Positions 1 through 41,957 of a stretch of 41,957 bases of DNA are shown here, piece after piece. The notes beneath the pieces are model-generated. The model was not told where the DNA came from. It saw only the letters and a program-made list of their open reading frames with translations, and did not search any database. Numbering within the stretch: position 1 is the stretch's first letter; each line of letters opens with the position of its first letter. This DNA comes from a virus. The stretch lies in the IMG/VR virus record IMGVR_UViG_3300048028_000431, positions 1 to 41,957 of that record; one strand, 5' to 3'. Both the position numbers and the translations under genes were made by a program.

Positions 1-1901
1 AGTCCTGGGGTCGTTGGAAGGCCATACATTCCAAAAACCACTGAATCTGCTGTTGTTTTATCAAACCCAATCATTTGTAGTGCGTCTGAAAACAGAACAC
101 CAGTGTTTGCCCCAATATCTAAAACACCAATACCTACACCTTGAACTAAGTCTTCTACCCACTCATATGCTATATTAGCATTTGCTAAGGCTTGGCCTGC
201 TGTACCTTTAAGCCCCCCTGTAGAGTCGTAGGCCTCGTTTCTATCCTGTAGTTTTAAAGCTCCTGAAATATAAGGAGCTAAAACGCCATAAGCATCACTA
301 TTTGGGTCTACTTCAATTTTTATTTTACCCTTCATAATATCATGAAGTCCTTGTGGGTCTGTAACTATATTTTGAAAACTATTTGCAGAAGAAGGAAGTC
401 CATTTATCAATATACCATCTGATGGCATATCTCCCAAATCTAAACCAGCTCTAACGGCATACATCATGCCTACGCTGTCATTTAAATCAAAACCCTTATA
501 AGTGCCTGACAAAGCCAAAGCAGAACCCATAAATTTAGAAGCTATGTCTTTTTTTTCTTTTATCGCCACAAGCATATCATCTAAATATTTATATGCTTGT
601 TTTACTGCAAAAATATTGTTATCTGGGTCGTATGACTCAAATAAAGAAGCTGTTTCTTTTTTGATTTCGGTAGTTACGGCTTCTCCAGAAGCACGATATA
701 CGTTTTTAAATTTTGACCTTACATTTTGAGACGCTATATTGAATATATTTTGTTCCTGCGCTATTGCATCATCATAAACTTGTTGTAAGCTTGCTTTAGC
801 AGATATGATGCCAAGCTCTACACTTCTTGAGTCTATAAGGCCGTCTTTCATAAATGTGTCAACACTAACACCAAGAGACCCTGCTAGATTTTCTAAATCA
901 ACTAATTCAGGCGTTACAAATCTTTCAGTCTCCTGAAAAATATCTATAATTATATTGTTAGAGTTAGAAAACCTATCAGCCATGTTTTGAACAAGGTTTG
1001 GATTACCTACAACATTTCCATCATCGTCATATCCAAGTAAAAAGTTTTTAAATTGCTTGAACCTGTTATCTACCAAATCCTCTACTCCACCATCATTAAT
1101 ATAATTTAATCTTTGTTTTTTAAGGTTGGGGTATAGTTCAATAATCTGCTCTCTTCCGTCAGGAGTTTTTATTTTTAACTGATTAGATGTGCCAACAGCT
1201 TGAGAAACCTCGTATTGATATGGCGTAAGAAGTTTTTTTAATTCTCTTTCCGCATCTCTTTCATTCATTTCAAAAACCTCTTTAGGAATTTGATTTACTA
1301 TCGTGGAAAGATATCTTGTTTCACTTAAATAACCCCCAATACCTTTTATCTCTATTTCTTTTTTCCAAGAGTCAAAATCATATAGATTTATTTCGTCTGT
1401 ATTGGTGTTACTAGCGTTATTTAAATCTTCTTCACTGAGATTTATTGTATTTGGCGCCGATGAAGAGCTTCCATCTGTAGATGTGGAAGGTGAGTCCGAA
1501 TCTGTAGACTGAACATTTGGTTGGCTCTGTAGAACCTGTTGTGCAGTCTGGTTTTGATTTTTTTTTTCAATGGCGTTTTGGTCTATCCAAGTGTTGTAGA
1601 CACTATCCACCTCTGATGGAGATGGCAGTTGGTTTGCAAATCCATTGTAAACATGCCACTTTCTTATAAAGGTTTTTAAGTCGCTTCTTTTTGCGTATTG
1701 GTAAAGAAGTTTTTCATCATATTTTTTACCTGCCTTATCAAGTTTAGACTTAAAATAATTAACCACTTTATCAACAACAATAGGCGGGTCTGTTGGGTTA
1801 GTTTGATTCTGAGAATCATTTTCGACCACAGCTGTATTTGTTGTAACATCAGAAGATTCTGTATTGATATCTGGTGTTGTTGTTTGTTCGTTCACAATCA
1901 T
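1..1901 (-). CDS. Large internal virion (cargo/ejection-type) protein, C-terminus beyond the left edge
   Basis: An open frame with no stop runs from an ATG at 1901 to the left edge, giving 633 codons and no visible C-terminus. It begins MIVNEQTTPDINTESSDVTT. A low-complexity linker rich in Gln, Ser, Asn and Thr lies at about residues 85-140, and the rest looks mainly helical and hydrophilic. There is no signal peptide or clear enzyme motif. It starts one base after the stop of the 654-aa gene, as the third of three adjacent helical genes downstream of the muzzle gene. In crAss-like and T7-like phages this place is held by internal proteins that travel in the head and enter the cell with the DNA. 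The role is inferred from order and composition. Coding is certain; function is not. Confidence 0.75.
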   Translation of the reverse strand, partial: MIVNEQTTTPDINTESSDVTTNTAVVENDSQNQTNPTDPPIVVDKVVNYFKSKLDKAGKKYDEKLLYQYAKRSDLKTFIRKWHVYNGFANQLPSPSEVDSVYNTWIDQNAIEKKNQNQTAQQVLQSQPNVQSTDSDSPSTSTDGSSSSAPNTINLSEEDLNNASNTNTDEINLYDFDSWKKEIEIKGIGGYLSETRYLSTIVNQIPKEVFEMNERDAERELKKLLTPYQYEVSQAVGTSNQLKIKTPDGREQIIELYPNLKKQRLNYINDGGVEDLVDNRFKQFKNFLLGYDDDGNVVGNPNLVQNMADRFSNSNNIIIDIFQETERFVTPELVDLENLAGSLGVSVDTFMKDGLIDSRSVELGIISAKASLQQVYDDAIAQEQNIFNIASQNVRSKFKNVYRASGEAVTTEIKKETASLFESYDPDNNIFAVKQAYKYLDDMLVAIKEKKDIASKFMGSALALSGTYKGFDLNDSVGMMYAVRAGLDLGDMPSDGILINGLPSSANSFQNIVTDPQGLHDIMKGKIKIEVDPNSDAYGVLAPYISGALKLQDRNEAYDSTGGLKGTAGQALANANIAYEWVEDLVQGVGIGVLDIGANTGVLFSDALQMIGFDKTTADSVVFGMYGLPTTPG

Positions 1902-1902
1902 C

Positions 1903-3867
1903 TTATAGTGCGTTGTTTTTCTTATCTTTAATATATGTAATTATAGCATCGACATAAGCGCTATTGCCAAAGGTAGAGCTTTTTGCAGTAGGCCCAGTAA
2001 ACCCTAAACCTCGCATTTTAGCGTCAAAACCTGGAACATTAGCATATAAATTTTGATATAATCTTTGAATCTTAGAATCTTCTAAAACAGAAACAGATTC
2101 ACTTACGACTTGTTGTTTTGAGTTTGTAGAGTATCCTGAAGAGGCAGCGTTTTGACCACCAGATGTTTGATTCCAATCCGCTTCAGTCTCTGCAACTATA
2201 ACATCACCAGTAACGAATATTCTAGAATTACCAGTTCCAGATGGGTCTTCAGAGAAGCCTACTCCTCTTATTTTATCCAGTTTTTTGTTGTAAAGGTCAG
2301 AAATAAGCATATTTTCACTTAAGACTTCCTGGAACTCATTACCTATGTTAATACTACCATACTCATTTGTTGGTTTAAATACTGTTGCGGCAACTTGATT
2401 ATTAAACCCTCTCGTAGTAAAACCATTTGTATTCCTTTCTTGCAATATTTGAGTGGTAAGGCTTGTGTTATTGGCGTTTTGTGCTTCTGTTAATGAAATC
2501 ATGGTGTTAATATTATCAAAGTCTGTTGTAGTTGTTTGACCATTCTTTGTATAAACTGAAGCTAAAACGCTTAAGGATTCGTCACCTTTAGGTTTTTTTG
2601 CTTTTAATATATCTCTTATTTTGAAATCAGAAAGCTTTATGTTAAACGCATTAAGCATTTTCTTTCTTAGTATAGCTCCCACAATAGACCTCTGGTCGTC
2701 TGTAATCTCTTCGTTATTATACGCATCCAACTGAATTATAGTTGGGTCTATTATATTACCGCTTGAATCTGTATTAGTTAAAGTAATGCCATCACCATTT
2801 TTATCATAAAATTGAGGTATTTTTGTTACAACTCCAGTAGATTGGTCTGTATACTCTGTCTCTCCAAATAAATCATTAATTTGACTTTGGTCTTTCATAC
2901 CACCAAAACCTTCATCTCCAATCGCCCTTGCATTATAATATTCAGATAGAATAGAAATAACTTTTTTATCATCCTGTAGAACAGCATTAATATCTGTTTC
3001 TATCATATCAGCCACCTGAATTAATCTTGATGGAGCTATAACTCTTGTGTATATTTGAGTATTTCCTCCTTGTGCAGTTATTGTTTGTTGACTTGTAAAT
3101 GGAGGAGGGCTTCCAGCAGGTTGTCCTGGCACTAAATCAACTGCTTGACTTTGACCTATTGCATTTGTTGATTCCTTAACATAATCATTAACATCAAACT
3201 GCATAAATAAATCAGGCGTATTGCTCATTTCGTTTATACTTGTCAATCGAGTTTGAACTTCTTCTACCCCAGTGTTTGTATTAAGAAAATTAGATGTTTT
3301 TCTATAATGAAGTTTTCCGTCAATCATTTCAGTGCCCATTGTTTGGTATTGTGGCACCTGTGTATAACCTTTTGATGCGTCATTGGGGTCGACTGGAATT
3401 TTTATATACCTTGGGACTAAATTTTGCTCAGTAAACCAACCTCTTAAATACTTTGCTCTCGAATAATCGTTTACTTTTCCGTTTAATATTTCTTTGTCCA
3501 TCTCATCAACTTTTGTTTTGATGATAGTGGACGCATTTGCTAACTGTGAGGCTTGTGATGTGTAGTTATTTACGCGCGCAGTTGCTACGCCTCTATTAGT
3601 TTGACCAAGTATATTGGATGTATGAGCATCACTAGCGGCTTGTCTTAAGTCATTTGCACCCTGTTGATAAAGCTTGTCTATCTCAGAAACACCAGTAGCC
3701 TCTATTTCAGCGGCTTGTTCTGCCAAAGCCTGAAGCTCTTCACTTCTTTGCTGTCTTACTTGTTGTCTAATATTGATAACCTGCATCTTCCCTTGAAGAT
3801 ATAGATTTGCAACATCTGAAAACCCCCCTAAAATTGGCTTTGAATATATTCCCCCTGAGTATCCCAT
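1903..3867 (-). CDS. Putative internal virion / cargo protein (654 aa)
   Basis: The 654-residue protein starts MGYSGGIYSKPILGG. Residues about 20-130 are an Ala/Gln-rich coiled-coil-like stretch (repeated RQQ, EEL and AEQAAEIEA). The middle is rich in Thr, Asn and Asp and looks like beta or loop structure. No catalytic motif, signal peptide or membrane segment is visible. It lies 6 bases after the 241-aa gene and 1 base before the next large gene, so the three are one translation unit. Gln/Asn-rich helical proteins downstream of the tail-tube or muzzle gene are usually ejected internal proteins in podoviruses. I infer that role here without recognising a named family. Confidence 0.7.
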   Translation of the reverse strand: MGYSGGIYSKPILGGFSDVANLYLQGKMQVINIRQQVRQQRSEELQALAEQAAEIEATGVSEIDKLYQQGANDLRQAASDAHTSNILGQTNRGVATARVNNYTSQASQLANASTIIKTKVDEMDKEILNGKVNDYSRAKYLRGWFTEQNLVPRYIKIPVDPNDASKGYTQVPQYQTMGTEMIDGKLHYRKTSNFLNTNTGVEEVQTRLTSINEMSNTPDLFMQFDVNDYVKESTNAIGQSQAVDLVPGQPAGSPPPFTSQQTITAQGGNTQIYTRVIAPSRLIQVADMIETDINAVLQDDKKVISILSEYYNARAIGDEGFGGMKDQSQINDLFGETEYTDQSTGVVTKIPQFYDKNGDGITLTNTDSSGNIIDPTIIQLDAYNNEEITDDQRSIVGAILRKKMLNAFNIKLSDFKIRDILKAKKPKGDESLSVLASVYTKNGQTTTTDFDNINTMISLTEAQNANNTSLTTQILQERNTNGFTTRGFNNQVAATVFKPTNEYGSINIGNEFQEVLSENMLISDLYNKKLDKIRGVGFSEDPSGTGNSRIFVTGDVIVAETEADWNQTSGGQNAASSGYSTNSKQQVVSESVSVLEDSKIQRLYQNLYANVPGFDAKMRGLGFTGPTAKSSTFGNSAYVDAIITYIKDKKNNAL

Positions 3868-3873
3868 ATTATA

Positions 3874-4599
3874 TTAATTAAACAAGCTTCCTATTTTACT
3901 ACCAATACCTGAAAAGAACTGAGCAAATTTACCATCTTTAAAATCAGGTCTGTTGTCTTTTACTAGTTGTTTAAGACCTGCTGTACCACTTGCATTGTAG
4001 ACCTCAGTAAGCTTATCCTTACCTACGCCAAATTTAGATGCTTTTTTACTTAATCTAAGGGCTTTAGGGTCTGTAAAGCCTGCCTCAGCCTGTGCGGCTT
4101 CTTGAGCCACACCAGCACTAACAGCTGTTGTTGCAAAATCCTTTACAGCTGCGCTTTGCATTTCAGCCCCAGCCTGCATTTGTCCCATAGCCATTTGACG
4201 TTTCGCCATGTTTCTCGCCTCCAGTATATCTCTGTTTTTTACTTCTTGTTCCATTCGCATTACGTCAAAATCAGACTCTTTCTGAAGAATTGAATCAAAA
4301 ACTTTTGTTTGTTGGTCAAAAGCCTGACCTTGTGCTGAACCCAACATAGCCATAGCTTGAGCAGCATCCATAGTTCCAGCAACATCTACAGCATTAGACA
4401 TGCTTTGATTTATACCCTGTATTGCTGTTCTTTCGGCTGCTAAAGAAGGTTTTAGGTTTTCTGCTAAATTAGTTAACTCAACATCCCTTATACCAGCAAG
4501 CATATCTGAGGCTTGCCTTTTCATCTTACCTCCTTGTATAAATTGATTAACGGAGCCTAAACCTCCAGTTACCAATCCCATTGTTGTTAAAAATGCCAT
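3874..4599 (-). CDS. Small internal virion protein, helical and Ala/Met/Gln-rich (gp14-like position)
   Basis: The 241-aa protein opens MAFLTTMGLVTGGLGSVNQF, a Gly-rich, weakly hydrophobic N-terminus. About 150 residues of Ala, Met and Gln-rich helix follow (QAMAMLGSAQGQAFDQQ and AKRQMAMGQMQAGAEMQ). It ends in a basic region and FFSGIGSKIGSLFN, which looks amphipathic. The composition resembles small podoviral ejection proteins such as T7 gp14, but I see no sequence-level match. It is the first gene of its operon, with a TAnnTTTG element 24 bases before the start, and it leads into two larger putative internal proteins. The role is inferred from position and composition. Confidence 0.7.
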   Translation of the reverse strand: MAFLTTMGLVTGGLGSVNQFIQGGKMKRQASDMLAGIRDVELTNLAENLKPSLAAERTAIQGINQSMSNAVDVAGTMDAAQAMAMLGSAQGQAFDQQTKVFDSILQKESDFDVMRMEQEVKNRDILEARNMAKRQMAMGQMQAGAEMQSAAVKDFATTAVSAGVAQEAAQAEAGFTDPKALRLSKKASKFGVGKDKLTEVYNASGTAGLKQLVKDNRPDFKDGKFAQFFSGIGSKIGSLFN

Positions 4600-4623
4600 T
4601 TTTTTCTTCTATATATAGTTATA

Positions 4624-4631
4624 CAAATATA
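4624..4631 (-). promoter_or_regulatory. Bacteroidota-type -7 promoter element (TATATTTG)
   Basis: On the minus strand the sequence reads TATATTTG, a full match to TAnnTTTG, ending 24 bases before the ATG at 4599 in a 38-base gap. I see no convincing -33 TTG at the usual spacing. It probably drives the three internal virion protein genes. Confidence 0.5.
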
Positions 4632-4637
4632 CGAATT

Positions 4638-5411
4638 TTAGATGTAACTCTTAAATACCTCACTATTCGCACCAAACAACTCTACAAAATCTGTATTATT
4701 GTTTATTAATTTTACTTTTGCATGATAACCCCTCAATCCAAAAGACTCTGCTTCTGCGTTTTTGACAACAAAAAGAAAATCTCCTACACCTGGGTCATTA
4801 TCGGTTGAAGCTACTGTTATAACATTGTCAACATAGCTATCTATAGTACCAATAAGCTGCGTAGAGCCACTATTAAAATAAAGCTCATCGCCTCCGAGAC
4901 CATCGGCATTATTTGCCTGGACTTGATTTGGTATGTTATCTGTTAACGCAAATTGATTTGCAGCTGGTTCGCTTTGTAAGTTACCTAAACCAACTACAGA
5001 CAATTTATTGAAGTTTAATCTATCAGTTTCATATCTTCTAATATACCCATACCTCATGCCTTCTTTTTCCTCAAACAATAAATTAGAGTTGGTTCCTATT
5101 CTACCTGATTCAAGTTCAGATGTTATTTCTGCAAACCAACCATTAGAGTTTGACTCTAAATTAACTGTTTTAAATAATTTAATTTCCGAAGGGTTTTTGT
5201 TTGCTGAATAAGTAACATCACACCCATAAGAAATACCGTAAAAACTAGTTCTTGTTTCGTTTTCGTCATGAATATACAACTCTCCACCTTTGAATGTATA
5301 AAAATTAGCACCCAGTCTTTCCATCCATTCTGGTTCATATGAATGAAAAGAAGTCCATACGTTATAAACTTCATCAAATGTTATTGTTCTATTTCCTAAT
5401 TTTAAACTCAT
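4638..5411 (-). CDS. Virion protein resembling the C-terminal module of crAss-like muzzle/stabilization proteins
   Basis: The 257-aa protein contains ITFDEVYNVWTSFHSYEPEW (about residues 10-29), then FYTFKGGELYIHDENETRTS (about 37-56), GISYGCDVTYSANKNPSEIK and FEEKEGMRYGYIRR. From memory, runs of the kind WTS-FxSF-PEW and FYTFKxGxLYxH occur near the end of long muzzle or stabilization proteins of crAss-like and related marine phages. Here they form a separate gene 4 bases after the stop of the 1782-aa muzzle gene, whose own end carries other domains. It is probably an exposed beta-rich tail part. Family recognition is moderate and was not checked by alignment. Confidence 0.65.
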   Translation of the reverse strand: MSLKLGNRTITFDEVYNVWTSFHSYEPEWMERLGANFYTFKGGELYIHDENETRTSFYGISYGCDVTYSANKNPSEIKLFKTVNLESNSNGWFAEITSELESGRIGTNSNLLFEEKEGMRYGYIRRYETDRLNFNKLSVVGLGNLQSEPAANQFALTDNIPNQVQANNADGLGGDELYFNSGSTQLIGTIDSYVDNVITVASTDNDPGVGDFLFVVKNAEAESFGLRGYHAKVKLINNNTDFVELFGANSEVFKSYI

Positions 5412-5415
5412 ATTA

Positions 5416-8400
5416 TTAGTCGTCTATTATTATTGGCCAACTTTGACCATCTGGTGTATATCCTAGCGTGTTAAGTGCGTGTGTCATCCAATATAGATAG
5501 TAATATTGCCATTGGTCAAATCTATCAGTTGTGGAGCCTGGCTTAAATGGAGCAGTAGCATCATTGCTTGTACTGTCTTCAATATCATACTCAAAAACAA
5601 ACGTAGGCGTGCTTCCTGTCATCAAATCACTTAATCCATTTGTTCCTGTGTAGTTTGAAGCAGTACCGCCTTCAACAGCCTGCAAAAACGCTTTAAATGG
5701 ATAGTCTGGGTTTCCTGAATTATCCTCTACTTGAAAAACAACTCCCCTATAAAAAGATGAATTAGAGGTGTTTAAAGAGGTAACTCTTGACCTTATATCA
5801 GCCATATCTGTGTTATAATTATTTGTTCTAGCGTCATTATTAAAACTACCGCTAGTTCTAGAATCGTGATAACCAGCACTCGCTTCGTCTTGGAAAACCA
5901 TTACTATAACATTAGCTGCATCTGAAGGAAACGAGTTGTGTGTGTTCGTGGCTATGAAATCATTAACGTCATTATCACCAATAGCAGCAAAAGTTCTCTC
6001 ATTTGTCCACCCCCCAGTAGCTCCATAAACAATAGTTACCTTAGCATCGTATTCATCACTACCATTAGTAGCTGTGTTTGTGTTACCGCTTGATTCAGTC
6101 CCTCCTGTTGCGTAAAGGTCCTGAAGAGTGGATTTTAAGGCTCCAGCTCTCATTGTTTGGAGCTCTGCCTCTGTGTTATTCATAGAGCCAGAATCATCAA
6201 AATATATGTAAATATATGTATCTACTGTAATTGCAAGGGCTTCCGTTGTTACAGTGGCTTCTGCAGTACAAGCTCCACCCCTACTTACGATATAAGTAAA
6301 GCTGTCATTTAAACTGTTACCCGAGGTATGTGTATATGTAATAGTGTTATTAGCATTAACTACAGCTGTTCCATTTGTTGGTTGTGTTCCTATTGTAATA
6401 GTGAATGGTGAAGGAATTGTGTCGTTAGCTACTACATTAATTACACTACTTCCACCATTAGCAATTCCTGTCACAGTATCATTAACTAAAACGGGAAGAT
6501 TATCAATATAGTTCCACACTAAATACAATTTTTGACTTGTATTAGTTCTGTTAAATGTAAATGTTGCAATGTTTTCCTCTTCTGTGGAAGTTGTAGTGGT
6601 TGTAACTGCTGGATATGTGGCCTGGTCTACTACGTTTTGAACTGTTAAACTGGCCTCAGAAACAAGATATCCCAAACTATTACACTCATTAAAATCTCCA
6701 GTGTGAACTCCTATTTGTTTCAATGAGGAAATAGTAACCGTATCTCCATTGTCTGGTATAACATCTCCTCCCATAAATCCAGATATAGTCTCAAACCTTG
6801 TTAATTCATCAAAATCAAATACATCTAATTCAGAATTATAATTATTCCCGTTACTTCCATTATGCTTATATCTATTTATAATTGTTTCACTCGCTTCTTG
6901 TGAATCATTAACAACAATAAGAACTATTTCAAGCGTTTCTGGAACTGGACAAACATGAGTTATTGTTGCAGTAACCACCCCTACAGGCGTTATTTGTACG
7001 GTGGCTAAATTTGTTGTCTCTAAATCACTAGATGTTACAGGAAATGTAACAGTTCCTGTTCCAGTCAAACCTGTGCTACCATAGGTATTTCCGTTGTACA
7101 CAATAGAAATTGATATAGTTCCTGTTGTGCTGTAACCTACAGTTGCAGTTCCTGGGAATTGACCTACATTTAAACTATATGTAAATGTTCCAGCAAGTGT
7201 TTTTGTGAATACAGAAGCACAATCAAGTTCAAGTGGTTCTGATGGCATCTGAACGCTACTCATTGATAACACATACTGATGATATTTAGGGTCAAATCCA
7301 CCTATGTTAAAATTATTTTTATTATTGTAAAGATTTTCTTTAAAGAAAGATTTCATTCCAATATAAGATATCGGTGTTATTCCATCTCCTCCCAATCTTA
7401 AAACAGTACCTCTATTTGCGTCTGAGAAATACATTTTACCTTCATAAAAGCCAAAAGATTCTGGATTTAAAGAAATACCGTATTCTCCAGAAAAAGGAAC
7501 GTCTTGCCCTAAAACTTGTTCTATTTGAGATAAGCTACCAGTTCCGTCAGGACTTGTAAGTATATTTTTTCCATACAAGACCTTTGAAACTCTGTCTTCT
7601 TGAAAAACTATTAAATCAGATTCCCTTGCAAAAAGCTTTTGTATAGAACCATATTTCATGTCCATGTACTTTGTTATACCTCTACTTGAATTAAACTCAT
7701 TTAGTGTATTATATCCGCTGTTTTCATTAAACGGCCCACTATATATAAGCTTATTAGTATCCTCTTTTCTTTCATATCCCTCAACTATAGCTATATTTGG
7801 TCTTGATTTTATATCAAAAGAAGGTAAAAACCTATCGTCTTTGACCCTGACTGATTCTACCCCATTACCAAAACTAAAGCAATTACCAAATCCTAGTTTA
7901 GAAATAGCAGGTAATGTAGATGTTTGGTCTTGCTCATTTCCTTTGTGAAGGCCATTTTCAATCAAAAAAGTTTCTTCTGTTTCGTAATAAATATCGTTAT
8001 CTATATCATCTGGCTCTGTTTCAAAAATTCCTAATGTGGTAACTAAAACAAGATTTAAATTACATGTTAATCTAGAGGATTCAAAAGTTGCAGTCCCTTC
8101 TGTAGCCTGAACTCTCATAACCCATCTTCCTGCCATTGACGAATTAGATTTTGCTATGACTAACTTGAAGCCTTCATTTTCATCATTTAGAGAAGGAACT
8201 CTAAACCTAATAGATGTGGCTGTATCATAACCACTCATAGCATAGTCTTCTGTTTTTGTGAAATTTGTTTCGCTATCAAAAAATAACTGAAGAGCGTTTC
8301 TTGTTGGTGTACTTACATACTCATTATTAGAAGTCCATTCTTTGAAATAATTAAAATTAGGACTACCATCACTTTCACTATAAACCAACTCCAATTTTAT

Positions 8401-10764
8401 TTGAGTCCCTGGTGTTATAGCAATATCAGACCACTCTATAGGGCTTACTCCAGGTGCGCTAGTTTTTTTTTGAAGAAGACCTTCATTTAATTGACCAGAA
8501 TTCCCCAATATTAACAAGCCCAAAGCACTACTACTTCCTTTTGGAATCCAGATTGTATTAGTACCAGACCCACCACCTCTACCAAATCTCCTGCTTGATG
8601 AGTAATTAATAAAGTTATCTGGGTTAAAATCTAAAGTGAATCCATTGGGTCTTATTTTTACAAATGTTCCTGCTAATTCCACTAATGGGTCACCTGAACT
8701 ATCTGCATTTCCATTAATCCACCCTTGACCTGCAGCCACCTCGTCTGTAGCGTTTTTGGTTGTAATTTCAAGAATTTTTGTTTTCACTTCTTGTTGTAGC
8801 GGACCGTTATCATCAGCCTTTACAATTAAGTTTTTTCCAACTTCTAATTTTCCTAAATTAGCTCCTTGTAAAAGTATCCATCTGTAGATTTGGTCTTCGT
8901 AAAATATGGTTGCATATAAATTATAATGAAGTCCCTTGTTTACCTTTACAAACCATTTATACCTATCAGCCCAATATGGAGGATTATTAAAAAGTTTAAT
9001 TCTTAGTTTATTAAGATTTACAGAATTTGCTATTGGCACAAAAACCTCACTTATAGACTCACCTAAAGATTCTTTTGGAAGCAGTATACTTGAATACCTA
9101 CCATGTGAATCTAAATAACAAAGCCCAACTTCAAAACTTCTATTAGATTTTAAAGATACATTACTTACTGTATCTTTTATTCTAAGATTTGAACCATCTT
9201 CAAGTGTAAATACTTCGTTTATATCTGTCTGAAAAGCTGGGTCATCATTATCTGTTGCGTCTGCTGGTGTATCGTCTGTTGTGTGAACATTAACAGGCAT
9301 CAGTAAGGTAAAGGTTGTTGATGTTGATGAATCTAAAGTAACTGAACCATAAACAAGATTTAATGGGTTTGGTGGAGGTGTGGTTATAACAACACTTTGA
9401 AAAATACCAGTCATTGACGCTATACAGTCTATAAACTCCGATGACGCTACTAGTTCAGTAACATTTGCATAATCCTGACCTATAACAAAGGCGGACTCGA
9501 TAAGAGCAGAGCCATTAAAATAATCATCAGGCGCTGTTCCAGCTTCTGCAGATTCCAATTTTAAAATAAATGTTATTGTTTTATCTTGTAATAAATCAAC
9601 ACCTGATAAATCAAAGGTTATTTTTGTGTCGCTGGCGGATAATGTTCCAACAAGCTCATCTCCTTCCTGTGACACAGAATCTAAAGAAACATCGTATGAT
9701 ATTTTTATTTTATCGTTTGAACCCTCAGTTTCAACCACGTCGTATTGACTTGTGGTGTTTGCAAAAACAATTCTATCGTTAATAAAGTCTTGTGCTTTTG
9801 CGGTTAAAGGAACATTGTCAAATATTCTAAAAACCTCATCTTTTGGGAGTGTTTTAAATATTTTTTTATTAGTAAACTCATATGTCTCATTAGTGTCATC
9901 TAGTATAGAGCTCTCTTTTTTGTTAATACTATCAATAATAAATATTGAACTATCCGTAGAGTATTTAAACAAAAGCTGAACATCTGTAACTCTTTTATCC
10001 CCACTATTATAAGTTACTTTATAACCATTAAATATATTATCCATGCCTTTGTTTTCCATGGACGTAAAATCAATTTGAAAGTTTTTTGGAGTGAACTGAA
10101 AGTAGGAAAAAGAAGATGGTGCAGAATAACCACCATCTAGGTATCTATATCTATATCCAAAAGCAAAAAATTGCTCTTTCACAGCGTTTTCTGTTGAATT
10201 CAAACTATTAAAAGGTTTTACAACAGGAGCTTGTCTTGGGGGTTTTTTATATAAAGAAATATCATCTTCTATAAAATTACTTATACCATAACCCTTAGCT
10301 CTTTTTATATCAACCATTCTTGGTGGGTTTAACCCATCAGTAAATAATAAAAGTTTTGATTTTTTTGATGCATTATAAACAACATTAAATCCTGTAATTT
10401 TATAATTTGAATCAAAATTTAAAACCTGACTATCACCTGTTCTCTCATCAGCCAAAACAGTTGATGTTATGTCGTTTATCGCATCATACTCAAATATGTA
10501 AGAATATCCAACATTGTTTACTACTGCCCAATATATTTTTTCTTCTGCCTCGTCTGATACAGAACCAATACACTTTGGGTTTTGTGCTACAGGTATGTTT
10601 GTTAGCTGAACATTTCCCCTTTCATTTTCAATAGCCCCAGCATCACTAGAAGCGGTATTGAGTACTCTGATATTTCTAGCGTCTAGAAACTCTCCACTTT
10701 TAACAAGACGTTCATCGACGTCTTTGTTCATTTTACCTGTATTAAAAAAATTCTGTATTTTCAT
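5416..10764 (-). CDS. Giant tail muzzle/nozzle (stabilization-type) protein with C-terminal Ig-like and vWA domains
   Basis: This 1782-aa protein is the largest in the window. The N-terminus (residues about 10-31, GKMNKDVDERLVKSGEFLDA) and a block near residues 1045-1120 (SIQKLFARESDLIVFQEDR and QVLGQDVPFSGEYGIS) match what I remember of muzzle or stabilization proteins of crAss-like and other marine podoviruses. These form the distal end of the short tail. Past the conserved core there is a cadherin/Ig-like repeat at about 1428-1508 (VLVNDTVTG, then ITYTHTSGNSLNDSFTYIVS). A von Willebrand factor A-like domain follows from about 1515. Its MIDAS motif DDSGS is at 1523-1527, followed by a hydrophobic strand and FQDEAS. 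The gene lies between the two ring-type genes and the detached muzzle module, with gaps of 1 and 4 bases. The adhesive use of the vWA part is inferred. Confidence 0.85.
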   Translation of the reverse strand: MKIQNFFNTGKMNKDVDERLVKSGEFLDARNIRVLNTASSDAGAIENERGNVQLTNIPVAQNPKCIGSVSDEAEEKIYWAVVNNVGYSYIFEYDAINDITSTVLADERTGDSQVLNFDSNYKITGFNVVYNASKKSKLLLFTDGLNPPRMVDIKRAKGYGISNFIEDDISLYKKPPRQAPVVKPFNSLNSTENAVKEQFFAFGYRYRYLDGGYSAPSSFSYFQFTPKNFQIDFTSMENKGMDNIFNGYKVTYNSGDKRVTDVQLLFKYSTDSSIFIIDSINKKESSILDDTNETYEFTNKKIFKTLPKDEVFRIFDNVPLTAKAQDFINDRIVFANTTSQYDVVETEGSNDKIKISYDVSLDSVSQEGDELVGTLSASDTKITFDLSGVDLLQDKTITFILKLESAEAGTAPDDYFNGSALIESAFVIGQDYANVTELVASSEFIDCIASMTGIFQSVVITTPPPNPLNLVYGSVTLDSSTSTTFTLLMPVNVHTTDDTPADATDNDDPAFQTDINEVFTLEDGSNLRIKDTVSNVSLKSNRSFEVGLCYLDSHGRYSSILLPKESLGESISEVFVPIANSVNLNKLRIKLFNNPPYWADRYKWFVKVNKGLHYNLYATIFYEDQIYRWILLQGANLGKLEVGKNLIVKADDNGPLQQEVKTKILEITTKNATDEVAAGQGWINGNADSSGDPLVELAGTFVKIRPNGFTLDFNPDNFINYSSSRRFGRGGGSGTNTIWIPKGSSSALGLLILGNSGQLNEGLLQKKTSAPGVSPIEWSDIAITPGTQIKLELVYSESDGSPNFNYFKEWTSNNEYVSTPTRNALQLFFDSETNFTKTEDYAMSGYDTATSIRFRVPSLNDENEGFKLVIAKSNSSMAGRWVMRVQATEGTATFESSRLTCNLNLVLVTTLGIFETEPDDIDNDIYYETEETFLIENGLHKGNEQDQTSTLPAISKLGFGNCFSFGNGVESVRVKDDRFLPSFDIKSRPNIAIVEGYERKEDTNKLIYSGPFNENSGYNTLNEFNSSRGITKYMDMKYGSIQKLFARESDLIVFQEDRVSKVLYGKNILTSPDGTGSLSQIEQVLGQDVPFSGEYGISLNPESFGFYEGKMYFSDANRGTVLRLGGDGITPISYIGMKSFFKENLYNNKNNFNIGGFDPKYHQYVLSMSSVQMPSEPLELDCASVFTKTLAGTFTYSLNVGQFPGTATVGYSTTGTISISIVYNGNTYGSTGLTGTGTVTFPVTSSDLETTNLATVQITPVGVVTATITHVCPVPETLEIVLIVVNDSQEASETIINRYKHNGSNGNNYNSELDVFDFDELTRFETISGFMGGDVIPDNGDTVTISSLKQIGVHTGDFNECNSLGYLVSEASLTVQNVVDQATYPAVTTTTTSTEEENIATFTFNRTNTSQKLYLVWNYIDNLPVLVNDTVTGIANGGSSVINVVANDTIPSPFTITIGTQPTNGTAVVNANNTITYTHTSGNSLNDSFTYIVSRGGACTAEATVTTEALAITVDTYIYIYFDDSGSMNNTEAELQTMRAGALKSTLQDLYATGGTESSGNTNTATNGSDEYDAKVTIVYGATGGWTNERTFAAIGDNDVNDFIATNTHNSFPSDAANVIVMVFQDEASAGYHDSRTSGSFNNDARTNNYNTDMADIRSRVTSLNTSNSSFYRGVVFQVEDNSGNPDYPFKAFLQAVEGGTASNYTGTNGLSDLMTGSTPTFVFEYDIEDSTSNDATAPFKPGSTTDRFDQWQYYYLYWMTHALNTLGYTPDGQSWPIIIDD

Positions 10765-10765
10765 A

Positions 10766-11653
10766 CTACTTTATCCACTTATCTCTTCCTCTTAATATCT
10801 GAGTTAGTTCGTTTAATTTAATAGAATTGAGTCTAATTTTTGTGTTTCTTAATGAAGCTAAAGCTTGTTTTTGAGCTCTTCTTACAATAAACTCTTGAAC
10901 ACCAAATTTTTGTTTCAGTATATTTGAAACGATATAATCATACATAAAGGTTTCAGCAAGTTTATGAACTTTTATTTCATTATCAGCCAAGCCATACATA
11001 CCGTCTGAAACGTATTCTATCAAAATATTCTTACCAGTTAAATCAGAACTAAAAAGAATTAAACCTTGGTTTTTATCAAGAACATAGCTTCCATTATTAT
11101 TTTTTGAAGCTGTGTCCATACCAAAATTTTGACCTAGTAGATTTCTAGAAGGCATTTTTTTAGCATCACCAGGCTGGTTTGCCCAGTTTGTCTCAATTAC
11201 AGGAGTACCTGTAAGAGCATCATCATTATTGTCTAAAAGTATGTTTTTCTGAGCAGTGTTGTCTTGAAGATAACTTGTAGGAGTTGCTGTGTTATAATTA
11301 GTCACAATAGGATGGGTTAAACCATCATCTCCAACATATGAAACCTTAACACAACTAACAAAGTCGTGTGGTAGATGCATTTTTAGGTTATCTGGCAATT
11401 CAGCCTCAAAACCTTTTACCTCTCTTAATGCATCATAATGAATTTCTTGTAAACCTCTTTTTGCATGAAATACAACTTCATTTCTATCTATCTTATTTAT
11501 AACCTTATTGTCGCCTACATAAGACAGCATAAAATTATTTATTATATCAGATAAGAGTAAATACTGATATGTACCCCAGTTTTCACTTAATGGCAAGTTG
11601 CCATCATTTTGATAATATTCTCTATGGTCTATGTGTCTTCCTATAACTGGCAT
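10766..11653 (-). CDS. Head-tail connector / ring protein (gp11-like adaptor position)
   Basis: The 295-aa soluble protein contains GTYQYLLLSDIINNFMLSYV (about residues 27-46), then VVFHAKRGLQEIHYDALREV and MHLPHDFVSCVKVSYV. I recognise this pattern from ring or adaptor proteins of crAss-like and other marine podoviruses, which fill the place of T7 gp11 between portal and nozzle. It ends in a basic helical region (VRRAQKQALASLRNTKIRLN). It sits between the other ring-type gene (3-base gap) and the muzzle gene (1-base gap), which agrees with a head-tail junction role. The assignment comes from memory and gene order. Confidence 0.7.
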   Translation of the reverse strand: MPVIGRHIDHREYYQNDGNLPLSENWGTYQYLLLSDIINNFMLSYVGDNKVINKIDRNEVVFHAKRGLQEIHYDALREVKGFEAELPDNLKMHLPHDFVSCVKVSYVGDDGLTHPIVTNYNTATPTSYLQDNTAQKNILLDNNDDALTGTPVIETNWANQPGDAKKMPSRNLLGQNFGMDTASKNNNGSYVLDKNQGLILFSSDLTGKNILIEYVSDGMYGLADNEIKVHKLAETFMYDYIVSNILKQKFGVQEFIVRRAQKQALASLRNTKIRLNSIKLNELTQILRGRDKWIK

Positions 11654-11656
11654 GCT

Positions 11657-12409
11657 TTATGAGTTTTCTTTTGTAAATTCTACTTGCTCTTGCTGCGCTG
11701 TTACTTGTACAACATCAGCCTCTCTAATACTTAATCCTGCATATTTGCAAATTTTCACAACTAATTCTGTTTCATCTTCTCCTGATATTTCAAAATTTGT
11801 TGAGCTATCTGCATTGTAAACAGGGTCCGAGTTAATAGTGTTATAACCCCAGTGTGGGTCGACTGGTCTTCGAATATAGTTTGCCTGAATATTAGATTGT
11901 ATCGACAAAGGTCTTACATATATGGTATTAGCACTACGAACATAGATTGGATATGTAACGGTCGGCTGAGTAATATTGCTGTTCACAATCATATCAAACT
12001 TGTGTGGTCTAACAGGTTGAACTACAGCGCCGCCACCCATAGTTGTGCTAGAACCAAAACCACCTTGATAAGTGATGTTAATTAATTTATATAAATCAGT
12101 TGGTAAGTCAAAATAATCTTGCTCTTCACCAACGCTTGGACTCGCAAGTCCCACATCACGATATGCTAAGTTTGCGTTTGAATAAAACTTATCAATTTTG
12201 TTTTGTATGTGCTGAACTGTATCCCCGTAGTTTGCTGCTTTTCTTCTATTGTTTTGCATAAAAACAGCCTTTGAATACTCTGTAAAATAAGATTCAAATA
12301 TTTCAAGCTGTGCTTGTTTTGCAAAAAAATCAAACTCTGAAGGAGATACATATCCTCTGTTATCTTTATTTAGCAAAAACATAACAGTATTCCTTACACT
12401 ATTAATCAT
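11657..12409 (-). CDS. Head-tail ring / connector protein
   Basis: The 250-aa protein starts MINSVRNTVMFLLNKDNRGY and continues VSPSEFDFFAKQAQLEIFES. The RGYVSPSEFDxFAKQAQxEIFE string recurs, as I recall, in a structural gene next to the ring and muzzle genes of marine Bacteroidota phages. The N-terminal third is helical; the rest looks beta-rich (PIYVRSANTIYVRPL). It ends in an acidic, Gln-rich tail. It is first in its operon, with its own TAnnTTTG element just upstream and a strong terminator separating it from the previous gene. A virion connector role is likely; the exact ring position is unknown. Confidence 0.7.
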   Translation of the reverse strand: MINSVRNTVMFLLNKDNRGYVSPSEFDFFAKQAQLEIFESYFTEYSKAVFMQNNRRKAANYGDTVQHIQNKIDKFYSNANLAYRDVGLASPSVGEEQDYFDLPTDLYKLINITYQGGFGSSTTMGGGAVVQPVRPHKFDMIVNSNITQPTVTYPIYVRSANTIYVRPLSIQSNIQANYIRRPVDPHWGYNTINSDPVYNADSSTNFEISGEDETELVVKICKYAGLSIREADVVQVTAQQEQVEFTKENS

Positions 12410-12424
12410 AGGATATATTTTTTA

Positions 12425-12432
12425 CAAAAGTA
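12425..12432 (-). promoter_or_regulatory. Bacteroidota-type -7 promoter element (TACTTTTG)
   Basis: The minus strand reads TACTTTTG, a full TAnnTTTG match, 15 bases before the ATG at 12409 and directly after a terminator. The terminator-then-promoter order makes a fresh start for the ring/muzzle operon plausible. Confidence 0.5.
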
Positions 12433-12433
12433 C

Positions 12434-12462
12434 AAAAAAAGAGGTCGCAATTTGCAACCTCT
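12434..12462 (-). terminator. Intrinsic terminator after the 258-aa gene
   Basis: On the minus strand AGAGGTTGCA, loop AAT, TGCGACCTCT forms a 10-bp stem with one T-G wobble. It is followed directly by seven T residues (A residues at 12434-12440 on the plus strand). It lies 26 bases after the stop of the 258-aa gene and just before the next promoter element. Confidence 0.85.
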
Positions 12463-12488
12463 CTCCCTTCACGATGCATACAATCTAA

Positions 12489-13265
12489 TTATAGACTGTT
12501 AGTAATCTTTTGTAAAACATCAAGTCCTTCGTCTGTCTTAAAATACATACCTAAAGCACTATATACGTTTTCTCCAAATGGAGCCATAATTACTTTCTTT
12601 TTTCTATCTTTATTCCAAACAACTGTTCTGTTGTCTGATTTAATGTGAAGAATACCCATTTCAACAGCTTTTGCAGCTATATTTCTTAGTTTAAGATTCT
12701 CATCATTAACTAAACTCATGAATTCAGTAGGGTTTTTCTTTGCATACAATATCATATCTCTTCTCAATTCTGATGATGTTAGATTTGAAGCTGATGATGA
12801 TAAGCAAACTCTAGCTATTGCTTCTAAGTCATTTATATCTAAATTTTTAGCAGCTATTTGAGAGTCTAATGTTGTATACATTTCCTCAACTTCTTTTGAC
12901 GCATTTGCCTCCTTGTCTAATTCAAAAAAAGTTTTATTATATTCGGGGTGAATGAATAAAAACTTTTGAAGATTAACATTGAAATCAGGAACAATTAAAG
13001 TTCCATTTTCAAAAACAATAGGCTCCATAGTAGCTACACCGTCTTGCTCGTCCTGGAATGGACTAAGTTGGTTTGTAGCATACCTTAGTGCTCTATTTAG
13101 GTTTCCGTCAAAATATGTTAAAGGTTTTCTTGAAGTGTGTTTTACAGCTATCATAAGCCGTATTGGTGATTTATTTCCTTTTAAAATAAATACTCTTTCT
13201 TTTTGTTCTAAGTTTGGTAGTATAGAGTTATATCCAAACGCATTTTTTGCAGTTTTTGTTGCCAT
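12489..13265 (-). CDS. Conserved-looking head-region protein, function unknown (258 aa)
   Basis: The 258-aa protein begins MATKTAKNAFGYNSILPNLE. It has a mixed alpha/beta N-terminal half with basic strands (RVFILKGNKSPIRLMIAVKH). A helical middle follows, and the end is ALGMYFKTDEGLDVLQKITN. There is no enzyme motif, membrane segment or signal peptide. It lies alone between two intrinsic terminators, directly downstream of the capsid gene. No -7 element of its own is visible, so it is probably made by readthrough of the capsid terminator, which would give much less of it than of capsid. A head completion or minor capsid role is possible from position only. Confidence 0.6.
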   Translation of the reverse strand: MATKTAKNAFGYNSILPNLEQKERVFILKGNKSPIRLMIAVKHTSRKPLTYFDGNLNRALRYATNQLSPFQDEQDGVATMEPIVFENGTLIVPDFNVNLQKFLFIHPEYNKTFFELDKEANASKEVEEMYTTLDSQIAAKNLDINDLEAIARVCLSSSASNLTSSELRRDMILYAKKNPTEFMSLVNDENLKLRNIAAKAVEMGILHIKSDNRTVVWNKDRKKKVIMAPFGENVYSALGMYFKTDEGLDVLQKITNSL

Positions 13266-13288
13266 TATATTATGTATTAGATTAAATT

Positions 13289-13318
13289 AAAAAAAAGGGG
13301 AGGAGAAAACCCCTCCCC
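13289..13318 (-). terminator. Strong intrinsic terminator directly after the major capsid gene
   Basis: On the minus strand GGGGAGGGG, loop TTTT, CTCCTCCCC gives a 9-bp GC-rich stem with one G-T wobble, then eight T residues. It begins 8 bases after the capsid stop codon and is the most GC-rich hairpin on the minus arm. It would end most capsid transcripts and protect their 3' ends. Confidence 0.9.
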
Positions 13319-13326
13319 ATTTATTA

Positions 13327-14721
13327 TTACTTCATTAATAAGAAGTTGTTAGCTCCCATCGTACACAGAGCACGCTCTGATAAGAAGTGAACTTCCATTT
13401 TGTCGTCACCGCTTGTTGCAGCTCCTCCAGCAGAACCAACTACCCAAGACTTGTATTTTCTGTCTTCAGTAGGAGAAACTCTATATCTTACATGTAAGAA
13501 AGGTCTCTTAGCGTTCTCTCCAAGAACTTGGTCATAAACTGTAACAGAACCAGCAGGTACAACGATACCGTCAATTCCTCCAATGTTACCACGAGTAGTA
13601 GCATCATTTAAGTATTTCCAGTCAGACTTGTAAAAGTCATATCCGATACGGAAACCAGAGAACCCAAGGTTCAAGGCCATATCTTCGTCGTTGTCAAACA
13701 ATCCGTAAGAAGCAGTTGATGCTCCAGAATTGTTTTGTGCAGCTAATACTTTGTCTACGTCAAAAGATGTAGCTCTATTCACGAACATAACGTTCTCTTG
13801 AATAGCTCCTTCTTTATCAAGAACCTTAGCGATATCTTCTAAATCTTCTCTGTCTGAGATAGTTCCAGTTGATACGTTTCCGCCATTTTCTACTTCGTAG
13901 AAAAGACCTTTTGTACCTTTGTAACCAGCTGTTGCAGCTCCAGAACCAGACGCAGCAGGCTCACCTTCAATCATTGAAGTTTCAAGGTAATCCTCAAATC
14001 TTAGTCTAGTTTCACTTTCTGATTTTAAATACCATAAGTATCCAGAAGCTCCGCCTTCAGTAGTTACTTCAACCCATCCAACATGTGCCATTTCAGAACC
14101 TGATACCTCATACTTATCTTTGATGATAATTGGGTTGTTCTCTTTAGCTTCAAAATCAGCTTCTAAAGAACCATCCATTCCACTAGTTCCTTTTTTAAAT
14201 TCAGAACCAAATACAAAGATAGTTACAGCATCATTGTCATCAAAAGGACCATTTCCATCAGTACCAGCCTGGTTTACTAAGTCTAAAGATGCATATGTTT
14301 TTACTGTAATACTGTCAGCAGCTACAGCTGTAATTAAAGCTTTAGCTTGACTTCCAGTTTTAGAGATGATAATTGTTTGGTTTACACGAAGACTGTGAGC
14401 AGTTAATCCGTCGATGTCGCCAGCGCCGTTAATAGTACCAGAGTCTTGTATGTGTAATCTTCCTTGCTCGCTCCATTTGATTAAATCAGAAGAAGAAGGA
14501 ATTTCAGCACCTACCATACGCAAGAAAGAAGCTACAGAACGATTTCCGTAACGCTCAAACTCTTGCTCATATAAGTCTGGCAAGTATTGCTGTGCAAATG
14601 TGTAATCTGCATTAGAAAGGTAGTTGCTGTTTTGCAAAGCCTTTCCTGGTGCAGGAGTTAAGGAAGTGCTGCCACTGATTTGAGCGCCTGCGCTTCCTTG
14701 GAAATTAATTGATTGTGCCAT
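13327..14721 (-). CDS. Major capsid protein (HK97-fold, crAss-like type)
   Basis: The 464-aa protein has an N-terminal region with FAQQYLPDLYEQEFERYGNR (about residues 43-62), then FLRMVGAEIPSSSDLIKWSE and GRLHI. I recognise the pattern LPDLxExE-GNR-VGAExPxSDxxxWSEQxRLHI from crAss-like phage capsid proteins. Later come EVSGSEMAHVGWVEV and SGYLWYLKSESETRLRFEDY. Length and acidic to neutral composition fit an HK97-fold capsid. The gene is GC-richer than its neighbours and follows the scaffold-like gene by 21 bases. A strong terminator directly after it fits very high expression. Identity is confident; exact family placement would need a profile search. Confidence 0.9.
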   Translation of the reverse strand: MAQSINFQGSAGAQISGSTSLTPAPGKALQNSNYLSNADYTFAQQYLPDLYEQEFERYGNRSVASFLRMVGAEIPSSSDLIKWSEQGRLHIQDSGTINGAGDIDGLTAHSLRVNQTIIISKTGSQAKALITAVAADSITVKTYASLDLVNQAGTDGNGPFDDNDAVTIFVFGSEFKKGTSGMDGSLEADFEAKENNPIIIKDKYEVSGSEMAHVGWVEVTTEGGASGYLWYLKSESETRLRFEDYLETSMIEGEPAASGSGAATAGYKGTKGLFYEVENGGNVSTGTISDREDLEDIAKVLDKEGAIQENVMFVNRATSFDVDKVLAAQNNSGASTASYGLFDNDEDMALNLGFSGFRIGYDFYKSDWKYLNDATTRGNIGGIDGIVVPAGSVTVYDQVLGENAKRPFLHVRYRVSPTEDRKYKSWVVGSAGGAATSGDDKMEVHFLSERALCTMGANNFLLMK

Positions 14722-14742
14722 TTTGTTTTTTTTTAGCGTTTA

Positions 14743-15894
14743 TTATTTTTTTCTAATTTTCAGTCCAGAACCAAAATTACCAGAATCCTGTAAGACTCTA
14801 AATTTAGTTCCAGGTTTTGACGAATCAACATTAGAACGCACATTCATATCAATATTTTTACCATCTTTAACTACTTCATTTACCGCATCAGATTTACCTT
14901 GTTCATAAAAGAACTTAGCATATGCCTCTGGGTTCATAGCCATATTCAAAGCTGTATGATACTTCTTAGCGTCCTTTATATAGCCGTTATCATCTAAAAA
15001 CTTATTAATAAAGTTGGTTAAATCTGATTGATTTTTAGCAACTTTATTTAAATCTTTAGGCTTATAACTAAATGTTTTTTCTCCAATATTAAATTCAAAA
15101 CCTTCGAACTTATCAGAAAAAACTTCAGACGTTTTCTTTTGAAAGACTTCTCTTTGTTTAAGTTGCGTCTCTTGCTCTTTTTGCGTATCGTCGTTGTATT
15201 TATTATAAAACTCAACAGCTTCTTTTACATTTTCAGGTAAATCCTCCAAACTTGACTCAAGCGGGGCTTTGTATTTTTCCTGCGTTTGCTTAAAAAACTC
15301 TTTTGCTTTATAAAGCTCTTGTTTTCGCTCAAGATTTTTTCTTTTAATATCTTTTTGCGTATCTATTCCTTCTTCAACGGCAAACTTTTCTTCTATAAGA
15401 TAAGCTATATCAGTGTCGTCTAATTCTGGATTAGATTGCTTATAATATTCTCTAAGTATAGTCGACTCCTCATATTCAGAGAAATCTTCATTTGCTTTTA
15501 CAAAATCCTTCAACCCTCTTTTGGTTTCTGATTTATATTGCAAATACTTCTCTACCTCTTCAGGTAAATCTTGAGCTTTTTTTTCTTTATTTGAAAGAAC
15601 GTTATCTAATTCCTCAATCCCTAAACTATATTTATTAGTTAAGAATTCAGCAATTACATCTTCTTTTGAGATAGAAACCTCTGGTTGCTCTTCAACTTCT
15701 TCAACTACTTCAGCTTCTTTCCCTGAAACCTCGTCTGCCTTTTCTTCTATAGCATCATTGGATTCAATATCTTTATTTTCTTCAACAACCTCTTCCTGAG
15801 TATTGTCTTTTTCTTCTTTTACCTCTTCTGTTTTTTCAACAGGTGGTTTTGATAAGTCGACTTTGTAATCAACTTCTTGATTTTCTTGATTCAT
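14743..15894 (-). CDS. Putative capsid scaffolding protein (acidic, coiled coil)
   Basis: The 383-aa protein is extremely charged. Residues about 15-75 are nearly all Glu, Asp, Lys and Val (TEEVKEEKDNTQEEVVEENK). Long coiled-coil helices follow (KDIKRKNLERKQELYKAKEF, KEQETQLKQREVFQKKTSEV), and the basic C-terminus ends GSGLKIRKK. An acidic, helical protein with a basic tail, encoded between portal and capsid genes, is the classic scaffold arrangement. It is first in its operon, with a -7 element 26 bases upstream, and is co-transcribed with the capsid gene. No protease domain is visible. Function is inferred from composition and place. Confidence 0.7.
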   Translation of the reverse strand: MNQENQEVDYKVDLSKPPVEKTEEVKEEKDNTQEEVVEENKDIESNDAIEEKADEVSGKEAEVVEEVEEQPEVSISKEDVIAEFLTNKYSLGIEELDNVLSNKEKKAQDLPEEVEKYLQYKSETKRGLKDFVKANEDFSEYEESTILREYYKQSNPELDDTDIAYLIEEKFAVEEGIDTQKDIKRKNLERKQELYKAKEFFKQTQEKYKAPLESSLEDLPENVKEAVEFYNKYNDDTQKEQETQLKQREVFQKKTSEVFSDKFEGFEFNIGEKTFSYKPKDLNKVAKNQSDLTNFINKFLDDNGYIKDAKKYHTALNMAMNPEAYAKFFYEQGKSDAVNEVVKDGKNIDMNVRSNVDSSKPGTKFRVLQDSGNFGSGLKIRKK

Positions 15895-15920
15895 AATTAA
15901 TTAAATTTAAATTTATAATG

Positions 15921-15928
15921 CAAAATTA
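15921..15928 (-). promoter_or_regulatory. Bacteroidota-type -7 promoter element (TAATTTTG)
   Basis: The minus strand reads TAATTTTG, matching TAnnTTTG, 26 bases before the scaffold-like start codon in the 53-base gap after the portal stop. It would start the scaffold-capsid transcript. No clear -33 motif is seen. Confidence 0.5.
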
Positions 15929-15947
15929 AGTAAAAAACCTATACATT

Positions 15948-18527
15948 TTATTGACCACCTTGCCCCAGCATACTCATGATTTGTTCAGGAGAAGGCGCTG
16001 CTTGTTCTTGAGGCATTTCTTGTTGACTCATAATAGAAGCTTGTTGCTCTTGGCGAACTGGAAAAGGAGGTTGAGGTGCTATACCGCTTATTTGTGGCAT
16101 ATTCCCACCTAATGATTGTAGGTTTGAAACCATATTTTTATTTTCTTTTTCTTCAAAATCCGTAGCAGGAAGATTTTCTTTTCTTTGTTTTATCATCCTA
16201 CTTTGTTGAGTGGCTTGTTTTTCGGTTCTTTTGTCTTTTCTATCTTCTTTGAATTCTTCTCTATTTTTTATGACATCCGATTCAAGCCTCTTTAATTCCA
16301 TATCGAACCCATGCTTTATTTTTAAAAGCTCTGCTTCAACTTGAAGTTTAGCCTGCATTTTTTGTAAATCTAACTCAGCCTTCATTTGGGCCATTTGTTG
16401 TTCAGATTGAAGTTTAAATTGTTCTTCTTGCATTCTAGCTTGAGAAGCTGCTTGTGCAGATTTTGCATTTGCTTGAGATTGTATTTCTGCTACTTTTTGT
16501 TGCTTATCTAAATCTGCAGTTTCTTTTTTGATTTTTCTTAGTTTCAAAAGAGAGTTTGCTAATGTCAAGTCCTTAATAGTTCTAATATCAATAGCATCTT
16601 CAAGACCTATTAATCCAGCTGAAATAGATTGCTGTATGTTTTGTTCAAGTTGTTGCTTTTCTTCTTCATCTGGCTCTATTTCTATATAAATACCAAAATC
16701 GTGTAAATGTAGCATCTGAATATCTGCAATAATTTCAAAATTATTCTTACCAATCATTTTCGCAAAATCATCAGAAAAATCAGAATATTGAAGTATGTCT
16801 GATATTCTATAAGACATAGCTTCTGCAAGTCTTTTTGTAATTTGTATTCCAGATAAAACAACATGTCTTGTGGCTGTATTACTGTTTAAAGCAGCCATTT
16901 TTTGAATACCAACTAAAGCTCTTGAGTCTGGACTACTTCCATCTCTTGCTTCATTTATACCAGTAACGGCTCTTATCATGTTTAATTGGTAATTATACAT
17001 ATTAATAAGACTTGCTATTTTAGCATTTGAGCCACTACTTGTAAGTTCTTGTATTGGAACTCTTGCATTATTAAAATCTCCATCCTCAGTATAACTTCTA
17101 CCTATAACACTACCTGTCTGAAAGTACATTGATAGCGCTTCCGATGGGTTATAAGAAGCTCCATTTCCTAAATCAACACTATTTAAACCATCGGCATCTA
17201 TAAAAACCCCGTCTGGTATCATTTTAGCAACTACTTGTTGTAGTTTTAAATGCGTTAATTGTATTTGGTCGGCAAAAGGTATCATTCTTTTAACTAGAGA
17301 ATCAATATTTCCTTTTGATAGCTTTATAGCTGACACGATGTATGGGGGAATTGTTCTTTGAAATGCAGACTTAGGTCTAACCATATTGTTCATTACATTC
17401 CACTTAAGCAGAGTATTTGTACCTAAAACTAAAACTCCCTCATACCAAACATCGATTCTTCTAGAAACTTTTTTAAATCTTTCTTGTTGTTCTTCTGATG
17501 GGTTAAACTGAGAGTCTTTTTTTATTGCTTTTTGACCACCGTTATCGTTGTCTTTTATTTTGTAAGTAACTTCTTTGTCTGTTTTGTAACAAAAATAAAG
17601 CAAAGAAACATTTGACTTGTCTAAGCCGCTTTGTGTTGTTAGGTTTTGAGTACTTCTGTATCCGTTAAACCTACTTGCCATTTTAGATATTTCTTCAATT
17701 TCTTCTTGTGTAAGTCCAGGATTAATTTTTTTTATTTCAGTAACATGTACTGATTTTACTTCACCATAATAATAACAATTATTGAAGTTAGGGTCATCTG
17801 TAGGAGAGTAGACAAAATTAACTGGGTCTACATACTCCACTCTGACTCCGTTGTGTACATCAAAACAATGCTTTACAGCCGATATACCTAAAACAACATT
17901 ATCCTCATCAATTCTTCTTTTTATTTCATCATAGTTGTTGAGTTCAAATACAGATTTTATAGCAGCTTCTTCTGCAACCTCAACACCTTGTTTGTATTTT
18001 AGTTGCATATATAAATCCAACTCCTCAGAATTTTCTGGTAGTTGTTCTTCTGGATAATTGAAAGCATCAACACCAGTTGTATCCTTGATTTCTTTAAGTA
18101 TTGGTCTAGCAACCATGTCAGCTATAACATCTTGCTTAAAAGTTTCTCTTTCCATAGAGGAAATTGAGTCTATAGCTTCTACTTTTACATCAAGCAACCT
18201 ATTTGATATGCCGTTTACAACAACATCAACAAACTTAGGTATGATAGGTACAGGAGTCCAATCTAAATTAAGATAAGACAAGTCACCATTTATAGCTAAT
18301 TCATTTTTATACTTTTCTACTGGTTGCTCTCCTCTTGCGTAAAGTCTTCTTTTTAGGTATTCAGAGCGTAGTTCTCCATATCTGCTTCCACCATAATCTC
18401 TGGAAAACCATTCTGACTCAATAGCTTGACCAACTCTCAACCCATACTCGTATGAATCTTTTTCTTGGTCTGGAGCAAATTGATTAGGGAAACCGCCACC
18501 TGAACTGAATTTCGGCTTATTTATCAT
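15948..18527 (-). CDS. Portal protein
   Basis: The 859-aa protein lies 2 bases after the large terminase gene. The N-terminal part (residues about 25-120) includes YGLRVGQAIESEWFSRDYGG and WTPVPIIPKFVDVVVNGISN, typical of large portals in crAss-like phages. A central portal core contains DPVNFVYSPTDDPNFNNCYY and MIPDGVFIDADGLNSVDLGN. Residues about 640-760 are a long coiled coil rich in Gln, Ala, Glu and Lys. The C-terminus is Gln/Pro-rich (MSQQEMPQEQAAPSPEQIMS). The length, near 800-860 aa, fits crAss-like portals. The protein would form the dodecameric DNA gate at one capsid vertex. Order terminase, portal, scaffold, capsid supports the call. Confidence 0.9.
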   Translation of the reverse strand: MINKPKFSSGGGFPNQFAPDQEKDSYEYGLRVGQAIESEWFSRDYGGSRYGELRSEYLKRRLYARGEQPVEKYKNELAINGDLSYLNLDWTPVPIIPKFVDVVVNGISNRLLDVKVEAIDSISSMERETFKQDVIADMVARPILKEIKDTTGVDAFNYPEEQLPENSEELDLYMQLKYKQGVEVAEEAAIKSVFELNNYDEIKRRIDEDNVVLGISAVKHCFDVHNGVRVEYVDPVNFVYSPTDDPNFNNCYYYGEVKSVHVTEIKKINPGLTQEEIEEISKMASRFNGYRSTQNLTTQSGLDKSNVSLLYFCYKTDKEVTYKIKDNDNGGQKAIKKDSQFNPSEEQQERFKKVSRRIDVWYEGVLVLGTNTLLKWNVMNNMVRPKSAFQRTIPPYIVSAIKLSKGNIDSLVKRMIPFADQIQLTHLKLQQVVAKMIPDGVFIDADGLNSVDLGNGASYNPSEALSMYFQTGSVIGRSYTEDGDFNNARVPIQELTSSGSNAKIASLINMYNYQLNMIRAVTGINEARDGSSPDSRALVGIQKMAALNSNTATRHVVLSGIQITKRLAEAMSYRISDILQYSDFSDDFAKMIGKNNFEIIADIQMLHLHDFGIYIEIEPDEEEKQQLEQNIQQSISAGLIGLEDAIDIRTIKDLTLANSLLKLRKIKKETADLDKQQKVAEIQSQANAKSAQAASQARMQEEQFKLQSEQQMAQMKAELDLQKMQAKLQVEAELLKIKHGFDMELKRLESDVIKNREEFKEDRKDKRTEKQATQQSRMIKQRKENLPATDFEEKENKNMVSNLQSLGGNMPQISGIAPQPPFPVRQEQQASIMSQQEMPQEQAAPSPEQIMSMLGQGGQ

Positions 18528-18529
18528 AT

Positions 18530-20776
18530 TTATTTAATAATTTCACTAACAAAACCTTTGTTACTGTATTTCGCAAAGTTAAGATTTATTTGATTACGTT
18601 TTTCTTCACCTTTATTTTTAGTTGATTGATTTGCCATTATAGCAAAGCCTGAGCTCACCGTTGCATCAAACCTAGTTCTATTAGTGATATCGTAGTTAGC
18701 CCAATCCAACAAAGTTCTGTTAAAAAACATATTACCACAACTTCCAAAGTCAGCGCTTGCTTCATCTTTTAAAACTCCAACATGTGATTCTATGTAACTT
18801 TCAATGTTCTCTGCATGAACAGAAATCACAGCGCTTGATGAAGGTATCCCGCCAAGTTCTTTTTCTGATTTTGACAAAATATTTCTATGTTTATCTGGTC
18901 TATTTATTGAGAAAGCCCTATAGCCTCTTTCTTTTAAATAATACAAAATTCTTGGCTTGTTGTTTTCCAAAAGGATTGGCATGCCATAAAAATGCAAAGC
19001 CATAAGAACGTCTTCATAAAATATTTCAGCTGTTTGAGGTCTTGAAATATATTCTAAAAAAAACATGTTTGTAGGAGCGTCTTCCATATGAAACTTAGTC
19101 ATTCCATGAACAGAGCCTTTTGAACCACCACCACCTACAACACCTGATATATCATAAGAGTCACCACCAAATGAACCTATATGTTTGTTGCCTGGATATT
19201 TTTTTCCGTTTTTCTCTATAACATTATTTATTAAATCTTTAGAGGGAATCCAAGATAAAAAGAATCTACCTTTGTTTTCAGGTGAAAAAATAACTTCACT
19301 ATCTCTCACTCCTGCTTTCCAATGAAAATTACCTCTTGTGACTGTTGATTTTATAGCAAATGAGTCGTTATAATCTATTTGTTCATATATTCTAGTGAGA
19401 TTGAATAATGTATTTTTAGACTCATCCCTAAATGCATGAGATTCTGTTCTTGGGAATTGTCTATAAAATTCATTCAAGGCATCTGGGTCCTGCTTTAAAC
19501 TATCTACTTCATTTTGCCAATAATCAATAGCTCCTTGTGTTATATAATCTCCATAATTACTTAATAAAGGCTTGTTAGGGGTTTCGAATACAGGAAAACC
19601 ATACTTATCAATAAACCCCTCCATATTCCACTCCATAGGAATAAATAAATTGTACATACCGCTTTTGGTCTGTCCATTTGAATTTCTTGTATTAGGGTCT
19701 GAGTCGTAATATAGTTTTTTAAAGTTTTCACCTCCTTTGTCGAGTGCGTTTGAGGTAGAGCCCATCATACATTTACCTATAATCCTTCTACCTAATCTCA
19801 AACATGTTTTTGTTACCCTCCAATTATTAAGTATATTATCAGGCTTATCCCACTTACCGCTTTCATCATGCACCAGTAGGGCTAATTTTTCCCCATCATA
19901 ACTATTATCTCCTGTGTTTTTCCAATCAATAGTTGTATCTAATCCCTGTAAATCACTTATAGTGCTTGTGTTTGATATAGATTTCCTTGTTAGTTTTGAT
20001 GCTGGAACCCTATATGCAAGTTCGGATTTAGGTCTATCCATACCATCCTGTATGGGTTTGAAGAAAAAGGGATAATTTACAGATATAGGAACAACTTTGT
20101 CTGTAAACATTTTTTTAGCATCTGCACCCGTCTTAGACAGAATACCAAATCTTGAGTCAGACCTTATTGTTGCTTGATTAACTATTTCTGCAGAAGACAT
20201 AAATGAAAAACCAGAACGTCTGTTTTTTAAATAACACATTCCGTAACACCTGATGTCAGCCTTACACGCTTCCCAATATATAAAAAATAACCTATTTGAT
20301 TCTCTGAAATCTGGCTTGCCTACATCAATTTTTGTCCATTGAAGATACATGTAATGTGTGCCTGTAATATATGTGGGTACCCCATTATTCTTAAACCAAA
20401 AGCCATTTTCTCTTCTATCAAACTCTTCTTCTATATAAGGAACCCATTTTTCCTTATATTCTTTATTCATTTCATTCCATTGAAATATAGTTTGAAGTGG
20501 TTTTAATGCTTTAGGATACTCTTTTGCCTCCCAGTACTGTTCCTTTTTTAAATTATTTCTAGAGTATATGTTTTTTGGCTCTTTAGGTAAGCCTATAAAA
20601 ATACCGTTTACATGAATTATATCACCAACGGTTCCGTTTTTTGATATTACAACAATGTTTCTTTTATCATCATAACCATATTTAAAAGACTTAGATTTGT
20701 TTTGTTTCTCTAGGTCTTTTTTATCAACATGTGTAGTTGTTGTTGTATATAAGCTATTTAGACCTTCTTTCTGCAA
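18530..20776 (-). CDS. terL: Terminase large subunit (ATPase and nuclease)
   Basis: The 748-aa packaging motor carries a deviant Walker A at about residues 184-191 (KNRRSGFS, with no classical GKT/S). The Walker B is LALLVHDE at 298-305 with Asp304 and Glu305, and a coupling motif MGSTSN follows. The C-terminal RNase H-like nuclease begins near 535 with GGDSYDISG (Asp539 a likely metal ligand), then LLDWANYD near the end. The (R/K)RxxGFS form of Walker A recurs in Bacteroidota phage terminases. Its start overlaps the 3' end of the small helical gene by 23 bases, and the portal gene follows 2 bases after its stop. The missing Walker lysine seems normal for this group and is not decay. Confidence 0.93.
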   Translation of the reverse strand: MQKEGLNSLYTTTTTHVDKKDLEKQNKSKSFKYGYDDKRNIVVISKNGTVGDIIHVNGIFIGLPKEPKNIYSRNNLKKEQYWEAKEYPKALKPLQTIFQWNEMNKEYKEKWVPYIEEEFDRRENGFWFKNNGVPTYITGTHYMYLQWTKIDVGKPDFRESNRLFFIYWEACKADIRCYGMCYLKNRRSGFSFMSSAEIVNQATIRSDSRFGILSKTGADAKKMFTDKVVPISVNYPFFFKPIQDGMDRPKSELAYRVPASKLTRKSISNTSTISDLQGLDTTIDWKNTGDNSYDGEKLALLVHDESGKWDKPDNILNNWRVTKTCLRLGRRIIGKCMMGSTSNALDKGGENFKKLYYDSDPNTRNSNGQTKSGMYNLFIPMEWNMEGFIDKYGFPVFETPNKPLLSNYGDYITQGAIDYWQNEVDSLKQDPDALNEFYRQFPRTESHAFRDESKNTLFNLTRIYEQIDYNDSFAIKSTVTRGNFHWKAGVRDSEVIFSPENKGRFFLSWIPSKDLINNVIEKNGKKYPGNKHIGSFGGDSYDISGVVGGGGSKGSVHGMTKFHMEDAPTNMFFLEYISRPQTAEIFYEDVLMALHFYGMPILLENNKPRILYYLKERGYRAFSINRPDKHRNILSKSEKELGGIPSSSAVISVHAENIESYIESHVGVLKDEASADFGSCGNMFFNRTLLDWANYDITNRTRFDATVSSGFAIMANQSTKNKGEEKRNQINLNFAKYSNKGFVSEIIK

Positions 20777-21032
20777 AACCTCCAGTTAAACTTTTTTTCT
20801 CTTCTTCAGGATTCTCAAGCATATTTTTTTCATTTTCAATCCTGTTTAATATTTCAAAAGCGTCAAAGATTGCAAGTTTTTTTGTTGCAGCAGCGTTTTT
20901 TAATCTATCTGCAGCCAGCTCATCTTCTGGGTCTGGCTTTATAATCTCCTCTTCAGCAACTTTAATTAATTGTCTTACAGCCTCATGACCAGCTTTTATA
21001 ATTCTTTCTTTTATTTCCTTAGAATCTATCAT
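20754..21032 (-). CDS. Small helical protein directly upstream of terL, candidate small terminase
   Basis: I prefer the ATG at 21032 because it overlaps the previous stop as ATGA, giving 92 aa; an in-frame ATG 12 bases upstream is the alternative. The protein is almost all helix (KEIKERIIKAGHEAVRQLIK) with an acidic PDPEDE turn at about 35-40. A second helix pair follows (RLKNAAATKKLAIFDAFEIL) and the tail is basic. There is no recognisable helix-turn-helix. Its 3' end overlaps terL by 23 bases, so translation is probably coupled. Position, size and helical content fit a small terminase subunit or packaging helper; sequence alone does not prove it. Confidence 0.6.
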   Translation of the reverse strand: MIDSKEIKERIIKAGHEAVRQLIKVAEEEIIKPDPEDELAADRLKNAAATKKLAIFDAFEILNRIENEKNMLENPEEEKKSLTGGFAERRSK

Positions 21033-21586
21033 AATATTGCGCATATATCATTAGTTTTCATTCTATACAAAACTTCGTCGCCTATAGTAAATTTGTATTC
21101 ACTATTTTTTCTGAAGTTTACTTTGTCGCCTTTAAAAACACCTAATTTATTTAAATTGTAATTATCATAAGCAATTACACCAGTATTATCTTCTAAAGAA
21201 TCTTCATATAAATAAGTGTCTTCTTTTGTGATTGGCTTTACAAAACAATTGTCTCCAACGGCATTCCATTGTTTTCCGTTATTATATAGATAAAACTGAA
21301 ACTCATCTATAAAATATAATCCGTCCTTAAAATAGTTAGGTGATTTTTTTGGGTTACCCTTCATATCGTAATATATTCTAAATATATTGTGATGAACAAT
21401 AATTGAATCGCCTTTTGATATCTCTCCTTTATGTCTTTGTGGCACATAAATAATCTCAGCGTGTCTATTGACATGCTCGTGATTCTCGACAGTCGAGTTC
21501 ACAATCACTTGCTGACCAGCGATTTCAATCTCATTATTATACTCAGAACCAAGTGGTTTGACTATAAAATAATACGGAGATTGCAT
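21029..21586 (-). CDS. Tandem GroES-like (co-chaperonin fold) protein
   Basis: The 185-aa protein reads as two beta-barrel halves. The second (about 112-185) contains CFVKPI, then GVFKGDKVNFRKNSEYKFTI and GDEVLYRMKTNDICAIL. These line up with the GroES ending GDxVxF, Y, (D/E)EVLxM, DIxAI. The first half shows the same outline: YFIVKP at residues 6-11, AEIIYVP, then ISKGDSIIVHHN. Neither half has an obvious IVL-type mobile-loop tripeptide, so GroEL binding is uncertain. It overlaps the helical pre-terminase gene by 4 bases and lies in the packaging operon, far from the groEL cluster. The fold assignment is mine by eye. Confidence 0.6.
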   Translation of the reverse strand: MQSPYYFIVKPLGSEYNNEIEIAGQQVIVNSTVENHEHVNRHAEIIYVPQRHKGEISKGDSIIVHHNIFRIYYDMKGNPKKSPNYFKDGLYFIDEFQFYLYNNGKQWNAVGDNCFVKPITKEDTYLYEDSLEDNTGVIAYDNYNLNKLGVFKGDKVNFRKNSEYKFTIGDEVLYRMKTNDICAIL

Positions 21587-21587
21587 T

Positions 21588-21812
21588 TTAAAAATGTATA
21601 TTATACTCTATGGAAACAGGAATGTTTTTATTAAATTCCTTCCATAAGTAAAGTTCATTATCTTTTTCGATATGTATAAGAAAAGATTCTTTTTCAGAAC
21701 TAAACTCAATGAGGTGAATTTCATATTTACCATTAAGCACAGACTGGCCTAAGATATAATGCATCGCACTTCCTTTATAATCAGCTCCTATGGATATTTT
21801 TCTTATCTGCAA
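21588..21812 (-). CDS. Small hypothetical protein of the packaging operon (74 aa)
   Basis: The 74-aa protein starts MQIRKISIGADYKGSAMHYI and looks beta-rich (YEIHLIEF, SFLIHIEKD, PVSIEYNIHF). No membrane segment or motif is seen. It lies 1 base from both neighbours, so it is clearly part of the operon. I do not recognise the family. Neighbouring genes suggest a packaging or head-assembly accessory. Confidence 0.6.
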   Translation of the reverse strand: MQIRKISIGADYKGSAMHYILGQSVLNGKYEIHLIEFSSEKESFLIHIEKDNELYLWKEFNKNIPVSIEYNIHF

Positions 21813-21813
21813 T

Positions 21814-22077
21814 TTACTCGGAATCTAATTTTATCTCTCCTGTATCTAAGTTCAAAGTGCCTTTTCCATGCTGCTCCTCAAGAGCCTTCATTATGTTTTG
21901 CAGATTATCCCCTATTTCATGGAGTTGGTGTAGTATTAAATGTTTTTTAACAGATAGAGAACCAATTTCCAACTGTAAGTTAGATTGGGTTCTTCTAATC
22001 TCTTTTATTTGGTTGAGGATTTTTTCGTCAATAACGACTGAGGCCTGTACAGGCACTGATTTTGTTTTTTTTGCCAT
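21814..22077 (-). CDS. Small coiled-coil protein, first gene of the packaging operon (87 aa)
   Basis: The 87-aa protein has a basic start (MAKKTKSVPVQASVVIDEKI), then a long helix with regular hydrophobic spacing (LQLEIGSLSVKKHLILHQLH and LQNIMKALEEQHGK). The tail is LNLDTGEIKLDSE. It is probably an oligomeric coiled coil. It follows a -7 element by 24 bases and is the promoter-proximal gene of the packaging operon. Function unknown; a small terminase-like role is an alternative to the 92-aa gene next to terL. Confidence 0.6.
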   Translation of the reverse strand: MAKKTKSVPVQASVVIDEKILNQIKEIRRTQSNLQLEIGSLSVKKHLILHQLHEIGDNLQNIMKALEEQHGKGTLNLDTGEIKLDSE

Positions 22078-22101
22078 TTTATTTAAGATTTAATTTATAT
22101 A

Positions 22102-22109
22102 CAAATATA
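22102..22109 (-). promoter_or_regulatory. Bacteroidota-type -7 promoter element (TATATTTG)
   Basis: The minus strand reads TATATTTG 24 bases before the 87-aa gene, in a 49-base gap after the stop of the preceding gene. Spacing and sequence match the site at 4624-4631. It probably drives the packaging operon. Confidence 0.5.
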
Positions 22110-22126
22110 CTAAAAATAAGAATCGA

Positions 22127-22465
22127 TTACCAAGGAGTATTTTTTCTTTCTATAGTTGGTGTAACCATTTCATCTATTTCATTTGAAAGAGCGGTTTTTA
22201 ACTCTTCAGCATTTAAGCCTTCATTAAGCCAAGCTTTAACATCAGACTCTTTTAAGTCATCAAACTCTATATAGTTTTCAGAATCTGGTTCTCCAATATC
22301 AAGACTTCCTGGTACGGAGGCTATGTAAGGATTGTTATTTTCGTCTAAATCATCATCACTAACACATTTGTATCTGTAGTGTATTTGATAAACAACGTCA
22401 TTAAGAGAATCTTTTTCTTTATGAACATCCAATGCTTTTATTTCCCAAGTATATGTTTTTGCCAT
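22127..22465 (-). CDS. Conserved small phage protein ending in PW (112 aa)
   Basis: The 112-aa acidic protein starts MAKTYTWEIKALDVHKEKDS, continues VVYQIHYRYKCVSDDD, has YIEFDDLKESDVKAWLNEGL, and ends RKNTPW. I remember this outline, TWxIxxLD, then DVVxxIHYRY, LxExxVxxWL and a final PW, from small proteins of unknown function in many marine phages, often near tail-fibre genes. It lies between the collagen-like gene and the packaging promoter. A tail assembly role is only suggested by context. Confidence 0.6.
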   Translation of the reverse strand: MAKTYTWEIKALDVHKEKDSLNDVVYQIHYRYKCVSDDDLDENNNPYIASVPGSLDIGEPDSENYIEFDDLKESDVKAWLNEGLNAEELKTALSNEIDEMVTPTIERKNTPW

Positions 22466-22471
22466 AATATA

Positions 22472-23032
22472 TTATTTTACTGTTTTTAATAAACCATTTT
22501 CAAAAGTCCAGGTTTCTTTACCAACTGTTCTTTGACCTTTAAATCCACTTACAGAAGCGTCACTACCGTTTTTACCATCAGCACCAGCTGGTCCTGTAGG
22601 TCCAGTAGCACCTTGTATTCCTTGAGGTCCTTGTGCACCAGTATCGCCCTTAGCCCCATCACTACCATTTGTACCGTTTGAACCTGCTGGACCTTGAGCT
22701 CCTGTGTCACCTTTTGGACCTTGAGCTCCAGTATCTCCTTTAGCACCTTGTGATGCCGCAGATGAAGAGTCTTTACCAAAAGCATCTTTTATAAAAGCGT
22801 GCAACTCTTCAACATCAGCTCTTAAATCTTCAACTTGTTTTAGTAAAAATTTATTAGATTGATACAATCCATCATCATTAAAAACATCACTAATATCTGT
22901 TAAAGCAGCAAGCTCATCTGATTTTTCTTTAGAAATAGTTATTTCTCCATCACCTCCTTTAGAAGCTGACGCCCCTGAACTGCCTTCTTTAAATAATTTT
23001 TTACCTCTTATATTGTCATTTATACTAGCCAT
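22472..23032 (-). CDS. Collagen-like fibre protein
   Basis: The 186-aa protein has an N-terminal region (1-95) with a predicted coiled coil at about 60-85 ([20 protein letters not shown]), probably a trimerization helix. About 21 uninterrupted Gly-X-Y triplets follow at 96-158 ([20 protein letters not shown] type), then a short C-terminal cap containing [16 protein letters not shown]. Collagen-like triple helices are known rigid spacers in phage fibres. It sits 2 bases after the 721-aa fibre gene in the same operon, so it is probably an appendage or fibre linker. The DNA repeats of the triplets may recombine and change length. Confidence 0.8.
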
Positions 23033-23033
23033 A

Positions 23034-25199
23034 TTAATCTTTATTATACTCTATTACTACAGTGTATGTAAAACCATACAAATATCTATTACCTCCGTTT
23101 GTCTGAAAACCAAGCTTATATTTATCGCCTTCGCTAAAAGTAATATCTGTATTAGCAAACTCCTTTACAACCTTCATTGATGTGCTGGCCGCGTTTGTTA
23201 CTGTTCCTGCGAATGTAGTTAGCTGAGTACTTCCGTTCTTTGCCCACCTAAAAGTTACACTTGTTGCTTGAGGTGCTGAACCACTAGCCCATCTCATTAT
23301 TATTTTTATTACTCTTCCATCATAAGGAGCAATCCAGGTGTTATAATATTGGTTACTTGTTGTTTCAACAATATAGTTTGTTGGAATCCAATATACAGTG
23401 CTAGAGCTTGATGAGCTACTATGATAGAAACCACCATGATGAAAAGCAGGAACATATCCTTTTAACCCACCATCAGCCTTTACAACTCCATTAACATGTA
23501 GTTTTTCTGAAATGTTAGCTGCATCAAAACCAACTCCTACATTTCCACCTAATGGCTGTAAGGCTATGTTTCTTGCTGCGTTTGAGCTTTTTCTTGCTTG
23601 CATCCATAAATTATATGGACTTGAATTACTTAATCCTATTGCAAGTTCAGAATTTTCATTTTGAAAAATTTGACCACATGAAGCCCCAAAAGTTAAACTT
23701 GCAGCAGTTGTGCTTGGCGAATCCACATGCAGTGTGGCATTAGGAGATGTGGTTTGTATACCAACATTTCCTCCAGACTCAATACGCATTCTTTCTGTTC
23801 CGTTATTAGTTTGGAACGACATAAAACCTCCTGTAGTACTACCTCCTCTAAAGAATGCTATACTTGTATTTTCAGTGGTATTATAATATAAACCATGTCT
23901 AAACACTACTGTATTAGTAGCGGAGCTTTCTACAGCTGTACTTAAACGGAAAGTTGTTTCATTTGAATTTTGTATAGTGTGTGCTACAGAACCAACTGTG
24001 CCTTTTATTGTTACTGTAGCATCTGTGTTGTCTGTTCCTACTGATAAACTTCCATTTTGAATAGACACATCACCATTGTGCTCCAAACGTAATATATTAT
24101 CAGTACTTCCACCGTCACTTCTAAACTCTAACGCCCTTTGAAACATTATTTGTGAGTTTCTAGTATCTCCGATTGAGTCGCTTTGAGCTAAGGTTATATA
24201 TCCATTTTGCCCTGTTTCACCTACTATCAAATCTGTACTGGTTCTTATTGTACCAGTAACATCAAGTGGTTTACCAGGATTTGTATTTCGAATCCCAAAA
24301 TTACCATTATTATCAACTACAGAATATATGGTCAATGCAGAAGCTGTCCCCCACTCTTGTATATTACTAGAATTAACTCCACCCCTTAATACTAAAGCTT
24401 TGGATTGACTTGACGTTATTTCGCAAGCTACACCACTTGCATCTATGTCTACTTGTGCATCAACATTAAGAGTGGTTCCATTATAAGTTAAATTAGAAAC
24501 CCCTTCAATTGTTGTTGCGTCTGTCCATATAGCTAATTGGTTGTTTGCTGGAGTGCCTGTGTTAGATACATTACCACCTCCTGTGCCTGCGCCTATATCA
24601 CTCAACACTTGAGATGCAGACCTATATTTTACCTCTCCATTTGAATCAGCTATTAAAAATTTTGAGCCCTGAGAAGTTAAATTACTTATAGTGTCTATTC
24701 TAACATTACCGCCTACATGAAATGTACTGTCTGGGCTAGTATTATTGATACCCACATACCCATTAGAGGCAAGAATAGTCATTCTTTCGGCATTAGAATA
24801 AGGAGAAGAAGTTCCTCTTGTTCTAAATTTTAAGTCATGAGATGTGTTTGATATAATGTTTGGCCCTACGCCTGCAGTGCTTCCCTCAAAATGTAAGCCT
24901 TGACTTCCCTGAAGACCTATAGCTCCACCCACATCAAATAAAAACGCAGGGTCTTGACTGCTTATACCAACGCGTCTACTATTGGTGTCGTCAAAAGTCA
25001 TATAGATTTGAGGAGCGCCATCGCCTCCACTAGAACCCATAAAATGAGTCTTTCCTTTTGAGTTTTCTATATACCCTGTTGTTCCCGCATGGACAAGCCT
25101 AATGCCTGATACGGAGGATTCATTAGCCTTTACTACAAGAGCATTATAAACATTTAAGTCTTGCTCGGCATCAACCCTGGATTTGAATTTTATTGACAT
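23034..25199 (-). CDS. Long tail-fibre protein with repeated GNVGIxTTSP-LHVxG modules
   Basis: The 721-aa protein is rich in Ser, Thr, Asn and Gly. A fibre repeat, G(N/Y)(V/F)GIxxTxPxxxLHVxG, recurs near residues 75, 146, 297, 478 and 550 (for example [15 protein letters not shown]). Such repeats are seen in trimeric beta-structured fibres. The C-terminal 150 residues (from about [11 protein letters not shown]) form a distinct beta-rich head with [16 protein letters not shown] and ending [10 protein letters not shown], a likely receptor-binding tip. There is no S74 intramolecular chaperone domain. It lies between another fibre gene and the collagen-like gene and probably takes part in host recognition. 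Confidence 0.75.
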
Positions 25200-25208
25200 A
25201 AATTAAAT

Positions 25209-27005
25209 TTATGCCACCTTGGTAATCAATACTTTAAAGTGTCCGTCTGTTACCGAAGCGGCGAATCCTACTTTTATTGTGTTTGTTGTTGCTCTCAACA
25301 CGTCCACATGAACAGTATCATAAGTTATAGTGCTTCCGTCTCCATAAATATCATAGACTTGAACTATTACATCTCTTGAACCTAAGTTGTGTGTTACTGT
25401 ATAAGTATTAGTAGCTTTTGTAACAGAGCTTTCACTAGCCTGTAATATAACCGCAAAATTAGTTGCGCTTACAAAAGCAGCTACACCAGCAGGAGTCACT
25501 GCTCTTGCAGTATCTGTTCCAGCTGCAGCCTCGGTGTTTGTTGCTAATTCAAGAGCACCTCTTTTTGTTGTGCTACCTTGAACAACATTAAACTCTAAAT
25601 CGTTAGCAGCTGGGTTTGAAATTGTAACACCGCCATGCTCTGAAGTTGTGCTTAGGAATTCTACTTCTTCTCCACTTGTTACAGAAGCACCACCTGTGGT
25701 ATTACTTCCATCAAGTTTTAAATTCCATCCACCATAGTTGTCTGCTGTTGCAGAACCTGTGTATCCTAAATCAGATAAAGTAAGGCTTCTTGTGGCTACA
25801 CTTGCATTAGCATCTGTAACATGACCAAGAGTGTCTGTAGTAATATTGATATCTAAATCAGATATAACAACCGCTCCTGTAAGAGCTGTAGTGTCAATAT
25901 CAATATCATCGCCAGGGTGAGTTGGGTGTTGGTAGTTATTGTATTCTGTACTTATAGGAATATTGTAATAAGTCGAACCGTCATTAGTAAACTCCCATCT
26001 ATCATTTGACTCATTCCATCTTAATAACACATTTGTTGAACTACCTCTTTCTACTTCTAAACCTGCATTCTCAGTTGGAGTACCTGAAGCATTGCTATTA
26101 AGAGTAATAATGTTATCAGCAAGAGCAATAGTCTCAGTGTTTATTGTTGTAGATGTTCCAGAAACAACAAGGTTTGTTACTTTTAAAGTTTCTGTGCTTG
26201 GGTTATATTTTAATGTGCTATGAGAAAGCCCTTGTTGAGCACCAGATGCATTTGCTACAGAAGTAATAAATCTATCTGCGTTTGCCGTGTCAGCACTGAT
26301 ACCTTGAAGAACATCGCTATTTGTAGTGAATGTAAGGTTGTTCTGCATGTAAGTTTCAAGAACACTAACATCCATTTTCTTAACAACACCACCATCACTT
26401 ATCATAAATTCATCCGTAGCAACTAATCCTGATGTTAAAGCTCCTTGACCAGAAATAATGTCATCATTTAACATGCTATGATGAACAGCTGCAGAAGCTA
26501 TAGTTGTAGCTATAGATGTTGTTCCTGAGCCTGTAACATCACCAGTAAGTGCAATAGTTTCATTCCCATCTATATAATTAAAACTTGTAACAAAAGTATG
26601 TATTTGGTCTGCTGTAGCTAAAGCTGTACCCCCATCCGCAATAGCTGCTGTTTTTGCTCGAATAGTATCACTATTTATTTCTATCGTAGTGTCATCAACA
26701 TTAACCTCAAGTGCTACAGAAAAATCTCCAGAAGAACTTGTCTCACTACCACTTGCAACACCTAGACCGCTGCCAGCCGTAACTGTAACAGACTCTATAT
26801 CACCAGATGCAGATGACAAAGAAACCCAGTAGTTGCTTGAGCCACCATTATGGAACTTTAAAACATTTTCACTTGAATTATATATAATCCTACCTTCATA
26901 TGTTGCTCCTGCTAAAGTTGGGTCGGAGGATACAACATGAACTTTTGCATTTCTAAGCTCTAGATTTTCTAGAGAAATATTGCTTAAATACTTAATTTCA
27001 GACAT
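25209..27005 (-). CDS. Tail-fibre protein (598 aa)
   Basis: The 598-aa protein is Ser, Thr, Gly, Ala and Asp-rich with beta-repeat character (DGNETIALTGDVTGSGTTSI and LADNIITLNSNASGTPTENA), typical of phage fibres. The N-terminus MSEIKYLSNISLENLELRNA probably docks to the tail or a neighbouring fibre. The C-terminal about 65 residues (YTVTHNLGSRDVIVQVYDIY, then IKVGFAASVTDGHFKVLI) form a compact beta domain. It is related in outline to the end of the neighbouring 233-aa protein. No enzyme motif is seen. It sits 9 bases from both neighbours in the fibre operon. Confidence 0.75.
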   Translation of the reverse strand: MSEIKYLSNISLENLELRNAKVHVVSSDPTLAGATYEGRIIYNSSENVLKFHNGGSSNYWVSLSSASGDIESVTVTAGSGLGVASGSETSSSGDFSVALEVNVDDTTIEINSDTIRAKTAAIADGGTALATADQIHTFVTSFNYIDGNETIALTGDVTGSGTTSIATTIASAAVHHSMLNDDIISGQGALTSGLVATDEFMISDGGVVKKMDVSVLETYMQNNLTFTTNSDVLQGISADTANADRFITSVANASGAQQGLSHSTLKYNPSTETLKVTNLVVSGTSTTINTETIALADNIITLNSNASGTPTENAGLEVERGSSTNVLLRWNESNDRWEFTNDGSTYYNIPISTEYNNYQHPTHPGDDIDIDTTALTGAVVISDLDINITTDTLGHVTDANASVATRSLTLSDLGYTGSATADNYGGWNLKLDGSNTTGGASVTSGEEVEFLSTTSEHGGVTISNPAANDLEFNVVQGSTTKRGALELATNTEAAAGTDTARAVTPAGVAAFVSATNFAVILQASESSVTKATNTYTVTHNLGSRDVIVQVYDIYGDGSTITYDTVHVDVLRATTNTIKVGFAASVTDGHFKVLITKVA

Positions 27006-27014
27006 TTTTTATTA

Positions 27015-27716
27015 TTAGTTTATAAAAGCTTTTCCAGCAAATGAACTAGCAAAGCTTATTGTTAAATTATTTACATCCGTGTGTTCTACTTTTCCTATTA
27101 CTTGTGTTCCAGCTGTATCAACAATAGTTGCACTTGGAAATTTATTTAGGTTGTGATTAACACTCCAGGTGTTTGACGGAGTAGCTTGAGTAAATACAAA
27201 ATTCTTATCAATACTATCTACATCATACGTTAGCAAAGATATTAAATAATCTGATTCAGATTCCAAGCCACCATTTCCACCTTGGTAGGTTAGAGTGACA
27301 TCATAAAACAATGCGTTAAGGCTATTTATGTTTGCACTAGACCACTTATAAACACCAAAACTTGATGGGTTAGAAGCCAATCTAATCAAAACTATAGAAC
27401 CCACAAGGGGTGTGTACATAGCCGACACATTTGTGTCTCCAGCATCAGTAACACTAATTTCTATATTTGATACTGAAGAATAAGAAACATTAGTGCCTGC
27501 ATCAGTAGATAAAACAAAAGAACCTGAACTTCTTTCACTTGTTCTTTTAAATTTAAACCTTGTGCCTGTGCTTTCAATGGATGATGATGTATTTAAGAAA
27601 GCCGCTACATCAGATGCGGTAAAGTTTTTAGTTACAGTTCCATTTGAATCAGTACCAATCCATTTATCTTGTGCAGTTACAATAGTATCTATTGCGTATG
27701 TACTTATTCTAGCCAT
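27015..27716 (-). CDS. Short fibre/adaptor protein with shared N-terminal ISTY module
   Basis: The 233-aa protein starts MARISTYAIDTIVTAQDKWI followed by GTDSNGTVTKNFTASDVAAF. This is clearly similar to the start of the 186-aa protein at 32344-32904. The middle is beta-rich. The C-terminus, WSVNHNLNKFPSATIVDTAG then ISFASSFAGKAFIN, is a fibre-tip domain of the kind W-x-HNL...P, resembling the end of the 598-aa fibre. It is first in the fibre operon, 17 bases after a -7 element. An adaptor or short fibre role is inferred. Confidence 0.7.
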   Translation of the reverse strand: MARISTYAIDTIVTAQDKWIGTDSNGTVTKNFTASDVAAFLNTSSSIESTGTRFKFKRTSERSSGSFVLSTDAGTNVSYSSVSNIEISVTDAGDTNVSAMYTPLVGSIVLIRLASNPSSFGVYKWSSANINSLNALFYDVTLTYQGGNGGLESESDYLISLLTYDVDSIDKNFVFTQATPSNTWSVNHNLNKFPSATIVDTAGTQVIGKVEHTDVNNLTISFASSFAGKAFIN

Positions 27717-27733
27717 TTAATAAATTCTTTATG

Positions 27734-27741
27734 CAAAGATA
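27734..27741 (-). promoter_or_regulatory. Bacteroidota-type -7 promoter element (TATCTTTG) with overlapping inverted repeat
   Basis: The minus strand reads TATCTTTG 17 bases before the 233-aa fibre gene. Inverted arms AAGATAA (27736-27742) and TTATCTT (27760-27766) overlap the element, which could be an operator. That part is weak in such AT-rich DNA. Confidence 0.5.
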
Positions 27742-27768
27742 AGATTTAATACAAAGCAATTATCTTAA

Positions 27769-28233
27769 TTACTTTTTAAATAAGCTTGTTGCTTTTTCTG
27801 TTGTACGTCCTCCAAAATAAGCTAAAACAACAGCCATCATTACCTTTTCGAAAGTGTCATTCCACAAAGCGTTTATTTGAAATGGTATTGTTTCAACACT
27901 ATCTAATATACCAGCCATTGAGAATATAGTTATACACCATATTAAAACCATTGGACGAACATTCTTAGACATCCATGAGTCTGACATAGAATCTGCTTGC
28001 CATCTTGAAGTTATTGATTCTATTTCTTTATTTTGTTGCTCATATATAAGCTGCTGTAGTTTGATTTTATCTTCATTAGAGACATCTGCTTTAGTTATTT
28101 CTGCAATAGCTTCTTTAGGTGAAGTTACCCCCTCTAAAACTTTGCCAAGTGTTGGGTTTATCATCCCCGCAGCTCCCAAAAGCAGTTTTCCCACCGTAGT
28201 GTCTTTGAATTTCTTTTTAGGTTTTGTGCTCAT
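27769..28233 (-). CDS. Holin of the 3-TM / gene-transfer-release type
   Basis: The 154-aa protein has an N-terminal region with a weak hydrophobic stretch (VGKLLLGAAGMINPTLG, about 14-30), then a helical middle with SRWQADSMSDSWMSKNVRP (76-94). That string is typical of the Holin_3TM family. A TM segment at about 93-112 (MVLIWCITIFSMAGIL) and another at about 128-142 (KVMMAVVLAYFGGRTTEK) follow. The YFGGRTxEK ending is also characteristic. It overlaps the peptidoglycan-enzyme gene by 4 bases, the expected partner. Holins of this type form the inner-membrane lesion that lets the lytic enzyme out. Confidence 0.8.
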   Translation of the reverse strand: MSTKPKKKFKDTTVGKLLLGAAGMINPTLGKVLEGVTSPKEAIAEITKADVSNEDKIKLQQLIYEQQNKEIESITSRWQADSMSDSWMSKNVRPMVLIWCITIFSMAGILDSVETIPFQINALWNDTFEKVMMAVVLAYFGGRTTEKATSLFKK

Positions 28234-28835
28234 GATATATCATTTGAATTAATAAGAGTGTAAGTAAATGAGTTTCCCCAAACCTCTTTTGCATTATACA
28301 TTATTGACATAAACTCTTCAAAGTCGTCGCTATTAGCCATGACCTGACATCCAGCAGACCACTTATCAACTCTTGTAGAACTTTTGCCAGCTTTATGAAT
28401 ATTTATTCCAAATATGCCGTTATCTAAGGTTTCTAAATCATAGACCTCATTAAGATTTTTATCTCTGTAAACAGTCATGGGTAATTTTTGTCCAAGTGCA
28501 TTATACTTGCCCTGGTGTTTTCTGATTTTATGTGAGCCAGAATACTGACCTTCTTTTAATATGGCAACACCTTTTTTATTCATAATATTTTCAACCCAAT
28601 ACTTACCTGGGTCAGTTGTTGCTTTGAAGCAGTGAAAACACCACTCATCTTGTTCATCTTTATAAGAAACAGTTATACAGTCATCAAATTTATTAGTCAC
28701 ATTGTCTTCTGTTTCAGAATTTCTAACCCCAACAATATTTACGTTATATTGACCAGACTCAAACCATTTGTGGCCTAATCCCTTAACTGCATCTTTAATT
28801 TGCTTCATAGTAAAGCATACTCCACAACAAGCCAT
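28230..28835 (-). CDS. Putative endolysin / peptidoglycan enzyme with a YkuD-like H...SxGC motif
   Basis: The 201-aa protein has no signal peptide, as expected of a holin-dependent enzyme. Its C-terminal half has FGINIHKAG with His147, then VDKWSAGCQV with Ser160, Gly162 and Cys163. This resembles the H-x(n)-S-x-G-C core of L,D-transpeptidase (YkuD) domains. Other conserved-looking strings are VRN at 37-39, GQYSGSHKIRKHQGKYNALG at 96-115 and FTYTLI at 190-195. From memory this family occurs in phages and bacteria and is often left hypothetical. The 4-base overlap with the holin gene supports lysis. Catalysis could be transpeptidase, carboxypeptidase or endopeptidase; sequence alone cannot decide. 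An ATG at codon 10 is an alternative start. Confidence 0.65.
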   Translation of the reverse strand: MACCGVCFTMKQIKDAVKGLGHKWFESGQYNVNIVGVRNSETEDNVTNKFDDCITVSYKDEQDEWCFHCFKATTDPGKYWVENIMNKKGVAILKEGQYSGSHKIRKHQGKYNALGQKLPMTVYRDKNLNEVYDLETLDNGIFGINIHKAGKSSTRVDKWSAGCQVMANSDDFEEFMSIMYNAKEVWGNSFTYTLINSNDIS

Positions 28836-28845
28836 ATTCTAATTT

Positions 28846-29058
28846 TTATTTTGTTGTTAAAACATGTAAAAGCCAAATCACTGTACTCATTGATAAAAAC
28901 TTCATTAATCCCTTATCAAATTCAGTTACTTTTTTACTGTCTTTTACATTAACTACTTCAAATAAAGTGTCAGGATGAGCTCTGTCCCATGATGGTTTAG
29001 CTGGTGCACAGCTAGACGTTAAAAACAAAACAATTATCAACACTAATACTTTTTTCAA
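28846..29058 (-). CDS. Small lipoprotein with C-terminal hydrophobic segment, spanin candidate
   Basis: The 70-aa protein has a lipoprotein signal (MKKVLVLIIVLFLTSSC) with Cys17 as the likely lipidated residue. A short hydrophilic stretch (18-53) follows, then a hydrophobic segment FLSMSTVIWLLHVL (54-67). A lipid anchor at one end and a hydrophobic helix at the other is the plan of unimolecular spanins, but the link is much shorter than in T1 gp11. It may instead be an outer-membrane spanin partnering the 97-aa coil protein. It overlaps the thioredoxin-like gene by 4 bases and precedes the endolysin by 10. The lipoprotein call is strong; the spanin role is inferred. Confidence 0.65.
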   Translation of the reverse strand: MKKVLVLIIVLFLTSSCAPAKPSWDRAHPDTLFEVVNVKDSKKVTEFDKGLMKFLSMSTVIWLLHVLTTK

Positions 29059-29474
29059 AATCTATTTTCTTTTTTTAAACTATTTATATCTGATTGTATT
29101 TCAGAAAGACTTGAAGGAAATTCTAAATCCAACCCCGCTTTGTAAGACAACTCCTTTATACCATCTTTAAAAACTAAAACAGTTGGAGCCATTCTTATCC
29201 TGTACTTTTTTTTAGCGAGTGGCGCTAAAGCAACATCAACCCTGTGATATGTAACACCTTTTAAACCACTCCACTCTCTAAAACAATTGTCCTGGTTAAA
29301 CTCAGCCCAGAACTCAATAACAACTATGCCTGAGTCAGAATCGTCATATTGGCTATTTTCTTTTATTTTTTCTTCAAAATCTGAATCTGTTATCCAGTAT
29401 TTCTTTGGTACTACCTCATATTGTGTTTGTGCAAAAGAAGAAAAACTTAATAATAATAGTAAATATTTCATCAT
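29055..29474 (-). CDS. Exported thioredoxin-fold protein lacking the CxxC active site
   Basis: The 139-aa protein has a flavobacterial signal peptide (MMKYLLLLLSFSSFAQ, cleavage near 15). The mature part shows a thioredoxin outline: strand VVIEFWAEF (51-59), later HRVDVA (77-82), then RIRMAPTVLVFKDG with the cis-proline Pro97 expected after the central helix. In thioredoxins WCxxC follows the first strand. Here it reads WAEFNQDNC, with one cysteine (Cys64) at a shifted place and no CxxC. Disulfide exchange is therefore unlikely; binding or a single-Cys role is possible. It overlaps both neighbours by 4 bases in the lysis operon and would act in the periplasm. Confidence 0.65.
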   Translation of the reverse strand: MMKYLLLLLSFSSFAQTQYEVVPKKYWITDSDFEEKIKENSQYDDSDSGIVVIEFWAEFNQDNCFREWSGLKGVTYHRVDVALAPLAKKKYRIRMAPTVLVFKDGIKELSYKAGLDLEFPSSLSEIQSDINSLKKENRF

Positions 29475-29764
29475 CTTCCTTTTTGCATCTCATATATTCT
29501 TTCGTCGAGCTTATCTAGTTTTTCTAGAATCATTTCAACATCTTCTTGAGTGTCCATTATTGTTTGACGTATCAACTCATCTTTTAAATCATACTCAACT
29601 CTGTCTATTACAGGTTCAGGCTTTGTCATAGCTTCAGCTATGTCGGCCTGCAATGTATACCACATCCCTGATAAAGTTACAACAAAACCGACTATCATTC
29701 CTATGGTTTTAAAATCTAAGGTTACTTTAGTGTCTTCTGATATTTGAGGTGCTTTTTCGCTCAT
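29471..29764 (-). CDS. Membrane-anchored coiled-coil protein (i-spanin-like topology)
   Basis: The 97-aa protein has a short charged N-terminus, one TM helix (about 20-39, TIGMIVGFVVTLSGMWYTLQ), and a periplasmic-side coiled coil (about 65-97, LIRQTIMDTQEDVEMILEKL and DKLDERIYEMQKGR). This is the topology of an inner-membrane spanin of the Rz type. Similar small membrane coils occur in many phages without known function. It overlaps the outer-membrane-barrel gene by 1 base (TAATG) and the thioredoxin-like gene by 4. The assignment rests on topology and operon only. Confidence 0.65.
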   Translation of the reverse strand: MSEKAPQISEDTKVTLDFKTIGMIVGFVVTLSGMWYTLQADIAEAMTKPEPVIDRVEYDLKDELIRQTIMDTQEDVEMILEKLDKLDERIYEMQKGR

Positions 29765-30924
29765 TACTTAAACATATAATTAATTCCAAATGTTGTTTGG
29801 AAAAGTTTACTATCCCACATTTTTGAGTATTCGCCCTCAGCAAAAACTCCTATATTTCTTCCCAGCTTCCAACCAAAACTTAATCCAGCAGAGTAATCTT
29901 CCCATTGTTCAAGTTTTGCGTCTTCAACCAATCCACCTAACCCCCAGTTATTTCTATTTAAATAAGAAACTGTTTCATCTCCTTTAAGGTATTTATGATG
30001 AGGAAGTATATAATTACCATAAGCATGTAGCCAGAAATTGTTTTTATAATGATAAAAATCAAATCCAATTATAGGAGCAATCTCACCAAAAGAATCAAGT
30101 TGACTCCACATCTCTCTATTATATCTATTCATTAGATTTCTAAAAACTGTTTCCCTAAACTCTAAATCAGAATCAGCAACTCTATTTCCTTGAGAGTCTA
30201 TCCAATACCAATCAGAAGTCTCGTTCCCAAACTCGTCCTCAGATGTGTAGAATATATCGTCATAACCATATTCAAACCCAAGCTCATACCAATAGTTTAC
30301 AGGAAAGCCATCTTCATCTAGTTCGTTTAGCCATATTTCAATTGGGTTATACCCATAAGGGCGTTCATGAGTACGGTAAATAGCACCCATAGATACCGAA
30401 AACTTTTTTCCAATAGGAACTCTAAGTCTTGCTTCAGCTGACATGTAGTTGAGGTTTATTCTACCAACCTCTCTAGATTCTGCTTTTATAATGTGATATT
30501 TTCCTGTGTGCTTTACAAAATATCTATGGTTTTTATATTTGATGCCTCTAAATCTTTCTTCTTCGAAATGGAACTGATATTCAAGTCCTATAACAGCAGA
30601 AGTTGGAGCAGTAAAAGCCAATTGACTTTCTGTTCCATCATAAAAATTCTTTGGTTTTCTTTCATAATCAAACCTTGCGAGTTTTCTTATTCCAAAACCT
30701 ATTCTGTAATCGTAAGGGTATTCTGGTGTATTATCTTCTACAACTGGAACGCTGTAAAGTCCACCGTTGGGATTTGTTCGTACAAAATATAATGGCTCTG
30801 CTTCTTCTATTGAGTTAGAAATATCACCAGCAGCGTATACTGTACTATATTTAAATATTTTATCTAATATCTGTGCATTAAGTGTGGCGCTAAATAAAAG
30901 CACCAACCATAATAATTTTTTCAT
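29764..30924 (-). CDS. Predicted outer-membrane beta-barrel protein carried by the phage
   Basis: The 386-aa protein starts with a signal peptide (MKKLLWLVLLFSATLNAQ, cleavage near 17). The mature part alternates polar and aromatic residues as in amphipathic strands: EARLRVPIGKKFSVSMGAIY, FWLHAYGNYIL, AGLSFGWKLGRNIGVFAEGE. It ends TTFGINYMFK, a strand closing on an aromatic residue as outer-membrane barrels do. Tyr and Trp are abundant. A Gly/Asp/Tyr-rich loop region lies at 200-270. It is unusual cargo for a lytic phage. It is first of the tight lysis operon, 1 base after the 81-aa gene start region. Possible roles are superinfection exclusion, receptor masking or outer-membrane disruption at lysis. 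The barrel prediction was made by eye. Confidence 0.7.
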   Translation of the reverse strand: MKKLLWLVLLFSATLNAQILDKIFKYSTVYAAGDISNSIEEAEPLYFVRTNPNGGLYSVPVVEDNTPEYPYDYRIGFGIRKLARFDYERKPKNFYDGTESQLAFTAPTSAVIGLEYQFHFEEERFRGIKYKNHRYFVKHTGKYHIIKAESREVGRINLNYMSAEARLRVPIGKKFSVSMGAIYRTHERPYGYNPIEIWLNELDEDGFPVNYWYELGFEYGYDDIFYTSEDEFGNETSDWYWIDSQGNRVADSDLEFRETVFRNLMNRYNREMWSQLDSFGEIAPIIGFDFYHYKNNFWLHAYGNYILPHHKYLKGDETVSYLNRNNWGLGGLVEDAKLEQWEDYSAGLSFGWKLGRNIGVFAEGEYSKMWDSKLFQTTFGINYMFK

Positions 30925-30925
30925 T

Positions 30926-31171
30926 TTACTTTTTCTTACCGCCGCCCCTAGCTCTGTTAGCCTTTTGTCTTTCTAATACCAAACGACTACCTTTGTGGGA
31001 GCAATCTAATTTGTCTCCTTTTTTCGATTTCTTGTTTTTTTTATTAAATAGATTGCATTCAACTCTTTTGCGCACTGCTTCTTTTTTCTTTTGAGCTTTT
31101 GCGCTTGACTTCCTATGCTTTATTCTTGCTTTAGGATTGTCTCGGTAATATCTTGCTGTTTTACTTAACAT
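30926..31171 (-). CDS. Small Lys/Arg-rich protein (81 aa)
   Basis: The 81-aa protein is about 40 percent Lys and Arg: MLSKTARYYRDNPKARIKHR, then AQKKKEAVRKRVECN, KKGDKLDCSH and KANRARGGGKKK. The YYRDNPxAR start and the DCSHK(G) and NRARGG end form a pattern I have seen in small proteins of marine phages. Cys and His at 55-56 could bind metal, but there are too few ligands for a finger. It is probably a DNA-associated virion or head protein. It is 1 base from the outer-membrane-barrel gene. Confidence 0.6.
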   Translation of the reverse strand: MLSKTARYYRDNPKARIKHRKSSAKAQKKKEAVRKRVECNLFNKKNKKSKKGDKLDCSHKGSRLVLERQKANRARGGGKKK

Positions 31172-31173
31172 AG

Positions 31174-31326
31174 TTATTTACCGTATGGGAACATTCTGTT
31201 TAGGGTGTCTCTTCTTTCTCCACACCCACAAGGTTTTCCCATTTTCTTAGATATAGTGTCTGCAACCTTTTTTATTCCAGTTGCTTTAGTTAATCTCTCT
31301 ACAGTATCTCCTAGACCCCTATCCAT
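31174..31326 (-). CDS. Tiny Cys-containing protein with CGCGERR...LNRMFPYG ending (50 aa)
   Basis: A 51-codon frame from the ATG at 31326 encodes MDRGLGDTVERLTKATGIKK, then VADTISKKMGKPCGCGERRD, then TLNRMFPYGK. The GDTVxxxTKATGIKK plus CGCxxRRxxLNxxFPY outline recurs, as I recall, in tiny genes of Bacteroidota and marine phages. A CxC pair might bind metal. It lies 2 bases from both neighbours, so it is a real operon member although easily missed by gene finders. Confidence 0.7.
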   Translation of the reverse strand: MDRGLGDTVERLTKATGIKKVADTISKKMGKPCGCGERRDTLNRMFPYGK

Positions 31327-31328
31327 TA

Positions 31329-31421
31329 TTATTTTTTCTTTTTTTTCTTCTTAACTACTTTTTTCTTCTTAGCCATTGGCTTAGATTTCTTTTTACTGTA
31401 TGTTGCGCTTCCGTATGGCAT
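31329..31421 (-). CDS. Micro-protein with poly-lysine tail (30 aa)
   Basis: A 31-codon frame encodes MPYGSATYSKKKSKPMAKKK followed by KVVKKKKKKK; more than half of the residues are Lys. The MPYG start and exact fit between neighbours (2 and 16 bases) support it. The poly-A coding DNA also makes chance frames likely, so confidence is moderate. If real it would be a DNA-binding or charge-neutralizing peptide. Confidence 0.45.
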   Translation of the reverse strand: MPYGSATYSKKKSKPMAKKKKVVKKKKKKK

Positions 31422-31437
31422 AATTATTTTTTTTAAA

Positions 31438-31560
31438 TTATTTTTTCTTTTTTAGTTTTGCTAATTTCTTAAAATCAGCACCTGTTATCTTATCAAAAGG
31501 CGGAGCTAATTTAGCTATTTTCATTTGTTTTGCAGTAAGCTTTTTCTTTTTTGACTTCAT
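31438..31560 (-). CDS. Tiny basic protein, LAPPFDKITGADFKKL family (40 aa)
   Basis: A 41-codon frame from the ATG at 31560 encodes MKSKKKKLTAKQMKIAKLAP, then PFDKITGADFKKLAKLKKKK. The core LAPPxDKITGADFxxL is one I remember from tiny basic genes scattered through marine phage genomes, so I trust it despite its size. A TAnnTTTG match (TAAATTTG, 31565-31572) ends 4 bases before the ATG, which would imply a leaderless transcript or chance. Function unknown. Confidence 0.7.
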   Translation of the reverse strand: MKSKKKKLTAKQMKIAKLAPPFDKITGADFKKLAKLKKKK

Positions 31561-31594
31561 TTTTCAAATTTAATAAAAATCTAAATACCTTTTA

Positions 31595-32050
31595 CTAACA
31601 GTCACAGTTACATCCAGAGCTGTTTCTGGCTATCACACTTGCTCCCTTTTTGTTTTTTCCAGTTAAAAGACTCACAACATCTTTAGCGTTTGATGTCAAT
31701 TTCTTTACATTTAAACTTTGAGCGTTTTTAATAATACTCGCTCCTAAAGGAATTACTTGTCCAAGTGTTGTTTCTTGTATATTCTTTCTTAGTTTATTTA
31801 CCTGTGATGCAGCACCTTGAACATCTTGTATTATTTCTCCAGCTTGAGTTTTACCACCTCTTTGTTGTCGTATTAAACCCCTTGCCTCTTGTCTTATAGA
31901 TTCCTTTTCTTCTCTTGATTGAGCATTCCTTAGATTTTGTCTTCTATTTTTTCTTATATCTCTAATGTTCTGTCTTTTTTGTTTATCGCTCTTAATTTTT
32001 GGCATAAACAAAACGTCGGTGTTTATTATTTTCTTCTTTTCCTTGGCCAT
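31595..32050 (-). CDS. Basic hypothetical protein ending CNCDC (151 aa)
   Basis: The 151-aa protein has a very basic helical first half (KQKRQNIRDIRKNRRQNLRN, about 24-43). The second half is Ala/Gln/Leu-rich (VNKLRKNIQETTLGQVIPLG) and the end is Cys-rich, SSGCNCDC. There is no signal peptide. The three closely spaced cysteines at the very C-terminus could bind metal or form disulfides. It lies 3 bases from the 96-aa gene. Probably a minor virion or DNA-binding protein; unrecognised. Confidence 0.6.
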   Translation of the reverse strand: MAKEKKKIINTDVLFMPKIKSDKQKRQNIRDIRKNRRQNLRNAQSREEKESIRQEARGLIRQQRGGKTQAGEIIQDVQGAASQVNKLRKNIQETTLGQVIPLGASIIKNAQSLNVKKLTSNAKDVVSLLTGKNKKGASVIARNSSGCNCDC

Positions 32051-32053
32051 AAC

Positions 32054-32344
32054 TTAATATTTTCCTCTTTTTGAACTTGGTGAAGACTTTGTAGAGCCGC
32101 CCTTACCAGCCCATAACTTTTTACAAGCCCAATATCTTGCCGTTAATTTATTTGTAGCTGATGAGCATTTATGCCTTGCTTTAAAAGACTTTCTTGCTGC
32201 GGCTGAATAATTATGACCATAGCCTTTTGCTCCAAAATGAATTAGCTTTTCTTTTCCATTAGCACAAGCTTTAACCATTTTCTTTTTTCCTGCTCTGTCG
32301 CTTGCTCTAACAACATTGCATTTCATTTTACTTTTGTCTGCCAT
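32054..32344 (-). CDS. Basic Cys-containing protein, HFGAKGYxHNYS type (96 aa)
   Basis: The start at 32344 is preferred because its ATG overlaps the previous stop (TAATG); it gives 96 aa from MADKSKMKCNVVRASDRAGK. The core KLIHFGAKGYGHNYSAAARK then FKARHKCSSATNKLTARYWA resembles small basic proteins known from marine phages and algal viruses (similar in outline to Pfam families of unknown function found there; recalled, not checked). There are five cysteines. A nucleic-acid-binding structural role is possible. Confidence 0.65.
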   Translation of the reverse strand: MADKSKMKCNVVRASDRAGKKKMVKACANGKEKLIHFGAKGYGHNYSAAARKSFKARHKCSSATNKLTARYWACKKLWAGKGGSTKSSPSSKRGKY

Positions 32345-32904
32345 TACGATATATCTATTATTTGATAAGTAATCCAAATAGTTACTTCTGTAGTTGCGGT
32401 GCCTGTTTCTGTAGGCGCATTTGATGAACTGGTGCTTTTAAATCTAACATCACCTACAATAGGGCCAGGGTCTGTACCTCCAGCCGCAACTATAGGCTTG
32501 TAAACAATATTTGATGTGTTATTTAATGAAGCAGCGGCTATAGGGTAGTTATAAGAGGTGTTGTTAGATATAGCTGGTTCTATTGTTAATGCGTCTGGGA
32601 AATTTAATTTATTTTGAGAAGTTTGATTGCTTGTTTTTATAATAACTGATACAACATCGGCAACTTCATTATCCGTAAGGTCTATTAGAACAACAGGACC
32701 TGTGTGGATTGTTCTTAATTGCGCTGTACTTACTGTTATCTTTTTAGTAACAAAGTTCCCTCCTGAGCCAATAAAAGACCTAAGTGCAGATACAGAAAAG
32801 TTTTTAGTTTTACCCTGGTCTTCTCCTGTTGTTCCGTCTGTGCCAATTACCTTGTCATTTATATCTATACCTGTATCGAGTATATATGTACTAATATTTG
32901 CCAT
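32344..32904 (-). CDS. Fibre-related protein sharing the ISTY N-terminal module (186 aa)
   Basis: The 186-aa protein starts MANISTYILDTGIDINDKVI followed by GTDGTTGEDQGKTKNFSVSA. It matches the beginning of the 233-aa fibre gene (MARISTYAIDTIV...DKWIGTDSNG...KNFTAS). The remainder is beta-rich and ends TEVTIWITYQIIDIS. The shared module is probably a virion-attachment or folding unit. It lies among tiny basic genes, away from the other fibre genes, 1-base overlap on one side and 2 bases on the other. Confidence 0.7.
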   Translation of the reverse strand: MANISTYILDTGIDINDKVIGTDGTTGEDQGKTKNFSVSALRSFIGSGGNFVTKKITVSTAQLRTIHTGPVVLIDLTDNEVADVVSVIIKTSNQTSQNKLNFPDALTIEPAISNNTSYNYPIAAASLNNTSNIVYKPIVAAGGTDPGPIVGDVRFKSTSSSNAPTETGTATTEVTIWITYQIIDIS

Positions 32905-32906
32905 AA

Positions 32907-33161
32907 TTATCTTTTTGTATATTTTTTAGTTACTCTACCTGCTTTTGTGTTTGCAACTACAGTTTTTCCTTTTCTTCCAGCTCTTTTCTTTTTTCTTGCT
33001 GTTTTAGCTCTTTCAGCTTTAGTCATTGACTGAGCCTTTTTTAAAGGCAAACATCTATCTGGATTTTTTTTATTCTTGCTTGTGCCACATGCTCCTTTTA
33101 TAGAACCATCTGTGCCAATTCTAACCCATTTTTCGTCACGCCATTTTTTAAGCTCACCCAC
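32907..33161 (-). CDS. Lys/Arg-rich protein with W-xE-KWVRIG and CG...C motifs (84 aa)
   Basis: The 84-aa protein begins MGELKKWRDEKWVRIGTDGS, then IKGACGTSKNKKNPDRCLPL, and ends with about 40 strongly basic residues (KTARKKKRAGRKGKTVVANT). The WxxEKWVRIxxxGxIxGxCG...C layout resembles a family of small proteins in algal viruses and marine phages that I recall as function-unknown. Cys25 and Cys37 may bind metal. The histone-like basic tail suggests DNA contact. It overlaps the next gene by 1 base. Confidence 0.65.
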   Translation of the reverse strand: MGELKKWRDEKWVRIGTDGSIKGACGTSKNKKNPDRCLPLKKAQSMTKAERAKTARKKKRAGRKGKTVVANTKAGRVTKKYTKR

Positions 33162-33466
33162 TATTGACTTATTTTTTTAACAACTCCTTTTTTTGCTACA
33201 TTCTTTGCAGCCAGTTTAAATAGCGCTTTTACACCTGTGCCTACTACATTAGCGGCATATGTCATAGCGGAGCCATCACCCAAAAGAGTAGGTCCAGTAT
33301 TCTTAGCGGTTAAAGTAGAAGCATAAGAAGTAATAGCTTGTTCTCTTTGTTTATCTTCTTCTGTTTTCTTTCTTTTCAACGGAATCTTATTCTTATTAAA
33401 CCTATTGAACGTGTTGAGCTTATCTATAGCTGTATTCTTAAAACCTATTTTATCGTAATCTGGCAT
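33161..33466 (-). CDS. Basic hypothetical protein (101 aa)
   Basis: The 101-aa protein begins MPDYDKIGFKNTAIDKLNTF and is Lys/Asn-rich in its first third. A small-residue segment follows at about 55-90 (TLLGDGSAMTYAANVVGTGV then KALFKLAAKN) that could be a weak amphipathic or membrane-active helix. The end is KKGVVKKISQ. The family is not recognised. It overlaps the 84-aa gene by 1 base and follows the 77-aa gene by 3. Confidence 0.55.
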   Translation of the reverse strand: MPDYDKIGFKNTAIDKLNTFNRFNKNKIPLKRKKTEEDKQREQAITSYASTLTAKNTGPTLLGDGSAMTYAANVVGTGVKALFKLAAKNVAKKGVVKKISQ

Positions 33467-33469
33467 ATT

Positions 33470-33703
33470 TTATTTTTTAGCTTTTCTACCTTTTCTAGCT
33501 TTTCCTTTCACAGCGTCGTCAATATCACCTAGCTGATTACCAACTTCTTTTATAGCATTTGCTACATCTGCAAGTTCTTGAGCTGTGAGCTTATATCTTT
33601 TTTTAATTTCTTTTACAGTGGCTATAGCTTTTTCATCTATCGTTGTTTTGCTCCATAAAGCAGTCCACATGTCTTTAAAATATTGTTTTGTTAATTTCCA
33701 CAT
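33470..33703 (-). CDS. Small helical protein with basic tail (77 aa)
   Basis: The 77-aa protein MWKLTKQYFKDMWTALWSKT then IDEKAIATVKEIKKRYKLTA continues QELADVANAIKEVGNQLGDI and ends DDAVKGKARKGRKAKK. Two or three amphipathic helices with a Lys-rich end are expected. I recall the ELADVxxAIKEVGNQxGDIDDA core from other marine phage genomes. Function unknown; probably part of the basic-protein set. Confidence 0.65.
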   Translation of the reverse strand: MWKLTKQYFKDMWTALWSKTTIDEKAIATVKEIKKRYKLTAQELADVANAIKEVGNQLGDIDDAVKGKARKGRKAKK

Positions 33704-33711
33704 AATTTGAA

Positions 33712-34056
33712 TTATTTATTTTGTAATCTTTTTTGAGCTTTTTGCATTCTTCTTATAAAGCCCTTGGCTCTTCTTTCTGATATTTGTTTTTCTCTTGCAA
33801 CCCCACTATTGTTCATAGTGTATAGCATGTAGCTTCCATCTGGCTGCTGCATAACCTCCTTAAATCTTTCAGTACCTCTTCCCCTTTTTGAGATTTTCAT
33901 TTTTAATTTACTAGCTCCAATAGTGTTATCGTAATTAGTATCTGAAAAATGAATATCTATAGTTTTATTTTTAAACTTTTCAGTAGCCTTTTGATTTTTA
34001 ATCTTCTGCTTTATTGTGCTATTTGACTGAAGAATAGATGGTGGTATTTTGTTCAT
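33712..34056 (-). CDS. Basic hypothetical protein (114 aa)
   Basis: The 114-aa protein MNKIPPSILQSNSTIKQKIK has a short beta region (RFKEVMQQPDGSYMLYTMNN) and a strongly basic C-terminal helix (RRAKGFIRRMQKAQKRLQNK). No enzyme motif is seen. It lies 4 bases before the stop of the 39-aa gene and 8 bases from the 77-aa gene. It is probably a minor virion or DNA-binding protein, but I do not recognise it. Confidence 0.55.
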   Translation of the reverse strand: MNKIPPSILQSNSTIKQKIKNQKATEKFKNKTIDIHFSDTNYDNTIGASKLKMKISKRGRGTERFKEVMQQPDGSYMLYTMNNSGVAREKQISERRAKGFIRRMQKAQKRLQNK

Positions 34057-34060
34057 TTTT

Positions 34061-34180
34061 TTATTTCTTTTTCTTTGACATAGATTTTATTAATCTATCA
34101 ATCTTACCTGCTTGAGCTTTGTGCATAGCAGATGCTTTCTTTAACTGACTTGATATTTCTTTCAATTTTTTTGCGTCCAT
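34061..34180 (-). CDS. Tiny helical protein, KLKKASAMHKAQAGKID type (39 aa)
   Basis: A 40-codon frame from the ATG at 34180 encodes MDAKKLKEISSQLKKASAMH then KAQAGKIDRLIKSMSKKKK. The start overlaps the previous stop by one base (TAATG). A single amphipathic helix containing KASxMHxxQAxxI is expected, a pattern I remember from tiny phage genes. Function unknown. Confidence 0.65.
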   Translation of the reverse strand: MDAKKLKEISSQLKKASAMHKAQAGKIDRLIKSMSKKKK

Positions 34181-34344
34181 TATTTTTTCTTTTTCTTAGC
34201 TCCTTTAGCGTAATTAGGGTCTTTACAATATTTACTTGCAGCCATATTTGCATATGCAGAAGGATATGTGTCAAAGGTTCTTTTTGCCCAAGCTATACCA
34301 GCTGGGCAAATCTTATTACCTTTTTTCTTTTTTTCTTTTGCCAT
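34180..34344 (-). CDS. Tiny basic protein, CPAGxAWAKRxFxxYPSAYANMAASKYC type (54 aa)
   Basis: A 55-codon frame from the ATG at 34344 encodes MAKEKKKKGNKICPAGIAWA, KRTFDTYPSAYANMAASKYC and KDPNYAKGAKKKKK. The CPxGxAxAKRxFxxYPSAYANxxASKxC outline is widespread in small proteins of marine phages as I recall. The two Cys, at 13 and 40, could bind metal or pair. It is flanked by a TAATG overlap and a 2-base gap. Function unknown. Confidence 0.7.
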   Translation of the reverse strand: MAKEKKKKGNKICPAGIAWAKRTFDTYPSAYANMAASKYCKDPNYAKGAKKKKK

Positions 34345-34346
34345 GA

Positions 34347-35135
34347 TTAATCTCTTCCAAACGTAGTTTTTCTTCGTCTACTGTTTGTAGTTGTTGCTTT
34401 GCTTGTTCTAGGCATATATGTTTTTGGTGCGTTCATTTTGCTAGTAAGCTTTTCCGAACGCTCTAAAAATTTACCATACATGAAATTAGCCATCCCCTGA
34501 ATATCAGTTCCAGCAGCTCCAATTTTTTTTCTGTATTTGTCTTTTCCAGCCTTATTCATTTTTCTATCTAAGACTCTTTGTGCTCTCTTATCAAGCCTCT
34601 TGTCTACTTTCTGAGCTCTTTTCATTAATCGAGCTTTCTTCTTTTCGCTCGTGTTCTCGTCGATTTTAGAAAGAATGTTTCTTGCCTTTATATCTCCCTT
34701 AGTGTCAAGGAATTTTGCTTTAGCATATCCCTTTTCCATTACGTCATAGGCTTTTGCTGTCGCTTTAGCTCCTCTATCCGCAGCCTTGAGAGAGGCTCTG
34801 TTTCCTGGATAAGGTCTGTTACCACCAACTCCGCTAAAGCTCCCACCACTTCTTTGACTCATTCTAACCTCAGGACCTTTCATTGGGTTTTTAATATCGT
34901 ATTGAGAGCCTGGAGTGTTTCCACTTACGCTGTTATAAGATTGATATCCACTAGCAAAAGCATTAGAAGAGACTACTCCTCCCCCTTTTGGTCTGTTAAC
35001 AAGTTTGCTTCCTTCATATGGAGTAAATTGACTTGATAAATATCTATATTGAATTCCCCTTCCTTTCATTTTTCCGAAGGGCTTGTTTACACCTGCAGTG
35101 TATGGTCTTAGTCTTTTTGGCAACTTAGTTGGCAT
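34347..35135 (-). CDS. Basic, Gly/Ala/Lys-rich protein, first gene of the basic-protein block (262 aa)
   Basis: I choose the ATG at 35135 (MPTKLPKRLRPYTAGVNKPF); a longer frame exists upstream but would run over the promoter and into the divergent gene. The protein has a Gly/Ser/Tyr-rich N-terminal third. Helical Lys/Ala repeats follow (KARLMKRAQKVDKRLDKRAQ and RVLDRKMNKAGKDKYRKKIG), and the end is basic (TTNSRRRKTTFGRD). It is very likely a nucleic-acid-associated structural protein. It follows a TAnnTTTG element by 24 bases. Confidence 0.6.
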   Translation of the reverse strand: MPTKLPKRLRPYTAGVNKPFGKMKGRGIQYRYLSSQFTPYEGSKLVNRPKGGGVVSSNAFASGYQSYNSVSGNTPGSQYDIKNPMKGPEVRMSQRSGGSFSGVGGNRPYPGNRASLKAADRGAKATAKAYDVMEKGYAKAKFLDTKGDIKARNILSKIDENTSEKKKARLMKRAQKVDKRLDKRAQRVLDRKMNKAGKDKYRKKIGAAGTDIQGMANFMYGKFLERSEKLTSKMNAPKTYMPRTSKATTTNSRRRKTTFGRD

Positions 35136-35159
35136 AATGATGTTTTTTAAATTATAAGG

Positions 35160-35167
35160 CAAAGATA
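35160..35167 (-). promoter_or_regulatory. Bacteroidota-type -7 element (TATCTTTG), minus strand
   Basis: The minus strand reads TATCTTTG 24 bases before the ATG at 35135. It likely drives the block of small basic proteins. It faces away from the element at 35185-35192, so the two form a divergent pair. Confidence 0.5.
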
Positions 35168-35184
35168 CCAAAAAATGTTTTTCG

Positions 35185-35192
35185 TATTTTTG
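35185..35192 (+). promoter_or_regulatory. Bacteroidota-type -7 element (TATTTTTG), plus strand
   Basis: The plus strand reads TATTTTTG 18 bases before the preferred ATG at 35211 of the winged-helix gene. No -33 TTG is visible at the normal spacing. It would give a very short leader. Confidence 0.4.
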
Positions 35193-35210
35193 ACCCAAAT
35201 AATTAAATCT

Positions 35211-35687
35211 ATGATAAAATCTTATAAAAGAAAAATTATTAAAAGACAACCTAGAGAAAGACAATATAATTTTTTAAAGTATTGGAGGGTTGTGAAATAT
35301 TACATAAAAAGAAAATATAACATAAGTTCAATGGAGTTAGATATGTTGCTTTATTTGTATGACCTACCTTATTTCAGAAAAGAAGATTTTAATTATTACG
35401 GAAACACAATGTCTTGGGATAAAAGAAGGTTTTATGAAATGGTAAAAAAAGATTTAATAAAAGAATGGAGACCTGGAGGTGAGAAGTATGGAAGAGCAAA
35501 AATATGGGAGCTTACACATAAAGCAAAAACAATATGTTTGCTTACTTATAAAAAACTTATGAATGACGAGCCTATATCAGAAGAGCCTCGTTCTAACCCT
35601 ATATTCAAAAAGACATCTTATGCTGATAAGATATATAAAAAGGTTATTGAAAAAATGAACGCATCTAATCTTCATTCTGATACATAA
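35211..35687 (+). CDS. Winged-helix (MarR-like) DNA-binding protein, lone plus-strand gene in the minus arm
   Basis: I take the ATG at 35211 (MIKSYKRKIIKRQPRERQYN, 158 aa); an upstream ATG would overlap the promoter. After a basic N-terminus the middle reads KYNISSMELDMLLYLYDLPY, FRKEDFNYYGNTMSWDKRRF and YEMVKKDLIKEWRPGGEKYG, then AKIWELTHKAKTICLLTYKK. Helix, turn, recognition helix and a beta wing ending in LTHKAK match the MarR-type winged-helix layout (xxELTxKGxxL). It is flanked by minus-strand genes. Its 3' end overlaps the 249-aa gene by 23 bases, tail to tail. A regulator of the late arm is a reasonable inference. Confidence 0.7.
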   Translation: MIKSYKRKIIKRQPRERQYNFLKYWRVVKYYIKRKYNISSMELDMLLYLYDLPYFRKEDFNYYGNTMSWDKRRFYEMVKKDLIKEWRPGGEKYGRAKIWELTHKAKTICLLTYKKLMNDEPISEEPRSNPIFKKTSYADKIYKKVIEKMNASNLHSDT

Positions 35688-36414
35688 AAACTGCCTTTTT
35701 TAATAGAGAATAGTTTCTTATAGAGGTTATTTTTTTTAACTCTCTCATCTTCAGTGCGTTGCCTTTGTCTGTTAAAAAATCAATAGCTTCTATCGCTCTA
35801 CTTATTAAATTTTCGTTTTTAATATCTAGATTAGCTTTTTTGATTGATGATTTTGTTTCTTCATTAAAGTACCAAGAAACAAGATATCTTGATGTGTGAA
35901 GTTTTTTTGCTACTTTTATTAGTGTAATCTTTTCTTTTTCAAGCCACATCTCTTCAATAACTTGGTCAATCTCTGAGCTAGTAGGTCTTTTTTTTGTCCC
36001 AATAATAGAGCCAACTATTTTCATTTTAGTTTTTCTATCAATCATTTTAGAGGGGTTGAATATTATTTTTCTTTTTCTCTTACAATAGGGCACCTTTTTC
36101 TTATTGTAAACTCTTGTGACCATAGCCTCAACCCTTAATGAGGTATATGTTCTAATTATGTGTCCAGAGTCTCTGTCTGATAGAATTTTAAATAAAGAGG
36201 TCATTAGAGATAGTTTAAATTCAGGGTTTAAATGAATAAACTTCTCTGCAATATATTCAAGTTCTGAAAAAGAATTTATCTTTCTTTTTGTTCTATATAA
36301 ACTGTAAAAATCAACTCCTTCTGGAAAATACAGATAATCATCCCCTTTAAAAATAAAAGGGGTTTCCATTATTATTCTATGTGATTCATAATCAAATAGC
36401 GGTGTTAACATCAT
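35665..36414 (-). CDS. Basic protein with possible helix-turn-helix, in the chaperonin operon (249 aa)
   Basis: The frame opens MMLTPLFDYESHRIIMETPF; the first ATG overlaps the end of groES by 23 bases, and the ATG at codon 16 (36369, A-rich leader) is a good alternative. The middle is very basic (KKKVPYCKRKRKIIFNPSKM). Residues about 160-200 (ITLIKVAKKLHTSRYLVSWY) look like helix-turn-helix: xxVAKKLxxSRxLVSWYF. The C-terminus is helical. It could be a transcription factor or a small-terminase-like protein. Its 3' end meets the winged-helix gene tail to tail with no terminator visible. Confidence 0.55.
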   Translation of the reverse strand: MMLTPLFDYESHRIIMETPFIFKGDDYLYFPEGVDFYSLYRTKRKINSFSELEYIAEKFIHLNPEFKLSLMTSLFKILSDRDSGHIIRTYTSLRVEAMVTRVYNKKKVPYCKRKRKIIFNPSKMIDRKTKMKIVGSIIGTKKRPTSSEIDQVIEEMWLEKEKITLIKVAKKLHTSRYLVSWYFNEETKSSIKKANLDIKNENLISRAIEAIDFLTDKGNALKMRELKKITSIRNYSLLKKAVFMYQNED

Positions 36415-36670
36415 CCATTGTTACAACGACATCTTTTTCTCTAATAGCCTTAAGCTTAGTTCCTTTAATCCTCAGCTCAGAGCCTGATATCTTGTCAAAG
36501 TAAACAAATTGACCAGGCTTAACCTCTTTGACATCTTCGCCAACAGTTACTACCTGACCTATAACATATCTTATGTTATTATCTGATTTTTCAGTTATAA
36601 TGAGTCCCAGTTCATTTTTTTGAACCACCTCATCATCTTTTACAATAATAAAACTACCAACTGCCTTCAA
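36392..36670 (-). CDS. groES: Co-chaperonin GroES (phage-encoded)
   Basis: The 92-aa protein has the full GroES outline: MKAVGSFIIVKDDE (1-14), a mobile-loop region (17-32) with the hydrophobic tripeptide LII at 23-25, then GQVVTVGEDVKEVKPGQFVY and EKDVVVTM. Its length is near the normal 95-100. The start is TTG at 36670: an in-frame TAG lies two codons upstream and no ATG fits, so TTG is almost forced. The start lies inside the 3' end of the 51-aa gene (17-base overlap), suggesting coupled translation. It should cap the GroEL encoded upstream, the reverse of the bacterial groES-groEL order. Confidence 0.88.
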   Translation of the reverse strand: MKAVGSFIIVKDDEVVQKNELGLIITEKSDNNIRYVIGQVVTVGEDVKEVKPGQFVYFDKISGSELRIKGTKLKAIREKDVVVTMDDVNTAI

Positions 36671-36809
36671 CGCCTAATTTTTGTTTAGTTAGGACTTTTC
36701 CTTTTTCGTCTAATACAGTATAACCATTTGTAATCAAAAGGTTTGCTGCTTTTGTTTCTTTCCTTTTTTGAAGTCTATAAGATTCAAATATTTCATTCGA
36801 TATAACCAT
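36654..36809 (-). CDS. Small protein encoded between groEL and groES (51 aa)
   Basis: A 52-codon frame from the ATG at 36809 encodes MVISNEIFESYRLQKRKETK then AANLLITNGYTVLDEKGKVL, ending TKQKLGVEGSW. It starts 4 bases after the groEL stop and overlaps groES by 17 bases. A helix followed by a beta hairpin (TNGYTVLDEKGKVL) is likely. Tight packing on both sides makes it credible despite its size. The family is not recognised; it may work with, or only couple expression of, the chaperonin genes. Confidence 0.65.
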   Translation of the reverse strand: MVISNEIFESYRLQKRKETKAANLLITNGYTVLDEKGKVLTKQKLGVEGSW

Positions 36810-36813
36810 AATT

Positions 36814-38409
36814 TTAATTTTTATTTATTCTCTTGTTTGAGACGACACATGATGTCGTCAGTATTATTGATGCAACTGATGCTGAGTTTAAAACAGCATT
36901 TTTAGTTACTTTAAAGGGGTCAATAATCCCCATTCTTATCATATTTCCAAACTTACCAGTTTTAACATCTAATCCATGTTTGATGGTTCTGTTTTCCATT
37001 TTACTTACAATATACTTGTGTTCTGTTGATTGCCCTGAGTTTTCTATGATTTTTTCCCAGGCACTCGGCAGAGACTCAATTAATATATTATAACCCCAAA
37101 CAAAAGAATCAGAGTTGCTTCTCGGAGATTTTTTGGAAATTTTTCTATGTACGTCTAATAAGGCTACCCCTCCACCAGCAACAATACCTTCTTCTAAGGC
37201 TGCTTTTGTTGCATGGATGGAATCATCTACCCTATCTTTCTTCTCTTTCAGCTCAACTTCTGAGTTACCAGCAAGTTTTATGGTTGCTACACCACCAGCT
37301 AATTTAGATAATCTGTCTTGCAAGTGCCACTTATCGGTTTTATTGGCACTTAATCGTATTTCTTTATTTAACCACTCAATAACCTCATCTTTTTTCTTGT
37401 TTTCCGCCTCATCAAACACCAAAACGGTTTCTGTTGAGTTTGAAATCATCTGTCTACAGGTGCCAAGATAAGATGCATCAATATTTTGAGAAGAATCTCC
37501 TGACATTTCTGAAATCATTCTAGCTCCAGTCATCATACAAAGGTCTTCAAGTAGTTCAAATCTTTTTATACCTATACCTTCAGGTGTTAAAAAGTTAGCC
37601 GTAAGGTTTTTCTTGTTTATATTTTGTGCTATAAACAATTTTACCCTGTCGTCTAGGTCTGAAATGATTAAAAGTGGCTTTTTTTGCTTTATTGAGGCCT
37701 CAAACGCAAAATGAAGTCGTTCGTGCATGTCAATTTTCATGTCACTAATGACAATTAAGGGGTTTTGAAACTCTACTGACTTATTTCTAAGGTTGTTTAT
37801 GCTAAATGGAGTACCATACCCTCTTTGTATTTTGGTTCCATTAGTTATTTCGGTATAATCCTCGCCTGTGGTGGACTCGTCCATTGTTACAACACCATCT
37901 TTACCTACTTTTATATAGGCATCTGCTATCATCTTACCAATATACTCATCTCCGTTAGCCGAAATAGTAGAAACTTGAAGTAATTTTTCGTCTGTCACTT
38001 CAGTTTTCATTTTTTCGAGTGTTTTTACCACCAATCTAGCGGCATGTTCTATACCTTCTTTAGCTTGAGTTACATTTTCAACGCTATTTATTTGGTCAAA
38101 ACACTTATCTATCATGGATTTTGCTAAAACACAGGAAGTTGTAGTACCATCTCCTGCTTCCGACGCTGTTTTTTGTGAAGCTTGCTTTAAAATGCTACAG
38201 CCGAGGTTCTCTACTGGGTCTGAAAGCAATATACTATTAGCTACTGTTACCCCATCTTTTGTAATATGAGGGTTTCCAAACTGGTCTTCAATAATTACTG
38301 TCTTTCCTGAAGCACCTAAAGTAGAGGAAACAGCCTCTGCAAGGGTATCAATGCCTTTTTTTAGTTTTTTCCTGCCATCAGAACCAAAAACTATGTTTTT
38401 TTCAATCAT
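36814..38409 (-). CDS. groEL: Chaperonin GroEL (phage-encoded, lacking the GGM tail)
   Basis: The 531-aa protein shows the full GroEL series. TKDGVTVA has Asp52 and GDGTTT spans 86-91 with Asp87, both ATPase residues. ARVExAL-like DDSIHAT has Asp396 (equivalent to E. coli Asp398), and AGGGVALL follows (GGG at 412-414). The apical domain is much changed: RGYGTPFSINN replaces RGYLSPYFINK, and the GFGDRR site reads EGIGIKRF. The C-terminus ends VVSNKRINKN without Gly-Gly-Met repeats. ATPase residues are intact, so it is probably active; apical changes suggest a narrowed substrate range. It heads the chaperonin operon. Confidence 0.95.
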   Translation of the reverse strand: MIEKNIVFGSDGRKKLKKGIDTLAEAVSSTLGASGKTVIIEDQFGNPHITKDGVTVANSILLSDPVENLGCSILKQASQKTASEAGDGTTTSCVLAKSMIDKCFDQINSVENVTQAKEGIEHAARLVVKTLEKMKTEVTDEKLLQVSTISANGDEYIGKMIADAYIKVGKDGVVTMDESTTGEDYTEITNGTKIQRGYGTPFSINNLRNKSVEFQNPLIVISDMKIDMHERLHFAFEASIKQKKPLLIISDLDDRVKLFIAQNINKKNLTANFLTPEGIGIKRFELLEDLCMMTGARMISEMSGDSSQNIDASYLGTCRQMISNSTETVLVFDEAENKKKDEVIEWLNKEIRLSANKTDKWHLQDRLSKLAGGVATIKLAGNSEVELKEKKDRVDDSIHATKAALEEGIVAGGGVALLDVHRKISKKSPRSNSDSFVWGYNILIESLPSAWEKIIENSGQSTEHKYIVSKMENRTIKHGLDVKTGKFGNMIRMGIIDPFKVTKNAVLNSASVASIILTTSCVVSNKRINKN

Positions 38410-38471
38410 TTATGTATTATTATATTAAATTTTTATTCTTTTCTTTTCTTCTTTTTATATAGGCATGTCGA

Positions 38472-38502
38472 TTTTAGCCTCTTTTTTTTTAAGAAGCTAA
38501 AA
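38472..38502 (-). other. AT-rich inverted repeat upstream of groEL
   Basis: TTTTAGC and GCTAAAA flank TCTT and AAGA, giving up to 12 pairs with one wobble and an A- or T-rich loop. No T-run follows on the minus strand, so it is a poor intrinsic terminator. It may attenuate transcription or mark the end of the upstream small ORFs. Confidence 0.35.
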
Positions 38503-38525
38503 AACTGACGTATATCACCTGTAAA

Positions 38526-38675
38526 TCAGCTTGTTTTGCGTGTCTTTGGCTTGTCACTTGCTTGTCGCTCAAGTTCATCAATCTTTTGCTGTAATTTTTG
38601 TATTAAATTCCTTGTCCCAGGTTGATGTTTGAGTCCAATAATTTCCTGCGCCAACTTTGTTGTCAATTTCGACAT
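38526..38675 (-). CDS. Small coiled-coil protein (49 aa), tentative
   Basis: A 50-codon frame from the ATG at 38675 encodes MSKLTTKLAQEIIGLKHQPG, TRNLIQKLQQKIDELERQAS and DKPKTRKTS. A leucine-type heptad and a basic tail look protein-like. It overlaps another frame (38578-38700), so only one of the two may be used; I favour this one for its sequence character. Function unknown. Confidence 0.45.
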   Translation of the reverse strand: MSKLTTKLAQEIIGLKHQPGTRNLIQKLQQKIDELERQASDKPKTRKTS

Positions 38676-38700
38676 TTATACTATAGTTTGTTTTCCACAT
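38578..38700 (-). CDS. Alternative small frame coupled to a 31-aa TM peptide (40 aa), doubtful
   Basis: It encodes MWKTNYSINVEIDNKVGAGN then YWTQTSTWDKEFNTKITAKD, starting at the stop of the 31-aa frame (TAATG). An in-frame upstream extension to 38841 also exists but runs over the promoter. It conflicts with the 49-aa frame. Listed because coupling is tidy; support is weak. Confidence 0.3.
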   Translation of the reverse strand: MWKTNYSINVEIDNKVGAGNYWTQTSTWDKEFNTKITAKD

Positions 38701-38795
38701 TAGAAAATCAATTTTAAAATAGGTGACCATATTAAATAAGAGATTGTAAATATACTCACCCAAACCAATACGACAGACCATTTTATCTTTTTCAT
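38700..38795 (-). CDS. Single-span membrane micro-protein (31 aa), tentative
   Basis: The frame encodes MKKIKWSVVLVWVSIFTISY then LIWSPILKLIF: two to three positive residues, then one hydrophobic helix, the form of a small inner-membrane peptide. Its ATG lies only 4 bases from a TAnnTTTG element, which would make the transcript leaderless, so either the promoter or the frame may be wrong. Confidence 0.4.
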   Translation of the reverse strand: MKKIKWSVVLVWVSIFTISYLIWSPILKLIF

Positions 38796-38798
38796 ATA

Positions 38799-38806
38799 CA
38801 AATATA
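38799..38806 (-). promoter_or_regulatory. Bacteroidota-type -7 element (TATATTTG)
   Basis: The minus strand reads TATATTTG, 13 bases downstream of the repeated upstream element at 38819-38839. The shared arrangement with the promoter at 39171-39178 strengthens both. Confidence 0.5.
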
Positions 38807-38818
38807 CAAAAAAAAACA

Positions 38819-38839
38819 ATGTGGCGCAAAAATGTAAAC
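38819..38839 (-). repeat. Upstream repeat, copy 1 (GTTTACATTTTTGCGCCAC plus AT)
   Basis: This copy matches 39199-39219 at 20 of 21 positions; both lie just upstream of a TATATTTG box, at 12 and 20 bases. It is the best candidate operator or activator site in the window. Confidence 0.65.
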
Positions 38840-38841
38840 AA

Positions 38842-39156
38842 CTAATCGTTAAAGAAGTCTTTTATGGCATTCATACCTCTTGTAATGATGTTTGGTCTTG
38901 TAGCGTTCTTTATTGGATTTTCAGTGTTTTGACCTTCCCATCTTCCCCCTCGGAACATTAAGTTTTCATTTGCTGGTGGAGGATTCATGCCGCCTTGATG
39001 CTTTAACCCAAAATCAAAACCTTGTCTATATACAATTGAGTCGTTTTTTGTGACTGGTTGGTTCGACCCCATATTTTGGTTTCTAATATTAGCAAACATT
39101 TTTATATTCTTGTATGTTGGCTGAGGTATTGAATCGTTTTTCTTTTTGTTTGGCAT
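38842..39156 (-). CDS. Hypothetical hydrophilic protein, first gene of the minus arm (104 aa)
   Basis: The 104-aa protein begins MPNKKKNDSIPQPTYKNIKM. It is rich in Asn, Gln, Gly and Pro with NPPPANENLMFRGGRWEGQN in the middle and ends AIKDFFND. It looks largely disordered with a short C-terminal helix. No signal peptide or motif is present. It follows a -7 element by 14 bases and faces the plus-strand arm across the noncoding interval. I do not recognise it. Confidence 0.55.
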   Translation of the reverse strand: MPNKKKNDSIPQPTYKNIKMFANIRNQNMGSNQPVTKNDSIVYRQGFDFGLKHQGGMNPPPANENLMFRGGRWEGQNTENPIKNATRPNIITRGMNAIKDFFND

Positions 39157-39170
39157 AACTTTATTTTTTA

Positions 39171-39178
39171 CAAATATA
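39171..39178 (-). promoter_or_regulatory. Bacteroidota-type -7 element (TATATTTG) of the first minus-arm gene
   Basis: The minus strand reads TATATTTG 14 bases before the ATG at 39156, with the repeat copy at 39199-39219 upstream. It is probably the first late-arm promoter. Confidence 0.5.
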
Positions 39179-39198
39179 CTTAATTATCCGATGTAAAT

Positions 39199-39219
39199 AT
39201 GTGGCGCAATAATGTAAAC
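39199..39219 (-). repeat. Upstream repeat, copy 2 (GTTTACATTATTGCGCCAC plus AT)
   Basis: It differs from copy 1 at a single base, though the flanking DNA is unrelated. Conservation of only this stretch points to a protein-binding site and not to a recent duplication. Confidence 0.65.
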
Positions 39220-39457
39220 TAATGATGACCTATTTATATTACTTTAACTGTTTTCAAAAATACGCCACGCATATGCTGAGGTTTTAGGTAATCTATATTT
39301 TTTACCTACACTATCGTTATGTAAATTGATTTATATATTATATGGGGGTTGTTTCTATCCGTTCATTACTCTATTTTTTTTAGCTTTTTTCTATACCTAT
39401 GTCAATTTACAAATACTATCTATCTCGCTCGCTCGGCTTCGCCTCTCTCGCTTTGGC

Positions 39458-39474
39458 GGATACCTACGGTATCC
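39458..39474. repeat. Perfect 7-bp hairpin GGATACC-TAC-GGTATCC
   Basis: A palindrome with a 3-base loop sits in a GC-rich patch that stands out against the AT-rich surroundings. It has no T-run, so it is not an intrinsic terminator. It could be a protein-binding site or part of a structured transcript. Confidence 0.45.
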
Positions 39475-39775
39475 TTTGGCACCCCTTCCTATACCCACCC
39501 CCTTCATCCCAATGGTAATGCTCGTATTCACAATCATTCGATAACCTATCCTATCCTTGTCTTTCACCTAAACATAATGTCACCACTTCAACTGTTGGTT
39601 TCACAACCTTATGTCACTAATAACCATAACTGTATGAAAGTCATCAGCTGTTGTCAGGACTTGCATATACTACTACACCCATTTTATTAATCGACAACTC
39701 TGTTATTGTCACTTGTTGGTATTCCTTTTTGGTTCATCAGATAGAGCTGTGATTGGTTAAGCCATACACACAATC

Positions 39776-39803
39776 AAATAAATAAATAGATAGATAGATA
39801 GAT
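39776..39803. repeat. Tetranucleotide tract: AAAT repeats then TAGA repeats
   Basis: Three AAAT-type units pass directly into about four TAGA units. Simple tracts of this kind are rare in compact phage genomes and are often unstable. Easy melting might help an origin, which is speculative. Confidence 0.7.
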
Positions 39804-39914
39804 TTGTATGCAGTCCGAACAATCACTTCACTTGAATGCCTGAATTTCTATTATGGAATTGAATATTACTGCCGTTGGAATTTTATTTTATGTATTAAAA
39901 ATCCCATACAAATT

Positions 39915-40109
39915 TACAAATGCTTACTTGGTATCCCCTTCGGTTGCTCAACCTTGAAAAATTTTTGATTAAAAATTTTATCGAAGCTTGGCAAGTTTTC
40001 AACCCAGCTTAAATTCTTTTAAAATTTTTTCGAAGCGGCTAAAGCCTTTCATGAAAATATTTGAAAACAATTGAAGTCTGGCCTCGGTTATATCAAGTAA
40101 GCATTTGTA
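39915..40109 (+). other. 195-bp structured element bounded by 20-bp inverted repeats
   Basis: The left arm TACAAATGCTTACTTGGTAT (39915-39934) pairs with the right arm at 40090-40109 with one G-T wobble on the plus-strand transcript. Inside are a 9-bp perfect hairpin with GATT loop (39958-39979), small hairpins at 39942-39953 and 40037-40046, and a direct repeat AAAATTTTWTCGAAGC (39972-39987 and 40021-40036). The element ends 33 bases before the first plus-arm gene. It could be a structured leader RNA, a noncoding RNA or an origin. It fits no RNA family that I can name. Confidence 0.55.
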
Positions 40110-40142
40110 TTCGTTGGGTATTAATTTTTAAATATACATAAA

Positions 40143-40499
40143 ATGAAAAATTCAAATTCAACAACAGTAACATTCAAAGCCACATTAGTGGAAATTCACG
40201 CTTCAGGTAAAGCAATTGTTTTATCGAACTGCAAACAAGGTAACACTAAATTATTTGATAGAGTGTATATGCCTAAATCACAATCACAACTCAGCATTGT
40301 TGATGCCAAAAAGAAATTGGTACAAGTAACAATTCCAGAGTGGTTGTTTGAAAAGAAAATGGATGCAGTAGCAGAAGAGCCAGTCTTGAACACACCTGAT
40401 AGCGTGTTCAGTCAGTTAGGCTTCTTAGTTGCAACAGAAGAACGTGAATCCACAGTAGAAGAAGTGGTTGACCGTTTGGCTGAAGAAAGACCTGAATAG
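40143..40499 (+). CDS. Hypothetical protein, first gene of the plus arm (118 aa)
   Basis: The 118-aa protein MKNSNSTTVTFKATLVEIHA begins beta-rich (KAIVLSNCKQGNTKLFDRVY, then KKLVQVTIPEWLFEKK). It ends in an acidic helix (TEERESTVEEVVDRLAEERP). The first 80 residues might form a small OB- or SH3-like barrel; that is a guess. It lies 33 bases after the structured element and is probably expressed early. The family is not recognised. Confidence 0.6.
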   Translation: MKNSNSTTVTFKATLVEIHASGKAIVLSNCKQGNTKLFDRVYMPKSQSQLSIVDAKKKLVQVTIPEWLFEKKMDAVAEEPVLNTPDSVFSQLGFLVATEERESTVEEVVDRLAEERPE

Positions 40500-40662
40500 T
40501 ATACAGGCAACCGATGCTCGTGAATACGGGCATTTGGTTTGTTCTTCGCTTGCTGGCAAAAGGGGAAATACACACCCAATGATGCGACGCAAATCATATA
40601 AAAAAGTAAGTCAATGTGTATGTTTAGTTAATATAAGTGAGTTTCCTTACTTCTCACTATCT

Positions 40663-40736
40663 GGCGCCTTCGTCTAATTGGTTTAGGACATCATCCTTTC
40701 ACGATGCAAATGTAGGTTCGAATCCTACAGGCGCTA
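40663..40736 (+). tRNA. tRNA-Glu (anticodon UUC)
   Basis: A full cloverleaf can be drawn: acceptor GGCGCCT/AGGCGCT with G1-U72 wobble, D arm GTC/GAC, anticodon loop CTTTCAC with TTC at 40698-40700, and T arm GTAGG-TTCGAAT-CCTAC. The discriminator is A73, and CCA is not encoded (ACAA follows). The top of the anticodon stem (27-43) is a U-C mismatch. The 163 bases between the preceding gene and this tRNA hold no gene that I can support. GAA is a frequent codon in this AT-rich phage, so the tRNA may supplement the host pool. Confidence 0.93.
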
Positions 40737-40750
40737 CAAAATTTATAATT

Positions 40751-40939
40751 ATGGCTACATATACACAAGCAATTATACTACAAGAAAACGAACAGGCTGA
40801 CTGGATTATACACAGAGATGTGTTGATAAATCAACTGTTGGTTCTACAAGGTCGTATTGACTTTGCAGACTCTCAAGTCACAAGACTTGAAAATAAAATC
40901 AATAATCTAAAATTCAATTCACATGAAAACAATCACTAA
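40751..40939 (+). CDS. Small coiled-coil protein (62 aa)
   Basis: The 62-aa protein MATYTQAIILQENEQADWII continues HRDVLINQLLVLQGRIDFAD and SQVTRLENKINNLKFNSHEN. The second part has a clear heptad (LxxLxxxI, then VTRLENKINNL). It starts 14 bases after the tRNA and overlaps the next gene by 17 bases. Function unknown. Confidence 0.6.
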   Translation: MATYTQAIILQENEQADWIIHRDVLINQLLVLQGRIDFADSQVTRLENKINNLKFNSHENNH

Positions 40940-41228
40940 AACTTTGCCTACAGGCATCACAACCGTTCAGAAAAAAAGTAGGAACGGTGCAATCACAATC
41001 ACTATAGCTGATAGTACGACAACAGAAAATCTAAACCTCAACACATATATGAAAGTATTCATATCATTTATGTATTGGTTGTTTGTGTTTAGTAGTATGG
41101 CGCTACTATCACATATCATAAGTAGTTTTTCAACAACACAAATACTATTCACTTCGCCTGTTTGGTTATTTATTGGTGCGCTATATACAACAAGCTTTAT
41201 ACAATATTATCACACAATGAAAATATAA
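40923..41228 (+). CDS. Two-span membrane protein (101 aa)
   Basis: The 101-aa protein has a Thr-rich soluble N-terminus (MKTITKTLPTGITTVQKKSR) and two hydrophobic spans at about residues 44-67 (VFISFMYWLFVFSSMALLSH) and 77-96 (FTSPVWLFIGALYTTSFIQY), so the C-terminal end lies on the same side as the N-terminus. The plus-arm position suggests early expression and perhaps a host-takeover or superinfection role. The 17-base overlap with the previous gene and 4-base gap to the next show an operon. Family unknown. Confidence 0.6.
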   Translation: MKTITKTLPTGITTVQKKSRNGAITITIADSTTTENLNLNTYMKVFISFMYWLFVFSSMALLSHIISSFSTTQILFTSPVWLFIGALYTTSFIQYYHTMKI

Positions 41229-41232
41229 TATT

Positions 41233-41439
41233 ATGGAAAAATATATCAGAAAAGAATTAGAAAAACTGGACAAAAGTATAGTAGCTACACCTACAGAAGA
41301 ATATCTAAATGAATTCGCAAAAGCAAACAACGGTAGTAATGACTTTTTGCTAATGCAATTAGCTAAGAATTATGGTTACAAGTTAGCCTTACTAAATCTA
41401 CAAAACAAAATAGGGGCAGTCGAAAACCTTAAAGAGTAG
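41233..41439 (+). CDS. Small helical hypothetical protein (68 aa)
   Basis: The 68-aa protein MEKYIRKELEKLDKSIVATP has two helices separated by a TPTEEYLNEFAKANNGSNDF turn, then LLMQLAKNYGYKLALLNLQN. No motif is recognised. It is the middle gene of the plus-arm operon, between the two-TM protein and the peptidase. Confidence 0.55.
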   Translation: MEKYIRKELEKLDKSIVATPTEEYLNEFAKANNGSNDFLLMQLAKNYGYKLALLNLQNKIGAVENLKE

Positions 41440-41462
41440 ACAACAATTAATAAACTCACACA

Positions 41463-41957
41463 ATGAAAAACAATTTATTACTGGACACAATGCGAATCCA
41501 AACAGAATCGTACAAGTCCCACAGAATGGAATCATTCATCAAGAAGAAAGTCAGAAGTATGAAACTTGACTTCACAACAGACAACTATGGTAACATCTAT
41601 GTTGCAAAAGGCGACGCAGATTTATATCCAACAATGGTATGCCATATTGATACTGTTCACGACATCAACAACAACATCGAACTTGTCAAAATTGACGACA
41701 AGCTACTTGCTATTGACAGAACAAACTGTAAAAGATATGGTATTGGTGGAGATGACAAAGTTGGCGTTTATATCACACTATCACTATTACAACACTATGA
41801 TAACTTCAAAGCTGTCTTTTTCAAAGACGAAGAAGTTGGTTGCAAAGGTTCAAGTCAAGCTGACTTCAGTTTCTTTGCCGACAGCAACGTTGTGTTGGAA
41901 TGTGATAGACGTGGTATTGATGATTTTGTGACAAGTATTTCTGGCACTAAACTATCA
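41463..41957 (+). CDS. M20-type metallopeptidase, truncated by the right edge
   Basis: A frame of 165 codons runs from the ATG at 41463 into the right edge. The ordered motifs are those of M20/M28-type di-zinc peptidases: MVCHIDTVHD with His61 and Asp63, GIGGDDKVGVY with Asp97 as the bridging ligand, FKDEEVGCKGS with Glu123 (base) and Glu124 (ligand), and LECDRRG with Asp148. The last histidine ligand should lie beyond the window. This resembles peptidase T or aminoacylase-like enzymes that cut small peptides or amides. No signal peptide is present, so it acts in the cytoplasm. Such a gene in the early arm of a phage is unusual. Confidence 0.8.
   Translation, partial: MKNNLLLDTMRIQTESYKSHRMESFIKKKVRSMKLDFTTDNYGNIYVAKGDADLYPTMVCHIDTVHDINNNIELVKIDDKLLAIDRTNCKRYGIGGDDKVGVYITLSLLQHYDNFKAVFFKDEEVGCKGSSQADFSFFADSNVVLECDRRGIDDFVTSISGTKLS

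Follow-up and report, generated by a model that had tools for sequence, protein, structure and literature searches.

On the minus strand of the window, by which we mean the whole stretch of 41,957 nucleotides that was analysed, six genes lie closely packed between positions 27,769 and 30,924. Their positions and packing are as a preliminary description of this DNA had given them, with overlaps of 1-4 bases and a single 10-base gap; read from the barrel gene towards the holin gene, the successive junctions are overlaps of 1, 4 and 4 bases, a gap of 10 bases and an overlap of 4 bases.

29764..30924, minus strand: predicted outer-membrane beta-barrel, 386 aa, cassette gene 1 (AlphaFold2 model, VIA-align, IMG/VR relatives)
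29471..29764, minus strand: "coil" protein, 97 aa, with N-terminal membrane anchor and charged helical stretch, cassette gene 2
29055..29474, minus strand: exported thioredoxin-fold protein (trx), 139 aa, without CxxC, cassette gene 3
28846..29058, minus strand: lipoprotein, 70 aa, TTG start, hydrophobic C-terminus, outside the cassette
28230..28835, minus strand: YkuD-like endolysin candidate (PHROG 3000, E 1.1e-38; PHROG 33083 endolysin, E 1.5e-15)
27769..28233, minus strand: holin (PHROG 3427 holin, E 1.5e-16)

The barrel gene is not the first of the run, as an 81-aa ORF (30926-31171) ends 1 base ahead of it and a 50-aa ORF sits a further 2 bases ahead of that one. Promoter-like and terminator-like sites did not rise above those in shuffled sequences. 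The envelope features that had been noted earlier were recovered: a signal peptide read from the barrel sequence, an export signal in trx, a lipobox (FLTSSC) in the lipoprotein, and in the coil one N-terminal hydrophobic stretch, weak as an anchor with a mean hydropathy of 1.57. A defence system was also considered and rejected, since the PADLOC models gave no family for the six proteins at E<=0.01.

The last three genes resemble an ordinary lysis set. Against Pfam, the holin matched GTA_holin_3TM (E 6.5e-4, under that family's cut-off). Because the enzyme found no Pfam family at E<=1, its YkuD-like label depends on an H-x15-C (SAGC) motif seen by eye, which resembles the motif of YkuD enzymes; relatives of the enzyme occur in 26 phage records, many of them crAss-like or of Bacteroides. 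The lipoprotein carries its N-terminal lipobox and a hydrophobic C-terminus, a transmembrane candidate (hydropathy 1.71 over the last 15 residues, from a simple pattern and scale), in one chain. In these two features it is like the unimolecular spanins of the T1 gp11 type, although it has only about 35 residues between the anchors, and its match to the Rz-like spanin PHROG 8971 reached E 0.019 only, over residues 1-37. We therefore treat it as a candidate minimal unimolecular spanin; no cassette chain has both features. The explanation we favour keeps this ordinary set (holin, YkuD-like endolysin and candidate unimolecular spanin) beside the cassette, and here the earlier view of holin and enzyme as ordinary stands.

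Barrel, coil and trx form a tightly linked cassette. All three were present in order in 72 of 80 loci found with the barrel as seed, in 71 of 77 found with trx and in 76 of 78 found with the coil, the three sets having contigs in common. All 16 exceptions in these 235 locus rows lie at sequence ends or at a contig break, and on the linkage seen from three seedings chance proximity was rejected. With the trx start taken as the ATG nearest the coil's end, the coil-to-trx spacing was -4 to +15 bases in 135 of 135 non-identical loci. The order is permuted to coil-trx-barrel in L241, L278 and L297, with the trio still together, and scattering among relatives, which the preliminary description had named as evidence against a functional unit, was never seen for these genes. 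Lipoprotein, YkuD-like enzyme and holin recurred beside the barrel in only 2, 3 and 3 of the 80 barrel loci. The proposed unit of six genes, or of four extra ones, thus shrinks to three. The other finding named as adverse was absence of the barrel and lipoprotein from close relatives; of 15 terminase relatives in which the lysis locus was in view, 8 lack the entire cassette, and for this reason we regard it as an accessory module and not as a core lysis operon. Pairwise identities correlated inside the trio with Spearman coefficients of 0.52, 0.42 and 0.41, and those of barrel and M15 with 0.51; co-variation inside the trio was thus no tighter than with neighbour genes in this common set of 59.

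The first cassette protein is predicted to be an outer-membrane beta-barrel with an export signal. The mean pLDDT of the AlphaFold2 model is 69, so the number of strands is approximate. Its best VIA-align match was the KdgM porin (Z 14.9, rmsd 3.2, 164 aligned), with Tsx (Z 14.2) and NanC (Z 13.4) also close; these small outer-membrane porins and channels are alike in modelled fold but only 8-10% identical to the barrel. Autotransporter barrels and OMPLA scored like the porins, and Pla was also in the fold list. Phospholipase or omptin activity was rejected, by eye only, as no HxS or paired-Asp pattern was seen. In the barrel alignment, many columns of charged and polar residues are invariant. 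The mean majority-residue frequency was 0.76 in strands and 0.70 in non-strand parts; among the long loops, whichever side they face, it was 0.77 for 187-221 and 307-342, 0.64 for 37-71 and 0.67 for 243-278.

According to its model (pLDDT 86), the third cassette protein has a thioredoxin fold (Z 14.6 against thioredoxins). All 21 members searched matched PF00085 at E<=0.1, with the trx of the window falling under the curated cut-off, and a comparison with NCBIfam gave only thioredoxin models, far under cut-off. The protein shares with thioredoxin the fold and the cis-proline loop (MAPT, kept in 119 of 137 members) and differs in being exported and in having no CxxC in any of the 137, a few of which are cut by contig ends; identity as a redox enzyme was rejected on this ground. 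A weak Pfam match to MtmB in 14 of 21 members (best E 2.2e-4) was taken as chance. In the coil, the stretches LKTIGMIVGFVISLAGMWF and PEPVIDRVEYDLKDELIRQTIMDTQEDV are conserved, PHROG 1009 was matched by 16 of 20 members and the helical periodicity was not significant (p 0.08). Conserved stretches in cassette proteins also include PEPVIDRVEYDLKDEL and KKKYRVRMAPT.

In layout the cassette is comparable to two-component spanins of the lambda Rz/Rz1 type, with a putative inner-membrane protein that has an N-terminal anchor and a charged, predicted helical tail, an outer-membrane partner, and holin and endolysin nearby. It differs by the extra periplasmic thioredoxin fold and by an outer-membrane partner that lacks a lipobox and is predicted to be an integral barrel. 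At E<=1 none of the three cassette proteins matched a spanin family of PHROG, and the signal peptides of aligned barrel and trx members hold no lipobox cysteine. Phage B40-8 is a Bacteroides phage. For this reason the two-component spanin that PMC6139136 mentions for B40-8 sits ill with the statement in PMC12596118 that Bacteroidetes phages have spanins of the unimolecular type only. Kongari et al. (PMC6139136) count some phages of Bacteroides and Croceibacter as spanin-less, treat the breach of the outer membrane by phages without recognisable spanins as an open question, and name an OMP acting as o-spanin as a possibility only. Around the cassette (-1.5 to +2.5 kb), 74 of 102 loci with enough sequence held no lipobox ORF, and no lipobox protein lay near the lysis genes of L278, L297 and L294 or of any of eight cassette-less relatives. 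An exchange of spanin for cassette was rejected on the last of these results. Among cassette-less relatives, MW202828 (35390-36013) and Elemovirus (gp32) encode, near lysis genes or TerL, a membrane-anchored protein with a C-terminal beta-like segment that might bridge inner and outer membrane; each differs from the cassette in being a single small chain, its beta nature is judged by eye, and the cassette profiles found no match in the searched stretches of the MW202828 and Elemovirus genomes.

The cassette is common in uncultured viruses, since IMG/VR holds 127 relatives of the barrel, 362 of trx and at least 548 of the coil. Its carriers are uncultured marine phages, probably of Bacteroidota, which agrees with the host setting first suggested. 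The 50,697 public phage records gave no match below E 0.1 to the barrel or the coil (two queries each) or to trx, whose one match (E 0.8) was in a Staphylococcus phage, and as far as these searches reach this bears out the suggestion of an undescribed system. In the open-access literature, covered mainly at abstract level, we found no published description of the trio. One phage whose terminase is 21% identical to that of the window has a barrel with 73% identity, whereas in four phages with terminases 65-73% identical the barrels reach only 52-61%. Because barrel and terminase identities disagree in this way, we conclude that the cassette moves between phage lineages, and the trio stays together after such transfer. 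A host origin was rejected: a two-peptide-pattern scan of genome contigs gave only five contigs, from metagenome-assembled genomes, and in the two whose surroundings were examined (L239, L241) these were phage-like.

In 109 of 135 non-identical loci, a same-strand gene for a cell-wall enzyme lies no more than 5 kb from the cassette, at a median distance of 349 bases (M15 in 90, YkuD-like in 10, DUF5675 in 7, Amidase_2 in 2). Twelve of the 26 other loci have less than 1 kb of sequence left; among the 123 loci that keep 1 kb or more downstream, 14 are without any of the four enzyme families in that range, and in six of these 14 the cassette is flanked by a giant gene on one side and, on the other, by genes of the opposite strand read as NrdAB, which are near the cassette in many loci. 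The M15 gene of L165 is about 24 kb away. In L278 the order is coil-trx-barrel-M15-holin, with 4-base overlaps at barrel-M15 and M15-holin, and in L006 a small holin-like protein (by reading; no PHROG match) is followed by barrel, coil, trx and amidase.

That the cassette performs the outer-membrane step of lysis, with the barrel replacing the lipoprotein, is the reading we hold tentatively, at a little short of an even chance. The trio would be set into the lysis region beside the ordinary set. Late in infection the coil would be anchored in the inner membrane, its C-terminal helix reaching into the periplasm, and the barrel would be inserted in the outer membrane. The thioredoxin fold, having kept its cis-proline loop without the redox cysteines, may link the two as a peptide-binding adaptor in the periplasm. 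After the endolysin has stripped the wall, the complex would destabilise the outer membrane and so do what a spanin does, an outer-membrane protein standing where the lipoprotein would be. The modelled barrel fold, the trx export signal and fold and the N-terminal anchor of the coil are the points that bear on these compartments. The lysis reading also draws on the linkage of the trio and its close coil-to-trx spacing, the neighbouring cell-wall enzymes, the gene orders of L278 and L006, the absence of CxxC beside the kept MAPT loop, the many loci without a lipobox ORF, the coil-like protein near an M15 gene in Pelagibacter phage HTVC027P, and the spanin-less phages and possible OMP o-spanin of Kongari et al. 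Linkage, predicted folds, export or membrane signals, enzyme neighbourhood and transfer are what the data show; the arrangement and action just described are inferred. Possibly, though we are more doubtful of it, barrel, coil and redox-dead thioredoxin are the first spanin-like machine with an integral beta-barrel as its outer-membrane part, the case that Kongari et al. had raised as a possibility, and spread among marine phage lineages as an add-on to cell-wall enzymes of four or more kinds. Several observations speak against a role in lysis: the enzyme is absent near 14 of 123 testable loci, the cassette-less relatives are also without spanin candidates, and the window already has a unimolecular spanin candidate adjoining the cassette. 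Co-variation inside the trio no tighter than that of barrel with M15, the weak anchor and non-significant helical periodicity of the coil, and the coil-like proteins found without barrel and trx count against it as well.

The main rival, which we think unlikely, is superinfection exclusion or surface remodelling, in which the barrel, anchored or assembled by coil and trx, alters or occupies the host surface and keeps other phages from adsorbing or injecting. An outer-membrane barrel is a natural surface factor, and the cassette is accessory and mobile. Accessory genes of this kind are often found near lysis genes, as are lambda bor and lom. However, the non-strand parts of the barrel are nearly as conserved as the strands, which does not give the picture of an arms race, and the known exclusion proteins, which mostly act alone, would need no periplasmic or inner-membrane partners. 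The preliminary description had left the module either opening the outer membrane or blocking superinfection; an envelope module is upheld and the position beside lysis genes favours opening. That the barrel is an outer-membrane channel through which the infected cell takes up nutrients or nucleosides seems quite improbable. The porin and channel folds among the closest matches, the invariant charged and polar columns and the genes read as NrdAB would suit it, but fold does not show function, autotransporter barrels and OMPLA have similar scores, and the linked coil and dead thioredoxin and the neighbouring cell-wall enzymes would be left unexplained.

Still less credible is that the trio is late-region cargo kept together by linkage alone, with no joint function. 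Coil-like proteins do occur without barrel and trx (L296, L302, L312 and Pelagibacter phages), and the distances of the three genes are no better correlated with one another than with those of neighbouring genes; yet the few exceptions to linkage fall at sequence ends or a break, and the genes stay together in permuted order and after transfer. We consider it very improbable that the six genes are one dedicated lysis operon: the tight packing and 4-base overlaps in the window agree with this, but the lipoprotein, enzyme and holin seldom accompany the barrel, and elsewhere the enzyme is replaced by an M15, amidase or DUF5675 gene.

The cassette offers three defined, co-inherited genes for studying outer-membrane breach without recognisable spanins. 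If the lysis reading is true, it is a common, unstudied route of marine phage release. If it blocks superinfection, it would be an exclusion system of several parts, in contrast to the known ones that consist of a single protein. The weak coil-like ORF of L296 gave nothing in public phage records at E<=0.01. A second, related coil type matched four marine phages in public records (three Pelagibacter, one uncultured), and two of the four have an annotated cell-wall enzyme in the region retrieved around the match; in Pelagibacter phage HTVC027P the coil-like protein lies one gene from a peptidase M15.

All six genes are encoded on the minus strand of the window, an IMG/VR virus record of 41,957 bases, where the preliminary description had placed them; four junctions overlap, by 1, 4, 4 and 4 bases, and the fifth has a 10-base gap:
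27769-28233, minus strand: holin
28230-28835, minus strand: YkuD-like enzyme
28846-29058, minus strand: lipoprotein
29055-29474, minus strand: exported protein of thioredoxin fold (trx)
29471-29764, minus strand: membrane-anchored coil
29764-30924, minus strand: outer-membrane barrel

With the barrel as seed, IMG/VR yielded 127 relatives, and the best 80 of these loci contained the coil in 74 and trx in 72 cases, vs. the lipoprotein in 2 and the holin and the enzyme in 3 each. Against single-seed bias, alignments of trx and coil were added as seeds, giving 362 relatives for trx (best 80 taken, 77 of them new loci) and at least 548 for the coil (best 80 taken, 78 new). The complete, ordered trio was found in 72/80, 71/77 new and 76/78 new loci with the barrel, trx and coil seeds, respectively, and the 16 exceptions were all at an end of the available sequence, or, for L062, at a break in a contig, the other piece of which (L128) carries coil and trx. 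Hence, of the six-gene unit originally proposed, the linkage of barrel, coil and trx held with three seeds, whereas the lipoprotein, holin and enzyme fell outside it.

The three seed sets overlap in contigs, and the non-identical loci with both barrel and trx number 135, some being close kin. The coil precedes trx in all 135, at a spacing of −4 to +15 bases (ATG nearest the coil end), while barrel and coil are −10 to +20 bases apart in 88 loci and 38 to 1572 bases apart in 45, often with an intervening gene; in the other two the ORFs, as called, overlap more. Small exported or lipid-anchored proteins also occur around the cassette (L015 9762-9989, L077 5000-5431 and L061 12163-12516), their clusters being present in 21, 21 and 17 of 80 loci. 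The coil family is wider than the cassette: second coil copies occur in L009, L017, L025 and L026, with relatives in four further phages, three of Pelagibacter and one uncultured, and L296, L302 and L312 have weak coil-like ORFs (E 2e-9 to 6e-12) but neither barrel nor trx. Gp15 of the Pelagibacter phage HTVC027P (L344 4983-5405) is coil-like and one gene from a peptidase M15; barrel and trx had no match in the public phage collection that holds this phage.

Of the 80 loci retained with the window terminase as seed, 15 had a lysis locus that was judged sufficiently visible. Four of these carry the cassette or part of it (complete in L278 and L297, a barrel piece and coil in L294, coil in L258), three the weak coil-like ORF alone, and in eight the cassette is absent (L283, L288, L292, L307, L308, L310, L314 and L330). 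When 40 of the 80 records were searched over their full length for the coil, the same seven carriers matched; L305 and L315, which were excluded from the 15 because their locus lies at an edge, had no coil. The gene order is barrel-coil-trx in the window, L002 and L003, and coil-trx-barrel in L241, L278 and L297. Compared with L005, the window barrel is 73% and the terminase 21% identical, vs. 52-61% and 65-73% for L241, L278, L294 (partial) and L297. We made quick trees, with the tested groups picked after this comparison; the terminases of the window, L003, L241, L258, L278, L294 and L297 formed one set (support 97), and a tree of 28 barrels rejected a clade of that set's six barrel carriers (p-AU 7.7e-91), as well as the far lineage L005, L189, L192, L230 and L232 as one clade (2.6e-88). 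Identities and rejected clades together argue for transfer of the cassette, or of its barrel at the least, from one phage lineage to another. Vertical inheritance explains L004 equally well (barrel 74% identical, terminase piece 75% over 415 residues). Barrel contigs L237-L241 come from metagenome-assembled genomes assigned to Woesearchaeota, Maricaulis and Bacteroidota; L239 and L241, the two that were read, resemble phage sequence, and binning errors are therefore likely behind these assignments.

The AlphaFold2 model of the barrel (22 sequences, mean pLDDT 69) resembled small porins and autotransporter barrels best among solved structures (KdgM: Z 14.9, rmsd 3.2, 164 residues), and its best viral model match was an unnamed protein (24% identity, Foldseek E 2.7e-23). 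For trx (pLDDT 86), almost all of the 50 best chains were thioredoxins, variants or fusions (best Z 14.6, rmsd 1.9, 101 residues), and PF00085 was detected in 21/21 members (E≤0.1). The CxxC motif was absent from all 137 trx members (135 from the loci and two from relatives by terminase; a few are truncated at contig ends), of which 109 have just one cysteine in the whole protein and 8 have none, while MAPT at the cis-proline loop is kept in 119; trx thus keeps the groove without the redox pair. Thioredoxin acts as the processivity factor of T7 DNA polymerase (title of structure 1t7p). The coil has a hydrophobic N-terminal stretch and a charged tail, with conservation peaking soon after the membrane, and 16/20 members match PHROG 1009 (function unknown). 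The window lipoprotein, with a lipobox and a hydrophobic C-terminus separated by ~35 residues, is a candidate minimal unimolecular spanin.

Linkage, predicted folds, signals, position and mobility are shown. The three genes are a genuine envelope module that is mobile and, within the scope of our searches, undescribed; searches of an open-access library listed no paper describing the trio. The closest type of system is the spanin, but since barrel and trx do not have the lipobox of an outer-membrane spanin partner (o-spanin) the cassette was not classed as one. A recent survey gives spanins of Bacteroidetes phages as unimolecular only (PMC12596118), and another paper includes phages of Bacteroides and Croceibacter in a list of spanin-less phages and raises an outer-membrane protein as a possible o-spanin (PMC6139136).

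The cassette may act at lysis, and among the readings of its function a lysis step at the outer membrane ranks first, at slightly less than an even chance. In its favor, the cassette sits beside exchangeable cell-wall enzymes and has parts in three envelope layers. Using profiles each built from one seed (M15, DUF5675 and amidase seeds named from Pfam), we found an enzyme gene within 5 kb on the same strand in 109/135 loci, always downstream of trx (median distance 349 bases; ≤60 bases in 17 loci): peptidase M15 in 90, YkuD-like relatives in 10, DUF5675, whose enzyme function is assumed, in 7 and Amidase_2 in 2. In L239, which is not one of the 135 loci, an M15 gene directly precedes the barrel. 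Also counted in favor, 74/102 loci with enough sequence had no lipobox ORF near the cassette; the remaining 28 compare with a background of 11 on the reverse strand (8 vs. 3 with a further hydrophobic stretch). Against a lysis role stand the loci away from such enzymes: 12 of the 26 enzyme-less loci have <1 kb of sequence left, and the other 14, with enough sequence, had none of the four families within 5 kb on the same strand. Of seven read, six (L005, L192, L198, L220, L230 and L235) share one layout, the cassette being flanked by a giant gene and opposite-strand genes read as NrdAB, and L022 is unlike these; in L165 an M15 gene lies ~24 kb away. Further against it, the window itself carries the spanin candidate, none of 8 cassette-less relatives had one near the lysis genes, and co-variation inside the trio was no tighter than with M15. 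Small proteins with a hydrophobic N-terminal stretch and a charged tail with a basic end (L292 5513-5812, L330 7033-7326, L006 5061-5345) lie near lysis genes, the cassette being present or absent.

The window terminase matched 87 public records (best MW202828, 63.5%) and groups the phage with Flavobacterium (Elemovirus) and Cellulophaga phages, and the Bacteroidota host suggested earlier is therefore likely; the 'SFAQ'-like ends of the signal peptides agree with this. Two cassette-less relatives, MW202828 (35390-36013) and an Elemovirus (18171-18716), each encode a small protein close to the lysis genes or to TerL, with a membrane anchor at the N-terminus and a C-terminal part that is beta-rich by eye, possibly a one-chain bridge from inner to outer membrane; the MW202828 protein had no PHROG match at E≤0.1 and 7 relatives in IMG/VR. 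The gene run of the window extends upstream past the barrel, an 81-aa ORF ending 1 base before it, and 30926-32377 holds small, very basic ORFs (81, 50, 40, 151 and 107 aa). The 107-aa ORF has a match in PHROG 220 (minor head protein and DNA pilot) and is common to MW202828 and the Elemovirus. The window also encodes a phage GroEL (36814-38409; PHROG 5725, E 1.6e-132), GroEL and GroES being annotated in these two genomes as well, and a tRNA-Glu (ttc) at 40663-40737 on the plus strand.
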